Translations under genes and position numbers: made by a program
The notes under the pieces: model-generated
Databases searched by the model: none
What the model was told of the DNA's origin: nothing
The model's input: only the letters and a program-made list of their open reading frames with translations
Assembly (NCBI RefSeq): GCF_024508665.1
Contig: NZ_JANINP010000007.1
Span: forward strand, 248,001-312,000
Direction: 5' to 3'
DNA from: Sphingomonas sp.
GTDB taxonomy: Bacteria; Pseudomonadota; Alphaproteobacteria; Sphingomonadales; Sphingomonadaceae
DNA: 64,000 nucleotides
Shown here: one piece after another, positions 1-64,000 of the stretch
Layout of the letters: each line of letters opens with the position of its first letter
Numbering within the stretch: position 1 is the first letter of the stretch

Positions 1-2
1 TG

Positions 3-1526
3 CCCGAGGGCGAGGAACTGACGGTCTACAAGGCCGGCAATCGCCCGGACGCCTGGCTCGACATGTGCCGCGGCCCGCATCTCGCCTCGACGGGCAAGCT
101 CGATCCCAATGCGTTCAAGCTGACGCGCGTGTCGGGCGCCTATTGGCGCGGCGACCAGAATAACGCGATGCTCTCGCGCATCTACGGCACGGGCTGGCTT
201 AACAAGAAGCAACTCGATCAACACCTGTTCCGGCTGGAAGAGGCGGCCAAGCGCGATCATCGCAAGCTGGGGCAGGAGATGGACCTGTTCCACCTCCAGG
301 CCGAGGCGCACGGATCGGTGTTCTGGCACCCCAAGGGCTATATGATCTGGCGCGAGCTCGAGGCCTATATGCGTCGCGCGATCGACGCCGCGGGCTATCG
401 CGAGGTGAAGACGCCGCAGGTGATGGACGCGCGCCAGTGGGAGCAGTCCGGCCATTGGGGCAAATATCGCGAGAACATGTTCGTCATCCCCGACGAAGTG
501 CCCAACACCGAGGATGAGGGGCCGATCGTCTCCGACCATGCCGAGTGGATGGCGTTGAAGCCGATGAATTGCCCGGCGCACGTCCTGATCTTCCGCCAGG
601 GGATCAAGTCCTATCGCGACCTGCCGTTGCGCCTGTACGAAAATGGCTGCTGCCATCGCAACGAGCCGCACGGCGCATTGCATGGTCTGATGCGCGTGCG
701 TCAATTTACCCAGGACGATGCGCACATCTTCTGCCGCGAGGACCAGATCGTCGAGGAAGTGCAGGCCTTCTGCCGCCTCGCCGACCGCATCTATCGCGAC
801 TTCGGCTTCAAATATGCGATCAAACTGGCGCTTCGGCCCGACAACCGCTTCGGCACCGAGGAGATGTGGGACAAGGCGGAGGCCGAACTGCGCGACGCCG
901 TGGTCAGGGCCGGTCTCGCCAACGAGGAATATGGCTGGGAAGAGCTGCCCGGCGAGGGGGCGTTCTACGCGCCCAAGCTCGAATGGCATTTGACCGATGC
1001 GATCGGCCGGACGTGGCAGGTCGGCACGATCCAGTCGGACCGCGTGCTGCCCGAACGGCTCGACGCGAGCTATGTCGGGGAGGATGGCGAGCGCCATCGT
1101 CCGGTGATGCTCCATCGCGCCATCTTCGGGTCGTACGAGCGTTTCATCGGCATCCTGATCGAGCATTTCGCCGGCAAGCTGCCGGCATGGCTTGCACCGG
1201 TTCAGGCGGTGGTGGCGACGATCGTGTCGGACGCCGACGATTATGCGGTGCAGGTCGCGGCCGAGCTGCGCACGGCGGGGCTGCGGGTCGAGACCGATCT
1301 TCGCAACGAGAAGATCAACTACAAGGTGCGCGAGCACAGCCTGGCCAAGGTCCCGAATCTGCTGGTCGTAGGCAAGCGCGAGGCCGACGAAGGCACGGTC
1401 GCGCTGCGCCAGCTGGGCAGCGAGCGCCAGCAAGTGCTGACCCTGGCCGCGGCGGTCGAACAGCTCCAGCGCGAAGCGCTGGCGCCCGATCTGGCGATCG
1501 AAGCAGCGGTCGAGGCTCAGGGCTGA
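3..1526 (+). CDS. thrS: Threonine--tRNA ligase, C-terminal part (5' end outside window)
   Basis: Frame open from the window edge ([26 protein letters not shown]); class II aaRS motifs [10 protein letters not shown] and [14 protein letters not shown], and a C-terminal anticodon-binding domain. Confidence 0.97.
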
Positions 1527-1590
1527 GCGGGGCCGGCGGGCTGCATCGTCCGCCGCCCTGTTTCGCTACGGATGAATCGACGGACTCTTT

Positions 1591-1613
1591 CCCCCTCCCT
1601 GCAAGGGAGGGGG
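1591..1613. terminator. Hairpin between convergent thrS and porin genes
   Basis: CCCCCTCCCT-gca-AGGGAGGGGG, perfect 10-bp stem. Confidence 0.5.
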
Positions 1614-1622
1614 ATGGGCACC

Positions 1623-2438
1623 TCAGAACGCCGCGCTGACGGAGAACAAAGCGGTTGCCCCGGCGATCGACGAGCCATTCTTGGTCGACGAGAAATTGGG
1701 CTGCAAATATGCCGACCTTGCCTTGCTGATGTCGGTATCGACATAGGACACGCCGAGCGTCACCGGGCCGATCACATAGTCCAGCCCAAGCGACCAGTCG
1801 AAATACTCGCCGGTCGGCGTCACGCTGGTGCCGTTGGGGCCGAGCCCCGGATTGCCGTTGGAATGGCCGAGATGCGCCTTGGCGGTCAGCGGGGTCTTGG
1901 GAATGCCGACGCTGGCGTCGCCCCAAAGATAGAGATTGTCCTGCGACTGGCCGCGGCTTTGCGGCGTGTTGGAGAAATTGCCCAGCGCCTTCTGCTTCGG
2001 GGCATAAGCGACCCCTGCGAGCAGATTGGCCGGTCCGATCGTGGTGCCGAGTTTGACATAAGGCTCGGCGAAGTCGGTCGTGTCGGCGCCACCGGGATAC
2101 ATGTACCAGGTCAGCCCAATGTCGATTGTGGTGCCGCCGGCGATCGGCTTCTTGATCCCGGCGAACAGATCGAGTTCGAGATTGGCGCCGCCGAACGTCC
2201 CCCAGCCGGCAAGGTTCGATGCCCAGGCGCCCGCATAGACGCCGCTTTCGTGCGTGACGGTCACGCCGCCTTGCAGCGCGGCATGCTTGTCGGACTGCGA
2301 CACGCCGCGGAAACGATAGTCGGACACCAAGGCGACATTGGCCGACACGGTGACCGGCTTGGGCGGTTCTTCCTGCGCCGCGGCGGGCATGGCAGCCAGC
2401 AACGACGCCGCCGCGATGGCGGCGAGGCGATAGATCAT
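1623..2438 (-). CDS. TorF-type putative porin (TIGR02001-like)
   Basis: Signal peptide MIYRLAAIAAASLLAAMPAAAQ; NVALVSDYRFRGVSQSDKHAALQGG motif; C-terminal aromatic residue. Confidence 0.85.
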   Translation of the reverse strand: MIYRLAAIAAASLLAAMPAAAQEEPPKPVTVSANVALVSDYRFRGVSQSDKHAALQGGVTVTHESGVYAGAWASNLAGWGTFGGANLELDLFAGIKKPIAGGTTIDIGLTWYMYPGGADTTDFAEPYVKLGTTIGPANLLAGVAYAPKQKALGNFSNTPQSRGQSQDNLYLWGDASVGIPKTPLTAKAHLGHSNGNPGLGPNGTSVTPTGEYFDWSLGLDYVIGPVTLGVSYVDTDISKARSAYLQPNFSSTKNGSSIAGATALFSVSAAF

Positions 2439-2712
2439 GGAACATTCCCCTGAACGATGAGGTGAACGTTCCTCCTGCGGCCGCCCGGCAGGGTCTTCTA
2501 TGGCGAGACCGAGTCCCGGCGGCGGCTCCTGACTATCGTGGCCGCATTGCCGCAATCGTGCGCGATCGTGAGGAAATGTTGCCGCCTGCCGGGGCCGCTT
2601 CGACCGCGAGCCGCCATTCGCGTGCATAAATGCCGACTTTTGCTGTCCCCGCTTTTAAATCCCTCGGCAAAATTCTATATCGGTGGCTTCACAACCCAAA
2701 GGAGCAGTACCT

Positions 2713-3258
2713 ATCCGTCCTCCCACGATGCGCCGACCAAACCAGGCGCCGCCGATGAACGGCCCCCGATTCAACGAATGGATCCAGTCGCCCAAGGTTC
2801 GAGTGATCGACCATGAAGGCGAAAATCTGGGCGTGATGTACACCAGAGAGGCGATGGAACAGGCGCAGAGCCTTGGCCTCGACCTTGTCGAAGTGTCGCC
2901 GAACGCCGATCCGCCCGTGGCCAAGTTCCTCGATGTCGGCAAGTTCAAGTACGAGGCGCAGAAAAAGGCCAACCTCGCTCGCAAGAGCCAGAAGACGCAG
3001 GAGATCAAGGAGATCAAGATGCGTCCGAACATCGACGATCATGACTATGATACGAAGATGAAGGCCATTCACAAGTTCATCGGCGAGGGCGACAAGGTCA
3101 AGGTGACGCTCCGTTTCCGCGGCCGCGAACTGAGCCACGGCCAGCTCGGCATGAATCTGCTCAAGCGCGTGCAGGAAGACACGGCCGAAGACGCGAAGGT
3201 CGAAAGCTATCCGCGCATGGAAGGCCGTCAGATGCTGATGGTGCTCTCGCCGAAATAA
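2713..3258 (+). CDS. infC: Translation initiation factor IF-3, proposed ATC start
   Basis: IF-3 sequence ([47 protein letters not shown]). AAAGGAG ends 8 nt before ATC at 2713; the GTG at 2683 and ATG at 2728 are poorly placed relative to it. Confidence 0.93.
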
Positions 3259-3269
3259 GGCTCGGTGCA

Positions 3270-3363
3270 GCGGAATAGCGACGCTATTCCGCGCCCGGCA
3301 CTGAGCCCGGCCGGCGGCGCGCAAGCGCCGACCGACGGCGCGGATTTACTCCGCGCCGGCTCC
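3270..3363 (+). repeat. Three-hairpin element, copy A (3' of infC)
   Basis: H0 CGGAATAGC-gac-GCTATTCCG; CGGCCGG; H1 CGGCGC-GCAA-GCGCCG; CCGACG; H2 GGCGCGG-atttact-CCGCGCC; GGCTCC. Confidence 0.75.
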
Positions 3364-3496
3364 GCTACCCAAAAAATACCGGCGTCATCCCGGCCTTGTG
3401 CCGGGCCCACTCTGCCGCAAGCGTGGAGCTTGAGCCTCTAATCCTCGCCAACCTGAACGGCGGATGCCGGGTGAGGCTTAGAGGCAGAACGGCGCG

Positions 3497-4729
3497 TCAC
3501 ACCGCCGTGGCAATTGCATTGTATACTGTATCCAATTCCGCGTCGGATATGCAGTAGGGCGGCATCACATAAACCGTGTTGCCAAGCGGCCGGAGCAGCA
3601 CGTCCAACTCACGGAAATGCTTGAGCAATCTTGGGCCGATCGTCGCCAGATAGCCGCCGTCGGACACCGGCACGTCCATCGCCGCGATCGTCCCGATCCG
3701 CCGCTTTCCTGTCACTCCCTCGATCCCATCAAGCCGCGCCTGTTGCCGCGCGCCGAGATCGGCGATCCGCTCGAGCACCGGTTCGTCGCGCCAGATCTCC
3801 AGATTGGCGACCGCGGCCGCGCAGGCGATCGGGTTGGCGGTGTAGCTCGACGAGTGGAAGAACATCTTGGCGCGATCGTCGGACAGATGCGCATCGAAGA
3901 TCGGCTGCGTCGCCATCGTCACCGCAAGCGGCATGGCGCCGCCCGTCAGCCCTTTCGACAGGCACAGAATGTCGGGCACGACCCCGGCCTGTTCGCAGGC
4001 CAGCAACGTCCCGGTGCGGCCCCAGGCGGTCATCACTTCATCGGCGATGAACAGCACGTCGTGCCGCGCGCAGATCGCGCGCATCTCGGCCAATAGCTGC
4101 GCCGGATAGGTCAGCATGCCGCCGGCGCCGAGGATCAGCGGCTCGACGATGAACGCCGCGGGCCGCTCGCGGCATGCCGCTTCCAGCGCGTCGAGCGTCG
4201 CTTGTTCGTGCGCGGCCGCCGGAAAAGGAATGGTGCCGACATCGAATAGCAACGGCGCGTAGGCCCGATTGAACACGCCGCGCGCGCCGACCGACATCGC
4301 TCCGATCGTGTCGCCGTGATAGCTGTGCTCCATCACCAGGATGCGGTGGCGAGACTCGCCGCGATTGGTCCAGAACCCCAAGGCCATCTTGAGCGCGACC
4401 TCGACGCTGGTCGACCCGCTGTCCGAATAGAAGACGTGGGTGAGGGCGGGCGGCATGATCGCGGTCAGCCCGCGCGCGAGCGTCTCGGCGGGCTCGTGCG
4501 TCCAGCCGGCATAGATGATCTGGTCGAGCTTTTGCGTCTGCGTGGCGATCGCCGCCATGATGCGCGGATGGCAATGGCCGTGCGTGGTCACCCACCAGGA
4601 CGAGATCGCGTCGATCACGCGCCGGCCATCGGCGGTGTGGAGCACTGCGCCCTCGGCGTGCGTCACCAGCGGGATCGGTTCGCCGAGCCCGTGCTGGGTA
4701 AAGGGATGCCAGACCGGGGAAGCGCTCAT
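3497..4729 (-). CDS. bioA: Adenosylmethionine-8-amino-7-oxononanoate aminotransferase
   Basis: BioA motifs ([40 protein letters not shown]); bioD/bioF adjacent. Confidence 0.97.
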
Positions 4730-5349
4730 CGAAAATCGGCCAGATCGAAATTGGCGGCGAAGGCAGCGGCAAGCGTCGCGGGTTCGAGGGGCGACACGAT
4801 CGGCAGGCGGCCGAGGCGCTTGACCTTGCCCATCGCCGCGATCGTCGCCTCGCTATCCTCCACCGCATCGCCGACAAAGGCGATGCCGCGGATATCGACG
4901 CCGCGCGCGCGCAGCGCTTCGATCGCGGCTAGGCTGTGGCTGATCGTGCCGAGCGACGTCGCCGCGACGAGCACGACCGGCAACCCCCAGCGCGCCATTA
5001 CGTCCGCGAAGGTCGTCTGCCGCGTGAAGGGCACCAGCACGCCGCCGGCGCCTTCGACTACCAGCGATCTGTCGCATTGCGGTGGTTCGAGCGCCTCGAC
5101 ATCGATCGTCACGCCGTCGATCTCCGCTGCGCGGTGCGGCGAGCAGGGGGTGGTCAGGCGATAGGCCTCGGATAGCAGGCGATCGGCGGGCAGCCCCGAC
5201 AATCGTCCGACCCGCTCCAGGTCGCTGCCGTCGTCGAGCCCGGCCTGGACCGGCTTCCAGTAACAACCGTCGAGCGCGGCGGTCAGCGCGGCGGCGAACA
5301 CGGTCTTGCCGATATCGGTGCCCGTGGCGGTGATGACGATTGCAGTCAC
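4726..5349 (-). CDS. bioD: Dethiobiotin synthetase
   Basis: [12 protein letters not shown]-loop; [11 protein letters not shown]; 4-nt overlap with bioA. Confidence 0.96.
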
Positions 5350-6497
5350 AATTCCTCTTTCAGCGCATCGGCGAGCGCATCGATCGTCGCGGCGTCGATA
5401 TTGAGCGTGATCGACAGCCGCAGGCGTGCGGTGCCGACGGGAACGGTCGGCGGGCGGATGCCGCGAACGTCGAACCCCTGTGCCTGCAGGCGCGCGGCAA
5501 TCTCCATCGTCCGTGCGTCATCGCCGATAATCACCGGCATGATCGGCGATCCGCTGGCCAGCGCGCCGAGCGGGACGAGGCGATCATGGGCGTGGCGCAC
5601 CAGACTATCGAGCCTGGCGATCCGCTCCTGCTCGCGCGCGAGCAAAGCGAGGCTGCCGCGCACCGCCGCTGCCATCAATGGGGAGGGCGCGGTCGAAAAG
5701 ATGAAACCACGCGCTCGATTGATCAGGATGTCGCACACCGCGCGCGAGGCGCAGACCAGCGCGCCTTCTGCGCCCAGCGCCTTGCCGCAGGTCCGCAAGG
5801 TGATGAGGTTGTCCCGACCTTCCCATTCGGCCGCCAACCCGCGCCCGGCCAGCCCGAACACACCGGTTGCATGCGCCTCATCTACGATCAGTACGGCGTC
5901 CTCACGATCGGCGATCGCCATCAGATCGGCGAGTGGGGCGCGGTCGCCGTCCATCGAATAGAGGCTCTCGACCGCGATCCACGGCCGGCCCAGGCCGCCC
6001 TCGCGGCGCCATCGAGCGATCGCATCGGCGACGGCATCGGCGTCATTGTGCCTGGCCGAGACGCGCGCGGCGCGGCCGAGCCGCATACCGTCATGCGCGC
6101 TGGCGTGGATCAACTCGTCATATATGACTAAGTCGTCGGCGCCGGGCAGTGCTGCGAACAACCCGCCATTGGCGGCGAAGCCGGTGCTGAAATACAGCGT
6201 CGCCTCGCTGCCGAACCACCGCGCCGCCTCTGCCTCGAGCGCTTCATGCTCGTCATGATTGCCGCGCAAGAGGCGCGATCCGCCCGCGCCGATCGGCACG
6301 CCGCGCGCCAGCGCATCGGCGACGATCGCCCGCATTTCGGGCGAGCCGGCAAGCGCGAGATAATCGTTCGAGGCGAAGTCGCGGCCGGTCCGCGCCGCCA
6401 GCGCGCGCCGGCGGTGGCGGCCGGTCAGTGCGTAGAGATCGTCTTGGAGCTTTGCCTGGAACGCCGCGCCGGGCGGAACGGGGTCGGATCGACTCAA
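5346..6497 (-). CDS. bioF: 8-amino-7-oxononanoate synthase, proposed TTG start
   Basis: PLP alpha-oxoamine synthase motifs ([38 protein letters not shown]). TTG at 6497 overlaps the upstream TGA as TTGA and gives 383 aa. Confidence 0.9.
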
Positions 6498-6874
6498 GCC
6501 GGCGCTTCCCACAATTCGATCGGGTTGCCCTCCGGATCGTGGATGCGCGCGAACTGGCCGGTTTCGGGCGAGTTCCATTCGGGCTTGATGATCACGTCGA
6601 TCCCGCTGGCGTTCAATTGCTCGAGCAGGCCATCGAGGTCGCGCACGCGCAGGTTGAGCATGTACTGGCGGTCGCTCGGCCAATAATCGGTGTCCGCCTT
6701 GAACGGCGAGAAGATCAACGGCCCGCCCTGGATCGTCCAGCTCCACTCGTCGCCCGGACCGGTATCTTCGGCCGCGCAGCCGGCACCGATGCCGAGATTC
6801 TCGCGATACCATGCGTTGAGCGCGTCGGGATCCTTCGCGCGGAAGAATATTCCGCCAATTCCGAGTACCGGCAT
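6494..6874 (-). CDS. VOC family (glyoxalase/bleomycin resistance-like) protein
   Basis: Short betaalphabetabetabeta-type protein with FFRAKDPDALNAWYRENLGI and HDPEGNPIELWEAP. Confidence 0.88.
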   Translation of the reverse strand: MPVLGIGGIFFRAKDPDALNAWYRENLGIGAGCAAEDTGPGDEWSWTIQGGPLIFSPFKADTDYWPSDRQYMLNLRVRDLDGLLEQLNASGIDVIIKPEWNSPETGQFARIHDPEGNPIELWEAPA

Positions 6875-6888
6875 TGCATTCTCCTCTG

Positions 6889-9636
6889 TCAGGCCGCCTG
6901 CGCGGCCATTTCACCCATTGCGGCATCGACCAGCCGGCGTTCGAGCGCCTTGACCCGTGCCGGCGCCTCGATCTTGTCGCCGGTCAGGTCAGTCACGTAG
7001 AAAGTGTCGACGGCGCGTTCGCCATAGGTCGCGACATGCGCCGAGTGGATCGTCACTTTCGACTGGAACAGCGCCTGGGCAAGCTGATGCAGCAGGGCCG
7101 GGCGATCGCGCGCATTGACCTCGATCACCGTGAAGCGGTTCGACGCATGGTTGTCGACGAAGGCCGCGGGATTGATGTCGAATGCCTCTGCGCGCGGCCG
7201 CGGCGGCGGTTTCGCCTTGAGCCGGTCGCTCAGCTTGTTGCGATTGGCCAGCGCATCCTCGATCGCGCGCCGCAACCGGGCCAGCTGCGCGGTGTCGTCG
7301 AATGGCCGGCCGAGCGGATCCTGGACCAGGAAATTGTCGATCGCCATGCCGTCGCGCGTCGTATGGATCCGCGCGTCGATGATATTGCCGCCCGCCACGC
7401 TGATCGCGCCGGCGATGCGATAGAATAGGCCGGGATGGTCGGCGGCATAGATCGTGACCAACGTCGCGCCGCGATCGGTATCGACCTGGCTGGCGATCGA
7501 CAGCGGCTGGTCGCCTGCCTCGGCCATCAGCTTCAGATTGGCGATCAGCGCGTGGTCTGGTTCAGCCACCCAATAGGATTCGGGCAGGCGCTTGACGATC
7601 GACGCGAAGGTCCGGTCATCCCAGCCGAGCGCGGCGGCGACTGCTTGCTGCTTGGCGGCGACACGCTCGCTGCGTCCCTTCTGCTTGTGGCCGAGCCGCA
7701 GCACTTCCTCCGCCGCGTCGTAGAGATCGGTGAGAAGCTGGCGTTTCCAGCCATTCCACACGCCGGGGCCGACGGCGCGGATATCGACCACGGTCAAGGT
7801 CAAGAGCAAGCGCAGCCGCTCCGGACTTTGCACCACCTCGCAGAAATCGAGGATCGTCTTGAAGTCCGACAGGTCGCGCTTGAACGCAGTCGCGGACATT
7901 AGCAGGTGATAGCGGACCAGCCAGGCCACTGTCTCGGTCTCGGCCGCGGTCATCCCGAAGCGCGGGCAGAGCCGCTGCGCGACTTCCGCGCCGAGCACCG
8001 AATGGTCGCCGCCACGCCCCTTGGCGATATCGTGCAGCAAGACCGCGACATACAGCACGCGCCGCGAGGCGATCTGTTTCATGATCGCATGGCTGAGCGG
8101 ATGATCGTCGCTGAGCTCGCCGCGCTCGATCCGGCTCAACAGTCCGATCGCGTGGATGGTGTGCTCGTCGACGGTGTAGTGATGATACATGTCGAACTGC
8201 ATCTGCGCGACGACGCGGCCGAAATCGGGAACGAAGCGGCCGAACACGCCGGCCTCGTTCATCCAGCGCAGGGTGACTTCGGGGTTGTTGCGACTGGTCA
8301 GGACTTCGAGGAACAGAGCGTTGGCCTCGGGATCGCGGCGGATGTCGTCGACCAGCTTCGCGTCTCGCGCGGCGGCGCGCATCGCAAGGGGATGGATCTC
8401 CAGACCATGGCGGTCGGCGAGCACGAAGATTTCGATCAGTCGGCTTGGTTTCTGGACGAAGAAATCGTCGCTGGGCAGCGCGAGCCGGCCGCGATCGAGC
8501 ACGAAGCCGTGGAGTTTGCTCGGCCGGCGCCGCAGCACTGGCAGGCCGAAGCGCCGGCCGCGCGCGGCGAATTTGTCGTCGAGATGCGCCAGGAAGACCC
8601 CAGTCAGGTCGCCTACCGCTTTCGCCTGGAGGAAATAGTAATGCATGAAGCGCTCGACCTTGGACTTGCCGGGTCGGTCGGCGAAGCGCATCCGCTCGGC
8701 GATCTCGCGCTGCATGTCGAAGGTCAGGCGGTCTTCCGCGCGTCGCGATAGCGAATGGAGGTGGCAGCGCACTGCCCAAAGGAAATTGTCGGCGCGGTGG
8801 AACTGCGCATATTCGGCACGGGTGAACAGCCCCACATCGACCAGTTGCGACGCAGTCTGGACGTTATAGGCATATTTGCCGATCCAGAAGAGCGCGTGGA
8901 GGTCACGCAGCCCGCCTTTGCCTTCCTTGACATTGGGTTCGACGACATAGCGCGTGTCCCCCATGCGTTTGTGGCGCAAGTCGCGCTCGGCGAGTTTTTC
9001 GGTGATGAACACGCGCGCGGTGTCCGACTGGACTTCCGCCTTGAAGCGCCGCGCCGCCTCATCGTAGAGGTCCTGATCACCCCAGACGTAGCGCGCCTCG
9101 AGCAAAGCGGTGCGGACCGTGACGTCGCCCTTTGCCTGACGCACCATGTCGTCGAGGCTGCGGGTCGACTGACCGACCTTCAGCCCCAGGTCCCACAAGG
9201 CGTAGAGCATCGATTCGACGACCTGTTCGTGCCAGGGCGTTTCCTTCCATGGCGTCAGGAAGCCGATATCGACGTCGGAATGCGGGGCCATCTCGCCGCG
9301 GCCATAGCCACCGACCGCGATCAGCGTCAGACGTTCGGCGGCGGTGGGATTGCTCAGCCGATAGAGCCGCTCGACGGTGAAATCGTAGAGGAGGCGCAGG
9401 ATCTGGTCGATCAAGAACGCTTGGCTCGCGGCGATTTCCAGGCCCCGCGACGGATGTTCGATCAACCGGCGCTCGATCTCGGCGCGGCCCGATTGCAGCG
9501 CCTGTTTGAGCAAAGCGGTTGCCGCCTGGCGGAGCTTGGTACGGTCGTCCCCCTCCAAAGCCTTGAGCGCATCGGCCAATAAGCGGCGGTCGATGATCGC
9601 GCGGCGGTGGGGCAGGCTGTCGAAGCGTGCGGGCAT
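6889..9636 (-). CDS. glnD: [Protein-PII] uridylyltransferase/uridylyl-removing enzyme
   Basis: 915 aa; NTase GGYGRGEMAPHSDVDIGFL, HD domain LLHDIAKGRGGDHS, two C-terminal ACT domains. Confidence 0.97.
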   Translation of the reverse strand: MPARFDSLPHRRAIIDRRLLADALKALEGDDRTKLRQAATALLKQALQSGRAEIERRLIEHPSRGLEIAASQAFLIDQILRLLYDFTVERLYRLSNPTAAERLTLIAVGGYGRGEMAPHSDVDIGFLTPWKETPWHEQVVESMLYALWDLGLKVGQSTRSLDDMVRQAKGDVTVRTALLEARYVWGDQDLYDEAARRFKAEVQSDTARVFITEKLAERDLRHKRMGDTRYVVEPNVKEGKGGLRDLHALFWIGKYAYNVQTASQLVDVGLFTRAEYAQFHRADNFLWAVRCHLHSLSRRAEDRLTFDMQREIAERMRFADRPGKSKVERFMHYYFLQAKAVGDLTGVFLAHLDDKFAARGRRFGLPVLRRRPSKLHGFVLDRGRLALPSDDFFVQKPSRLIEIFVLADRHGLEIHPLAMRAAARDAKLVDDIRRDPEANALFLEVLTSRNNPEVTLRWMNEAGVFGRFVPDFGRVVAQMQFDMYHHYTVDEHTIHAIGLLSRIERGELSDDHPLSHAIMKQIASRRVLYVAVLLHDIAKGRGGDHSVLGAEVAQRLCPRFGMTAAETETVAWLVRYHLLMSATAFKRDLSDFKTILDFCEVVQSPERLRLLLTLTVVDIRAVGPGVWNGWKRQLLTDLYDAAEEVLRLGHKQKGRSERVAAKQQAVAAALGWDDRTFASIVKRLPESYWVAEPDHALIANLKLMAEAGDQPLSIASQVDTDRGATLVTIYAADHPGLFYRIAGAISVAGGNIIDARIHTTRDGMAIDNFLVQDPLGRPFDDTAQLARLRRAIEDALANRNKLSDRLKAKPPPRPRAEAFDINPAAFVDNHASNRFTVIEVNARDRPALLHQLAQALFQSKVTIHSAHVATYGERAVDTFYVTDLTGDKIEAPARVKALERRLVDAAMGEMAAQAA

Positions 9637-9716
9637 GACCCGCCGATAGTCGCGAACGCGGGCGGCGTCACGCGCGGTTTAATTGCTCGGAATGCGTTTC
9701 AGCGAAGCCGAAACCT

Positions 9717-10064
9717 CTAGCGGCCGTGCTGGAGTCCCTCGGCTGTCCAGCCAAGATCGAAGCGCGCGCGATTGGCAAAGAATGCGGCAACCTCGCCATG
9801 CAGGCAATCGGTGACCCATTGCAGCGGCAAGCCTACCGCGCGGGCGTAATTGCGGGCGAAACCAAGCGCATAGACCGGGGCGGAGAAGCCGTCGAAGCGC
9901 GCCTGCTCGATCGCTTCGAGATGCCGAACGGGCATCCTCGTCTCGCTGGCGACTTCGGCCAGCGACAATCCCAATTGCTCGCGCGCCGACCGCAAGGCGC
10001 GGCCGACCGCGTCCGCGGCCAACGGCGGCATGTCACGGTCAAGTTCTTCTCCGAACAGATTCAT
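9717..10064 (-). CDS. RodZ-like helix-turn-helix protein lacking a TM segment
   Basis: GRALRSAREQLGLSLAEVASETRMPVRHLEAIEQARFDGFSAPVYALGFARNYARAVGL matches the HTH_25 pattern. Confidence 0.7.
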   Translation of the reverse strand: MNLFGEELDRDMPPLAADAVGRALRSAREQLGLSLAEVASETRMPVRHLEAIEQARFDGFSAPVYALGFARNYARAVGLPLQWVTDCLHGEVAAFFANRARFDLGWTAEGLQHGR

Positions 10065-10242
10065 TTTAGGTCCCCCGACTCAACGAAGGATCGCACCATT
10101 GTGTCGCCGTCGCAACGATCTTGGCGGTCAGGGACGCCTCGCCGCTTGCCAGATGTCCGAATTTAGGTCGCTCAGATGGTTTGCGGCGCGGTAATCTTAT
10201 TGTAATGGCTTGGCGGGGCGTCTCTTTTGGCGCGGGGTGGGA

Positions 10243-11214
10243 ATGATGAACGTTGGGCCGCCGGTAACCCCGGAGCGGACACAGTCGCGGCTAGCGTCGC
10301 GCCTGCTGGTGGAAACGCAACTGACCAGCCTGGTCAAGGCGATCGCTATCGTGCGCAAGCTTGCCGGCGGGTCGTTCGTGTTCGACCGCGGCATCTTCTT
10401 CCTGGCGATATTGCGCGCGAGCGGCGAGGTGCTTGCCGATTGGCCCAACGCGCCACGTAGCCAAACCGATAATGGCGGGATCAGCATCAACGCGCTGTCG
10501 CAGTCGTTGCACCGCCCCTTCGAAACGGTTCGCCGCCACGTCAACGCGCTGATCGCCGCCGGATTGTGCGTGCGCACGAACAGCGGCGTGGTGATCCCGA
10601 TTTCGCTGCGCGACGATCCCGACGTCGCGGCATTGCTGGTCCATCTGCACGATTCGCTGGTCTGGTTGGCCGATGAATTCCACGCCGTCGACTTGCCGCT
10701 GCCGCGTGCCGCGACAGCCGAGCACCCTTATCGCGCCGATATTACGCTCGCGGCCTCGATCGATCTGGCGCTGGGGGCGTTCGACAATGTCGGGATGTTC
10801 GTGGCGGACTGGCTGGAACTCGCCATCGTCGGGGCGGTGCTGGTCGCGAGCGTGCGGAGGATCACGCTCGATAGCGAACTGGCGCGCCAATATTCGGAAA
10901 CCGAGACCGTAGTCCCCATCGAGCTGCGCGATCCGGTGTCCGCCGCGGCGATCGCGCGCGCAATGACGATCCCTTATTCGACCGTGCGGCGCCAGATTCT
11001 CGCAACGACGGCGGCTGGCAAGCTGATCGAGCGTGGGCGCGGGGTATTGTTATCCGACGATCTGCTGGCCGGACCCGGCGCCGCGATCATGGGAGCGACG
11101 GCGACAATGCGGACCGCGGCCCTGTTCGGAAGACTGGTCCCCGGCGGCTTCCCCTTCAATGATCCAAAACAGGCGTATGTCGCGGGGCGGCCGCCGCTGG
11201 TCGACTTCAGCTAA
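10243..11214 (+). CDS. Hypothetical protein with two winged-helix-like segments
   Basis: INALSQSLHRPFETVRRHVNALIAAGLCVRTNSGVVI and AAIARAMTIPYSTVRRQILATTAAGKLIERGRGVLL; start ATGATGAAC after GGGTGGGA. Confidence 0.65.
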   Translation: MMNVGPPVTPERTQSRLASRLLVETQLTSLVKAIAIVRKLAGGSFVFDRGIFFLAILRASGEVLADWPNAPRSQTDNGGISINALSQSLHRPFETVRRHVNALIAAGLCVRTNSGVVIPISLRDDPDVAALLVHLHDSLVWLADEFHAVDLPLPRAATAEHPYRADITLAASIDLALGAFDNVGMFVADWLELAIVGAVLVASVRRITLDSELARQYSETETVVPIELRDPVSAAAIARAMTIPYSTVRRQILATTAAGKLIERGRGVLLSDDLLAGPGAAIMGATATMRTAALFGRLVPGGFPFNDPKQAYVAGRPPLVDFS

Positions 11215-11226
11215 GGCACGCAGGAA

Positions 11227-11598
11227 TCAAGTGATCGGCAACGAGGAGATGGCGATCCGCGCCAGCTCGGCGGCGAGAGTCAAAGCGACCCATTTTTCGG
11301 GCAGTTTCACGACTCGGGCATAGGCGCGCGCTGCCGCGATCGTCTTGCTGACGCCAGGCATGCGGCCGAAGTCCGAATCCTCTATCGCACTAACGGTCTG
11401 CAGGTCAGTGCCGGCCCGGCGCGCCACATCATCCAGCGACAAGCCCATCCTCAACCGGCCGCGCCATAAGGCCTCGCCGATCTGGCTTGGTGCGGGAATG
11501 GCCCTTCCCTCCATTTCCGCACGCTCATGATTTGGTGCCGGACCGCGGTCGTCGCGGTCCATCGAATCCCCTCCTGTCCCCGCGGAGGTTTCTGCCAC
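11227..11598 (-). CDS. RodZ-like/XRE helix-turn-helix protein
   Basis: GEALWRGRLRMGLSLDDVARRAGTDLQTVSAIEDSDFGRMPGVSKTIAAARAYARVVKLPEKWV; similar to the 9717 ORF. Confidence 0.65.
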   Translation of the reverse strand: MAETSAGTGGDSMDRDDRGPAPNHERAEMEGRAIPAPSQIGEALWRGRLRMGLSLDDVARRAGTDLQTVSAIEDSDFGRMPGVSKTIAAARAYARVVKLPEKWVALTLAAELARIAISSLPIT

Positions 11599-11682
11599 GG
11601 TTATAGAGTGGCCGCAACGGTCCTAATTGGTGGAGCGGAAATTATTTGAGCCGATCCAACACTGGGAAGCCGAAAAATGCGT

Positions 11683-14286
11683 CTAGGCATCACTCGCGAG
11701 CCGCTTCAGGCGGTATAGCACGTCGAGCGCCTCGCGCGGGCTCAGCGCGTCGACGTCGAGGCCATCGAGTTCGGCGCGGACGGCGTCGCATTCCTCTTCC
11801 TCCGCTTCGATGGCCGCCGCGAACAGCGGCAGGTCGTCGAGCCCGGCGGCTAGCCCTCCGGTCTTGGCCCGGCCCGCCTCAAGCTTGGCCAGAACCGCCT
11901 TGGCGCGCGCGATCGTCGCCGGCGGCAACCCGGCGAGGCGTGCGACCGCGAGGCCATAGGAACGGTCGGCAGGCCCCTCGGAGACTTCGTGGAGCAGGAC
12001 GAGATCGCCTTTCCATTCGCGCGCGCGGACATGATGGAGGCTCAGCGCGTCACAGCGTTCGGCAAGCCGGGTCAGCTCGTGATAATGCGTCGCGAACAGG
12101 CAGCGGCAGCGATTGTCCTCATGGATCGCTTCGACCACTGCCCAGGCGATGGCGAGACCGTCATAGGTCGACGTGCCCCGCCCGACTTCGTCGAGGATGA
12201 CGAAGCTGCGCGGCGTGGCCTGCGCCAGGATCGCCGCGGTCTCGACCATTTCGACCATGAAGGTCGACCGCCCACGCGCGAGATTGTCCGACGCGCCGAC
12301 GCGGCTGAAGAGCTTGTCGACCAGTCCGAGTTCGGCGCGCGCCGCGGGCACGTAGCTGCCCGCTTGGGCAAGAACGGCGATCAGGGCGTTCTGGCGCAGG
12401 AAGGTCGACTTGCCGCCCATATTGGGACCAGTGACGAGCCACAGCCGCGAGGTTTCGGACAGCATGCAATCGTTGGCGACGAAGCGCTCGCCGCTCTTCT
12501 GGACGGCGGCCTCGACGACCGGATGGCGCCCGCCTTCGACCTCGAAACAGGCGTGATCGACCAGGCTGGGCCGCGCCCAGCCGTCCTCGGCGGCGCGCTC
12601 GGCAAGGCCGGCGGCGACGTCGAGCCGCGCCAGCGCATCGGCGGTCGCGGCGATCGCCTCGCGGCCGGCGAGCGCGGTCTGGGTCAGTTCCTCCAGATGC
12701 GCGGCCTCGGCTGCCAGCGCATGGCTGCCGGCCTGGGTGACCTTCATCGCCAGTTCGTGAAGCTCGGGCGCGTTGAAGCGGACGACGCCGGCCAGCGTCT
12801 GGCGATGAGTGAATCCGCTGTCGGGCGCCATCAGCGGATCGGCGGCCTTGGCCGGGACCTCGACATGATAGCCGAGCACGCCGTTATGACGGATCTTGAG
12901 CGCGCTGGTGCCCGTACGGTTGCGATATTCGGCTTCGAGCGCGGCGATCGCGCGGCGGCCGCCGGCGCCCACATCGCGCAGATCGTCGAGTTCGGCGTCA
13001 TAGCCTTCGGCGATATAGCCGCCATCGGACGCGTCGATCGGCGGAGCGGGGACGAGCGCGCGCTTGAGCAGGTCGATCAGCGACCCGTGGCCGCGAAGCC
13101 GAGGCACGATATCCTGAAGCAATTGCGGCGGCGCATCGAGCGCGTCGATCCGCTCGCCGAGCAACCAGGCGCCATCCAGACCATCACGCAACTGCCCGAG
13201 ATCGCGGGGGCCGCCGCGGCCGGCGACCAGCCGCCCTAGCGCGCGGCCTATGTCGGGCAGGCTGCGCAACGTCGCGCGCAGGCTTTCGCGTAAGGCGCCG
13301 TCGTCGTGCAGCCGCTGGACGAGATCGAGCCGTGCTTCGATCGCCGCCCGATCCATCAGCGGCGCGCCGATATCGGCGGCGAGCAGTCGGGCGCCCGCTC
13401 CCGTCACCGTGCGGTCGACCGCATCGAGCAGGCTGCCCTTGCGCTGGCCGGTCTGGGTCTGGGTGAGTTCCAGGCTGTCGCGCGTCGCGGCGTCGATCGC
13501 CATCGCTTCGCCGGCGTTGCCGATCCGGGGCGGGCGCAGAAATGGCAGCGAGCCTTTCGCCGTATGGTCGAGATAGGCGACGAGCCCGCCAGCCGCGGCC
13601 ATGGCGGCGCGGCTCAACTGGCCGAAACCGTCGAGCGTCGCGACGCCATAGACCCGCTTCAGTCTCGCTTCCGCAGCTGTGGAGTCGAACTCGCTACGCG
13701 GACGCAGCACGGTGGCAAGATGCTCGAATGCGCTGCCTTCGCCCGCCAGCACTTCGGCTGCGTTCAGACGTGCAAGTTCGGCGGACAGTCCAGCGGCATC
13801 GGTCTCGGTCAGTTCGAACCGCCCGGTGGAAACATCGGCGGCAGCGACGGCGACGCCGCCCGCGGCCTCGCCGATCGCGACGCACCAATTGGCACTGCGG
13901 GAATCGAGCAAGGCCTCCTCGGTCAGGGTGCCGGCGGTCACCACGCGGATGATCGCCCGCGCGACCAGGGCCTTGGAGCCGCCACGCTTCTTGGCCTCGG
14001 CCGGCGTTTCGGTCTGGTCGGCGATGGCGACGCGGTGACCGGCCTTGATCAGCCGCTGCAGATAGCCGACCGCGGCATGCGCCGGTACGCCGCACATCGG
14101 GATCTTCTCGCCATCATGCTCGCCGCGCGCAGTCAGCGCGATGTCGAGCACCGCGCTGGCGATCTTCGCGTCCTCGAAGAACAATTCGAAGAAATCGCCC
14201 ATCCGGTAGAAGAGCAGGCAATCTCCAGCCTCCGCCTTCAGGGCGAGATACTGGGCCATCATCGGGGTCGGTGCGGCGTCAGCCAT
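11683..14286 (-). CDS. mutS: DNA mismatch repair protein MutS
   Basis: MMAQYLALKAEAGDCLLFYRMGDFFELFFEDA; Walker A TGPNMGGKSTFLRQNALI; DEVGRGTSTYDGLAIAW. Confidence 0.98.
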   Translation of the reverse strand: MADAAPTPMMAQYLALKAEAGDCLLFYRMGDFFELFFEDAKIASAVLDIALTARGEHDGEKIPMCGVPAHAAVGYLQRLIKAGHRVAIADQTETPAEAKKRGGSKALVARAIIRVVTAGTLTEEALLDSRSANWCVAIGEAAGGVAVAAADVSTGRFELTETDAAGLSAELARLNAAEVLAGEGSAFEHLATVLRPRSEFDSTAAEARLKRVYGVATLDGFGQLSRAAMAAAGGLVAYLDHTAKGSLPFLRPPRIGNAGEAMAIDAATRDSLELTQTQTGQRKGSLLDAVDRTVTGAGARLLAADIGAPLMDRAAIEARLDLVQRLHDDGALRESLRATLRSLPDIGRALGRLVAGRGGPRDLGQLRDGLDGAWLLGERIDALDAPPQLLQDIVPRLRGHGSLIDLLKRALVPAPPIDASDGGYIAEGYDAELDDLRDVGAGGRRAIAALEAEYRNRTGTSALKIRHNGVLGYHVEVPAKAADPLMAPDSGFTHRQTLAGVVRFNAPELHELAMKVTQAGSHALAAEAAHLEELTQTALAGREAIAATADALARLDVAAGLAERAAEDGWARPSLVDHACFEVEGGRHPVVEAAVQKSGERFVANDCMLSETSRLWLVTGPNMGGKSTFLRQNALIAVLAQAGSYVPAARAELGLVDKLFSRVGASDNLARGRSTFMVEMVETAAILAQATPRSFVILDEVGRGTSTYDGLAIAWAVVEAIHEDNRCRCLFATHYHELTRLAERCDALSLHHVRAREWKGDLVLLHEVSEGPADRSYGLAVARLAGLPPATIARAKAVLAKLEAGRAKTGGLAAGLDDLPLFAAAIEAEEEECDAVRAELDGLDVDALSPREALDVLYRLKRLASDA

Positions 14287-14471
14287 TGGCGTCGGTTAGC
14301 CCAGCGAGCGAATGGCGCAAATCCCGCTTTCGCCCTTTGCTGTGGGTAAAGTGTGCGGATTTCCGCCCGGTCAACGACGCATCCTTGCCGGCAAAAGTAC
14401 ATCAAGGGCCTGCAAGCCGGTTTCCTTCTCCCCAACGCGGACCTAAAGACCGCGCAACAGAGAGGACCAGG

Positions 14472-16730
14472 ATGGCCGACGAAACTTCCGTGCAATTTTC
14501 CGATCGCGAAGCATTGCTGTTCCATTCGGAGGGGCGGCCCGGCAAGATCGAAATCATCGCGTCGAAACCGCTGACGACGCAGCGCGACTTGGCGCTGGCC
14601 TATTCGCCCGGCGTCGCCATTCCCGTACAAGCGATCGCCGACGATCCGGCCACGGCCTATGATTATACCGCCAAGGGCAATCTGGTCGCGGTCGTCTCGA
14701 ACGGCACCGCCATCCTGGGCATGGGCAATCTCGGTGCCCTGGCATCCAAGCCGGTGATGGAAGGCAAGGCAGTCCTCTTCAAGCGTTTCGCCGACGTCGA
14801 TGCGATCGATATCGAACTCAAGACGGAGGAAGTGGACCGCATCATCGACGCGGTCGAGTTGATGGAGCCGAGCTTCGGCGGCATAAACCTCGAAGACATC
14901 AAGGCGCCCGAATGTTTCATCATCGAGCAGACGCTGCGCGAGCGGATGAATATCCCGGTCTTCCATGACGACCAGCACGGCACCGCGATCATCACCGCGG
15001 CAGGCCTGATCAATGCCTGCCTGCTGACCGGCCGGCACCTTTCGGACATCAAGGTCGCGGTCAACGGCGCGGGCGCGGCGGCGATCGCCTGCACCGAGCT
15101 GATCAAGGCGATGGGCGTGCGGTCCGACAACGTCATCATGTGCGACCGCTCGGGCGTGATCTACAAGGGCCGCGACAAGGTCAATCAGTGGCAGTCGGCG
15201 CATGCCGTCGACACCGAGAAGCGGACCCTCCAGGATGCGTTGCACGGAGCCGACGTTTTCCTCGGCCTGTCGGCGGCCGGCGCGGTCACGCCCGACATGG
15301 TACGCGACATGGCCAAGGCGCCGATCATCTTCGCGATGGCCAATCCCGAGCCAGAAATCCGTCCCGAGCTGGCCAAGGAAGCGCGCCCCGACGCAATCAT
15401 CGCGACGGGACGATCGGACTATCCCAACCAGGTCAACAACGTGATCGGCTTTCCGTTCATCTTCCGCGGCGCGCTTGACGTACGCGCGACCGGGATCAAC
15501 GAGGAAATGAAGATCGCCGCCGCGCACGCGATCGCCGAGCTGGCGCGCGAGGCGGTGCCGGAGGAAGTCGCCGTCGCTTACGGCGTGCGCCATACGTTCG
15601 GCCCCGAATATATCATTCCCGCGCCGTTCGATCCGCGGCTGATGGAGCTGGTGCCCGCCGCGGTGGCCAAGGCGGCGATGGATTCGGGCGTTGCGACCAA
15701 GCCGATCCTCGACATGGCGGCCTATCGCCAGCAGCTGCGCGGCCGGCTCAATCCGACTACCGGCGTGCTCGCCCAAGCCTATGAAGGCGCGCGCGCCCAG
15801 CCCAAGCGCGTGTTGTTCGCCGAAGGCGAGGAGGAAGTCGTGCTGCGTGCGGCGGTGGCGTTCCGCGAAGGCGGGTACGGCACACCGGTGCTGGTCGGAC
15901 GCGACGACGTCCATGACCGGCTGCGCGCGCTCGGCGTCAAGGAGGTCGAGAGCTACGAGGTCCATAACAGCCGCACATCGGCCCTGGTGCCGCGGATGGT
16001 CGACTTCCTCTATCAACGGCTGCAGCGCCGCGGCTATCTGCGTCGCGATTGCGAGCGGATGATCAACCAGGACCGCAACATCTTCGGCGCGGTTCTGCTC
16101 CAGCTCGGCGAGGCCGATGCGATGATCACCGGGGTCACGCGAACCTATGCCCAGACGATGCGCGAAGTGCGCAAGGTGATCGACGTCGAGGCTGGACGAA
16201 CAGCGTTCGGCATCCACGTCATGGTCGGCCAGACTCATACCGTGTTCATGGCCGATACCACGATCAATGAACGTCCCACGCCTGATGAACTAGCCGACAT
16301 CGCCGAACAGACCGCCGCGGTCGCGCGCCGCATGGGCCATGAACCGCGCGTCGCCTTCCTGAGCTATTCGACCTTCGGCAATCCCGAAGGCCGCTGGCTC
16401 GAGAATCTGCGTGCCGCGGTGGGCGTGCTCGATCAGCGCCAGGTGAGCTTCGAATATGAAGGCGAAATGGCGCCCGACGTCGCGCTGAACCCGCGCCAAT
16501 TGGCCAATTATCCATTCGCCCGGCTGTCCGGGCCGGCAAACGTGCTGATCATGCCGGGGCTGCAATCGGCCAATATCTCGGCCAAATTGCTGCGTGAACT
16601 CGGTGGCGACGCGGTGATTGGACCGATGCTGGTCGGGCTGGAAAAGCCGGTCCAGATCGCACCGATGACCTCGACCGCGAGCGAGCTGGTGACGCTGGCG
16701 GTGCTCGCCGCGGGTGGGGTCGCGCGCTGA
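14472..16730 (+). CDS. maeB: NADP-dependent malic enzyme with C-terminal phosphotransacetylase-like domain
   Basis: ALAYSPGVAIPVQAIADDP, NDQHGTA-type HDDQHGTAIITAAG, and a PTA-like domain (LMPGLQSANISAKLLRELGGD). Confidence 0.95.
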   Translation: MADETSVQFSDREALLFHSEGRPGKIEIIASKPLTTQRDLALAYSPGVAIPVQAIADDPATAYDYTAKGNLVAVVSNGTAILGMGNLGALASKPVMEGKAVLFKRFADVDAIDIELKTEEVDRIIDAVELMEPSFGGINLEDIKAPECFIIEQTLRERMNIPVFHDDQHGTAIITAAGLINACLLTGRHLSDIKVAVNGAGAAAIACTELIKAMGVRSDNVIMCDRSGVIYKGRDKVNQWQSAHAVDTEKRTLQDALHGADVFLGLSAAGAVTPDMVRDMAKAPIIFAMANPEPEIRPELAKEARPDAIIATGRSDYPNQVNNVIGFPFIFRGALDVRATGINEEMKIAAAHAIAELAREAVPEEVAVAYGVRHTFGPEYIIPAPFDPRLMELVPAAVAKAAMDSGVATKPILDMAAYRQQLRGRLNPTTGVLAQAYEGARAQPKRVLFAEGEEEVVLRAAVAFREGGYGTPVLVGRDDVHDRLRALGVKEVESYEVHNSRTSALVPRMVDFLYQRLQRRGYLRRDCERMINQDRNIFGAVLLQLGEADAMITGVTRTYAQTMREVRKVIDVEAGRTAFGIHVMVGQTHTVFMADTTINERPTPDELADIAEQTAAVARRMGHEPRVAFLSYSTFGNPEGRWLENLRAAVGVLDQRQVSFEYEGEMAPDVALNPRQLANYPFARLSGPANVLIMPGLQSANISAKLLRELGGDAVIGPMLVGLEKPVQIAPMTSTASELVTLAVLAAGGVAR

Positions 16731-16758
16731 TCTGATCCCCGGGATCGAGCATCTCTTG

Positions 16759-16792
16759 CTGCTACGTTTGTAGCATGCTACAAACGTAGCAG
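16759..16792. promoter_or_regulatory. 34-bp perfect palindrome, candidate BlaI/MecI-type operator
   Basis: CTGCTACGTTTGTAGCATGCTACAAACGTAGCAG is self-complementary; contains TGTA...TACA and abuts the regulator's ribosome-binding site. Confidence 0.85.
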
Positions 16793-16801
16793 GAGGTCGG
16801 G

Positions 16802-17176
16802 ATGATCGATTCGCTGCCGCGCCGCGAGCGCGAGATTTTCGAGATAGTGTGCGGCCTGGGGGAGGGCACGGCTTCCGCCATCCGCGGCGCGATGACCGAC
16901 CCGCCCAGCGATTCGGCGGTGCGCGCGTTGCTTGCGCGGCTGGTGGCGAAAGGGCTGATCGCGCACCGTACCGAGAACCAAGCCTATATCTATGCGCCTG
17001 TGCCGCAGACCGATGCAGTCGCGGCCAGCGCATTGCAGCGTCTGGTGCAGACCTTCTTCCACGGCTCCGCCGCGAGTGCAGCGACGGCGTTGCTGGGAAT
17101 GGAGCCCAAACTCGCGTCCGACGAGATCGATGCGCTTCAGCGCATGATCGACCAAGCCCGGCGGGACGCGAAATGA
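16802..17176 (+). CDS. BlaI/MecI/CopY family transcriptional regulator
   Basis: LPRREREIFEIVCGLGEGTASAIRGAMTDPPSDSAVRALLARLVAKGLIAHRTENQAYIYAP. Confidence 0.92.
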   Translation: MIDSLPRREREIFEIVCGLGEGTASAIRGAMTDPPSDSAVRALLARLVAKGLIAHRTENQAYIYAPVPQTDAVAASALQRLVQTFFHGSAASAATALLGMEPKLASDEIDALQRMIDQARRDAK

Positions 17177-18660
17177 TACTGGGCTTGCTGATCGATCTTG
17201 GCTGCAAATCGGCACTGGTCGCCGGCGTGGCCCTGCTCCTCAGCGCCGCGATGCGCAGCCGCCCGGCGGCGGAACGCGCCGCCTTGCTGCAGGCGGCGCT
17301 GGTTGCTTCGCTCGCGCTGTTCCTTCTCGCGCCATTACTGCCGCCGCTCGACCTCGCCGTGCTGCCGGCTGCCGAGAGCGTAGCGGACGTGGTCGGGACG
17401 AGCGATATGCCGGTGGCTGCGGCCCAAGTATCGCATGTGACTGCAGCAGCGCTCGACGAGGCGGACCTGGTGGCGATGCTGTATGGAGCCGGAGTCGTAC
17501 TGCTCTTTGCTCGTTTTCTGGCGGGGCTGTGGACGTTGCTGCGCTGGACGCGCGCCGCTCGGCCGGCGATCGATCCGCGGTGGCAGCGTGTGATGGACCA
17601 GGAAGCTGTCAGTCTCCCCCGAGCCGTGCGTCTGCTGGTTTCGCCTTATGCCGCGACGCCGCTCAGCTGGGGAATCGCCCCCGCCTGGATCCTGATCGGT
17701 CCAGCGACCCATGATCGACCGGAACAGGCGGAGGCCGTCATCGCGCACGAACTGGCGCATATTCGCCGGTTCGATTGGATAGGGCTGGTTATCGCCCGCC
17801 TGGCCACCGCCGTGTTCTGGTTCAATCCCTTGGTGTGGCTGCTCGCGCGTCAATGGATGCGCGAGGCCGAGCTGGCCGCGGACGCCGACGCACTGCGCCG
17901 GGTCGACCGCTACGATTATGCCGAGGCGTTGCTCGCGGTCGCCGGCGGACGCATGGCGCATGCCGAAGCCAATGGCATGGCGTTCGCCCGAACCGCGTTG
18001 GCGCGCCGGATCGGCATGGTGCTCGATGGCGGTGGGCGGCGGCGCATGGGGCCGCTGGTACCGGCGCTGCTGCTTGCGGCGGCATTGGGCACCGCGGTGC
18101 CGTTGGCTGCTGCCAGGATCGTGCGCGCCGCCGCTGCACCGAAGACATTATTGCCGCTCGCTCCGCAAGCGCCGACGCCGCCCGTTCCGCCTTCCTTGGC
18201 GGCAGCAACGCACTCGCCATGGCCGAACGCGATGCGGAGCGCCGGCGGCGCCGCGGGCCGGATGCTGAAGCGGCTGGGCAGCGGGATCAAGGGCGGGTCG
18301 GCGGTGCCGGTGGCATCGCCAGGCGCTGGCGGTCCGGACGACCAACGGACTGCGGCCCGGGATGCGCCGGCAACGATCGACGGATCGACGCAGGACGCAT
18401 TAGCCGCTGAGGTGAAACGCGAGAAAGAGGAAGGCGCCGCGGCCGCCAAACAGGGCCGGGAGGAACAGCGCCATGGCCTTGGCGAAGGTATGCGCGGCAC
18501 CGCCGTCGGATTTCGCGCGCGGGCCGAAGAGCTTGAGCGCGTCGCCAATCTGCCTGGGCAATCCAGCGCTGTGCGAGAGAGCAATCTGGCGATCGCAAAG
18601 GGGTTCCGCGCCAGCGCTGACGATCTCGACAACAAGGCCGACAAGCTGACCGGCGGCTAA
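17173..18660 (+). CDS. BlaR1/MecR1-like M56 metallopeptidase
   Basis: HELAHIRRFDWIGL zinc motif, N-terminal TM helices, ATGA overlap with the BlaI gene; C-terminus is low-complexity/coiled-coil. Confidence 0.9.
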   Translation: MILGLLIDLGCKSALVAGVALLLSAAMRSRPAAERAALLQAALVASLALFLLAPLLPPLDLAVLPAAESVADVVGTSDMPVAAAQVSHVTAAALDEADLVAMLYGAGVVLLFARFLAGLWTLLRWTRAARPAIDPRWQRVMDQEAVSLPRAVRLLVSPYAATPLSWGIAPAWILIGPATHDRPEQAEAVIAHELAHIRRFDWIGLVIARLATAVFWFNPLVWLLARQWMREAELAADADALRRVDRYDYAEALLAVAGGRMAHAEANGMAFARTALARRIGMVLDGGGRRRMGPLVPALLLAAALGTAVPLAAARIVRAAAAPKTLLPLAPQAPTPPVPPSLAAATHSPWPNAMRSAGGAAGRMLKRLGSGIKGGSAVPVASPGAGGPDDQRTAARDAPATIDGSTQDALAAEVKREKEEGAAAAKQGREEQRHGLGEGMRGTAVGFRARAEELERVANLPGQSSAVRESNLAIAKGFRASADDLDNKADKLTGG

Positions 18661-18738
18661 CCGCCGCGATCCACCGACTTCATCCGGGCAAGCGCGATTC
18701 GCGCCACGGGACCGGCTTGCCCAACTCAGGAGATATTC

Positions 18739-19071
18739 ATGCGGGTCACCATCTGTGCTGTCGCCATCCTGCTGGGAGCGTGCGCCGAGCATTCGGCACT
18801 GGCGAGCGAGCCTCGCTTGAGGATCAGGGTCGCGGACATTTCGACCGACACACCATCGGGGCGGGCCGAATTGCGGCGGCGTGTCGTCGATGCGACACGG
18901 CGATTTTGCGCCGATTATGGTGCCGAGATCACGCCACATGAGTCGCGGGAGGACCCGCGATATTGCCCCGACATGGCACGATCCTTGGCGATGAGCGGAA
19001 TGACGCGCGATCTGCGGCGCGCCTATGACTTGGCGCGGCACGAGGCGAAGGTCGTCGGCAGCGCTCCGTGA
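18739..19071 (+). CDS. UrcA family protein
   Basis: Signal peptide, then LRIRVADISTDTPSGRAELRRRVVDATRRFCADYG pattern. Confidence 0.7.
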   Translation: MRVTICAVAILLGACAEHSALASEPRLRIRVADISTDTPSGRAELRRRVVDATRRFCADYGAEITPHESREDPRYCPDMARSLAMSGMTRDLRRAYDLARHEAKVVGSAP

Positions 19072-19173
19072 TTTCGGGTCGCCGCGTGGCGATCCGTTGC
19101 AGTGCGGCCGGCCTTCACGAAGCTGGACATCACGCTAAGCTGGCATACATCTAACCTATGGCAGGTAGCGTAT

Positions 19174-19806
19174 ATGGCTGACGCTTTGGGTGGCTCATTG
19201 CCGCTATACCTCCTTATCGGCATGGTGATCGCGCTGATGCTGCTTGCCCGGCGATTTCGGGTGGTTGGGCGGCTATTGTCGACGACGGCGCTGGTCGTCT
19301 CGCTGGGTCTGATCGTGATGCTGGTCGGCGAGCGCGGGCGGTTCGACCCGATGTTCGCGCGGGTCGCCAAGATCCTGCATCTCGAGGACGGGCAGCAGGT
19401 CGTCGGCAAGGAAATGCGCGTGCCGATGGCGGATGACGGCCATTTCTGGGTGAAGGTGCGGTTCGGCAATGTCGAGCGCAGGATGCTGGTCGACAGCGGC
19501 GCGACGGTCACCGCTCTGTCCACGGAAACCGCCGAAGCGGCTGGTCTGCGGCCGAGCCCCAGCCCGTTTCCGATGATCATCCAGACGGCCAACGGATCGG
19601 TCCGCGCCGAGACCGCGACCGTGCCCGAATTGCGTATCGGCAACATCGTCGCACGCGATCTGCCGGTCGTCAGCTCGCCGGCGTTCGGCGACATGGACGT
19701 GATCGGGATGAATTTCCTGTCGCGGCTGAAGAGCTGGCGGGTCGAGGGCAGGACGTTGATATTGACGCCGAACCATCCGCAGGAAACCAAGGACGACCGC
19801 GTCTAA
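19174..19806 (+). CDS. Membrane-anchored retropepsin-like aspartic protease (TIGR02281-like)
   Basis: MRVPMADDGHFWVKVRFGNVERRMLVDSGATVTALS and VIGMNFLSRLKSWRVEGRTLIL. Confidence 0.88.
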   Translation: MADALGGSLPLYLLIGMVIALMLLARRFRVVGRLLSTTALVVSLGLIVMLVGERGRFDPMFARVAKILHLEDGQQVVGKEMRVPMADDGHFWVKVRFGNVERRMLVDSGATVTALSTETAEAAGLRPSPSPFPMIIQTANGSVRAETATVPELRIGNIVARDLPVVSSPAFGDMDVIGMNFLSRLKSWRVEGRTLILTPNHPQETKDDRV

Positions 19807-19851
19807 CGCCGATGCGCGTCAAGTTTCGTAACATGTGAGGGGTAAGGGCAG

Positions 19852-19921
19852 TCACTCTTTCTGCCCTCACCCTTCCGCCGCTCTTCGAGCGGCTCCCTCC
19901 CTCTCCCAACGGGAGAGGGAA
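19852..19921. repeat. Palindromic CCCTCTCCC-type intergenic repeat
   Basis: CTCACCCTTCCGCC...CCCTCTCCCAACGGGAGAGGG; shares segments with 32921-33115 and 45927-46080. Confidence 0.7.
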
Positions 19922-19928
19922 ATACGCA

Positions 19929-20717
19929 TCAAGCGTCGATCGACGTGCCCAAGGCCGCGTTGACCAGGCCGCCGTCGACCACCAGCGTATCGCCGACGAC
20001 ATAGTCCGATGCGCGGCTGGCGAGGAAGATCGCGGCGCCGGCCATGTCCTCGTCGGTGCCGATACGGCGCATCGGGATGTTCTTCGCCACCTCGTCGCCG
20101 TGGTCGCGCGCGGCGCGGTTCATTTCGCTGGCGAAGGCGCCGGGCGCCAGGCTGGTGACGATGATCGCATCCTTGATCAGCCGCGCGGCCATCCGCTTGG
20201 TGAGGTAGATCAGCGCCGCCTTGGAGGCATGATAGCTGTACGTTTCCCACGGATTGAGCCGCAGGCCGTCGATCGAGGTGATGTTGATGACCTTGCTTGG
20301 CCGGTCGTAGCTCGCCTGCGCCTTAAGCAGGCCGTGCAGCGCCTGGGTCAGGAAGAAGGGCGACTTCACGTTCAGGTCCATCACCTTGTCCCAGCCGCTT
20401 TCCGGAAACTCCTCGAACGGCACGCCCCAGGCGGCGCCGGCATTGTTGACCAGAATGTCGAGATGATCCTCGTGCTCGGCCATTTTCGCCGCGAGCGCCT
20501 TGCAGCCCTCTACCGTCGACACGTCCATCGGAATCGGAATGCAATTGGGACCGAGCTCGGCGGCGGTCTCCTCGCACGCCGGCGCTTTGCGCGACGAGAT
20601 GTACACCTTGGCGCCCTGGGCGATATATCCCGCTGCGATCATCTTGCCGATGCCACGGCTGCCGCCGGTGATCAGCGCGACGCGCCCTTCGAGGCTGAAG
20701 AATTTGCTGGTGTCCAT
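19929..20717 (-). CDS. SDR family oxidoreductase
   Basis: ALITGGSRGIGKMIA, NNAGAAWG, YSYHASKAALIYLTK. Confidence 0.93.
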   Translation of the reverse strand: MDTSKFFSLEGRVALITGGSRGIGKMIAAGYIAQGAKVYISSRKAPACEETAAELGPNCIPIPMDVSTVEGCKALAAKMAEHEDHLDILVNNAGAAWGVPFEEFPESGWDKVMDLNVKSPFFLTQALHGLLKAQASYDRPSKVINITSIDGLRLNPWETYSYHASKAALIYLTKRMAARLIKDAIIVTSLAPGAFASEMNRAARDHGDEVAKNIPMRRIGTDEDMAGAAIFLASRASDYVVGDTLVVDGGLVNAALGTSIDA

Positions 20718-20734
20718 ATGTTGTCTCCCGTTTC

Positions 20735-20807
20735 GTCGTCGCCCCGGCGAAGGCCGGGGCCGCTATGTTGTGATGCGGCCAACGACCCCGGCCTCCGCCG
20801 GGGCGAC
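20735..20807. repeat. REP-like CCCCGGC palindromic pair
   Basis: GCCCCGGCGAAGGCCGGGGC ... ACCCCGGCCTCCGCCGGGGCGAC. Confidence 0.8.
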
Positions 20808-20824
20808 GGCTCGCTTCTTTTCGA

Positions 20825-21970
20825 TCACCCCCCGCGCTTCAAGGTCTCGCGCGCGATGATGAGTTGCTGGATCTGGCTGGTGCCTTCGTAGATGCGGAAC
20901 AGGCGAACGTCGCGATACAGCCGCTCGATACCGTAATCGGCGATATAGCCGGCGCCGCCATAGATCTGGACCGCGCGGTCGGCGACCCGGCCGACCATCT
21001 CGCTGGCGAAATATTTCGCCGCGGCCGATTCCATGACGACGTCCTTGCCGGCGTCCTTGGCGGCAGCGGTTTCGAGGACGAGCGCGCGGGCGGCGAGCGC
21101 CTCGGTCTTGGAATCGGCGATCATCGCCTGGATCAATTGGTGCTCGGCGATCGGTTTGCCGAATTGCTTGCGCTCGCTCGCATAAGCCACGCAATCGGCG
21201 ATCAGCCGCTCGGCGACGCCGACGCAAACCGCGGAAATATGCAGCCGCCCGCGATCGAGCACGCGCATTGCGATCTTGAAGCCTTCGCCCTCGGCACCGA
21301 GCCGGTTCTCGGCCGGCACGATCACGTCGTCGAAGATCACGTCGGCGACCTTGGCGCCCTTTTGTCCCATCTTCTTCTCGGGTTCGCCGATCGACACGCC
21401 GGCCAGATCGCGCGGCACCAGGAAAGCGGAGACGCCGCGTCCGCCGGGCTCGTCGCCCGTCCGTGCCATCACGGTGAACAGATCCGCCTTGTCGGCATTG
21501 GTGATGAAGCGCTTGGTGCCCGACAGGCGATAGGCTTGTCCGTCCCACATGGCCTTGGTCTTTACCGCGCCCGAATCGGAGCCGACATCGGGCTCGGTCA
21601 GCGCGAAGCTGGTGATAACCTCGCCGCTGGCGATCCTGGGCAGCCATTCGGCTTTCTGCTCGGGACTGCCGGCCATCACCAGCCCCTGGCTGCCGATCCC
21701 GACATTGGTGCCGAAGCTCGAGCGGAAGGCAGGCGTGGTGCGGCCGAGCTCGATCGCGACCTTGGCCTCCTCGATCATGGTCAGGCCAAGACCGCCATAT
21801 TCCTCGGCGATCGACAGGCCGAACAGGCCCATCTCCTTCATCTCAGCAGTCACGGCGTCGGGGATCGCGTCATTGGCTTCGACATCGGCTTCCAACGGAC
21901 GCAGCCGCTCGGCCACGAAGCGGCGGACGGTGTCGATCAGAGCGTCGAAGGTTTCGGCGTCGAGCGCCAT
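20825..21970 (-). CDS. Acyl-CoA dehydrogenase
   Basis: FALTEPDVGSDSGAVKTKA, YASERKQFGKPIAEHQLIQAM, QIYGGAGYIADYGIERLYRDVR. Confidence 0.95.
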   Translation of the reverse strand: MALDAETFDALIDTVRRFVAERLRPLEADVEANDAIPDAVTAEMKEMGLFGLSIAEEYGGLGLTMIEEAKVAIELGRTTPAFRSSFGTNVGIGSQGLVMAGSPEQKAEWLPRIASGEVITSFALTEPDVGSDSGAVKTKAMWDGQAYRLSGTKRFITNADKADLFTVMARTGDEPGGRGVSAFLVPRDLAGVSIGEPEKKMGQKGAKVADVIFDDVIVPAENRLGAEGEGFKIAMRVLDRGRLHISAVCVGVAERLIADCVAYASERKQFGKPIAEHQLIQAMIADSKTEALAARALVLETAAAKDAGKDVVMESAAAKYFASEMVGRVADRAVQIYGGAGYIADYGIERLYRDVRLFRIYEGTSQIQQLIIARETLKRGG

Positions 21971-21995
21971 GGCTTTCTCTCCCCTAGTCCAATTC

Positions 21996-22086
21996 GTCAT
22001 GCCGGGCTTGTCCCGGCATCCAACGTGCAACAACGGCTGGATTCCGCTGTGGAGGGTTGGACCCCGGCACAGGGCCGGGGTGACGG
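21996..22086. repeat. Dispersed ~90-bp palindromic repeat (GTCATGCCGGG...CCCCGG), copy 1
   Basis: GTCATGCCGGGCTTGTCCCGGCATCC ... ACAACGGCTGGATTCCG ... ACCCCGGCACAGGGCCGGGGTGAC. Confidence 0.85.
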
Positions 22087-22203
22087 TTGGTAGATTGGCC
22101 AAGCGCCTGCGGCAATATCAAACAAACCCGAAATTCGAAAAGTTGGATTGACCGGCTTCAAGCCCCCTCTATGGTGCGCCAAAAATACATGCAGGAGAAT
22201 GGA

Positions 22204-23034
22204 ATGCGGTTTCAGGGCAAACGCGCCGTGGTTACTGGCGGCGCCTCCGGTATTGGGCGTGCGACGGCGTTGCGCCTGGTCGAGGAAGGCGCGGATGTGT
22301 TGATCGGTGACGTCGATGTCGCGGGCGGCCAGGAACTTGCCGAAACATCGAACGGCCGCATCCGCTTCCAGAAAACCGACGTGACCCAGGCCGCCGATAT
22401 CGAAGCGCTGATGGCGGCCGCCGATGCCGCGGGCGGCCTGGACGTGGTGTTCAACAATGCCGGCGCGGCCGGGTCGCGCGACAAGATCGACGAGATTTCG
22501 CCCGACGATTGGGATCGCACCATGAGCCTGTTGCTGCGATCGGTGGCGATGGGCATCCGCTATGCCGCGCCGCTGATGGCGAAGCGGGGCGGAGGAGCGA
22601 TCGTCAACACGTCGAGCGTGTCCGCTTTGGGCAGCGGCTACGCGCCGACCGCTTATTCGACCGCCAAGGCAGGCGTGCTGCATTTGACCAAGGTGGCGGC
22701 GGCCGACCTCGCCAAGCACAATATCCGCGTCAATGCAGTCGTGCCGGGGTTCATCACCACCAACATCTTCACCTCGGCGCTCGGGCTCGAAGGCGCGGTG
22801 CGCGATCAGGTCAATGGCGTGATCGCGCAAACCGCCGCGCACGCCCAGCCGGTGCAGCGCGCCGGACGGCCCGAGGACATTGCGGCGGCAGTCGCGTATC
22901 TGGCGAGCGATGACGCCAGCTTCGTCACCGGCACGCACATCCTGGTCGATGGCGGCATGCTGATCGGCACGCGCGCGAGCTGGGACGACAGCGTACCCGG
23001 CCTGTTCTCGTCGCTGGAGGCGGCGGCCTCGTGA
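22204..23034 (+). CDS. SDR family oxidoreductase
   Basis: AVVTGGASGIGRATALRLVEEGADVLIGD, NNAGAAGS, YSTAKAGVLHLTK. Confidence 0.93.
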   Translation: MRFQGKRAVVTGGASGIGRATALRLVEEGADVLIGDVDVAGGQELAETSNGRIRFQKTDVTQAADIEALMAAADAAGGLDVVFNNAGAAGSRDKIDEISPDDWDRTMSLLLRSVAMGIRYAAPLMAKRGGGAIVNTSSVSALGSGYAPTAYSTAKAGVLHLTKVAAADLAKHNIRVNAVVPGFITTNIFTSALGLEGAVRDQVNGVIAQTAAHAQPVQRAGRPEDIAAAVAYLASDDASFVTGTHILVDGGMLIGTRASWDDSVPGLFSSLEAAAS

Positions 23035-24488
23035 GCAAATTGGCAGCGCCGGCGCCGCGGCGGCTTTCGACCTGGACCACTGCGAGTTACGGCTTCGGAT
23101 CGGTCGCCTATGGGGTCAAGGACGCCGGGTTCGGGACGTTCCTGCTGATCTTCTACAATCAGGTGGTCGGGCTTGACGCCTCTACGGTCGGGTTGGTCAT
23201 CTTCGTCGCGCTGGTCTGCGACGCATTCGTCGATCCGCTGATCGGCGTCTTGTCGGATCGCACGCGCGGGCGCTGGGGCCGGCGCCATCCATGGATGTAT
23301 TCGGCGGCGCTCCCGATCGCGATCGGATGGCTTTTGTTGTGGAACCCGCCGCACATGAGCAGCGGCGCCACGCTGGCCTGGCTGTTCGCGACCGCTGTGG
23401 TCGTGCGCAGCGCGGTCAGTTGCTATGAAGTGCCGTCGCAGGCGCTGACACCCGAGCTGACGTCGGATTACGACGAGCGCACGCGGATTACTTCATATCG
23501 CTACCTGTTCGGCTGGGCGGGCGGGCTCGCGATCCTGCTGCTCGCTTACGGCGTGTTTCTGACGCCGAGCGCTGATTATCCGAACGGCCTGCTCAACCGG
23601 GTCGGTTATGGTCACCTGGCGATCGCCAGTACCGTGATCATGGTGGTTGCCATCCTGGCATCGGCGCTGGGCACGCATCACGAGATTGCCCGGCTGCCCA
23701 AGACGGTGGTGCGCAGCCAGACGCTCGGCGAGCATTTCCGCGAGCTGTGGGAGACGGTCAAGAATCGCGGCTTCCTGATCCTGATGCTGGCGGGCGTCTG
23801 CGCTTATACCAACCAGGGGATCAGCTACGCGCTGTCCAACTACACCTACAACTATGTCTGGCAGTTCAAGTCGTGGACGCTGCAGCTGTTGCCGTTCGCG
23901 CTGATGCTGGGCGCGGCGCTTGCCTTTGTCATTGCACCCGCCGTCGGCAGACGGACGAGCAAGCCGCGCGCCGCGATGGCATTCGTGCTGGCGGCCACCG
24001 TGTTCCACACCATGCCTTATTGGCTGCGCTTCGCCGGTCTCGTTCCTGCTCCGGGATCGAGCGCGCTGGTGTTCATGCTGTTGCCGATCTTCGTCATTGC
24101 GACGGCCCTCAGCGTATCGTCGTTCATCCTGGGCGCCTCGATGATGGCCGACGTCGTCGAGGATTCGGAAGCGCGGACCGGCCGGCGGTCGGAAGGCGTG
24201 TATTTCGCCGGTTCGTTCTTCGTCCAGAAATGCACCTCGGGCCTGGGCATCATGATCGTCGGCCAGTTGCTCGACCTCGTCTCGTTCCCCAAGGGCGCGA
24301 AGCCGGGCATGGTGCCGATCGCGGTGATCGACCATCTGACGCTCGCCTTCATCCTGATCTACGGTTCGCTGGCGATCGTCGCGGCTGTCCTGTTCGCGAA
24401 ATTCCCATTCGGTCGCACCGAACACGAAGCGCGGTTGGAGCGGATGATCGCGGCAGCGGAAGCCGAAGGGGCGCCGCACGCGCCCTGA
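23031..24488 (+). CDS. MFS transporter, GPH (MelB-like) family
   Basis: 12-TM pattern; VCDAFVDPLIGVLSDRTRGRWGRRHPWM and ADVVEDSEARTGRRSEGVYFAGSFFVQK. Confidence 0.92.
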   Translation: MSKLAAPAPRRLSTWTTASYGFGSVAYGVKDAGFGTFLLIFYNQVVGLDASTVGLVIFVALVCDAFVDPLIGVLSDRTRGRWGRRHPWMYSAALPIAIGWLLLWNPPHMSSGATLAWLFATAVVVRSAVSCYEVPSQALTPELTSDYDERTRITSYRYLFGWAGGLAILLLAYGVFLTPSADYPNGLLNRVGYGHLAIASTVIMVVAILASALGTHHEIARLPKTVVRSQTLGEHFRELWETVKNRGFLILMLAGVCAYTNQGISYALSNYTYNYVWQFKSWTLQLLPFALMLGAALAFVIAPAVGRRTSKPRAAMAFVLAATVFHTMPYWLRFAGLVPAPGSSALVFMLLPIFVIATALSVSSFILGASMMADVVEDSEARTGRRSEGVYFAGSFFVQKCTSGLGIMIVGQLLDLVSFPKGAKPGMVPIAVIDHLTLAFILIYGSLAIVAAVLFAKFPFGRTEHEARLERMIAAAEAEGAPHAP

Positions 24489-24709
24489 TCACGGTGGTGA
24501 CACCGGTAGCGATTCGCGCGGGATTCGGCCACAAAATCTAGGTGTGGGGGGCGGCAATCGGGTCCGCTCAGCACCTCATTTGGGCGTTCACCGGCGACGA
24601 AACACCGTTCGTCGTGAAAGGTTCCATTCATCGCCCCGACAGGGTTCCCATGTCGGTTTTGTCCACCTAACCAACCATCAATAGTTCAACGGACCTTTTG
24701 GGGGGTCGC

Positions 24710-25273
24710 ATGAAATTTGGTGGTTTGGCAGCGCGATTCGCGCTGGTGGCGCTCTGCGCCCTGGCGACGACGGTGCCGGCTCAGGCTCGGTTCTGGCAGT
24801 GCGCTCCCTATGCGCGCGAGATCTCGGGCATCCAGATTTTCGGCAACGCCAACACCTGGTGGTCGCAGGCCGCCGGCAAGTATGAGCGGGGCAATACCCC
24901 CAAGGTCGGATCGGTGCTCGCCTTCGCTTCCACCGGCCATATGCGCCTTGGTCACGTCGCGATGGTATCGGCAATCGTCAGCGATCGCGAAGTCCTGTTG
25001 ACCCATGCCAATTGGTCGCGTCACGGCGGCGTCGAATACAATGTCCGCGCGATCGACGTGTCGGCCAACGGCGACTGGAGCGAGGTCAAGGTCTGGTACG
25101 GCCCGAATGGCGATCTCGGCACCTCGATCTACCCGACCAAGGGCTTCATTTACGCCAATAGCGCGCCGAAGATGGACAATGGCGACAGCGACCAGATCGA
25201 TACGTCGCGCAGCCAGACGATCGCTACGATCGCTCCGGTTGGTGCTCGCGGGATCGTCGGCGTCCGCGACTAA
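24710..25273 (+). CDS. Secreted CHAP-domain (putative amidase) protein
   Basis: Signal peptide; QCAPYAREISGIQIFGNANTWW, GSVLAFASTGHMRLGHVAMVSAIVSDREVLLTHANW. Confidence 0.88.
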   Translation: MKFGGLAARFALVALCALATTVPAQARFWQCAPYAREISGIQIFGNANTWWSQAAGKYERGNTPKVGSVLAFASTGHMRLGHVAMVSAIVSDREVLLTHANWSRHGGVEYNVRAIDVSANGDWSEVKVWYGPNGDLGTSIYPTKGFIYANSAPKMDNGDSDQIDTSRSQTIATIAPVGARGIVGVRD

Positions 25274-25381
25274 GACGGACCTGTCCCTCAAATTATAGCG
25301 AGAGTGCTGCGTTTACGCTTCCCCGGCCTTCGCTGGGGAGGGTCGGTTCATTTTGGCCGAGGCATTTCCTCGGCCGATGTC

Positions 25382-25879
25382 CTACGCCTTGCCCGGTGTG
25401 AAATTCATCGCCGCGCCGTTCATGCAATAGCGCAGGCCGGTCGGTTTGGGCCCATCGTCGAACACATGCCCCAGATGGCCGCCGCAGCGGCGGCAATGGA
25501 CTTCGGTCCGCGTCATTCCCAATGAGCTGTCGTTGCGCGTCTTCACGGCGTTGGGCAGCGGCGCCCAGAAGCTCGGCCAGCCGGTGCCGCTCTCGAATTT
25601 GGTCCTCGACGAATAAAGCGGCAGCGCGCATCCCTTGCACGAGAAGATGCCGGCGCGGTGCTCGTTGTTGAGCGGGCTGGTATAGGGCGTCTCCGTCGCC
25701 TCGTGCCGCAGCACCTGGTAGGAGAGCCCCGGCAGCCGCTTGCGCCATTCGGCGTCACTCAACTGGAACTCGAACTTTTCGGGGGGCGCGGCAGGCGCGG
25801 CGCGGCAGCCACCGACCAGCATCGTCGCGGCACCTGTGCCGGCCAGGGTCAGGAAATGGCGGCGGTCGAACGTCATCAT
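25382..25879 (-). CDS. msrB: Peptide-methionine (R)-S-oxide reductase with twin-arginine/lipobox leader
   Basis: RRHFLTLAGTGAATMLVGGC leader; GTGWPSFWAPL, RTEVHCRRCGGHLGHVFDDGP, RYCMNGAAMNF. Confidence 0.95.
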   Translation of the reverse strand: MMTFDRRHFLTLAGTGAATMLVGGCRAAPAAPPEKFEFQLSDAEWRKRLPGLSYQVLRHEATETPYTSPLNNEHRAGIFSCKGCALPLYSSRTKFESGTGWPSFWAPLPNAVKTRNDSSLGMTRTEVHCRRCGGHLGHVFDDGPKPTGLRYCMNGAAMNFTPGKA

Positions 25880-25955
25880 ATGGGCTCCATCGGTCGGACC
25901 TATACAGGTACGGACGAGGAGCCCCACGGGTTTCAACCCGCCGCGATTCCCGCGC

Positions 25956-27224
25956 TCAATATTTGCTGATCTCGACCGGCAGCTTGCGATAGCCGTGGAC
26001 GAAGCATGCCGCGACGCGTGTCGGCTCGCCGACGACGTTCACCCGCATCCTGCGCTTGGCCATTTCCTCCAGCAACACGCTGATCTGGAGCTCTGCAAGG
26101 CGCGCACCGACGCAGCGATGGATGCCGTGGCCGAAGGCGAGGTGGCGGCGCGCATTTGGCCGGTCGACGACGATATTGTCGGCGTCGTCGCCGAACACGG
26201 TCTCGTCGCGATTGGCCGAGATGTACCAGAGCGCGAGCTTGTCGCCTTCCCTGATTGTCTGTCCGCCCAGTTCGTAATCCTGCGTCGCGGTGCGGCGCAT
26301 GTGCGCCAGCGGCGTTTGCCATCGGACGATTTCCTGGACCGCGTTCGGGATCAGTTCCGGATTGGCCTCCAGCTTGGCGCGCTGGTCGGGGAACAGGTCG
26401 AGACCATAGGCGGCCGCCGACATCGAGTTGCGCGTCGTGTCGTTGCCGCCGACGATCAGCAGGATCAGATTGCCGAGGAATTCGTACTGATCCATCTCCG
26501 CCATCGCGTCGGAATGGATCATCATGCTGATCAGGTCGGGAGTAGGCTCCTTGCCGACCTTCTGGTTCCACAGATTCTGGAAATAGGCGCCGCACTCGAA
26601 CATGTGCGTCAGTCGCTCGGCGCGCAGCTCCGGCGTCTTGACCAGCTCGATATCGCCGGCCCAGTCGGACCAGAAGGTCAGCTTGCGGCGATCTTCCCAT
26701 GGAAAGTCGAACAGGATGGCAAGCATCTGGGTGGTCAGTTCGATCGACACCTTGTCGACCCAATCGAATTGTTCGCCCCAGGGCAATGTATCGAGAAGCT
26801 CGGACGTGCGGCGGACGATGTCCGTCTTCATCCGCACCATCTCGCTCGGCGTGAAGGCCGGAGCGACGGTACGGCGCTGGCCGGTATGCTTGGGCCGATC
26901 CATCGCGATGAACATCGGCATCTTGACGTCGCTCTCGGGCAGGAAATCGGCGAGGGTGATCCCGCCGACTTCGGACGAGAAGATTTCCGGCAGCGATTCC
27001 GCCTCGACGATCGGCTTGTAGGTGGAGATCGACCAATAGGGGCCGAAGTCCGAATGCTCGACCTTGTGGACCGGCGATTCGGCACGCAGCTTCTTGAACG
27101 GCGCCTGCCAGACGTCGTCGCGATACAGTTCGGCGCGGCTGACATCGAGCGGATCGACCGGGCCGTCATATTTGTAGGTCGGCCCGTTCGCCATCATCTC
27201 GGTCAATTCGGCCTGAGTCGCCAT
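25956..27224 (-). CDS. Cytochrome P450, CYP153-like (alkane/fatty-acid hydroxylase type)
   Basis: Heme motif FGHGIHRCVGARLAELQ; LLIVGGNDTTRNSM I-helix; IVRWQTPLAHMRRTA as remembered for CYP153. Confidence 0.88.
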   Translation of the reverse strand: MATQAELTEMMANGPTYKYDGPVDPLDVSRAELYRDDVWQAPFKKLRAESPVHKVEHSDFGPYWSISTYKPIVEAESLPEIFSSEVGGITLADFLPESDVKMPMFIAMDRPKHTGQRRTVAPAFTPSEMVRMKTDIVRRTSELLDTLPWGEQFDWVDKVSIELTTQMLAILFDFPWEDRRKLTFWSDWAGDIELVKTPELRAERLTHMFECGAYFQNLWNQKVGKEPTPDLISMMIHSDAMAEMDQYEFLGNLILLIVGGNDTTRNSMSAAAYGLDLFPDQRAKLEANPELIPNAVQEIVRWQTPLAHMRRTATQDYELGGQTIREGDKLALWYISANRDETVFGDDADNIVVDRPNARRHLAFGHGIHRCVGARLAELQISVLLEEMAKRRMRVNVVGEPTRVAACFVHGYRKLPVEISKY

Positions 27225-27290
27225 GCCCACTCTCCTATATGTGGGGCAAGACAAACCTATACTTACACAGATGTCAATAGTGAAGCGGCT

Positions 27291-27443
27291 AGTCTGTTCG
27301 AAAACGCGCTGAGGGCGCGTTTTGCGGCACCAGCCCGCTCCCCCACCCTACCTCCCAATCAGGGTATTCTATGGGAGGCCGGGTGGGGGAGCGGGCTGGT
27401 GCGGCCTCAAAACTCGCTCTTTTGCGGAGTTTTCAAACAGACT
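27291..27443. mobile_element. MITE-like palindromic element (153 bp)
   Basis: Ends AGTCTGTTCGAAAAC / GTTTTCAAACAGACT (14/15 inverted match) flank nested inverted repeats GCACCAGCCCGCTCCCCCACCC...GGGTGGGGGAGCGGGCTGGTGC. Confidence 0.65.
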
Positions 27444-28689
27444 CTGAGCTGCTGGAAGGCTGCGGCTGTTTGCGTTTGCGCTTCGGCCCTTCGCCCGATT
27501 TCAGCACGCCGCGGCGGAACCAGCGCGCGCCCAGCGAGATCACCAGCGACACCCAGAGCAATTGCCACAGAATCGCGACCGCGTGCGGCCATAGCGCCGA
27601 CGAATTGGCGGCATGCGCGGCCATGGCCATGGGCGAGCTGAACGGGAAGATTTCCGCGATCCAGGCGATCGTGCTCCCCGGCTTGCCCGCGGCGGCGGTC
27701 GACATGCCGACATTGGCCATTTGCACGACGGTCATCGGCAGCGCCATCAGCTGGAGCTCGCGCTGGGTCGAGGCTTGGGCGCCGAGGATCAGATAGACCG
27801 CGCCGATCAGCAGGTAAGACATCACGAAATAGGCGAGGAACAACAGAGCGAAGACAGGCTTGCCGACGGCGGGCGCGACACCCGCCAGCGCCGCCGCCGT
27901 CCCGGCAGGGAGAATGGCGGTGATCTGGCTCGCGACCGTGCCCCAGAAGCCGACGAACAGCAAAGCGACGCCGAACATGCCGATGAGCTTGCCGAAGAAC
28001 ACCGATTCGAGCGGCACCGCGGCGGCGAGCACTTCGATCACCTTGTTGCTGCGTTCTTCCGCCATCGTCCCCATCGTCAGGCCGGCGAGGAACAGGGTGA
28101 GCAGGAAGATGGCCATGACCGCGAACAAGGCCGCCGCATTATGGCCGCTGGTGGTCACGACGGTGCGGACGATCTTCGTCTTGGTCGGCGCGCTGAGCGG
28201 CGCGGTCGATCCCAGCTTCTGCGCGCGCAACGCCTGCTCCGCGAGACCCGCGAGATAATCGGCTTCGTTGCTCCCACCGCCGCCATAGACGATCGTCGGG
28301 TGCTCGAGCGGCCCGTAAAGCGCCGCGTCGACATCGCCGTCGCGGCTCGACACGCGTGCGCGGGCCTGGGCGGCGGGGTCGTTCGACGGCGTCACGACGT
28401 CGAGGGGCGGCGGGATGTCGCCACGTCCGAATACCTGGCGCAACTGCCGGTCGGTCGCGACGATCGCCGCAGCCTGATCGGGCGCGGCGATCACGACGAT
28501 CCGAGCGCGGTCGGCGGCGCCCTGCGCCATGCTCGATGCGCCGAAGCCGCCGGCTGCGCCGAACAGGATGGTGAACATCGGCGACAACAGGAAAAGCAGG
28601 AAGGTCGGGGTGAACACGGTGGCGATGAAATCGCGCCGCGCCACGGTCAGCGCCTGGCGCAGTCCACGACCGATGTTATTGGCCATCAC
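27433..28689 (-). CDS. ABC transporter permease (NatB/ABC-2 type)
   Basis: MAEERSNKVIEVLAAAVPLESVFFGKLIGM; multiple TM; overlaps the ATPase gene. Confidence 0.92.
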   Translation of the reverse strand: MMANNIGRGLRQALTVARRDFIATVFTPTFLLFLLSPMFTILFGAAGGFGASSMAQGAADRARIVVIAAPDQAAAIVATDRQLRQVFGRGDIPPPLDVVTPSNDPAAQARARVSSRDGDVDAALYGPLEHPTIVYGGGGSNEADYLAGLAEQALRAQKLGSTAPLSAPTKTKIVRTVVTTSGHNAAALFAVMAIFLLTLFLAGLTMGTMAEERSNKVIEVLAAAVPLESVFFGKLIGMFGVALLFVGFWGTVASQITAILPAGTAAALAGVAPAVGKPVFALLFLAYFVMSYLLIGAVYLILGAQASTQRELQLMALPMTVVQMANVGMSTAAAGKPGSTIAWIAEIFPFSSPMAMAAHAANSSALWPHAVAILWQLLWVSLVISLGARWFRRGVLKSGEGPKRKRKQPQPSSSSESV

Positions 28690-29615
28690 AGCGCCTCCGC
28701 TTCGGCTTGGGCCAGCGCTTCGGCGCCGACGATGCGGACGAAGGCATCGTGCAGACCGGGACGCTCGATCGACAGCCCGGCGACGCCAAAGCCCGATTGC
28801 GTCAGCTTGAGCAGCAATGCCTCGACCGCGTCATCGGCGACGGGAAAGACCCAGTCGCGCCCATTATGCTGCGCATCGGCAGGCAGGATCGCCGCCACCT
28901 CGGGGCCGTCGCGCTCGGGCTGGTAATGCGCGCGCATCGGTAGCAGCCCGCGCGCGTCCGCGACCGTCCCTTCGAACCGCCGCTTGCCCCCGGCGATGAT
29001 CGCCAGCCGGTCGCACAGCCGCTCGGCATGCGCCATGACATGGGTCGAAAACAGGACGGTGGCGCCGCGCGCCTGTTCGGCGCGGATCAGCCGTTCGAGC
29101 CCTTCCTGGTTGACCGGATCGAGTCCCGAAAAGGGTTCGTCGAGCACGAGCAAATCGGGCTGATGGACGACCGAGCCGAGCAACTGGACCAGTTGCGCCA
29201 TGCCCTTGGACAATTTGCGGATCTTGAAATCGACCGCATAGCCTAGGCCGGCTTGCTCCATCATCTCCACCGCGCGCTTGCGCCCGGTTTTCCACGGCAG
29301 GCCGCGCAACGCGCCCATGAAGGCGATCGCTTCGCGCGCCTTCATCTGGGGATAGAGCCCGCGCTCCTCGGGCAGATAGCCGACATGATCGCTCGCCTCG
29401 CGCGGGCGCTCGCGGCCGAGCAGGGTGCGCTCGCCTTCATCGGGTTCGATGATCCCGAGCAGCATGCGCAAGGTCGTGGTCTTGCCCGCGCCATTGGGGC
29501 CGAGCACACCGTAGATCGTCCCCGTCGGCACGGCGAGATCGACGCCGTCGACCACACGCCGCCCACCGAATTTCTTGACGAGGCCGTGGGCGGTGACGGC
29601 CAGAGATTGAGACAC
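28686..29615 (-). CDS. ABC transporter ATP-binding protein
   Basis: Walker A GPNGAGKTTTLRMLLG, LSKGMAQLVQLLGSVVHQPDLLVLDEPFSGLDP; GTG start after GGGAGG. Confidence 0.94.
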   Translation of the reverse strand: MSQSLAVTAHGLVKKFGGRRVVDGVDLAVPTGTIYGVLGPNGAGKTTTLRMLLGIIEPDEGERTLLGRERPREASDHVGYLPEERGLYPQMKAREAIAFMGALRGLPWKTGRKRAVEMMEQAGLGYAVDFKIRKLSKGMAQLVQLLGSVVHQPDLLVLDEPFSGLDPVNQEGLERLIRAEQARGATVLFSTHVMAHAERLCDRLAIIAGGKRRFEGTVADARGLLPMRAHYQPERDGPEVAAILPADAQHNGRDWVFPVADDAVEALLLKLTQSGFGVAGLSIERPGLHDAFVRIVGAEALAQAEAEAL

Positions 29616-29656
29616 GCGACCTCCCTCGACTGGTTCGTCCGTGGTAGCGGGGCGGA

Positions 29657-30712
29657 GTGACCGAACACAAGTCATTCGAAAACCGCTTGCGCGCCGAAGC
29701 CTTAAGGCTCGGTTTCGCTGCCGTCGGTATCGCGCGCGCCGACGCCGCGCCGCGCTCCGGCGAGCGGCTAAGGCAGTGGCTGGCCGAGGGCCGCCATGGC
29801 GAGATGATCTGGATGGAAGAGCGTGCGCATCACCGTGCCGCGCCGGCCGGATTGTGGCCCGAGGTCAGGAGCGTGATCGCGCTCGGCATGAGTTATGCGC
29901 CCGGACGCGATCCGCTCGCGCTGGCCGGGGAGGGGGATCGCGGGCGGATCTCGGTCTATGCGCAGGGCAGCGACTATCACGATCTCGTCAAGCGGACGCT
30001 GAAGGCACTGGCGCGATGGATCGTGGCGGAAGCGCCGGGAAGCGACCTCAAGGTGTTCGTCGATACCGCGCCGGTGATGGAAAAGCCGTTGGCCGAAGCG
30101 GCCGGGCTTGGCTGGCAGGGCAAGCATACCAACCTGGTCAGCCGCGATCACGGCAGCTGGCTGTTCCTGGGGGCGATCTACACCACGCTCGACCTCGCGC
30201 CCGATGAGGCGGGACGCGATCGCTGCGGTTCGTGCGACGCGTGCCAGCGCTCGTGCCCGACCGATGCCTTTCCGGCGCCCTATCGGCTCGATGCGCGCCG
30301 GTGCATCTCGTATCTGACGATCGAGCATAAAGGGCCGGTGCCGGAGGAATTTCGCGCGGCATTGGGCAATCGCATCTATGGCTGCGACGATTGCCTGGCG
30401 GTGTGCCCGTGGAACAAGTTCGCCTCGGCGGCAGCGGCCAATCGAGCCTTTTTTCCTCGAGCCGAACTAGCGGCACCGTCGCTCGCCGATTTGCTCGCAC
30501 TCGACGATGCGGGATTCCGCGAGGTGTTCTCGGGTTCGCCGATCAAGCGGATCGGGCGGGATCGCATGGTGCGTAATGCGGCCTATGCGGCGGGGAATAG
30601 CGGGGATACGGCACTGGTGCCGGTGCTGGAGGGGCTACAAGAGGACCAGTCCGACGTTGTGCGCGACGCAGCCGAATGGGCGTTAGACAGACTGAAAGCC
30701 CCTCCCCTTTAG
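29657..30712 (+). CDS. queG: Epoxyqueuosine reductase
   Basis: [16 protein letters not shown] and [13 protein letters not shown] 4Fe-4S motifs; [31 protein letters not shown]. Confidence 0.96.
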
Positions 30713-30797
30713 GGGAGGGGTGGGGGTGGGGCAGTGCCCCAAGCCGTATCGCCTATGGATAGGCCCCACCCCAACCCCTCCCGCGAGCGGGAGGGGC
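30697..30797. repeat. Palindromic intergenic repeat overlapping the queG 3' end
   Basis: AGCCCCTCCCCTTTAGGGGAGGGG ... GGATAGGCCCCACCCC ... CCCCTCCCGCGAGCGGGAGGGGCT. Confidence 0.75.
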
Positions 30798-30802
30798 TAA
30801 AC

Positions 30803-31177
30803 TTACTTACCCCCACCTCTCCGCGCCAGCGCCGCGACGCAGCTTGCGCGGTCTATCGGACTGCCATCGGGCTGGCGGGCATCGACATAGGTCACGGTCG
30901 GCTCGCCGCCGTTCTTGCCCGGATAGAGATAGGTATCGAGCACGCAGAACGAGCCCTGGAATTGCAGTTTGCGTGCCGTGCCTTCGCGGACATCGGCGTT
31001 GGCGCTACCGAACAATTGGGTGAGGCCGGCGGCATTCTGCCCGATCACACGCTCCAGGCCGCTGGTCGGCTGGGGTGGCCTGACGACCATTGTCGGCGTG
31101 GCGGGGCGCGCCAACGTCGTCTCGCCGCAGCCCGCAAGGAGCAGGCCGAGCCCCGCAACAACCAATACAGCTTTCAT
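30803..31177 (-). CDS. Putative lipoprotein
   Basis: MKAVLVVAGLGLLLAGCGE lipobox; ATGA overlap with upstream gene. Confidence 0.8.
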   Translation of the reverse strand: MKAVLVVAGLGLLLAGCGETTLARPATPTMVVRPPQPTSGLERVIGQNAAGLTQLFGSANADVREGTARKLQFQGSFCVLDTYLYPGKNGGEPTVTYVDARQPDGSPIDRASCVAALARRGGGK

Positions 31178-31854
31178 CCTCGTCTCCCGTGAAACAGGTG
31201 CGCCGCCATTGCCGCGCCCAGGATCGGGGCGAACAGATTGACGACCGGCAATGTCAGCAATGCCGACACGATGACCCCCAATTCCCAGCGCACCCAGCGG
31301 GTCGACGCGCGCCACGCCTTCATCTCCGATGGCGCGATATGGCGCGCCGCGACCATCTCGCCCAGATCGACTCCCAACAGCCAGCCATTGGCGGCGAAGA
31401 ACAGCAACGGCGTGCCGAATCCGGTCAGCAGGAGCAGGATATAGGCTGGGGCGAGCACCAGATTGACCGCCAGCGCGCGCCCGGCCGAGCGCAATCCCAT
31501 GTGCAGCGAGCGCGCGAACGGCACGTCGTGCGCGCTCGCCAGCGCGTCGGGATAATGTTTGCGCTCGACCGCAATCACGATCTCGTCGCCGAACAGGTCG
31601 ATCACCGCGATCGCGATGGCGCGGAACAGGACCCAGCCGAACAGGAGCGTCGCGACGAACTCGCCGATCATCGCCAGGCCGGCGGCGTCCTCGCCCCAGC
31701 CGAGCTGGTCGACGAACAGCCATTGCGTTCCGAACCAAAGTCCTGCGCCGAGCAACAGGAAGACCAGCAGGGTCAGCCCGATCGACTTGAGAAAGACGCG
31801 CAGGATCGCGGAATCGGTAAGCTGGCCGAGCGACAGGAGGAAAGCGCGGATCAT
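31174..31854 (-). CDS. EI24 domain-containing membrane protein
   Basis: RSLHMGLRSAGRALAVNLVLAPAYILLLLTGFGTPLLFFAANGWLLGVDLGEMVAARH. Confidence 0.85.
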   Translation of the reverse strand: MIRAFLLSLGQLTDSAILRVFLKSIGLTLLVFLLLGAGLWFGTQWLFVDQLGWGEDAAGLAMIGEFVATLLFGWVLFRAIAIAVIDLFGDEIVIAVERKHYPDALASAHDVPFARSLHMGLRSAGRALAVNLVLAPAYILLLLTGFGTPLLFFAANGWLLGVDLGEMVAARHIAPSEMKAWRASTRWVRWELGVIVSALLTLPVVNLFAPILGAAMAAHLFHGRRG

Positions 31855-31915
31855 CGTTGCTTCTGTCTAGCGGCGGCGATACGGCGCGGCCAACCATTTC
31901 CCGGAGATATCTGAC

Positions 31916-32914
31916 TTGACCAACCCCGCTTATGACGTGGTCGCGATCGGCAATGCCATCGTCGACATCCTTTCGCAGTCGACCGACGAGTTCATCGCCG
32001 CCGAGGGCATGACCAAGGGATCGATGGCGCTGATCTTCGATCCTGACGCGGCCGACGATCTCTATTCGCGGATGGGCCCGGGGCAGGAAGTATCGGGGGG
32101 ATCGGCGGCGAACACGATTGCGGGCCTCGCGGCCTTGGGCCAGCCGACCGGCTTTATCGGCCAGATCGCCGACGACCAGCTCGGCCAGGTGTTCGCGCAT
32201 GACATCAAGTCGCTCGGCGTGCATTTCGCCACGCCGCCTGCAACCGGCGGCGATCCCACCGCGCGTTGCCTGATCCTGATCACGCCCGACGGCCAGCGCA
32301 CGATGAACACGTTCCTGGGCGCGGCGCAGTTCCTGCCCGAGAGCGCGGTCGATGCAGAGACGATCGGTGCGGGCGCGATCCTCTATCTCGAAGGCTATCT
32401 GTGGAACGCCGAACAGTCGCGCGATGCGATGAAGCGCGCGATCAAGATGGCGCGCGATGCCGGGCGCAGGGTGGCGTTGACGCTGTCCGACACCTTCGTG
32501 GTCGAAGGACATCGCGATGAATTCTTCGAGCTGATCGACGCCGGCCAGATCGACCTGCTGTTCGCCAACGACAACGAAGTCCGCGCGATGATGCAGACCG
32601 ACGATATCGCGGCGGCGGTGAAGAACCTGGCGGCGCGCGTGCCGACGCTTGTCTGCACGCACGGTCCCAAGGGTGCCGAGGCGCATCATGGCGACCAGCA
32701 TGCCCGCGTGCCCGCCGAACCGGTCGATCATGTCGTCGACACGACCGGTGCGGGCGACCTGTTCGCGGCGGGCTTCCTCGCCGGCCAGGCGCAGGGCCGC
32801 GACCTCGAGACGAGCCTGCGGATGGGCGCGATCTGCGCCGCCGAATGCATCTCGCACGTCGGCCCGCGCCCGCTGGCGGACCTCAAGAAGCTGGTGGCTG
32901 AAAAGTTGAGGTGA
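31916..32914 (+). CDS. PfkB-family (adenosine kinase-like) sugar kinase
   Basis: VVAIGNAIVDILSQ, GGSAANTIAGLAALG, DTTGAGDLFAAGFLAG. Confidence 0.92.
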   Translation: MTNPAYDVVAIGNAIVDILSQSTDEFIAAEGMTKGSMALIFDPDAADDLYSRMGPGQEVSGGSAANTIAGLAALGQPTGFIGQIADDQLGQVFAHDIKSLGVHFATPPATGGDPTARCLILITPDGQRTMNTFLGAAQFLPESAVDAETIGAGAILYLEGYLWNAEQSRDAMKRAIKMARDAGRRVALTLSDTFVVEGHRDEFFELIDAGQIDLLFANDNEVRAMMQTDDIAAAVKNLAARVPTLVCTHGPKGAEAHHGDQHARVPAEPVDHVVDTTGAGDLFAAGFLAGQAQGRDLETSLRMGAICAAECISHVGPRPLADLKKLVAEKLR

Positions 32915-32920
32915 TCCTGT

Positions 32921-33115
32921 TTCTCTCTCCCGCAAGCGGGAGAGGGAGGGGCTCGCGAAGCGGGAGGGTGAGGGTCTTCTTTCTTCTTCCAGGCGTCCGC
33001 CGAGACAGAAGAAAGAAGACCCTCACCCAACCTGCACCGGGTGAACAGTGCCCCGCACTGTTCAGGTCATGCCGGGGGCATGACCGACCCGGTGCACCCG
33101 CAGGCGGGAGAGGGC
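32921..33115. repeat. Composite palindromic intergenic repeat
   Basis: CTCTCCCGCAAGCGGGAGAGG, GGTCTTCTTTCTTCTT/AAGAAAGAAGACC, AACAGTGCCCCGCACTGTT, GTCATGCCGGGGGCATGAC. Confidence 0.8.
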
Positions 33116-33123
33116 TAGAAAGA

Positions 33124-33157
33124 AAAGGGGCCGGAGTATCGCTACTCCGGCCCCTTT
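33124..33157. terminator. Bidirectional intrinsic terminator
   Basis: AAAGGGGCCGGAGTA-TCGC-TACTCCGGCCCCTTT between convergent genes. Confidence 0.9.
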
Positions 33158-33180
33158 CTCGATGCCCTAAAGGCGGGCGC

Positions 33181-34794
33181 TCACTCGGTACCGGGCACGC
33201 GCGGCGCGAGGCCTTCATAGGCCTCCGGCTCGGGCACATCGATGATACCCCGGCCGACATGGCTGCGGCTGCGGCTGTAGAAGAAATAGATCAGCAGCCC
33301 GATCAATCCCCAACCCGGCAGGACGAGGATCGCGGTCAGCGGCAGCGAGATATAGAGCCCGATACAGCCGATGATCGCGAGCGGTGCGATGATCCACACG
33401 CCGGGCGTGCGGAACGGCCGCTTGCGGCCCGGATCAGTGCGGCGCAGCACCATGACCGACACCGCCACCATGAAGAAGGCGAACAGCGTGCCCGAGTTGG
33501 AATAGTCGGCGAGCTTACCCACCGGCAGGATCGCCGAAGCCACCGCCGCGCCGACTCCCGTCACGACCGTGACGACATGCGGGGTACGGAACTTCGGGTG
33601 GACCGAGGCCAGCCTCTCTGGAAGCAGGCCGTCACGCGCCATGGTGAAGAACACGCGGGTCTGGCCGAACATCATCATCAGCACGACCGACGGCAGCGCG
33701 AGCACTGCCGCGACGCCGACCAGTCGGCCGATCACCGGCCAGTTTATAACCTGGAGAACATGGACCAGAGCTTCCTTCGAGCAGACTAGCGGCTCCATCG
33801 CGCCCGTCGCGACGATCCGGGCGCAGCGTCCGGCCATTTCGGCCGATCCCGGTGCGAGGACGCTGCCATCGGCGCCGGTCACCGGCTGCGCACCAATCGC
33901 ACCGATCGCGCCCGAGGCGACGAGCAGGTAGAAGATGGTGCAGATGCCGAGCGACCCGATCAGGCCGATCGGCACGTTGCGCTGCGGATTCTTGGTTTCC
34001 TCGGCTGCGGTCGAGACTGCGTCGAAGCCGACATAAGCGAAGAAGATCGATGCCGCGGCGCCCAGCATACCCGTCGTGCCGGTGGGCAGGAACGGCTCGG
34101 AGGGCGAGTTGAAATGCGTGCCGTTGAGGACCGGTAGAGTCAGCACGATGAACGTGGTCAGCGCGGTAATCTTGATCAGCACCAGCACCGCATTGACGCG
34201 CGCGCTCTCCGTCGTGCCGATGACCAGCAGCCAGGTGACCAGGCCGACGATGAAGACCGCCGGAAGGTTGATCCAGCCGCCGGTGTCCATCGCCGTCTGC
34301 AGGTCGACGTTGGGCGTGGCACCGAACGCGACCTGGGCATGAGCCATCAACGCATCGGCGTTCTTGATCGCATTGGGCAAATGGAAGCCGATACCATCGA
34401 GCAACCCGGCCAGATGGTTCGACCAGCCGACCGCGACCGCGCTGGCGCCGACCGCATATTCGAGGATCAGCGCCCAGCCGACCATCCAGGCGAGCAATTC
34501 GCCGGTCACGGCATAGGTATAGGTATAGGCCGATCCCGATACCGGCACCATCGAGGCGAGTTCGGAATAGCACAAAGCGGCGACCGCGCAGACGAACCCC
34601 GCGACGACGAAGCTGAGCAGCATGCCCGGCCCCGCCTTTTGCGCGGCTTCGGAAGTCAGCACGAAGATACCCGTGCCGATCACGGCGCCGATGCCGAGCA
34701 TCGTCAGCTGGAACGCACCGAGCGATCGGTGCAGCCCCTTTTTCTCGGCGGTCGCAAGGATCGCATCGAGAGGTTTTACGCGGTCAAAAATCAT
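33181..34794 (-). CDS. APC family (cationic amino-acid type) permease
   Basis: MLGIGAVIGTGIFVLTSEAAQKAGPGMLLSFVVAG; FAYVGFDAVSTAAEETKNPQRNVPIGL. Confidence 0.94.
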   Translation of the reverse strand: MIFDRVKPLDAILATAEKKGLHRSLGAFQLTMLGIGAVIGTGIFVLTSEAAQKAGPGMLLSFVVAGFVCAVAALCYSELASMVPVSGSAYTYTYAVTGELLAWMVGWALILEYAVGASAVAVGWSNHLAGLLDGIGFHLPNAIKNADALMAHAQVAFGATPNVDLQTAMDTGGWINLPAVFIVGLVTWLLVIGTTESARVNAVLVLIKITALTTFIVLTLPVLNGTHFNSPSEPFLPTGTTGMLGAAASIFFAYVGFDAVSTAAEETKNPQRNVPIGLIGSLGICTIFYLLVASGAIGAIGAQPVTGADGSVLAPGSAEMAGRCARIVATGAMEPLVCSKEALVHVLQVINWPVIGRLVGVAAVLALPSVVLMMMFGQTRVFFTMARDGLLPERLASVHPKFRTPHVVTVVTGVGAAVASAILPVGKLADYSNSGTLFAFFMVAVSVMVLRRTDPGRKRPFRTPGVWIIAPLAIIGCIGLYISLPLTAILVLPGWGLIGLLIYFFYSRSRSHVGRGIIDVPEPEAYEGLAPRVPGTE

Positions 34795-34949
34795 GAATGG
34801 CCAACCCCCAAGGTGGTATTTTGGTGCTGGCGGCGGAGCCTAGTCGCAAAACCCCTACGTGCAATCCCTTATTGGTTTCTGCTGCGACGAACGCGCGTTC
34901 GGTTTCAGCAGAGCTGAAACGGTGTCGATCCAGCGAAGCTGCAAACGCT

Positions 34950-35327
34950 CTACCGCGCCAGCATCGGCCCCAGGGCGCGTCCGCCGAACAAGTGGACGTG
35001 GAGATGCGCGATCTCCTGGTGTCCGTGCAGGCCGACATTGGCGAGCAGGCGATAGCCCGGCGCGACGAGATCGAGGTCGCGCGCGACCTTGCCGACCGCT
35101 CGAACGAAGCCGGCGATCTCCGCTTCGGACGCGTTGGCGCTGAAATCGTCCCACGAGACATAGGGTCCGCGCGGGATCACCAGGACATGGATCGGCGCCT
35201 GGGGGTTGATGTCATGGAAGGCGACTGCCCATTCGTCTTCGTACACGCGCTTCGACGGGATCTCATCGCGCAGGATCTTCGCGAAGATGTTCTGGTCGTC
35301 ATAGGGCAGGGTGGCGTCGATCGGCAT
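34950..35327 (-). CDS. HIT family protein
   Basis: NIFAKILRDEIPSKRVYEDE and HLHVHLFGG. Confidence 0.95.
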   Translation of the reverse strand: MPIDATLPYDDQNIFAKILRDEIPSKRVYEDEWAVAFHDINPQAPIHVLVIPRGPYVSWDDFSANASEAEIAGFVRAVGKVARDLDLVAPGYRLLANVGLHGHQEIAHLHVHLFGGRALGPMLAR

Positions 35328-35647
35328 CAGCGGCTCCGATTGGCTTTTTCGGTGAGACCGGAGGTGCCCGTCCGCCGCGCCAGCTCGTTGCGCACGTCGT
35401 TGAGGCACAAGCCGGATTCCGCGAGCAGGACGAGTAAATGATAGACCAGATCGGCGGCCTCGCTGGTCAACTCTTTCTTGTCCTTGCGCATGGCGGCGAT
35501 GACGGTTTCGACGGCTTCCTCGCCGACCTTTTGCGCGATCTTGGCACGGCCGCCGACGAACAAGGCAGCAGTGTACGAGCTGGAGGCGCTCTCGCCCTTG
35601 CGGGAATGGATCAGCGCGTCGAGCGCGTCGAGCGGATCGTTGTTCAT
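35327..35647 (-). CDS. hisE: Phosphoribosyl-ATP diphosphatase
   Basis: AQKVGEEAVETVIAAMRKDKKELTSEAADLVYHLLVLLAESG. Confidence 0.95.
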   Translation of the reverse strand: MNNDPLDALDALIHSRKGESASSSYTAALFVGGRAKIAQKVGEEAVETVIAAMRKDKKELTSEAADLVYHLLVLLAESGLCLNDVRNELARRTGTSGLTEKANRSR

Positions 35648-35679
35648 GGCGCGAGCGCTGCCTGTCCGCGCCGCCGCCG

Positions 35680-35898
35680 TCAATCCTTTGGCGCAGCCGC
35701 CGTCGTGTCCGCCGGTTTGGCGAAGCGCTTGCGAAGTGCCCGACGCGCCAGCCAGACGCCCGCAACCGCCATGCCGAACAAGGCGATGTCGGACAGTTCG
35801 GGCATCGATCGCGTGTGGATCACCCCGCTATGCGGTGGGACCGAGGCGAGCGTGGGCATTGCGGTCAGCAGCAAGGGCAGGGCGAAGACGTAGCGCAT
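35680..35898 (-). CDS. Small exported protein with PEP-CTERM-like C-terminus
   Basis: MRYVFALPLLLTAMPTLASVPPHSG...MPELSDIALFGMAVAGVWLARRALRKRF: signal peptide, short linker, P-E-hydrophobic-RR pattern. Confidence 0.55.
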   Translation of the reverse strand: MRYVFALPLLLTAMPTLASVPPHSGVIHTRSMPELSDIALFGMAVAGVWLARRALRKRFAKPADTTAAAPKD

Positions 35899-35934
35899 TG
35901 AGAGGGCGTAATACCGCGAGCCTCTTAACTTTCC

Positions 35935-36023
35935 GTCATGTCGGGTTTGTCCCGGCATCCAACACGCAACAACGGCTGGATTCCGTTGAGGAGCGTTGGA
36001 CCCCGGAACAAGTCCGGGGTGAC
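35935..36023. repeat. Dispersed ~90-bp palindromic repeat, copy 2
   Basis: GTCATGTCGGGTTTGTCCCGGCATCCAACACGCAACAACGGCTGGATTCCG...ACCCCGGAACAAGTCCGGGGTGAC. Confidence 0.85.
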
Positions 36024-36030
36024 GTTGTAG

Positions 36031-36798
36031 CTAGGCTAGCGGTCTACGCACCGGGATGCCCGCCGCGGCCAGCGCGCGGTGCGCGTCCGCGATGCTCGCC
36101 TCACCAAAATGGAAAATACTCGCGGCGAGCACCGCGCTGGCATGGCCGTCGCGGATGCCGGCGACGAGGTCGTCAAGGCCACCGACGCCGCCCGAGGCGA
36201 CCACCGGCACGCTGACCTGGTCGGCGATCGTGCGGATGAGCTCGAGGTCATAGCCGCTGCGCGTGCCGTCGCGGTCCATGCTGGTTACCAGTAACTCGCC
36301 CGCGCCAAGTTCGGCTAGCCGCAGGGCATGCGCGACCGCGTCGATTCCGGTCGGCTTGCGGCCGCCGTGGGTGAAGACTTCCCAACCGTGCGTCGTGCGT
36401 CGTGCGTCGACCGAGGCGACGCAGCATTGGCTGCCGAAGCGCTCGGCGATGTCGCTGACGAGTTCGGGCCGCGCCACGGCGGCGGAATTGACCGCGACCT
36501 TGTCGGCACCGGCGAGCAACAGGGCGCGTGCGTCCTCGGCCGAGCGCACGCCGCCGCCGACGGTCAGCGGCATGAAGCAGACTTCGGCCGTCCGCCGCAC
36601 GACGTCGAGGATGGTGCCGCGCGCTTCGTGACTGGCCGTGATGTCGAGGAAGCAAAGCTCGTCGGCGCCCGCCGCGTCATAGGCCTGCGCCTGCTCGACG
36701 GGATCCCCGGCGTCGCGCAGGTCGACGAAATTGACGCCTTTCACCACTCGGCCATTGGCGACGTCTAGACAGGGGATGACGCGGGCGCGAACGGTCAT
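36031..36798 (-). CDS. hisF: Imidazole glycerol phosphate synthase subunit HisF
   Basis: [51 protein letters not shown]. Confidence 0.98.
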
Positions 36799-37037
36799 CT
36801 GCCGGTTCCGACCGCGAGAATAAGGATGCCCGCCAAGGCCATGCCGGTAACGATCACCAAGTTGACGGCCGTCGCGCCCCAGAAGAAGGCGGGCGCCTGA
36901 GCACGGTCGAAAATGAGCGGGTTGATGTTGCCGAAAAATAGAGCCGGCATCTCGCCGTCGTTATAGCCGTCGCGGAGCTTGCTGGCGCCATAGGCCGCCA
37001 GGGCAAACAGAATCAGCGAAAGGACGACCCGGTTCAC
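36795..37037 (-). CDS. Small membrane protein between hisA and hisF
   Basis: 80 aa, GTG start, two hydrophobic segments; 4-nt overlaps with both neighbours. Confidence 0.75.
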
Positions 37038-37768
37038 GCCGCTTCCGCCACCGATATCGCCGTCGCGAGGTCGAGCCGGCCATCGTACAGCGCGCGGCCG
37101 GTGATGACGCCCTCGATCCCGTCGCGGGCGTGGAGCGCGAGGATGTGGATGTCCGCAATCCCTCCGACACCGCCCGAGGCGATTACCGGGATGTCGACCG
37201 CGCGGGCAAGATCGACCGTCGCCTGGACGTTGCAGCCCTTGAGCAGGCCATCGCGTCCGACATCGGTGAACAGCAAGGCGGCGACCCCGGCATCCTCGAA
37301 GCGACGCGCCATATCCTCGACCGACACGTCCGAGACGTCCGCCCAGCCGCGAGTCGCGACCATGCCGTCCCTGGCGTCGACAGCGACCACGATGCCGCCC
37401 GGGAAATCGCGCGCGGCCTCGCGCACCAATTGAGGATTGTCGAGCGCCGCAGTGCCGATCACCAATCGCGAGACGCCGACGTCGAACCATCCTTCGATCG
37501 CCGCGCGGTCGCGGATCCCTCCGCCCAATTGGACATGGCCCGGAAAGGCGGCAACCACCGCGCGGACGACATCGCCATTGACCGATCTGCCTGCGAACGC
37601 ACCGTCGAGGTCGACCATATGGAGATGCTGCGATCCCGCCTCGGCAAACGCCATCGCCTGCGCCACGGGGTCGTCGCCATAGACCGTCGCGCGGTCCATA
37701 TCGCCCTCGGCCAGGCGCACGACATTGCCGCCCTTGAGGTCGATCGCCGGGAAAATGATCAAGGACAT
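37034..37768 (-). CDS. hisA: Phosphoribosylformimino-5-aminoimidazole carboxamide ribotide isomerase
   Basis: LIIFPAIDLKGGNVVRLAEGDMDRATVY. Confidence 0.98.
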   Translation of the reverse strand: MSLIIFPAIDLKGGNVVRLAEGDMDRATVYGDDPVAQAMAFAEAGSQHLHMVDLDGAFAGRSVNGDVVRAVVAAFPGHVQLGGGIRDRAAIEGWFDVGVSRLVIGTAALDNPQLVREAARDFPGGIVVAVDARDGMVATRGWADVSDVSVEDMARRFEDAGVAALLFTDVGRDGLLKGCNVQATVDLARAVDIPVIASGGVGGIADIHILALHARDGIEGVITGRALYDGRLDLATAISVAEAA

Positions 37769-37773
37769 CAATA

Positions 37774-37930
37774 ATCCTCCCCGGAACGGGGAGGGGGACC
37801 GCTCGGCGCTAGCCGAGTGGTGGAGGGGCCCCGCGACCAACGAGCAACAGTGGAGAAGGCAGCCGCGGGAGGGGCCCCCTCCACCAAGCCGCTGCGCGTC
37901 TTGGTCCCCCTCCCCGTTTCGGGGAGGATT
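37774..37930. repeat. AATCCTCCCC-type inverted repeat between hisA and hisH
   Basis: AATCCTCCCCGGAACGGGGAGGGGGACCG ... GGTCCCCCTCCCCGTTTCGGGGAGGATT. Confidence 0.85.
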
Positions 37931-37931
37931 T

Positions 37932-38537
37932 TCACGGCCGCCATTCTAGGAACCTTTCCAACAGCGCTAACCCGTAGCGCTGGCTTTTCTCGGGATGGAA
38001 TTGCACGCCCGCCATATTGTCGCGCGCGATTGCGGCGACGACCGGGCCGGCGTGGTCGGTGGTCGCGACGACGTCTTCGCCCTCGAATGCGTAGCTGTGC
38101 AGAAAATAAGCCTCACCCGCTTCGATCAGCGGGTGCGGGAGTGTCGGCCGGACGTCATTCCAGCCCATGTGCGGTACCTTGGCGGCAGGGTCGGTCGGCG
38201 TCAGCAGGCGAATGCGGCCCTTGATCCAGCCGAGCCCTTCGTGATCGCCCATTTCCTCGCCGACGTCCGCCATCAACTGCATGCCGACGCAAATACCGAG
38301 GAACGGCGCGCCGTCGCGCCGCACGCGCTGGTCGAGCGCCTCGATCATGCCGGGGACGGCACGCAACGCCGCCGCGCAGGCGCCGAACGCGCCGACGCCG
38401 GGAAGGACGATGCGATCGGCACCACGCACCAGCTCGGGATCGGCGGTGACCGCGACGTCCCGCGCGCCTGCCGCCTTCAGCGCGTTAGCTACCGAATGCA
38501 GGTTGCCCGCGCCGTAATCGATCAGGGCGAGCGTCAC
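37932..38537 (-). CDS. hisH: Imidazole glycerol phosphate synthase subunit HisH
   Basis: LIDYGAGNLHSVANALKAAG, FLGICVGMQLM, GVQFHPEKSQ. Confidence 0.97.
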   Translation of the reverse strand: MTLALIDYGAGNLHSVANALKAAGARDVAVTADPELVRGADRIVLPGVGAFGACAAALRAVPGMIEALDQRVRRDGAPFLGICVGMQLMADVGEEMGDHEGLGWIKGRIRLLTPTDPAAKVPHMGWNDVRPTLPHPLIEAGEAYFLHSYAFEGEDVVATTDHAGPVVAAIARDNMAGVQFHPEKSQRYGLALLERFLEWRP

Positions 38538-38848
38538 GCGAACAGGGGAGCGACCGCGTCGGCCGCCCAACTCGCATTGAATTCGATCACTTCGATCGTC
38601 GCCGAACCTTCGGTCACGAACGGGTCGGTCGCCGCGAGTGCTTCGACTTCCGGCTTGCGGCCGCGGCAGACGATCACGCCGCCGATGCGCGGGTTGCGGC
38701 GTCCCGACAGCAGAAACAGGCCTTCGGCATAGCCACGCTCGAGCCAGTCGATATGCGCCTTCATGTGGCGGTCGACCTCATCGAGGGGAACGACATAGGT
38801 GATCAGGATCAGGCATACCGGCGCGTCGGCGTTGGTCGCCGGCATCAC
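38534..38848 (-). CDS. YciI family protein
   Basis: [36 protein letters not shown]; inserted between hisB and hisH. Confidence 0.9.
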
Positions 38849-39432
38849 AGCGTCCCCTTGGTCGAGGGAATCGCACCGGCCTTGCGCGGATCGATCTCGA
38901 CCGCTTCACGCAAGGCGCGGGCGAGGCCCTTGAACGCGGCTTCGGCGATATGGTGATTGTTCGAGCCGTACAGCGTCTCGATGTGGAGCGTGATTCCGGC
39001 GGTCTGCGCGAACGAGTGGAAGAAATGCTCGAACATCTCGGTGTCCATCTCACCGAGGCGCTTCTGCGAGAATTCGGTCTTCCATACGAGGAACGGACGC
39101 CCCGAAATGTCGAGCGCGACCCGGGTCAGCGTCTCGTCCATCGGCGACAGCGCTTCGGCATAGCGGCGGATGCCGCGTTTTTCGCCGAGTGCCTTGTTGA
39201 TCGCCTCGCCGATCGCGAGCCCGGTATCCTCGACCGTGTGATGCTGATCGATATGGAGGTCGCCGATCGTCTTCACATCCAGGTCGATCAGCGAATGGCG
39301 CGACAATTGTTCGAGCATATGGTCGAAGAACCCGATGCCGGTCGACACGGCATAGCTGCCGGTCCCGTCGAGATTGACGGCGACGTCGATCGACGTTTCG
39401 CTCGTCTTGCGGCTGATCGTCGCGGTGCGCAT
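38845..39432 (-). CDS. hisB: Imidazoleglycerol-phosphate dehydratase
   Basis: [44 protein letters not shown]. Confidence 0.98.
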
Positions 39433-39503
39433 CGCGCCCCCATATGGGTGTGTCGCACGTCATGCAATCTTGACCCGCCGCTCGCATCGGCTACCCAAGG
39501 CAT

Positions 39504-39980
39504 ATGAGTGATGGACTGCCCGATAGCCTGATTCCGTATGATGAGATCGTGCAAGAGGCATTGCGCGCCGTGGTCGGCCGCGTGCTGGGCTCGGTCGCGG
39601 CCGGCGGCGGGCTGCCCGGCGAGCACCATTTCTATATCACGTTCAAGACCCAGGCGCCCGGAGTAAGCATTCCCGAGCGCCTGATCGAGCGGTTCCCGGA
39701 CGAGATGACGATCGTCCTGCAGAACCGCTATTGGGACCTGACGGTCGACGACGAGCGATTCTCGGTCGGGCTGAGCTTCAATCAGGTGCCGTCGAAGCTC
39801 GAAATTCCCTATTCAGCGATCACCGGCTTTCACGATCCGGCGGTCAATTTCGAACTGCGTTTCCAGGCGCAGGAAGGACCTGAAGGTCCCGAACCGCATG
39901 ACGAGGCCGAAAACGATCATGTCGAGCGCGTCGATGACGGCTCGAACGTCGTAAGCGTCGATTTCAAAAGGAAGAAGTAG
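39504..39980 (+). CDS. SspB family ClpXP adaptor
   Basis: IPYDEIVQEALRAVVGRVLGSVAAGGGLPGEHHFYITFKTQAPGV; alphaproteobacterial SspB pattern. Confidence 0.9.
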   Translation: MSDGLPDSLIPYDEIVQEALRAVVGRVLGSVAAGGGLPGEHHFYITFKTQAPGVSIPERLIERFPDEMTIVLQNRYWDLTVDDERFSVGLSFNQVPSKLEIPYSAITGFHDPAVNFELRFQAQEGPEGPEPHDEAENDHVERVDDGSNVVSVDFKRKK

Positions 39981-40010
39981 GCCGAAGCGAGCCGCGCAAG
40001 CTGCGCGGCG

Positions 40011-40093
40011 GTCACCTATTGGTGACGCGAACGGCCGGCCGGTGCGGCGATAGCCGCGTCCGACGTCACGGGATTTACTTCCGTGACGGCTCC
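40011..40093 (+). repeat. Three-hairpin element, copy B (3' of sspB)
   Basis: H0 GTCACC-tatt-GGTGAC; CGGCCGG; H1 GCGGC-gata-GCCGC; TCCGACG; H2 GTCACGG-gatttactt-CCGTGAC; GGCTCC. Confidence 0.75.
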
Positions 40094-40133
40094 TGGAGGT
40101 CTGCTTTCCCAGGTGAACTAGCCCCATCTCCCG

Positions 40134-40223
40134 CGTCACCCCGTCCTTGTGCCGAGGTCCACTCCTCCATTCGCGAGATGAGGGGTTGTTGCGCGGTGGA
40201 TGCCGGGACAAGCCCGGCATGAC
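40134..40223. repeat. Dispersed ~90-bp palindromic repeat, divergent copy 3
   Basis: GTCACCCCGTCCTTGTGCCGAGG ... GGATGCCGGGACAAGCCCGGCATGAC. Confidence 0.75.
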
Positions 40224-40259
40224 GAAGAAGGTGAAGGCCTTCTATGGTAACGGCTAGGC

Positions 40260-41573
40260 TCAATCGAGCCGCTGACTAGGCCGCCAGCGCGAGACGCGAT
40301 CCGCGTTCGGCATCTCGACCATTTCCCCCGGCGTAACCTCGACCCCCGCCCACAGCCGCGCGATCACCTCGCGGTCGAGCTTATCGCTTTCCTGCAGCAG
40401 ATGCGGGCACAATGCCGGCCAGTCATGCGCGCCCCAATCGGCGGGATTCTCCTGGCGAAGGACGGTCTTGCACGCGTCGTCATCCGCCAGAATGATGTCG
40501 CGCGGTTCGACCAAGCCGTTCGCAGCGGTGTCGTAGAAGACGCGCAGGCGCGGGCGGCTGGCGCGGCGGCCGTTGGACAGCACGATCGCCAGCCGCTGCG
40601 AGCGCAGGCGGACGACCATGCCGACCGGGAACACCGCAATGCTCTGGTAGAAAGTGAACAACAGGTCGCGATCGAATTGGCCGTTCCAGCCATGCATCGC
40701 GGTTACCGCTTCAATCGGGGACCAGGACTCCTTGTACGCGCGGTCCGACGTCAGCGCGTCATAAACGTCGCAGATCGCGCCCATCCGCGCTGCCAGGCTG
40801 ATCTCGCTGTCCTTAAGTCCGAACGGATAGCCGGTGCCGTCGATCTTTTCGTGATGATGGCGGCAGACGTCCATCACAATAGCGGGGATGGCGTCGGCCC
40901 GGCCGAGAATCGCGCAGCCGCGTTCGGGATGAAGCCGCGCGATGGCGAATTCCTCGTCGGTCAGCCGACCTGGCTTGTTGAGGATTTCGGACGGCACGTC
41001 CATCTTGCCGATGTCGTGCAACAGTCCCGCCAGGCCGAGTTCGCGCACCATGTCGTCGGCCAGTCCAAGGTGGTGGGCGAAATTGACCATCAGCGCGCAC
41101 ACCGCGACCGAATGCAGATAGCTGTAATCGTCCTTCGATTTGAGCCGGACGATACCGATCAGGGCATAGGCGTTGCGTTGCACCGATTCCGAAATCTCGT
41201 CGACGACTGCTCCGACCTGATCGGAGTCGATTGCCTTCCCCATTCGGGCATCCTCGAAAACGCCGCGGATGATTTCCCTTGTCCGCGCGACGATGTCGGC
41301 GGCGCGCTCGCGCTCGGCGGTGATGCCGGTGGGGATGTTGGCGGCGACGGGTTCAGTGATGATGATCGGCTCCGGCTCGTCGTCGACCGGGGCGAGTCCT
41401 CGCGCGGTGTCGATCGTCACGAAGGCGATGCCCGCGTCGCGCAGGGCGGCGATCTCGCCGTCCGATCGCAACAGGAACCGGCGGCGCCAGAACGGATGGC
41501 TGAGCCACGAGCCCTCTATGGCATGCAGGAACATGCCGGGGCGAAGCAGAGAGAGCGGGACTCGGCGCAGCAT
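40260..41573 (-). CDS. HD-GYP domain protein (putative c-di-GMP phosphodiesterase)
   Basis: GLLHDIGKMDVPSEILNKPGRLTDEEF and HHEKIDGTGYPFGL. Confidence 0.93.
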   Translation of the reverse strand: MLRRVPLSLLRPGMFLHAIEGSWLSHPFWRRRFLLRSDGEIAALRDAGIAFVTIDTARGLAPVDDEPEPIIITEPVAANIPTGITAERERAADIVARTREIIRGVFEDARMGKAIDSDQVGAVVDEISESVQRNAYALIGIVRLKSKDDYSYLHSVAVCALMVNFAHHLGLADDMVRELGLAGLLHDIGKMDVPSEILNKPGRLTDEEFAIARLHPERGCAILGRADAIPAIVMDVCRHHHEKIDGTGYPFGLKDSEISLAARMGAICDVYDALTSDRAYKESWSPIEAVTAMHGWNGQFDRDLLFTFYQSIAVFPVGMVVRLRSQRLAIVLSNGRRASRPRLRVFYDTAANGLVEPRDIILADDDACKTVLRQENPADWGAHDWPALCPHLLQESDKLDREVIARLWAGVEVTPGEMVEMPNADRVSRWRPSQRLD

Positions 41574-41717
41574 GCTCGCCTGAATAATCGATATCGGTTG
41601 ACAAGTTACTACTTTCGCAGTGTTTTCCTATCCGAGGATATGTCGGCCGTCGGGCTCTGTCTCCGCCGGATCGAGATCGACCTCACCAGGAGAAGGTGGC
41701 GCGCCGCATAGGGTGAT

Positions 41718-42425
41718 ATGGCTCAACACCAGCCGCAGGATCCGACACCAATGTCACGCGCAACCGCGATCGCTTATGCGGTCGCGCTGCCGATTTCATT
41801 GCTGCTGCTCGTGTTCCTACCTGTTGGCGATATCGGCTGGATGCCGGGCTGGATCTTCGTCGCGGCGCTGGCGATCGGGTTCGCGGCATCGGGGTTGGCG
41901 CTCGCCAAGGTCAATCCTGTCATCTTTCGTGCGCGCAGTCGCTTCCAGCCGGGGACCGAGCGTTGGGACTTGCCGCTGGTGGCGGTGATCCTGACCGCGA
42001 TGGTCGCAACCATTCCCGTCGCAAGCTTCGACGCGGGAAGGGCGCATTGGTCGCACGTGCCGCTGTGGTTGGTCGTGATCGGTTACGCTGCCTTGTTCGG
42101 CGGGATCGCGGGCACCGCCTGGGCGCAAGCGGTCAATCCGTTCTTCGAACCTGGCGTGCGCATCCAGTCGGAACGGCATCAGCGGGTGATCGACACCGGG
42201 CCTTATCGCTTCGTCCGGCACCCCGGCTACAGCGCCGCGGTGGCGATGTTCCTCGGCATGCCGCTGGCGCTCGCTTCCTGGTGGGGACTGCTTCCGGCCG
42301 CGATCGCGTCGATCCTGCTCGTCATCCGTACGGCCTGGGAAGACCGGCTGCTCCAGGGGCGCCTGCCCGGCTATCGCGAATATGCCGGTCGTGTGCGCGC
42401 AAGGCTTGTGCCCGGCATCTGGTGA
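41718..42425 (+). CDS. Isoprenylcysteine carboxylmethyltransferase-like membrane methyltransferase
   Basis: TGPYRFVRHPGYSAAVAMFLGMPLALASWWGL and EDRLLQGRLPGYREYAGRVRARLVPGIW. Confidence 0.88.
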   Translation: MAQHQPQDPTPMSRATAIAYAVALPISLLLLVFLPVGDIGWMPGWIFVAALAIGFAASGLALAKVNPVIFRARSRFQPGTERWDLPLVAVILTAMVATIPVASFDAGRAHWSHVPLWLVVIGYAALFGGIAGTAWAQAVNPFFEPGVRIQSERHQRVIDTGPYRFVRHPGYSAAVAMFLGMPLALASWWGLLPAAIASILLVIRTAWEDRLLQGRLPGYREYAGRVRARLVPGIW

Positions 42426-42464
42426 CGCCAAGTCGGGCGCACCGTCCGACAAGGAGCCTGCGCG

Positions 42465-43856
42465 ATGACCGACACCCGCACCGAAACCGATTCGATCGGC
42501 GCGATCGAAGTGCCGGCGGGCGCTTATTGGGGGGCGCAGACCCAGCGATCGATCGAGAATTTTCCCTTCGGCGAGCGCGAGCGCATGCCGATCGCGATCG
42601 TCCATGCGCTGGCCCTGGTGAAGCAGGCGGCGGCGCGGGTGAACCGCGCACATGGGCTAGCGGCGGAGAAGGCGGACGCGATCGAGGCGGCCGCCGCGGA
42701 AGTCGTCGCCGGCAAGCTCGACGACCAGTTTCCGCTGGTCATCTGGCAGACCGGCAGCGGCACCCAGTCGAACATGAACGTCAACGAGGTGATCGCCGGC
42801 CGCGCCAATGAGATGCTGACGGGCACGCGCGGCGGCAAGACGCCGATCCACCCCAATGACGACGTCAATATGAGCCAGTCGTCGAACGACAGCTTTCCGA
42901 CCGCACTGCACGTCGCGGCGGCGCTGGCGGCGACGCGGCGGCTTCTTCCCGCGCTCGATCGCCTCGCCGACGCGCTGCTCGTCAAAGCGGAGGCATGGGA
43001 CGATATCGTGAAGATCGGGCGGACGCATTTGCAGGATGCGACGCCGCTGACGCTGGGGCAGGAGTTTTCGGGCTATTACGCGCAACTCAAGCTGGCCCAT
43101 GCCCGCACCGAACCGTTCGTCGTCCATGCTTTGTCGAAGCTGGCGCAAGGCGGAACCGCCGTCGGAACCGGCCTCAACGCTCCGGCCGGATTCGCCGAGG
43201 AAATCGCCGCCGAATTGTCGAAACTGACCGGTTTCGCATTCGAGACCGCGCCTAACAAGTTCGAGGCGCTGGCCTCGAACGACACTTTGGTCGATTTTTC
43301 GGGACGATTGAACAGCCTGGCGGTGGCGCTGACCAAGATCGCCAACGACATTCGCCTGCTCGGATCGGGGCCGCGCTCGGGCATCGGCGAGCTGGTACTG
43401 CCGGCAAACGAGCCGGGCAGCTCGATCATGCCGGGCAAGGTCAATCCGACCCAGTGCGAGATGCTGACGATGGTCGCGGCGCAAGTGATCGGCAATCACC
43501 AGGCCGTGACGGTCGGCGGTATGCAGGGGCATCTCGAGCTCAACGTGTTCAAGCCGATGATCGGGGCCGCGGTGCTGCGGTCCGTCGACCTGCTGAGCGT
43601 CGGGATGGAGAGTTTTGCCGAACGGTGCGTCGAGGGAATGGAGCCCGACCGGCGCCGGATCGCCGAGTTGGTCGACCGCTCGCTGATGCTGGTCACCGCG
43701 CTCGCGCCGGAGATCGGCTACGACAATGCCGCGAAGATCGCGAAGCATGCGCATGCCGAAGGGATGACGCTGAAGGAAGCGGGGCTGGATTTGGGGCTGG
43801 TCGACGAGGCGACGTTCGACCGTGTGGTACGGCCGGAGAAGATGGTGGGGCGGTAA
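42465..43856 (+). CDS. fumC: Class II fumarate hydratase
   Basis: [55 protein letters not shown]. Confidence 0.98.
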
Positions 43857-43860
43857 GGCA

Positions 43861-44004
43861 AATCCTCCCCGCTTTGCCGGAGGGGGACCGCCGGCCGTAG
43901 GCTGGCGGTGGAGGGGGTCGGCCGCAATGGACTCGCTTGCGGCCTACCCCCTCCACCAAGCCGCTTCGCGCCTTGGTCCCCCTCCCCGTAAACGGGGAGG
44001 ATTT
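43861..44004. repeat. AATCCTCCCC-type inverted repeat, second copy
   Basis: AATCCTCCCCGCTTTGCCGGAGGGGGACCG ... GGTCCCCCTCCCCGTAAACGGGGAGGATT; resembles 37774-37930. Confidence 0.85.
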
Positions 44005-44005
44005 T

Positions 44006-44485
44006 TTAGCCCTTGATCCGCGCCACCTCGGCCTCAAGCTTGTTCAACGTCGTGCGCCAGCCTTCAGGCGCGCCGCCGACCATGGCCTTGGCCGCCTCGT
44101 CGTAGATTTCATATTCCTGCCGCACCGACATCAGCGAGCCGTCGCCGTCATCGGTGAAGGTCACGAACGTGCGCACCGCGAACGGCGCGTTGCCGCTGTC
44201 GTCGACATGGGCGCCGGCCTCGAACGACAGGCTTTCATTCTCGACCACGTCGATGAAGCGGCCATGGTTCCAGAATTTCTGACCGTCGGGCGCCTGCATG
44301 CAGATGTCGAAGCGGCCACCGGGGCGGCATTCGATCACCGCTTCGGGCGTGGTGAAATGTTCGGGGCTGAACCAGTTCTTCATATGCTCGGCCGTGGTCC
44401 AGGCCTGGAACACGATGGCGCGTGGCGCATCGAAATGGCGCTCGATCACGAGCGGTTCCGGGCGAATGATCGTCTTCTCGGTCAT
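44006..44485 (-). CDS. SRPBCC/AHSA1 domain protein
   Basis: IERHFDAPRAIVFQAWTTAEHMKNWFSPEHFTTP. Confidence 0.92.
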   Translation of the reverse strand: MTEKTIIRPEPLVIERHFDAPRAIVFQAWTTAEHMKNWFSPEHFTTPEAVIECRPGGRFDICMQAPDGQKFWNHGRFIDVVENESLSFEAGAHVDDSGNAPFAVRTFVTFTDDGDGSLMSVRQEYEIYDEAAKAMVGGAPEGWRTTLNKLEAEVARIKG

Positions 44486-44820
44486 TTTTGCTGTCCTTTC
44501 AGGGTGTTGACATAGTCCTCCAGCTTATCGAGTCGGCCTTCCCACTCGCTGCGGCAATCGGCGGTCCAGCGTTCGACCAGCCCGAACGTCTCGGTGTCGA
44601 TCCGGCAGGTCCGGACCCGCCCAGCCTTGTGGGACCGGACCAGCCCCGATTCCTCGAGCACCGCCAGGTGCTGCATGACGGCGGGAAGCGACATGGCGAA
44701 GGGGGACGCCAATTCGCTCACCGACATCGGCCGAAGCGCGAGCCTTTCCACCATCGCCCGCCGCGTCGAATCGGCGAGGGCGTGGAAGACGCGATCGAGA
44801 GAAGGTGATTCGTTAAGCAT
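44482..44820 (-). CDS. ArsR family transcriptional regulator
   Basis: LDRVFHALADSTRRAMVERLALRPMSVSELASPFAMSLPAVMQHLAVLEESGLVRSHKAGRVRTCRI. Confidence 0.93.
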   Translation of the reverse strand: MLNESPSLDRVFHALADSTRRAMVERLALRPMSVSELASPFAMSLPAVMQHLAVLEESGLVRSHKAGRVRTCRIDTETFGLVERWTADCRSEWEGRLDKLEDYVNTLKGQQK

Positions 44821-44841
44821 GCGCTTAAGTATTCCGAGTCT

Positions 44842-44867
44842 AACACTTTAGCAAGTGCTTTAGTGTT
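44842..44867. promoter_or_regulatory. Inverted repeat upstream of the ArsR gene, candidate operator
   Basis: AACACT-N14-AGTGTT; a second repeat TTAAGC-atgc-GCTTAA (44813-44828) spans the start codon. Confidence 0.45.
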
Positions 44868-44884
44868 GATCGGCCTATTTTCCC

Positions 44885-44959
44885 GTCACCCCAGCGAAAG
44901 CTGGGGTCTCGGGCGAGGGGCACGATAGGGCCGAAGACCCCAGTTTTCGCTGGGGTGAC
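44885..44959. repeat. REP-like CCCCAGC palindromic pair
   Basis: GTCACCCCAGCGAAAGCTGGGGTC ... GACCCCAGTTTTCGCTGGGGTGAC. Confidence 0.85.
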
Positions 44960-45018
44960 GGCATGGAACCTTCTGCGCCATCCGGCTTTCAATCACAGAC
45001 ATCACAGGGAGATATTGT

Positions 45019-45222
45019 GTGATCGGAGACTTCATCGCCGCTGCCATCGGCCGCAACATCGACCAGCGCGACGGGGAGGGAGGGACTCTCGGCGCGGTTG
45101 TCGGGGTGGCGACGTGGGAGGTTGCCAAGCGCGTCGTTCCCGCCGCGATCGTGCTCGGTGGCGCGGCGCTCGGCGCACGCTATCTGATGCGCAAGTTCGG
45201 GAACGAGCCCGCCAGCGCTTGA
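45019..45222 (+). CDS. Small hypothetical membrane-associated protein
   Basis: GTG-started 67-aa ORF after AGGGAG; hydrophobic VVPAAIVLGGAALGARYLMRKFG. Confidence 0.55.
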   Translation: MIGDFIAAAIGRNIDQRDGEGGTLGAVVGVATWEVAKRVVPAAIVLGGAALGARYLMRKFGNEPASA

Positions 45223-45253
45223 CGCGCCCCCTGCGCGCACGTCAGTAGCGCGC

Positions 45254-45910
45254 ATGATCGATCATCGTTCCTCGCAGCCGCCGGGCTTCAAACGCCGTGG
45301 CCTGATGTTCGTGCTGTCCTCGCCGTCCGGCGCCGGCAAGTCGACCATCGCCAACCGGTTGCTGGCGGAAGAGAATGGTCGCCTCAAGATGTCCATCTCC
45401 TACACGACGCGGCCGATGCGCCCAGGCGAGCAGGAGGGGCGCGAATATCATTTCGTCGATACCGACACGTTCAAGGACATGGTCGAAGACGACGCCTTCC
45501 TCGAATGGGCGCGGGTGTTCGACCAGCGCTACGGCACCCCGCGCGACACGGTGTTCAAGGACCTTGAGGCCGGGCAGGATATATTGTTCGACATCGACTG
45601 GCAGGGCGCGCAGCAGTTGTTTCAGCTTGCCGGGGGCGATGTCGTTCGCGTCTTCATCCTGCCGCCGGGTTTGAAGACGCTCCGCCAGCGACTGGAGGGG
45701 CGCAACACCGACAGCCAGGACATTATCGACCGCCGCATGGAACGCGCCCAGGCCGAAGTCAGCCACTGGGACGGCTATGATTATGTCCTGGTCAACGACG
45801 ATCTCGACGATTGCTTCGAATGCGTCCAGACGATCCTTACGGCCGAACGGCTGAAGCGCTCGCGCCAGCGCGGGCTGATCGGATTCATTCGCAAGCTGCC
45901 GGATAATTGA
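45254..45910 (+). CDS. gmk: Guanylate kinase
   Basis: VLSSPSGAGKSTIANRLL, SYTTRPMRPGEQEGREYHFVD. Confidence 0.97.
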   Translation: MIDHRSSQPPGFKRRGLMFVLSSPSGAGKSTIANRLLAEENGRLKMSISYTTRPMRPGEQEGREYHFVDTDTFKDMVEDDAFLEWARVFDQRYGTPRDTVFKDLEAGQDILFDIDWQGAQQLFQLAGGDVVRVFILPPGLKTLRQRLEGRNTDSQDIIDRRMERAQAEVSHWDGYDYVLVNDDLDDCFECVQTILTAERLKRSRQRGLIGFIRKLPDN

Positions 45911-45926
45911 TTGGGAGCCAGCAATA

Positions 45927-46080
45927 AACTCCCTCTCCCCTTGTGGGAGAGGGAGGGAGCGCCGTGGGCGCGGAAGGGTGAGGGGGAGTCACAGCCGATC
46001 TCGCTCGTGACTCCCCCTCACCCTTCCAACTCGCTGACGCGAGCGGGCCCCTTCCCTCTCCCACAAGGGGAGAGGGAGTT
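45927..46080. repeat. CCCTCTCCC-type inverted repeat
   Basis: AACTCCCTCTCCCCTTGTGGGAGAGGG ... CCCTCTCCCACAAGGGGAGAGGGAGTT. Confidence 0.85.
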
Positions 46081-46098
46081 GGCCATCGGCCGCGCACA

Positions 46099-46779
46099 CT
46101 AGACCAAACTCAGAAACCGCGCGGCTGCCTCGAAGTCGCGTTGCCGTGTCTCGCGCGCTTTCACCGCCAGCTCGTCCTCGCCCCATTGCTCGGCCTGCCA
46201 ATCCTCGTCGAGATTGGCGGCTCTCCAAACGGCGTCGGCGTCCATGGCGCGCTCGGCCAGCGCCAGCGCCAGGACCAAGGATCCCGTGATCGTCACGATC
46301 GGCGACAGCGGCGCGAGCTCGAATGGGGCGCGTGCGGCGACAGCGGCGCCCAGCCGATCGATCGTCGCATCGGGTTGGGCGCGGTGGATCACCCCGGTTA
46401 CGATCTCGAAATGTACGTCGTAGCGGTCGCGTGCCCAATCGAGCGGCGGATTCCATAAAGCGGTCTGACGCTCCACGAGCTCGGGGGGGCTCTCGGCGTG
46501 GTAACAGAGCAGGTCGCTCTCACCATAAGCGGCTAGGCCAGCGGCGAAGGCGGCGGGATCTGGCGCTATGCGGTCGATCGCGGCATTGGCGAGGCCGGTC
46601 AGCGGCATCGCGCGCGGATCGATATCGTCGGCGACCATGCGCCATTCGTCGGCGACGGCTTCGGCCAGGCCGGCGGTCGGCAGCACCAGCGGCGCGCGAC
46701 CCGGCGTGCGCACCGGCCGGTCGTCGAGCCGCACGCCGCGCTCGGCGTCGACGGTGACATCCTTCCAGAATCTCTTCAT
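46099..46779 (-). CDS. ATP12 family chaperone
   Basis: MKRFWKDVTVDAERGVRLDDRPVRTPGRAPLVLPTAGLAEAVADEW; LTGLANAAIDRI. Confidence 0.92.
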   Translation of the reverse strand: MKRFWKDVTVDAERGVRLDDRPVRTPGRAPLVLPTAGLAEAVADEWRMVADDIDPRAMPLTGLANAAIDRIAPDPAAFAAGLAAYGESDLLCYHAESPPELVERQTALWNPPLDWARDRYDVHFEIVTGVIHRAQPDATIDRLGAAVAARAPFELAPLSPIVTITGSLVLALALAERAMDADAVWRAANLDEDWQAEQWGEDELAVKARETRQRDFEAAARFLSLV

Positions 46780-47027
46780 CGCCGCGTCTTGGTCGTCCGT
46801 TTGGGCGGTTCGTCGACGGTGCGCCAGCGATGCGCGAGCGAGGCGGGAACCGCCCAGGACATATAAAGCGCCGACAGCACGATCGCGACGCCCAGCACCT
46901 TTGGAGGCCAGGTCGGCGCGCGCCCGATCAGGATCACCGCGAACACCGCGCCGGCGATCGCGAGCAGGCGGATAGCGGTGATGATCAGCCAACGGTTGCG
47001 GGATTGGACGGCGGAATCGGTCATCAT
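46776..47027 (-). CDS. Small membrane protein
   Basis: Two hydrophobic segments; 4-nt overlaps with both neighbouring genes. Confidence 0.7.
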   Translation of the reverse strand: MMTDSAVQSRNRWLIITAIRLLAIAGAVFAVILIGRAPTWPPKVLGVAIVLSALYMSWAVPASLAHRWRTVDEPPKRTTKTRR

Positions 47028-47695
47028 GCCTCCAGATGATGCGGCAGGTCGGCGACCGCAAGCGCCACGCCATGCGCGCCCGCCGCGACGAGTTCCTCGG
47101 CGGGATGATAGCCCCAGGCGACTCCCACCGCGCGGACGCCGGCATTCACCGCCATCAATATGTCGAAGCTGGTGTCGCCGATCATTACCGTTCGCGCCGG
47201 GTCGGCGCCGGCTTCCGCGATCGCCGCCGCGATCATCGACGGATGCGGCTTGGAGGGATGACGGTCCGCGGTCTGCAACGTGACGAAATGATGCTTCAGG
47301 CCATGCGCGGTCAGGATATGGTCGAGCCCGCGATCGGATTTGCCGGTGGCGACCCCCAGCATCCAGCCGTCGTCGGCGAGCTGCTCGACGATCGCGTCGA
47401 TGCCGTCGAACAATGGCTCGTCGGCGAGCGCGCCGCTGGTCCGCATCGCGAAGAATTTGTCCTTATACGCCTGGGCCAAGCGGCGGTGATCCAGGTCGCC
47501 GGCGTCCGGCAGCAGCGCCTGCATCGCTTCGACCAGGCTCAACCCGACGATGCGGCGGATGCGGTCGCGCGAGGGTACCTCGACCCGCGCCTCGGTCAGC
47601 GCCTCCTCGACCGCGCGGCAGATATTGGCCTGGCTGTCGACCAATGTCCCGTCGCAATCGAAGATTGCCAATCTGGTCGTCGCGGGGCCGCTCAC
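47024..47695 (-). CDS. HAD-IA family hydrolase
   Basis: LAIFDCDGTLVDSQANI, LGVATGKSDRG, MIGDTSFDILMAVNAG; GTG start. Confidence 0.94.
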   Translation of the reverse strand: MSGPATTRLAIFDCDGTLVDSQANICRAVEEALTEARVEVPSRDRIRRIVGLSLVEAMQALLPDAGDLDHRRLAQAYKDKFFAMRTSGALADEPLFDGIDAIVEQLADDGWMLGVATGKSDRGLDHILTAHGLKHHFVTLQTADRHPSKPHPSMIAAAIAEAGADPARTVMIGDTSFDILMAVNAGVRAVGVAWGYHPAEELVAAGAHGVALAVADLPHHLEA

Positions 47696-48288
47696 GCGTT
47701 GCGCATCCAGTGCGCGATGCCGCGCCGTCCCGATGCCTCGACGCCGTCGGCGGCCGACAGCCGCGCTGCTTCGGACTTGTTCTGGCCGAGCTTCAGCGTG
47801 CCGCGCCAGGCGGCGATCTCCAGCCGGAAGCCGACGATCGCGCTCGTCATCTTGCCGAACAGCGCCGGGTCCATTTTGCCGCGGGTCCATGGCGTCTTGT
47901 CGAGCCGCTCTTCCTGATGAGCGGTCAGTTGATCGACCTGTGCGACCAGCGCGTCATGTTCCATCCGCCGCATCGTGCCTTCGAGTTCCACCGCGACGTA
48001 ATTCCAGGTCGGGACCTGATTGTCGTCGAGGCCGTACCAGTCCGGGCTGACATAGCCGTCAGGCCCTTGCGCCACGAACAAGGCGGTCGCGCCGTCGAGA
48101 TGACGGACGATGCCGTTGCCGCGCGCCAGATGCAGGCCGAGCGTGGTTTCGTCGAGCCACACGATTGGCACATGCGCGACGCGCGGGCCGTCCGGCGTCG
48201 CACAGAACAAGGCGCCGAAACCGAGTTCGGCGACCAACGCACGCATAGCGTCGCGATCTTCCCACCGGAACGCGGCATTGGGATGCAT
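47692..48288 (-). CDS. PaiB-like FMN-binding protein
   Basis: VPTWNYVAVELEG and KMTSAIVGFRLEIAAWRGTLKLGQNKS. Confidence 0.88.
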   Translation of the reverse strand: MHPNAAFRWEDRDAMRALVAELGFGALFCATPDGPRVAHVPIVWLDETTLGLHLARGNGIVRHLDGATALFVAQGPDGYVSPDWYGLDDNQVPTWNYVAVELEGTMRRMEHDALVAQVDQLTAHQEERLDKTPWTRGKMDPALFGKMTSAIVGFRLEIAAWRGTLKLGQNKSEAARLSAADGVEASGRRGIAHWMRNA

Positions 48289-49484
48289 CAGCGCCCCTTC
48301 CGAGGCGGCCCCTTGGGACCGCCCGATTTGGGCCTTGCAGGCTTTGCCCCGGCAGTCCTGGACCCGGCGGTCTTCGGGCGCGATCCACCCTTGCGCGGCT
48401 CTGCGACCGTTCCTCGGTTGCGGCGCTCGCCCTTGCGTTCCCTGCGCACCGATTTGGCATGGGCTTTCGCCTTGGCCTTTTGCGCGTGCTTGGTCGGCGG
48501 GGCCGGTTCGTCGAGCGGCATCATATTGCCCGCCATCTGGTCGAAGCCCAGGCTTGCCAGGCTTTCGGCGAAATGGGTCGGCAATTCGGCCTCGACATCG
48601 ATCTTGCCGCCATCGGGATGATCGACCGAAATACGGCGCGAATGGAGGTGCATCTTGCGGCTGATGCCGCCGCTCAGAAAGGCTTCGGGACCGCCATATT
48701 TGCCGTCGCCGACGATCGGATGGCCGATCGCCGCCATATGCACGCGCAATTGATGCGTGCGCCCGGTGAACGGCTGCAATTCGACCCAGGCGGCGCGGTT
48801 GCCGGCGCGCTCGATCACGCGATAGCGCGAACGGGCGGGCTGGCCCTCGGCTTCGTCGACATGCATCTTTTCGCCACCGGTGCCCGGCTGCTTGGCGATC
48901 GGCAATTCGATCATGCCGTCCTCGATCGACGGCACGCCGACGACCAAGGCCCAATACACTTTCTTTGCGGTGCGACCCGAAAACGTCTTGGCGAAGAATG
49001 CAGCCGCGCGCGCGGTGCGCGCGACGAGCAAGGCGCCCGACGTGTCCTTGTCGAGCCGATGGACCAGCTTGGGCCGCCCTTCATTGTCGAACTGCAGCGC
49101 GTCGAGCAGCCCGTCGACATGCTGGTGGGTCTTGGTCCCGCCTTGCGTCGCAAGCCCCGGCGGCTTGTTGAGCACAAATGCCTGCGGATCCTGATGGATC
49201 ACCAATTCGCGCGCGAAGGCGATCTCGTCTTCGGTAAGGGGAGGGCGCTCGCGCTTCGGCTTGCCGGCCACCGCGACGGGCTCGGGCGGAGGGAAGCGCA
49301 ATGTCTGTCCAGCGGCAATCCGGTCGCCCGGTGCGGCGCGCGCGCCATCCACGCGCAATTGGCCCGTGCGCGCCCATTTGGCGACGGTGGTGAAGCTGGT
49401 GTCGGGCAGATGCCGTTTGAACCAGCGATCGAGCCGGATGTCGTCGTCATCGGGTGCGACGATGAAGGTGCGGATCTCGCTCAT
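48288..49484 (-). CDS. RluA/RluC family pseudouridine synthase with basic C-terminal tail
   Basis: KLVHRLDKDTSGALLVARTARAAA and PFTGRTHQLRVHMAAIGHPIVGDGKYGG; K/R/P/G-rich tail. Confidence 0.95.
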   Translation of the reverse strand: MSEIRTFIVAPDDDDIRLDRWFKRHLPDTSFTTVAKWARTGQLRVDGARAAPGDRIAAGQTLRFPPPEPVAVAGKPKRERPPLTEDEIAFARELVIHQDPQAFVLNKPPGLATQGGTKTHQHVDGLLDALQFDNEGRPKLVHRLDKDTSGALLVARTARAAAFFAKTFSGRTAKKVYWALVVGVPSIEDGMIELPIAKQPGTGGEKMHVDEAEGQPARSRYRVIERAGNRAAWVELQPFTGRTHQLRVHMAAIGHPIVGDGKYGGPEAFLSGGISRKMHLHSRRISVDHPDGGKIDVEAELPTHFAESLASLGFDQMAGNMMPLDEPAPPTKHAQKAKAKAHAKSVRRERKGERRNRGTVAEPRKGGSRPKTAGSRTAGAKPARPKSGGPKGPPRKGR

Positions 49485-49852
49485 GCCATTGCCCGGATCA
49501 GGTGCAGCCCGGCGAACAGCGCGAGGATCGAGCCGATCGCCGAGACCAGGACATACGCGATCGCGATGCCCAATTCGCCGCGCTCGATCATCAGCACGGT
49601 GTCGAGGGAGAAGGAGGAAAAGGTGGTGAAGCCGCCCAGCACGCCGACGCCGAGCAGCAAGCGCGTATGTTCGCTGCCGCCGGTGCGCGCGAGGATTCCG
49701 GCGAGCACGCCCATCAGGAACCCGCCGATCAGGTTCACGGCGAGCGTACCCCAGGGATAATCGGGTCCGAACCAGCCGAGCGTCAGCTTGCCGACCCCAT
49801 AGCGCGCCGCGCTACCGACGGCGCCTCCGGCCATGACGAGAAGGAAATTCAT
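49481..49852 (-). CDS. crcB: Fluoride efflux transporter CrcB
   Basis: GGAVGSAARYGVGKL, WGTLAVNLIGGFLMGVL, GVLGGFTTFSSFSLDT. Confidence 0.96.
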   Translation of the reverse strand: MNFLLVMAGGAVGSAARYGVGKLTLGWFGPDYPWGTLAVNLIGGFLMGVLAGILARTGGSEHTRLLLGVGVLGGFTTFSSFSLDTVLMIERGELGIAIAYVLVSAIGSILALFAGLHLIRAMA

Positions 49853-49924
49853 TCGCGCGCTGTAGCCGGAGGCGGGCATTCGGACAAATGGCGGTTTTGC
49901 GGAGCGGGCGCGCGTCGTGCCAGT

Positions 49925-50014
49925 CGTCACCCCGGACTTGTTTCGGGGTCTAATCCTCAACAACGGAATCCAGCCGTTGTTGCCCGCTGGATGCCGGGAC
50001 GAGCCCGACATGAC
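49925..50014. repeat. Dispersed ~90-bp palindromic repeat, copy 4
   Basis: GTCACCCCGGACTTGTTTCGGGGTC ... GGAATCCAGCCGTTGTTG ... GGATGCCGGGACGAGCCCGACATGAC. Confidence 0.85.
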
Positions 50015-50184
50015 GAAAACTGGTTGACTGCTTGCTGCCCGAGGCCCCGGCCTTCGCCGGGGCGATCGCCGCGTTGCGGCGATCGGTTTTCAGCATCGAC
50101 GCGAACGGCGTGACCCTTGCTGTCCGTTATCGGGAGGGCGAGCTCGCGTCGATGCTGAAGCGGCTAGAAGAGATGAGAACCCAA

Positions 50185-50964
50185 TCAGTTCCCGTTATTT
50201 GCGACCAAATCCACTTCGGTCCGCCCGTCACCGCGTTTTTCCACGTAGATGACATAGGCGCCGCCGTCCTTGCCCCGGGTGCCGCCCAGCACATGCTGCC
50301 CGCCATCCGCCTGATGTTCGGCCGAATAGCCGGCGGCGGTGACGCGGCCATAATAATAATCGAGCACCGTCTGGACCGAGGCCCCGGTCGAGAAACTGAC
50401 GACGCGGAGCGCGCAGCCATTGCCGGCGACGCCGGCCGCCTCGTCGACGCGGGCGTCGGGATAGAGCGGAATGTCGGCGGGCAGGCGCTGTACCCAGGCG
50501 GTCGAATATTGAAGGCTGCGCGCGCAGCCCGATGTGCGCTTGTCGGCCTGGCGCTGCGCCAGTGCGCCGAGCGTAACGGAATCGCGCTTCACCTTGCATT
50601 GCAGACAATCGCCGGCCGGGGCGGGTGCCGGCTTGCTGCCGCCGCTCGAAGATCCGGTGCCGTCGGCGATGTTGGTGCCGTCGGTCTTGGACGGCGCCAC
50701 CGAATCGGGCGGCGTCGCGCCCGAATAAGGCTGTTGCGGCGGACGGACGGCGTCGTTGTTGGCCTGACCGGTCAGCGCGGGGTCGACCATGATCTGGTCC
50801 TGGAGCGCGCTCATCATCGCCGGGTCGCGGCTGTTGCCCGTCGTGTTGCCGGCCAGTTCCGCATCGAGCGAATCGATATTGCTGTCGGCCGGCGGCTTCG
50901 ATCCGCACGCCGCGAGGGCGAGCGGGGCGAGCGCCCAGGCCAGATTGCGAAAGGTGATAGCCAC
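50185..50964 (-). CDS. Hypothetical lipoprotein
   Basis: VAITFRNLAWALAPLALAACGSKPPADS lipobox; 259 aa with GTG start. Confidence 0.75.
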   Translation of the reverse strand: MAITFRNLAWALAPLALAACGSKPPADSNIDSLDAELAGNTTGNSRDPAMMSALQDQIMVDPALTGQANNDAVRPPQQPYSGATPPDSVAPSKTDGTNIADGTGSSSGGSKPAPAPAGDCLQCKVKRDSVTLGALAQRQADKRTSGCARSLQYSTAWVQRLPADIPLYPDARVDEAAGVAGNGCALRVVSFSTGASVQTVLDYYYGRVTAAGYSAEHQADGGQHVLGGTRGKDGGAYVIYVEKRGDGRTEVDLVANNGN

Positions 50965-51075
50965 CCAAAACTCCGATCGGTTCGGCGCCCGCCATGCCCG
51001 TGAAGTGGTTAATAAACCGCCTATCATGATGACAACGGACTTGCACCCGAGGTGTATTGCCCACATATGACGCAG

Positions 51076-51569
51076 CATGTTCAACGTGCTCTCGATCGTC
51101 ATCGGCGTGATCCTGCTGGTCGTCACGCTCGTCGCTCCAGGGTCTGTACTCAATTAGCACGAGGTCGTGACGGAGCCGATTTTGGTGTCCGGCGAGGAGC
51201 AAGGAGGGAGCGATGCTGTAGGCATCGTGACCGACGCGCGACGACGTCCGGGCGCCAAAATCGGCCCGCCGCTTCGCGGTTGCCCGCAGGAGCCCGCCGA
51301 GCGTCGTCGCTTGCTTGCGCGTAGCTTCAGCTACGCGTCTGCGCTGCGCTCCTCGTCGGAGGGCTCCTGCGGGCAATCACGATCCTCGCGCTAATTGAGT
51401 ACAGACCCTCATCCCGTTCCTGGGCTGGCTGAACTGGCTCGGACTGATGATCGGCGCGTTCGGGGTGTTGTTCGGCGCGCTGTCGAAGAACAAGGCCGGA
51501 CTGACCATCAACCTCGTGCTGATGGCGATTGCCGCGTTCCGCCTGTTCCTGGGCGGCGGCATCCTGTAA
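51076..51569 (+). pseudogene. Small membrane protein gene interrupted by the 51140-51408 element
   Basis: Removing the 269-bp element plus 3 bp gives a continuous 73-aa ORF MFNVLSIVIGVILLVVTLVALIPFLGWLNWLGLMIGAFGVLFGALSKNKAGLTINLVLMAIAAFRLFLGGGIL. Confidence 0.85.
51140..51408. mobile_element. MITE-like non-autonomous element, 269 bp
   Basis: Perfect 19-bp terminal inverted repeats GGGTCTGTACTCAATTAGC/GCTAATTGAGTACAGACCC; internal hairpins; no transposase-sized ORF. Confidence 0.88.
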
Positions 51570-51624
51570 GAGAGTCCCTGCGCGCCCGTCCGCTAAGAGG
51601 CGGGAAGCAATAGGGGACGTCTCA

Positions 51625-51987
51625 ATGCGCTACCAATATGGGGTGGCCATCGCGCTGCTGGGGCTCGCTGCCCCGGCCTATGCCGATGCCCTGGATTTCA
51701 TCCTGACCAACAATACCGGCAAGGAAATCACGCTGGTCGAGCTGTCGCCGCTGGGGGCCAACCAATGGCAGCCCAACAAGGTCGACGAGGGTGAGAAGCC
51801 CAAGAACATCAAGATCGGCGGCCGTGCCACGATCCATTTCGACAAGACCGGTACCCAGTGCAAATGGGAGATCAAGGTCACGTTCGTCGACAAGAGCGTG
51901 ACGACATTCCCGGCAGTCAACGTCTGCGACGATTCGTTCGTGACGTTGAGCTTCAAGGGTACGACGCCGGCGTCGAGCGGAAGCTGA
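51625..51987 (+). CDS. Hypothetical secreted protein
   Basis: Signal peptide MRYQYGVAIALLGLAAPAYA, then DALDFILTNNTGKEITLVELSPLGANQW. Confidence 0.75.
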   Translation: MRYQYGVAIALLGLAAPAYADALDFILTNNTGKEITLVELSPLGANQWQPNKVDEGEKPKNIKIGGRATIHFDKTGTQCKWEIKVTFVDKSVTTFPAVNVCDDSFVTLSFKGTTPASSGS

Positions 51988-52051
51988 TGCGAAAACGAGG
52001 GCCCGGCTTGCCGCCGGACCCTCGCCCGCCTATCCTGAACGTTCGGCTTTT

Positions 52052-52621
52052 TTAACGGCAGACCACGCGACCACGGTCGATCGATGAGCCGAGCGCCGCA
52101 CCACCCGCGACGCCTAGCAGGGTGCCGAAGGTCGCCGATCGCCCGCTGGACAAGGCATTGCCGAGCAGGCCACCCAGCGCTGCGCCAGCGATCAGCCCGG
52201 TCGTGCCGTCCGACCGGCGGCAATAATAGCGACCGTCATTGCCGCGATAGACGCGGTCGTTGCGGCTCAGGCGATAGGGGCGATAATAGCGACCGTCGCG
52301 ATAATAGCGGTCGGCATAATAATAACGCTGGCCCGGCTCGGTGCGGTTCCAGTCATACGACCGATAGCGGCGCCAGTCGCGCGTGTCCTTGCGATAGTCC
52401 TTGCGCGCGTCCCGGATCTCGCGATTGCGTTCCCGATTGGCGCGCTGAACGTCGCGCCAGTTATCGGCGTGGCGCAGGTCCTTGCGGTAATCCTTGTTGG
52501 CATCGCGAACCTCGTCGCGATACTCCTTACGCGCGTGATAGGGATTGTCCTGAGCCATCGCCGCTATCGGGGCGATCGTCACACTACCGGCCAAGGCGGC
52601 CATGATCAGCCGTCGCATCAT
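52052..52621 (-). CDS. Glycine-zipper (17 kDa antigen-like) exported protein
   Basis: Signal peptide; charged RDxRKDYRKD region; GTTGLIAGAALGGLLGNALSSGRSATFGTLLGVAGGAALG. Confidence 0.82.
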   Translation of the reverse strand: MMRRLIMAALAGSVTIAPIAAMAQDNPYHARKEYRDEVRDANKDYRKDLRHADNWRDVQRANRERNREIRDARKDYRKDTRDWRRYRSYDWNRTEPGQRYYYADRYYRDGRYYRPYRLSRNDRVYRGNDGRYYCRRSDGTTGLIAGAALGGLLGNALSSGRSATFGTLLGVAGGAALGSSIDRGRVVCR

Positions 52622-52722
52622 TCATTCTCCCGTTGTTTGGGTGCAGTAAGAACAAACCGCATCGCGGGGAGGTTGCGTGAACGTGAAACTACCTCACGTT
52701 CATCGCAGCGACAGTCGGGCGC

Positions 52723-53151
52723 TCAGCCGTTGAGCGTGTGTGTCAGCGTGATCTCGGCGTTGAGCACCTTGGACACCGGACAATTGGCCTTGGCGTCCGC
52801 GGCGATGCGCTCGAACTGCGCGCTGTCGATACCCTCGATATGCGCGGCGAGCGTCAGGTCGGAGCGCGTGATCGCGAAACCTTCGCCCTGTTTGTCGAGC
52901 GTCACTTTCGCGCTGGTCTCGAGCGTGCCGTCGGTAAAGCCCTCACGAGCGAGCGCGAAGCTGAGCGCCATGGTGAAGCAGCTGGCATGCGCCGCCGCTA
53001 TTAATTCCTCCGGATTGGTACCGGGTTCGTCGCCGAAGCGGGTGTTGAAACCGTATTTCTGGTCGCTGAGGACGCCCGATTGGGTCGAGACATGACCGAC
53101 GCCGTCCTTGCCAAACCCTTCATATTTTGCCGATCCGCTGCGTGTAGGCAT
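52723..53151 (-). CDS. OsmC family peroxiredoxin
   Basis: GTNPEELIAAAHASCFTMALSFALAREG and ADAKANCPVSKVLNAEITLTHTL. Confidence 0.94.
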   Translation of the reverse strand: MPTRSGSAKYEGFGKDGVGHVSTQSGVLSDQKYGFNTRFGDEPGTNPEELIAAAHASCFTMALSFALAREGFTDGTLETSAKVTLDKQGEGFAITRSDLTLAAHIEGIDSAQFERIAADAKANCPVSKVLNAEITLTHTLNG

Positions 53152-53172
53152 CGTGCGTTCCTCATGAAAGAA

Positions 53173-53198
53173 GGGCGCGGTTCTTGCGAACCGCGCCC
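53173..53198 (-). terminator. Intrinsic terminator of the 53216 gene
   Basis: Minus strand GGGCGCGGTTC-GCAA-GAACCGCGCCC followed by TTCTTT. Confidence 0.85.
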
Positions 53199-53215
53199 CG
53201 TTTAGCCGTATCGCC

Positions 53216-53521
53216 TTAGCGGCAACGACGCTTCTTGGTGATCGTCTTGTCGATCGCCTGGCCGCCGAACGCGCCGGCGACACCGCCGACGATCGTGCCG
53301 AGGGTCTTGTCGCCACGGCCGGCGACGCCATGGCCGATCAGCGCGCCGGTCACGCCACCGACGACCAGGCCCGTGGTGCCGTTGGACCGGGTGCAATAGG
53401 TACGGCCATCACGACCGCGCCATTCGCGATACTGATGCCGACGCGCGTCGGCCTGGGTGAGCGGCACGACCATCGAAGTAACCATCGATGCCGCGCTGAG
53501 CGCGAGCAGAACTTTACGCAT
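53216..53521 (-). CDS. Glycine-zipper 2TM (17 kDa antigen-like) protein
   Basis: RTYCTRSNGTTGLVVGGVTGALIGHGVAGRGDKTLGTIVGGVAGAFGGQAID; resembles the 52052 gene. Confidence 0.85.
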   Translation of the reverse strand: MRKVLLALSAASMVTSMVVPLTQADARRHQYREWRGRDGRTYCTRSNGTTGLVVGGVTGALIGHGVAGRGDKTLGTIVGGVAGAFGGQAIDKTITKKRRCR

Positions 53522-53663
53522 AGTGTTTCCCTTGCTTCCTTGTGGATGTGATTCAATGCCGGGTGCGTAACGTTCCCGCGACGATTGGGTTGCATGGCGT
53601 GCCGAATCCGGGACGAAATGATGCTGCGAAACTTTGTTTCAACGCTGCTCCGATCTGTGCACG

Positions 53664-53681
53664 TTATCCACGTTATCCACA
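53664..53681 (+). promoter_or_regulatory. Two abutting DnaA-box-like 9-mers
   Basis: TTATCCACG then TTATCCACA (second matches TTATNCACA). Confidence 0.5.
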
Positions 53682-53699
53682 GCCTCGCGTAGGTGTTTC

Positions 53700-54560
53700 C
53701 TGCTTGGTGCGACTCGGCTTTGGTGACAGCATGATGACATCAGGAACGAGAGCGGTTCACCGAGAAATCGGAAGAAAGTTCAAGAACTTGATCTTCGAAA
53801 TTTGCGTCCGACCCGCAAGGGAAGGAAGGCGGTTTCGAGGTAGGGACGGCAGCGCTGCTGCGTCCGAATGGAGCGTGCAAGCGCGACGGCCGGACTATGC
53901 ATCTGACGGACCGAACGCGACCGGAAAGCTTTCGAGCGAACGGGCGCGGCTCGCGACGGAACGCTGTTCATCGAGCCGGGCAACCGGGGAAATGAAAGGG
54001 GCACTGCAGCGACGCAGCGAAGATAGCATGCTTCGGCAGAGGATCTTCGTAAGGCCGCTGGTGGCCGGGATCGCTGAGACTCTTCGGATGATCGCGCCCG
54101 GCCCCGACGACCGAGCCGGGAAGCTCTGGTGGGTCTTCGGACTAAACCGAGTGGAACGGAGCGATGCCAGGGCAGCTTTCGGGCCGGCCGGGCAAAGCAA
54201 ATCGCGATGGACGAAATGCCTTCGGGTGGTTCGGCCGGAGCGGCGCCTAGCGAGGAACGTCGCAAGACGATCCGAACGAAGCGAAACGCGAGATTCCAGG
54301 GACTTTCGGGTCCGAGGGGTGGAGCGATCCGGGAAGGACGAAGTGTCTTCGGACAGTTCGACCGGAACGGTGCGAAGGGAGGAACGTCGCAAGACGATCC
54401 GAACGGAGCAAAGCGCGAAACCTGGCGCCGTCTTCGGACAGCACGGGCGTAGCGAGCCGCCGAAACCAGAAAGCGCGGTCAGGTCGCAAGACGTGGCGAG
54501 CGGATCGAAGTCCGGCGACAGGGGAGTCGGTGGCAACACCGGCTCCCCAATTGCGTTTTG
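53700..54560 (+). ncRNA. Candidate large structured non-coding RNA
   Basis: No credible protein; repeated TTCG- and GCAA-capped hairpins on the + strand; 27-nt direct repeats at 54252-54278 and 54379-54405; terminal hairpin 54521-54548. Boundaries approximate. Confidence 0.55.
54521..54560 (+). terminator. Terminator-like hairpin ending the candidate ncRNA
   Basis: GGGGAGTCGGTG-GCAA-CACCGGCTCCCC (12 bp, one G-U) then AATTGCGTTTT. Confidence 0.65.
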
Positions 54561-54596
54561 GGGGCGGCGCGATCGCGTTGGCGAGGCATATTTCTC

Positions 54597-54704
54597 GTCA
54601 TCCCCGCGAAAGCGGGGACCCATCTCCCGATCGATCAGCTTGCCAAACAGTCGTGGCGCTTGTGGCGCCTCTCCGAGCTGGGTCCCCGCTTTCGCGGGGA
54701 TGAC
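54597..54704. repeat. REP-like palindromic pair
   Basis: GTCATCCCCGCGAAAGCGGGGACCC ... GGGTCCCCGCTTTCGCGGGGATGAC. Confidence 0.85.
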
Positions 54705-54779
54705 GAGCTTGGAAATGGATCGCTTCGACAAGCCCAAAGCCGGTGGCGAAGCTTGGTGGGGCGCGCTACCCATGATGCA

Positions 54780-55406
54780 ATGCTTCCCCACACTCCCGAA
54801 TGGCTCCCCGCGATCGCGCCCTGGCTCGATCTTGCCGGCCTCGTCGTGTTCGCGGCATCGGGCGCGCTCGCGGCCGCGCGGCGGGGACAGACGATGGTCA
54901 CGCTCTGCTTTTTCGCGTTGGTGACCGGCGTCGGCGGCGGGACGGTGCGCGATCTGTTGATCGGGGCGCCGGTCTTCTGGATCCATGACAGCCGCGCGGC
55001 GGCCGCTTGCCTGGTGGTGGCGTTCGCGGTGTGGTTGACGCCCGTCGCGTGGTGGCGTGGCCAGGCGCTCGATTGGTTCGACGCGATCGGGCTCGCCGCT
55101 TATGCCGTGTTCGGGGCAGCCAAGGCGATCGGGTTCGGCGTACCCCCCGTGCCGGCGGCGTTGATGGGCGTCGTCACGGCGTGCGTCGGCGGCATCATCC
55201 GCGACGTGCTGGCGGGCGAGCCATCGATCATCATGCGCCCCGAAATTTACGTCACCGCGGCTGCGCTGGCGTCGGGGTCTTATGTCGCCTTGGGGCTGCT
55301 CGGCGTGCCGCTGCCGATCGCCGCCGGGATTGCGGCCGTTGCCGGGTTCAGCCTGCGCGCGGCGGCTCTGCGCTGGAAGCTCGCGCTGCCGGCGTATCGC
55401 AAGTGA
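54780..55406 (+). CDS. Trimeric intracellular cation (TRIC/YadS-like) channel protein
   Basis: FAASGALAAARRGQTMVTLCFFALVTGVGGGTVRDLLIG and ACVGGIIRDVLAGEPSIIMRPEIYVTAA. Confidence 0.94.
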   Translation: MLPHTPEWLPAIAPWLDLAGLVVFAASGALAAARRGQTMVTLCFFALVTGVGGGTVRDLLIGAPVFWIHDSRAAAACLVVAFAVWLTPVAWWRGQALDWFDAIGLAAYAVFGAAKAIGFGVPPVPAALMGVVTACVGGIIRDVLAGEPSIIMRPEIYVTAAALASGSYVALGLLGVPLPIAAGIAAVAGFSLRAAALRWKLALPAYRK

Positions 55407-55413
55407 TCCTGAC

Positions 55414-55977
55414 CTAACCCCGAACCAGGCCGACCTCGCTAAATGGCTTGGGTTCGACCGGCGGGATGGCGGCGTCGTTGAGCTCGCGCTGCCAGAAACC
55501 GATGTCGATCCACCGGCCGTGCTTGAACCCCAGTTCACGCAAGACGCCCTGGCGACGGAAGCCCGCGGCCTCATGCAGGCCGATCGAATAATCGTTGGGC
55601 AACGAGATCACGCTGACCGCCTGGACGAATCCCTGGGCACGCAGCGTATTGATCAGCGCCGGGTAGAGCAGCCGCCCCACGCCCTGGCCCTGCACCGGCC
55701 CGGAGACATAGATCGAGGTTTCGACGACATAGCGATAGGCCGGCCGCTCACGAAACCTGGTGGCATAGGCATAAGCCAGCACCGCATCGCCATCGGCCTC
55801 GCCGTTGGTCGCGACGATCCAGGGATAGAGGCCGTCGCTCGCCGTCATGCGGTTGCGCATCGCGCGGGCATCCGGCGCCTCTGTTTCGAACGATACCGTG
55901 CCGGTCAGGACATAAGGCGCGTAGATCGCGGCGATCGACGCGGCATCGTCCGGCCGCGCCGGGCGTAGCGCGATCAC
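55414..55977 (-). CDS. GNAT N-acetyltransferase (phosphinothricin acetyltransferase-like)
   Basis: IALRPARPDDAASIAAIYAPYVLTGTVSFE; IYVSGPVQGQGVGRLLYPALI; GTG start overlaps sppA end. Confidence 0.92.
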   Translation of the reverse strand: MIALRPARPDDAASIAAIYAPYVLTGTVSFETEAPDARAMRNRMTASDGLYPWIVATNGEADGDAVLAYAYATRFRERPAYRYVVETSIYVSGPVQGQGVGRLLYPALINTLRAQGFVQAVSVISLPNDYSIGLHEAAGFRRQGVLRELGFKHGRWIDIGFWQRELNDAAIPPVEPKPFSEVGLVRG

Positions 55978-57872
55978 TGCCAGATCGCCTTGATCAGCAT
56001 CTGCGCGAGCGTGCGGTCGTCGGCATCGGCACGCGCGTCGGAGAAACCGCCGCATTCGAGGCAGCGCGCCTGCACCGAACTCGCCGTCGCCAGTCGCTTG
56101 GCATCGCCCAACGCGCGCGCGAATACGTCCTGGCGCTGTGCCGCGAGCATCGCGAACACGTCGCCCGCCTTGGCGTCGTCGGTCGCGCTCGAATCGTCAT
56201 CGTCCTTGTCGGCCAGACCCTGGACCAGCTTGGCGAACCAGCCGGGCTGTTTCTCCAGATAGACGCGGCGGACGTTCTTCGGATCGATTCCGGCGCGCTT
56301 GGCGGCTTCGGCAACGGCGTCGTCGAGCGAGCCGAAGCGATCGACCAGCCCGAGCTGATGCGCGGTGCCGCCGTCCCAGACGCGGCCCTGGCCGATCTCG
56401 TCCACCCGCTGCGGTGTCATCTTGCGCGCGGCGGCGACGCGGCCGATGAATTCGGCATAGCCATGTTCGATCGACGCCTGCAGGATCGAATCGACTTGCG
56501 GATTGGTGCCGCCATAGACGTCGGGCTGGCCCGACAGGGGCGTGGTCTTCACCCCGTCGGTGGTGATGCCGAGCTTCTTCAGCGAATTCTCGAAGGTCGG
56601 GATGATGCCGAAGATGCCGATCGATCCGGTGATCGTGTTGGGCTCTGCGAACACGACGTCGCCGGCGGTCGACACCCAATAGCCGCCCGACGCGGCGAGC
56701 CCGCCCATCGAGACGACGATCGGCAGCTTCTGTGCCTTGGCCTCGAGCACCGCCTTGCGGATCGTCTCCGACGCCAGCGCCGAGCCGCCAGGCGAGTCGA
56801 TGCGGACGACGAGCGCCTTGAGATCCTTCTTGGCGAGGCCGTCGAGCACCGCCTTGGCGATCGTGTCGCCGCCTGCGGTGCCGGGCCCGGCCTTGCCGTC
56901 GACGATGTCGCCGGCGACCGTCACGATGCCGATCTTGTCGCCCGATGTGGCCATCGGGTGCGCGGCGGCGAAATCGTCATATTTGATCGCGGCGAAGGTG
57001 CCGGCGATCTTCTTCGGGCCATCGCCCGCCAATTGGGCAACGCGCTTGCCGAAGGCGAGCCGGTCGCCGAGCTTGTCGACCAGCCCCGATGCGAGGTTGG
57101 CGTGGGCGATATCGCCCTTGGTCGCGGCGATCGCCTGATCGGGCGCGGTCAGGAAGGCGTCGATCTGCGCCTTGGGCCGCGCCTTATGGACCAAATCCTT
57201 CCACTGGCTGAAGATCGACGCATAGAGCGCGGTCAGCGCCTCTTTCGCTTCGGGCGACTGGGCGTCGCGTTCATAGGGTTCGACGAACGACTTGAACTTG
57301 CCGACGCGATAGACGTGGACGTTGACGCCGAGCTTGTCGATCAGGCCCTTGTAATAGAGCTGGTTGCCGCCCGGGCCCATGAACAAAGTTCCGCCCATCG
57401 GGTTGAGCCAGACCTCGCTGGCATTCGCGGCGAGCAGATAGCTGCCGTCGGTATAAGCGGTGGCATAAGCCAGCACCGGCTTGCCCGATGCCTTGACCCG
57501 GCCGAGCGCGTTGGCGACCTCAGTCACCGCGGCAGGATAGCCGCCGCCATAACCGTCCAGATCGAGAACGACGACCTTGACCCGCGTATCATCCTTGGCC
57601 GCGTCGATCGCGCGGACCAGGTCGCGCAGGCGGAATTGATGTTGCGCGCGGCTGCCCTGCATTGCGGCGAACGGGCTGACATTCTCCGGCTGTTCGACGA
57701 TCGGTCCGTCGAGCTTGAGCAACAACGCACCGTCGCGGACCGAGCTGTTGGGCTTGGCCGACAGAGCGGCGAACAGCATGCCGAAAAACAGCAGCATGAA
57801 GATCAGGACCAGGCCGTCCTTGATCCCGACCAATATCTTCCAGGCGCCGCGTACCAGTTTCACGTCGATCAT
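55974..57872 (-). CDS. sppA: Signal peptide peptidase SppA, 67K type
   Basis: LVVRIDSPGGSALASETIRKAVLEAKAQKLPIVVSMGGLAASGGYWVSTAGDVVFAEPNTITGSIGIFG. Confidence 0.96.
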   Translation of the reverse strand: MIDVKLVRGAWKILVGIKDGLVLIFMLLFFGMLFAALSAKPNSSVRDGALLLKLDGPIVEQPENVSPFAAMQGSRAQHQFRLRDLVRAIDAAKDDTRVKVVVLDLDGYGGGYPAAVTEVANALGRVKASGKPVLAYATAYTDGSYLLAANASEVWLNPMGGTLFMGPGGNQLYYKGLIDKLGVNVHVYRVGKFKSFVEPYERDAQSPEAKEALTALYASIFSQWKDLVHKARPKAQIDAFLTAPDQAIAATKGDIAHANLASGLVDKLGDRLAFGKRVAQLAGDGPKKIAGTFAAIKYDDFAAAHPMATSGDKIGIVTVAGDIVDGKAGPGTAGGDTIAKAVLDGLAKKDLKALVVRIDSPGGSALASETIRKAVLEAKAQKLPIVVSMGGLAASGGYWVSTAGDVVFAEPNTITGSIGIFGIIPTFENSLKKLGITTDGVKTTPLSGQPDVYGGTNPQVDSILQASIEHGYAEFIGRVAAARKMTPQRVDEIGQGRVWDGGTAHQLGLVDRFGSLDDAVAEAAKRAGIDPKNVRRVYLEKQPGWFAKLVQGLADKDDDDSSATDDAKAGDVFAMLAAQRQDVFARALGDAKRLATASSVQARCLECGGFSDARADADDRTLAQMLIKAIWQ

Positions 57873-57996
57873 CTCCCCGCTGCGTCATGCAGCGTGTCGT
57901 AAAGCCGCCCTAGCCGCAAGTGTGATGGTTGAGCAATACGCGTTTGGAAGGGCGCGCTCACGGCATGTCCCGCTTTCGCTCGCCTTCATCCCGATC

Positions 57997-58085
57997 GTCA
58001 CCACAGACTTGTTCCTGGGCCGAACGCTCCACAATGGAGTGCAGCCATTGTTGTACCTTGGATGCCGGAACAAGTCCGGCATGAC
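57997..58085. repeat. Dispersed ~90-bp palindromic repeat, copy 5
   Basis: GTCACCACAGACTTGTTCCTGGG ... GGATGCCGGAACAAGTCCGGCATGAC. Confidence 0.75.
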
Positions 58086-58229
58086 GGCGTGGGGGCGGGA
58101 ATGGGGGGTGCCTGGGCAGGTCGCCTGCGGATAGGCCCCACCCAAACGCATTCAGTGAGGGGAGAGGCCTCTGCCTCGCGCCCCGAGGTGTTGCCGCCCG
58201 CCAATACACGCCCTAGAGCCACCGTCCCC

Positions 58230-59633
58230 ATGTCCGCTCTAGCTGCCCCCATGCCGTTGGCCGGCTCTGCTCCCGCCTCGACACGGGACGAACTGACGGC
58301 GCTGCTGCGTCTGTCCGCGCCGCTGGTCGGCGCCAACCTGTTGCAGATGGGCGTCTATGCGGTCGACGTGATGTTCGTGGCGCGGCTGGGCGCGATCGAT
58401 TTTGCCGCATCGACGCTCGGCGTCTTTCTTCTCAGCCTGGTGATGTGGGCGCTGATCGGCATGACGGGTGCCTGCGCGCCGATCATCGCCGCCGAACTGG
58501 GCGCGCGGGCGCACGCGGTGCGCCAGGTACGACGGTCGTTCCGCATGGCCATGTGGCTGGGGCTGCTCGCTGGCCTGATCGCGATGGGCATGCTCGCCTT
58601 CGGCCAGCAAATCCTGCTCACGCTCGGCCAGGATCCCCATGTCGCGGCGCGGACGGGCGCGTTTCTCGATATCCTTTTATGGGTGATGCTGCCCAATCTC
58701 TGGGCGGGCGTCATGCGTACCGTTGCCGCCGCGCTCGGCCGCCCGGGATGGGCAATGCTGGTAACGGCGGGGGCCTTGGGCGTGAATGCCTTGGGCAACT
58801 GGCTCCTGGTGTTCGGGAATGCAGGCTTTCCGGCGATGGGGCTCGAAGGGTCGGCGACCGCCAGCCTGGTCACGGCGTCGATGATGATGCTGGCCTACAC
58901 CGCGATCCTCGCCTTCGACCGCAAGCTGCGACGCTATCGGCTGTTCGGCAAATGGTGGCTGCCGCATTGGCGCCGGCTCTGGGAGATCGTCAAACTCGGC
59001 ACGCCGATCGCCATCGTGTTCACGCTCGAAGGCGGGCTGTTCGGTGGTGCTGCGTTCCTGATGGGCTTGATCGGCGTGACCGAGGTCGCCGCGCATGCGA
59101 TCGCGCTCAACATTGCCGCGCTCGCCTTTCAGGTGCCGTTCGGCATCGCACAGGCGGCGACGATCCGGGTCGGCATGGCCTATGGCGCGCGCAACCGCGT
59201 GTGGATCGGCCGCGCCGGCTGGGCGTCGATCGTGACCGGCACGGGTTTCATGGTGGTGACCGCCACGACGATCTGGGTCGCGCCGAGGCTGATCGTCGGC
59301 ATTTATGTCGATGTCGACGACCCGGCGCGCGCACGGGAAGTGACGCTGGCGATCCAATATCTCGCGGTCGCCGCGATGTTCCAGCTGTTCGACGGGGCGC
59401 AAGCCGTCGCGGCGGGCGCGTTGCGCGGACTGCAGGACACGCGCATCCCGATGGTGGTCGCGGCGTTCGGCTATTGGGTGGCGGGGTTCGGCACCGCGAT
59501 TCTGCTCGGCTTTCATTTGCATTGGCAAGGCGTCGGCATCTGGGTTGGACTTGCCGTCGGACTGGCGGTGGTGTCGGCGCTGCTGGTCACGCGCTGGGCG
59601 ATGCGCGATCGGTTGGGGCTGTTGCCCGGCTGA
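58230..59633 (+). CDS. MATE family efflux transporter
   Basis: 12-TM pattern; LLRLSAPLVGANLLQMGVYAVDVMFVARLGA; ITGACAPIIAAELGARAH-like region. Confidence 0.94.
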   Translation: MSALAAPMPLAGSAPASTRDELTALLRLSAPLVGANLLQMGVYAVDVMFVARLGAIDFAASTLGVFLLSLVMWALIGMTGACAPIIAAELGARAHAVRQVRRSFRMAMWLGLLAGLIAMGMLAFGQQILLTLGQDPHVAARTGAFLDILLWVMLPNLWAGVMRTVAAALGRPGWAMLVTAGALGVNALGNWLLVFGNAGFPAMGLEGSATASLVTASMMMLAYTAILAFDRKLRRYRLFGKWWLPHWRRLWEIVKLGTPIAIVFTLEGGLFGGAAFLMGLIGVTEVAAHAIALNIAALAFQVPFGIAQAATIRVGMAYGARNRVWIGRAGWASIVTGTGFMVVTATTIWVAPRLIVGIYVDVDDPARAREVTLAIQYLAVAAMFQLFDGAQAVAAGALRGLQDTRIPMVVAAFGYWVAGFGTAILLGFHLHWQGVGIWVGLAVGLAVVSALLVTRWAMRDRLGLLPG

Positions 59634-59730
59634 CCGCTTCATCGCGGCTTCGATCCATCTCGCCACGTCGATGCAAAAGATTTGTTCCGCCCCGTTGACG
59701 TGTTGGAGGTCGAGACACATATGCGCGGCG

Positions 59731-59757
59731 TTGGCACTCGGGGGAATCGAGTGCTAA
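59731..59757 (+). promoter_or_regulatory. CIRCE element (HrcA operator) upstream of groES
   Basis: TTGGCACTC-N9-GAGTGCTAA, one mismatch to TTAGCACTC-N9-GAGTGCTAA; TTGACG at 59695 with CATATG about 17-18 nt downstream. Confidence 0.92.
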
Positions 59758-59791
59758 TTGCAAATTCACTCTGCTTGAGGGACTCACGCAA

Positions 59792-60079
59792 ATGAACTTT
59801 CGTCCGTTGCATGACCGCGTCCTCGTCCGCCGTGTTGAGGCGGAAGAGAAGACTGCGGGCGGGATCATCATCCCCGACACCGCCAAGGAAAAGCCGCAGG
59901 AAGGCGAAGTCGTCGCCGCCGGCAGCGGCGCCAAGAGCGAGGACGGCAAGGTTACGCCGCTCGACGTCAAGGCCGGCGACCGCATCCTGTTCGGCAAATG
60001 GTCGGGCACCGAGGTCAAGGTCAATGGCGAAGACCTGCTGATCATGAAGGAATCCGACATCCTTGGGATCGTCGGCTGA
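59792..60079 (+). CDS. groES: Co-chaperonin GroES
   Basis: [39 protein letters not shown]. Confidence 0.99.
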
Positions 60080-60086
60080 TCATGAT

Positions 60087-61833
<1,747 letters not shown>

Positions 61834-61840
61834 TTTTGGA

Positions 61841-61944
61841 CGGGAGCAGCGAACGCTGCTCCCGATACGAAATCGGAACGGCCGGCGGGCTTCGGCCTCT
61901 GGCCGAAGTCCCGTCCGACGTCAGGCAGCGGCTTCGCCGCTGCC
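61841..61944 (+). repeat. Three-hairpin element, divergent copy C (3' of groEL)
   Basis: H0 CGGGAGCAGC-gaac-GCTGCTCCCG; GGCCGGC; H1 TTCGGCC-tct-GGCCGAA; TCCGACG; H2 GGCAGCGGC-ttc-GCCGCTGCC. Confidence 0.6.
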
Positions 61945-61957
61945 CCGACCAGACAAA

Positions 61958-61996
61958 AGAAGGGCCGGTGGAGCGATCCGCCGGCTCTTCTTTTTT
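61958..61996 (+). terminator. Intrinsic terminator of groESL
   Basis: AGAAGGGCCGGTGGA-GCGA-TCCGCCGGCTCTTCT then TTTTT. Confidence 0.93.
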
Positions 61997-62002
61997 ACGA
62001 GA

Positions 62003-62494
62003 TCAGTGCCGATCGGACGGGTCGAAGCCTCGCGACCACGCGAATGCTCTCAGGTAATCCGGTACCGCGGCGGTTATCGAGGCGATCCATTCATCCCAGT
62101 CCGATTGTCGAAGCGAGGCCGGATGCGCGGCCATCAATTCGTCCCAACCGGAGTGGTGGTCGCCAACGATCTCATCCCGCGCTCGTCGTCGTTCGGCCAG
62201 GGAATGCCCCTCGGAGTCGAGCAATGCCGGCGGAACGGCCGACGAGGTGAACGTCGCCAGCGCGTCGAGCCAGTGCTTCTTCGTTTTCAGGATGCGTGCG
62301 TCGCCGAAGTCGGTTTCAAAATAGTCGTTTTCCTGGCCGATGAGTTCGCGAGCGGCGGCACGCATCGCTTCGACGAAGCGGCCCTCCTCTCCGGCGAGGA
62401 CGCGTAATCCCAGCAAGCAATAATATGGTCTGAACCAATCGGTGCTGAACAGGAGCACGCACTGGTCAGCCGAATTGCAATGGCCGTCTTCCAT
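62003..62494 (-). CDS. Hypothetical protein
   Basis: ~163-aa ORF (MEDGHCNSADQCVLLFSTDWFRPYYCLLGLRVLAGEEGRFVEAMRAAARELIG) with soluble-protein composition; no family recognised. Confidence 0.6.
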   Translation of the reverse strand: MEDGHCNSADQCVLLFSTDWFRPYYCLLGLRVLAGEEGRFVEAMRAAARELIGQENDYFETDFGDARILKTKKHWLDALATFTSSAVPPALLDSEGHSLAERRRARDEIVGDHHSGWDELMAAHPASLRQSDWDEWIASITAAVPDYLRAFAWSRGFDPSDRH

Positions 62495-62554
62495 ACCGCG
62501 CACATACCGGCAAGACGTTAACGGGTCGCGGCGATGCGGCGGTTGGGAAAACGA

Positions 62555-63511
62555 TTACGCCGAAGCAGGACGCGGCCCAGTGTACAACATAGCCACATTG
62601 CACCGCGCATATCTCTTCCCGAACTCCTCCATGATCCCCGCATCATGGACGAACCCGACTTTCTCATAGAGGTGCACGCCCGCCGCGCCCTTGGCGTTGC
62701 TCAGCAGATACAACCGGTCGCAACCCAAGGCGAAAGCACGCTCGATCGTCGCGTGGAGCAGGAATTCGCCGGCCTTGCGCCCGCGCGCCTCCGGCACGAC
62801 GCCCATCTTGGTCAGCTCGAACTGGCGCTCCCCGGTCTTCTGCAGCGCGCAGGTGCCGATGATGCCGAGCTTGGGATCCTCGACGAACAGGATATCGCCG
62901 CCGGGCTCGATCAGCCGTTCGCGCGGATGGGTCAGCACGTCCACATCGGTCGGTTCGAGCGTGTACATGTCCTCGATCCATTGGGCGTTGATGCGATAGA
63001 AATCGGGCGCGAGATCATCGCTGAACCGGCGGATGGCGAGACCGCCGCGCGGGCGCTGTTCGAGCGGCTGGGCCGCGAGCGCAGTCTCCATTGCGGCGAT
63101 CTGCGGCAGAAAAGCATCGACGTCGCACACTTCGGCAACCGCGGCACGCAGCCGCGGCCACAGCACGGTTCTGGCCAAATCCATCGCCTCGCGGCCTTTG
63201 CCGGTCAGGGCGATGGTCCTGGTGCGTTGATCGCGCTCGTCGCGGCTGGTCTCGATGAGATCGAGTTCGAGCAGCCGCGACTGGATGCGGGTGACCGCGG
63301 GCTGGCTGATTCCGATGCGTTCTGCGAGTTCGCCCACCGTTTGCGGACCGTGGCGGTAAAGGGCGGTCAACAGGGGCATTTGGCTTGGTTGCGTCGGCAG
63401 GCCGCAATCGACGGCGATGCGTTCGGCGCCGTTCTGAAGGCGCTCGGCAAGACGCTTGAGGCGGCTGCCCAGCATAACCGCTCCTTCGAACGCTATCGCA
63501 TCATCGATCAT
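62555..63511 (-). CDS. MarR-type HTH fused to GNAT N-acetyltransferase
   Basis: VGELAERIGISQPAVTRIQSRLLELDLIETSRDERDQRTRTIALT, then ELTKMGVVPEARGRKAGEFLLHATIERAFALGCDRLYLLSN. Confidence 0.92.
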   Translation of the reverse strand: MIDDAIAFEGAVMLGSRLKRLAERLQNGAERIAVDCGLPTQPSQMPLLTALYRHGPQTVGELAERIGISQPAVTRIQSRLLELDLIETSRDERDQRTRTIALTGKGREAMDLARTVLWPRLRAAVAEVCDVDAFLPQIAAMETALAAQPLEQRPRGGLAIRRFSDDLAPDFYRINAQWIEDMYTLEPTDVDVLTHPRERLIEPGGDILFVEDPKLGIIGTCALQKTGERQFELTKMGVVPEARGRKAGEFLLHATIERAFALGCDRLYLLSNAKGAAGVHLYEKVGFVHDAGIMEEFGKRYARCNVAMLYTGPRPASA

Positions 63512-63537
63512 CGAATCTTCCTCTTCTGATATAAAAC

Positions 63538-63561
63538 ATAACATGATATATATCGCGTTAT
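63538..63561. promoter_or_regulatory. AT-rich palindrome upstream of the MarR-GNAT gene, candidate operator
   Basis: ATAAC-at-GATATATATC-gc-GTTAT, 24 bp, in the presumed promoter. Confidence 0.6.
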
Positions 63562-63652
63562 ATAGTCAAGCGAGGAGCGACGGATCGTCTCGCATCCGGC
63601 GGGGACATCGTCCGTTAACTATAAAGTAGCGCGCGTCGGGCAAGCCGCACTC

Positions 63653-64000
63653 GTGCGCGCGCTTCTGCCTCGACTGCCTTTGCTGCTGTTGCCGCTGGCG
63701 CTGTTCCTGGCACTGTTCCACCCGGCGACGCTCGATATCGGCAATGCGGGCTGGCTGATCCGAGGATCGGACAATGGCGAGAACGCGTTGGGGATTCACG
63801 CGTGGCTGCACGATCCCGCGCCTGGCGTATTGCGCACCTATCTGCTCAATGCGCCCGATGGTGTGCCGTTGCTGTTCACCGACAGCAATCCGCTGATCGG
63901 TATCGCGAGTTGGCCGATCGCCTCATTGCTGCCCGCCGATGCGCAATTCGTCGGCCCGTGGATCCTGACGTGCCTGTTCCTGCAAATATTCTTCGCCTGG
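63653..64000 (+). CDS. Membrane protein, N-terminal part (possibly DUF6311-like); continues past window
   Basis: Open frame from GTG: VRALLPRLPLLLLPLALFLALFHPATLDIGNAGWLIRGSDNGENALGIHAWLHDPAPGVLRTYLLNAPDGVPLLFTDSNPLIG. Confidence 0.7.
   Translation, partial: MRALLPRLPLLLLPLALFLALFHPATLDIGNAGWLIRGSDNGENALGIHAWLHDPAPGVLRTYLLNAPDGVPLLFTDSNPLIGIASWPIASLLPADAQFVGPWILTCLFLQIFFAW

Follow-up and report, generated by a model that had tools for sequence, protein, structure and literature searches.

A dispersed repeat of the Sphingomonadaceae with a portable hairpin core and a 5' hairpin often complementary to host gene ends

The window, i.e., the whole 64,000-nucleotide stretch of Sphingomonas sp. DNA analysed here, carries copies of a large repeat family that is apparently specific to the Sphingomonadaceae and not described before. 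The element is a non-coding, dispersed repeat, about 100 bp long, made up of a portable core and a 5' module (P1). P1 is a hairpin between the 3' end of the host gene and the bases before the linker CGGCCGG of the core, and this frequent complementarity of the variable 5' hairpin to the host gene end was not foreseen by the original prediction. That prediction had left two readings open, a structured 3'-UTR element or a structure-constrained mobile repeat. The mobile repeat fits better, because near-identical copies are found at unrelated genes, some copies are intragenic and the stems show no G-U excess. The transcribed 3'-UTR position is real for many copies. We give a probability of roughly 0.5 to the reading that the element is mobile and REP-like, that template switching at gene ends both forms its stems and preserves them, and that it is then transcribed as a hairpin domain of the 3' UTR.

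Copies in the window and anatomy of the family

The two elements originally reported, one after infC and one after sspB, are present in the sequence as quoted (Table 1). The strict linker-loop-linker pattern occurs in the window at these two sites only, and 0 of 100 shuffles gave as many. Both copies fold as successive stem-loop domains, of which the first is two-hairpin in the sspB copy. The infC element had been placed from position 3270. We moved its start to 3259, right behind the stop codon, because the first hairpin lies within an outer stem; in the sspB copy, the element begins directly behind the stop codon, at 39981. In the infC copy, the GGC at the end of hairpin 3 can form a weak 3-bp closing stem with the GCC before CGGCCGG. 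The refined covariance model R2 found this copy with E = 1e-11. The name sspB was taken over from the original prediction, no NCBIfam model having matched, and an orthologue of the gene is present in 31 of 31 near-complete genomes of the genus.

A third, more diverged copy that had been missed lies after groEL, between the stop codon and an intrinsic terminator. The gene is presumably groEL, a name that we took from the protein terminus and not from a family search. The P1 stem of this copy extends into the last codon. A related copy is present at the groEL end of another species (G028:C7:321691).

Table 1. Positions of the host genes, element parts and neighbouring repeats in the window
Feature	Position	Strand	Basis or remark
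infC 3' portion (IF-3), host gene of copy 1	2740-3258	+	TIGR00168 at the locus; stop TAA 3256-3258
P1 of copy 1	3259-3307	+	RNAfold -33.1 kcal/mol
Copy 1, P1 outer stem GGCTCGGTGC/GCACTGAGCC	3259-3268/3298-3307	+	
Copy 1, P1 inner hairpin GCGGAATAGC-GAC-GCTATTCCGC	3270-3292	+	
Copy 1, linker CGGCCGG	3308-3314	+	Near-invariant across 120 copies
Copy 1, hairpin 2, CGGCGC-GCAA-GCGCCG	3315-3330	+	Covarying helix 1 of alignment A2, 98.6% of cells paired
Copy 1, linker ACCGA (family NYCGA)	3331-3335	+	Conserved
Copy 1, hairpin 3, CGGCGCGGA-TTTAC-TCCGCGCCG, then GCTCC	3336-3363	+	Helix 4 of A2, 94.8% of cells paired
CGTC-type REP behind copy 1, outside the element	3383-3409	+	Sequence against the description in PMC3733652
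sspB, host gene of copy 2	39504-39980	+	Stop TAG 39978-39980
P1 of copy 2: outer GCCG/CGGC with GC/GC; inner hairpins GCCGCGC-AAGCT-GCGCGGC and GTCACC-TATT-GGTGAC	39981-40035	+	RNAfold -32.1 kcal/mol
Core of copy 2: CGGCCGG, hairpin 2 TGCGGC-GATA-GCCGCG, TCCGA, hairpin 3 CGTCACGGGA-TTTAC-TTCCGTGACG, GCTCC	40036-40093	+	R2 72.1 bits, E = 4e-12
Two CGTC-type REPs facing each other behind copy 2, outside the element	40134-40161, 40197-40224		PMC3733652
Third copy, after groEL	61828-61952	+	R2 25.8 bits, E = 0.003 in the window
groEL stop TGA	61831-61833	+	
groEL copy, P1 stem TTCTGATTTTG/CGAAATCGGAA, beginning inside the CDS	61828-61838/61868-61878	+	
groEL copy, CGGCCGG	61879-61885	+	Then enlarged hairpin 2, TCCGACG, hairpin 3
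Intrinsic terminator directly after the groEL copy: GC-rich hairpin, then TTCTTTTTT	61954-61997	+	

The family core consists of CGGCCGG, hairpin 2 (6 variable pairs), NYCGA and hairpin 3 (about 10 pairs). Hairpin 3 is often GGGA-UUUAC-UCCC and elsewhere GCGGCUUUGCCGC. The loop ATTTACT, which had been reported for both the infC and sspB copies, is present in both and is better written A-UUUAC-U, the A and U being paired. It marks a subset and does not define the family, because the strict pattern gives only 2 sites in the whole of the genome from which the window comes.

A palindromic repeat had also been noted behind each of the two copies, and these repeats match the description of CGTC-tagged REPs. 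Such REPs are small, palindromic and mostly extragenic, occur in S. wittichii and S. chlorophenolicum among others, and have a single stem of 8-9 bp, a loop of 4-5 nt, an unpaired CGTC tag and a CCA(-like) tail; no dedicated transposase is known for them (PMC3733652). The element differs from them in its two core hairpins, fixed linkers, conserved CGGCCGG and host-tailored 5' hairpin, and it has no CCA tail. It was therefore rejected as a CGTC-tagged REP, whose members adjoin the copies as separate repeats. Two unrelated repeat families are thus co-located at the infC and sspB gene ends.

Range of the family and position of its copies

The first covariance model (R1) was seeded with nine copies, taken from infC and sspB loci and from one pattern match, and R2 was built from 120 aligned copies. 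The core modelled was CGGCCGG-hairpin-NYCGACG-hairpin. Genome-scale counts rest on covariance-model searches and on the loci fetched around the matches, and the E-values of the models are rough. The expectation of further copies in this genome and its relatives was borne out: R1 at E <= 0.1 found the element in 57 of 61 Sphingomonas genomes, with 1 to about 50 copies per genome, including 20 in the genome of the window (G000) and 51 in S. lenta (G003). At the more sensitive E <= 1, where the weakest matches may be chance, the counts rose to 27 in G000, 70 in G003 and 56 in G028. Across the order, R2 found the element in 28 of 201 genomes, all from the single family Sphingomonadaceae and spread over 10 genera. 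In 238 other genomes of the class Alphaproteobacteria, outside the genus, R2 found none, which serves as a negative control. The Rfam scan of the window copies gave no family above the gathering threshold and nothing usable at E <= 10; the best sub-threshold match was P13 (20.5 bits versus 70 needed). The openly accessible literature on structured RNAs and repeats of sphingomonads describes no matching element and no host-tailored arm.

GC-rich genomes contain many palindromes, and a permissive model could align such chance palindromes. The empty outgroup, the strongly non-random location of the copies and the conservation of the unpaired linkers already refute this explanation, to which we give practically no weight.

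The element was also present in three genomes labelled Bacillus sp. 2B10, Arthrobacter sp. TPD3018 and Microvirga sp. SRT01 (L238, L257 and L267). The labels or assemblies of these three may be wrong, the element being otherwise restricted to the Sphingomonadaceae.

A random orientation with respect to genes can be dismissed. The copies are strongly oriented, with the end of a sense gene directly upstream. Across many genomes, 129 of 181 copies had the stop codon of a same-strand CDS 0-85 nt upstream of CGGCCGG (median 48 nt), compared with 22 of 181 in the mirrored antisense test and 5.1% for random positions in the same loci; the gene calls were codon-usage calls made in this analysis. In three genomes, 7 of 94 copies start behind the CCA of tRNA 3' ends, and some copies begin downstream of an intrinsic terminator, after its T-tract. 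Carrier genes in the genome of the window include rpoA, rplQ, rplL, nusG, rho, infC, ihfB, lpdA and nrdB. Occupancy at any one gene is patchy, the element being found at 2 of the 30 infC loci read and at about 9 of 30 sspB loci. In a clade of four species (G018, G024, G034 and G082), which was examined for empty sites, all four neighbouring sites compared are occupied and pairing is kept through compensations. We infer that the copies that persist are mainly those whose position, directly behind a stop codon, a tRNA end or a terminator, leaves genes intact. The stretch between nusG and rplK in G000 (C1:37470-37773) contains a facing pair of copies, of which the sense copy follows nusG and the other is antisense.

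The position at gene ends, including those of tRNA genes, would also suit a transcription terminator, either a U-less multi-hairpin or a factor-dependent one. No U-tract terminator was detected downstream of most copies, and several element-free infC orthologues have a U-tract terminator at this place. The consensus shows no T-tract directly behind hairpin 3 and so does not qualify as an intrinsic terminator. Many copies are arranged as stop codon, element and intrinsic terminator, and where the terminator follows 35-41 nt after the copy, as in several cases, it would be redundant if the element itself terminated transcription. Other copies follow terminators, and one sits between rpoA and rplQ. 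A terminator is accordingly an improbable explanation.

The clearest sign of dispersal came from S. lenta, where the copies at C1:98353 and C1:316714, behind two unrelated genes, are identical at 102 of 103 bases. The shared stretch begins shortly before the stop codon and extends through hairpin 3. Two intragenic copies, a small minority of all copies, show insertion. One lies antisense and in frame inside cydA of the genome of the window, where the segment AWHLL...MFSMA has 46 residues versus 20 in relatives without the insert (net +26, with diverged boundaries). The other interrupts terL of S. lenta, in frame and antisense; we take terL to be a terminase of the gene-transfer-agent type, as read from the sequence. 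A precise empty site with a target duplication was not recovered, the flanks in cydA and terL being too diverged. Neither a transposition event nor a trans-acting enzyme was seen, which counts against the mobile reading.

The in-frame insertion in protein genes seen at cydA and terL is also a feature of the Rickettsia palindromic elements (RPEs), which are likewise alphaproteobacterial and palindromic (PMC10969869). RPEs have been found mainly in coding genes, whereas the present element lies mainly flush behind genes; the two were compared by description.

Further arrangements were observed at single loci. A second, partial core-like stretch stands in front of the antisense copy at the terminase locus of S. 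lenta (L152:1680-1880). A tandem duplication with a period of 120 bp was found behind lpdA in G018 (L331:1107-1287), and three copies stand in a row in Sphingomonas endophytica (L278:5551-5805). In G028 (L179:1644-1960), a short gene, presumably of the DUF2945 type as read from its sequence, is seemingly split by a sense copy.

A classical REP or REPIN moved by a RAYT (Y1) transposase would likewise be short, palindromic and extragenic, with many copies 3' of genes. The Y1 transposase (PF01797) is absent from 7 of 8 carrier genomes (G003, G028, G012, G099, G246, G034 and G014), and the remaining one, G000, has a single such gene. RAYT was thus rejected as the mover for most genomes. The element has several stem-loops with diverged stems, and its consensus lacks the GTAG tag, so that it was also rejected as a GTAG REP. 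We regard this explanation as very improbable. The attC-like sites of integrons, which also follow stop codons, were rejected as well, since the carriers are core genes and the motifs CGGCCGG and CGACG are not attC core sites. The nearest kinds of element are REPs, RPEs and template-switch hairpins, and the element lacks the defining features of CGTC and GTAG REPs.

Complementarity of P1 to the host gene end

The bases just 5' of CGGCCGG tend to repeat, in inverted orientation, the 3' end of the gene that they follow. The longest Watson-Crick run between the last 15 nt of the CDS and the pre-linker bases gave z = 7.3 over permuted pairings (117 distinct gene ends), a score that, like the following ones, overstates independence because the copies are related. 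For CDS windows from -30 to -3, z was about 4, and upstream of -30 it was about 0. The complementarity of the CDS end reached z = 7.8 in 119 carriers versus z = 2.2 in 230 non-carriers. Pairing in P1 mostly begins with the stop codon's last base or the base after it.

The best matches between host and arm span 15 bp or more. In GAGCTGAAGAAGGGC-TGA-GCCCTTCTTCAGCTC, the stop codon itself forms the loop. An extreme match pairs GTGCacCGGGAAGGCTGA with TCAGCCTTCCCGacGCAC, and at rpsD GGTCGTCGAATTTTaCTC matches GAGAAAATTCGTCGACC. The lpdA match is present in 6 of 8 species, with up to about 22 pairs. These extreme cases exceed chance by far.

Many copies show little or no pairing with the CDS. In minimum-energy folds, 54 of 128 copies paired 4 or more CDS bases with the final 20 nt ahead of CGGCCGG. 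Strong complementarity to the host is limited to a minority of copies, which counts against the template-switching reading. At infC, the CDS end GCTCtcGCCG partly matches the 3' arm of P1, CGGCactGAGC (duplex -12.8 kcal/mol), and this pairing competes with a better arm behind the stop codon. The swap test at lpdA was weak, with -27.2 kcal/mol for the own arm versus -25.0 kcal/mol for swapped arms. We speculate that inverted copying of the resident gene end remakes the 5' half of the repeat wherever it settles, so that a selfish core would manufacture gene-specific 3'-end structures, possibly controlling translation termination. This proposal is tentative, and we hold it at rather less than even odds.

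Pairing at the RNA or DNA level

The reported covariation between copies, with pairing kept, extends to the whole family. Among 120 copies, 16 of 16 core pairs had changed on both sides. Double-change cells numbered 309, whereas shuffles gave 82 and slid controls no more than 30, and 96.3% of cells were paired versus 76.6% in shuffles. The covariation score was 0.42; slid controls did not exceed 0.07. The weak 3-bp stem closing around hairpins 2 and 3 was found in the exact register (z = 6.3). The covariation thus exceeds both kinds of control, as for a structured RNA under RNA-level selection.

If the fold of the sense RNA is under selection, G-U pairs should exceed A-C mismatches. In the pair cells of the element (n = 1782), G-U occurred 20 times (1.1%) and A-C 22 times (1.2%). 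The control, 32 tRNAs from the same loci, had 19 G-U (4.9%) and 5 A-C (1.3%). The pairing looks maintained at the DNA level, because G-U is not commoner than A-C, unlike in tRNA stems. A smaller comparison of orthologous sites gave 22 G-U and 12 A-C states, which counts against the template-switching reading, and an RNA component may contribute.

Template switching is known to make and maintain hairpins (PMC8794818). Quasipalindrome mutation of this kind yields perfect stems in one event and compensation without a G-U intermediate (PMC8794818, PMC7202029), as proposed for the present element; the element differs in being recurrent and anchored to a conserved core and to gene ends. The family shows changes from one Watson-Crick pair to another without G-U steps, long stems that pair perfectly around very small loops, and inverted copies of neighbouring sequence, all of which template switching predicts (PMC8794818). 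Under the mobile, template-switching reading, the core would be copied to new sites by a putative trans-acting activity, or would recombine, and would settle near gene ends. Replication through the core hairpins at a new site may then lead to snap-back template switching. The snap-back would copy the host sequence of the gene end in inverted form, up to the core, and P1 would thus be host-templated. Later template switching (quasipalindrome correction) could keep the arms complementary from Watson-Crick pair to Watson-Crick pair, with no lasting G-U steps. Lying behind the stop codon and before the terminator, the element would become part of the mRNA as a rigid 3'-UTR domain. An effect on translation termination, on 3'-end stability or on both is plausible. 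Template switching alone gives no explanation for the strand bias and the flushness with the stop codon, and this counts against the proposal.

A selected 3'-UTR RNA domain is the main rival. In this explanation, the element is a cis-acting structured RNA that stabilises the 3' end of the mRNA or tunes translation termination, dispersed by recombination, and its RNA fold is selected, including the pairing with the coding end. This explanation fits the sense orientation of the copies, the start of P1 right at the stop codon and the location of the element between that codon and an intrinsic terminator. Orthologous copies are kept in place across species, often between stop codon and terminator, with compensations at nusG, rplL, rpsD and other sites, as expected of a selected RNA. 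The carriers, from rpoA to ihfB in the list above, are often highly expressed, and in E. coli, REPs located no more than 15 nt from a stop codon are reported to stall ribosomes (PMC12306157). Against it stand the family-wide count without G-U excess over A-C, the copies behind intrinsic terminators, behind tRNAs and inside antisense coding sequence, and the patchy occurrence at the same gene. We consider it somewhat unlikely.

Pair covariation is the standard proof of functional RNA. With hundreds of natural compensated stems that are seemingly DNA-made, the family offers a test of how often template switching mimics RNA selection. In addition, core genes (rpoA, rplL, nusG, rho, groEL and infC) of an environmentally important family would carry a widespread 3'-end feature that annotation lacks.

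Two known 3'-end structures resemble the element. The L17 downstream element is a structured element of the rplQ 3' UTR (Weinberg 2010, PMC2864571), and one copy of the present element follows rplQ; the present element follows many genes, and the Rfam scan covered the window copies. In E. coli, about 11% of the REPs are found 15 nt or less from a stop codon (PMC12306157) and, like the present element, place a hairpin directly behind it. The element differs in that most of its copies are near a stop codon and that this codon can be part of its stem, a point of relevance for translation termination and for any mapping of 3' ends in sphingomonads.
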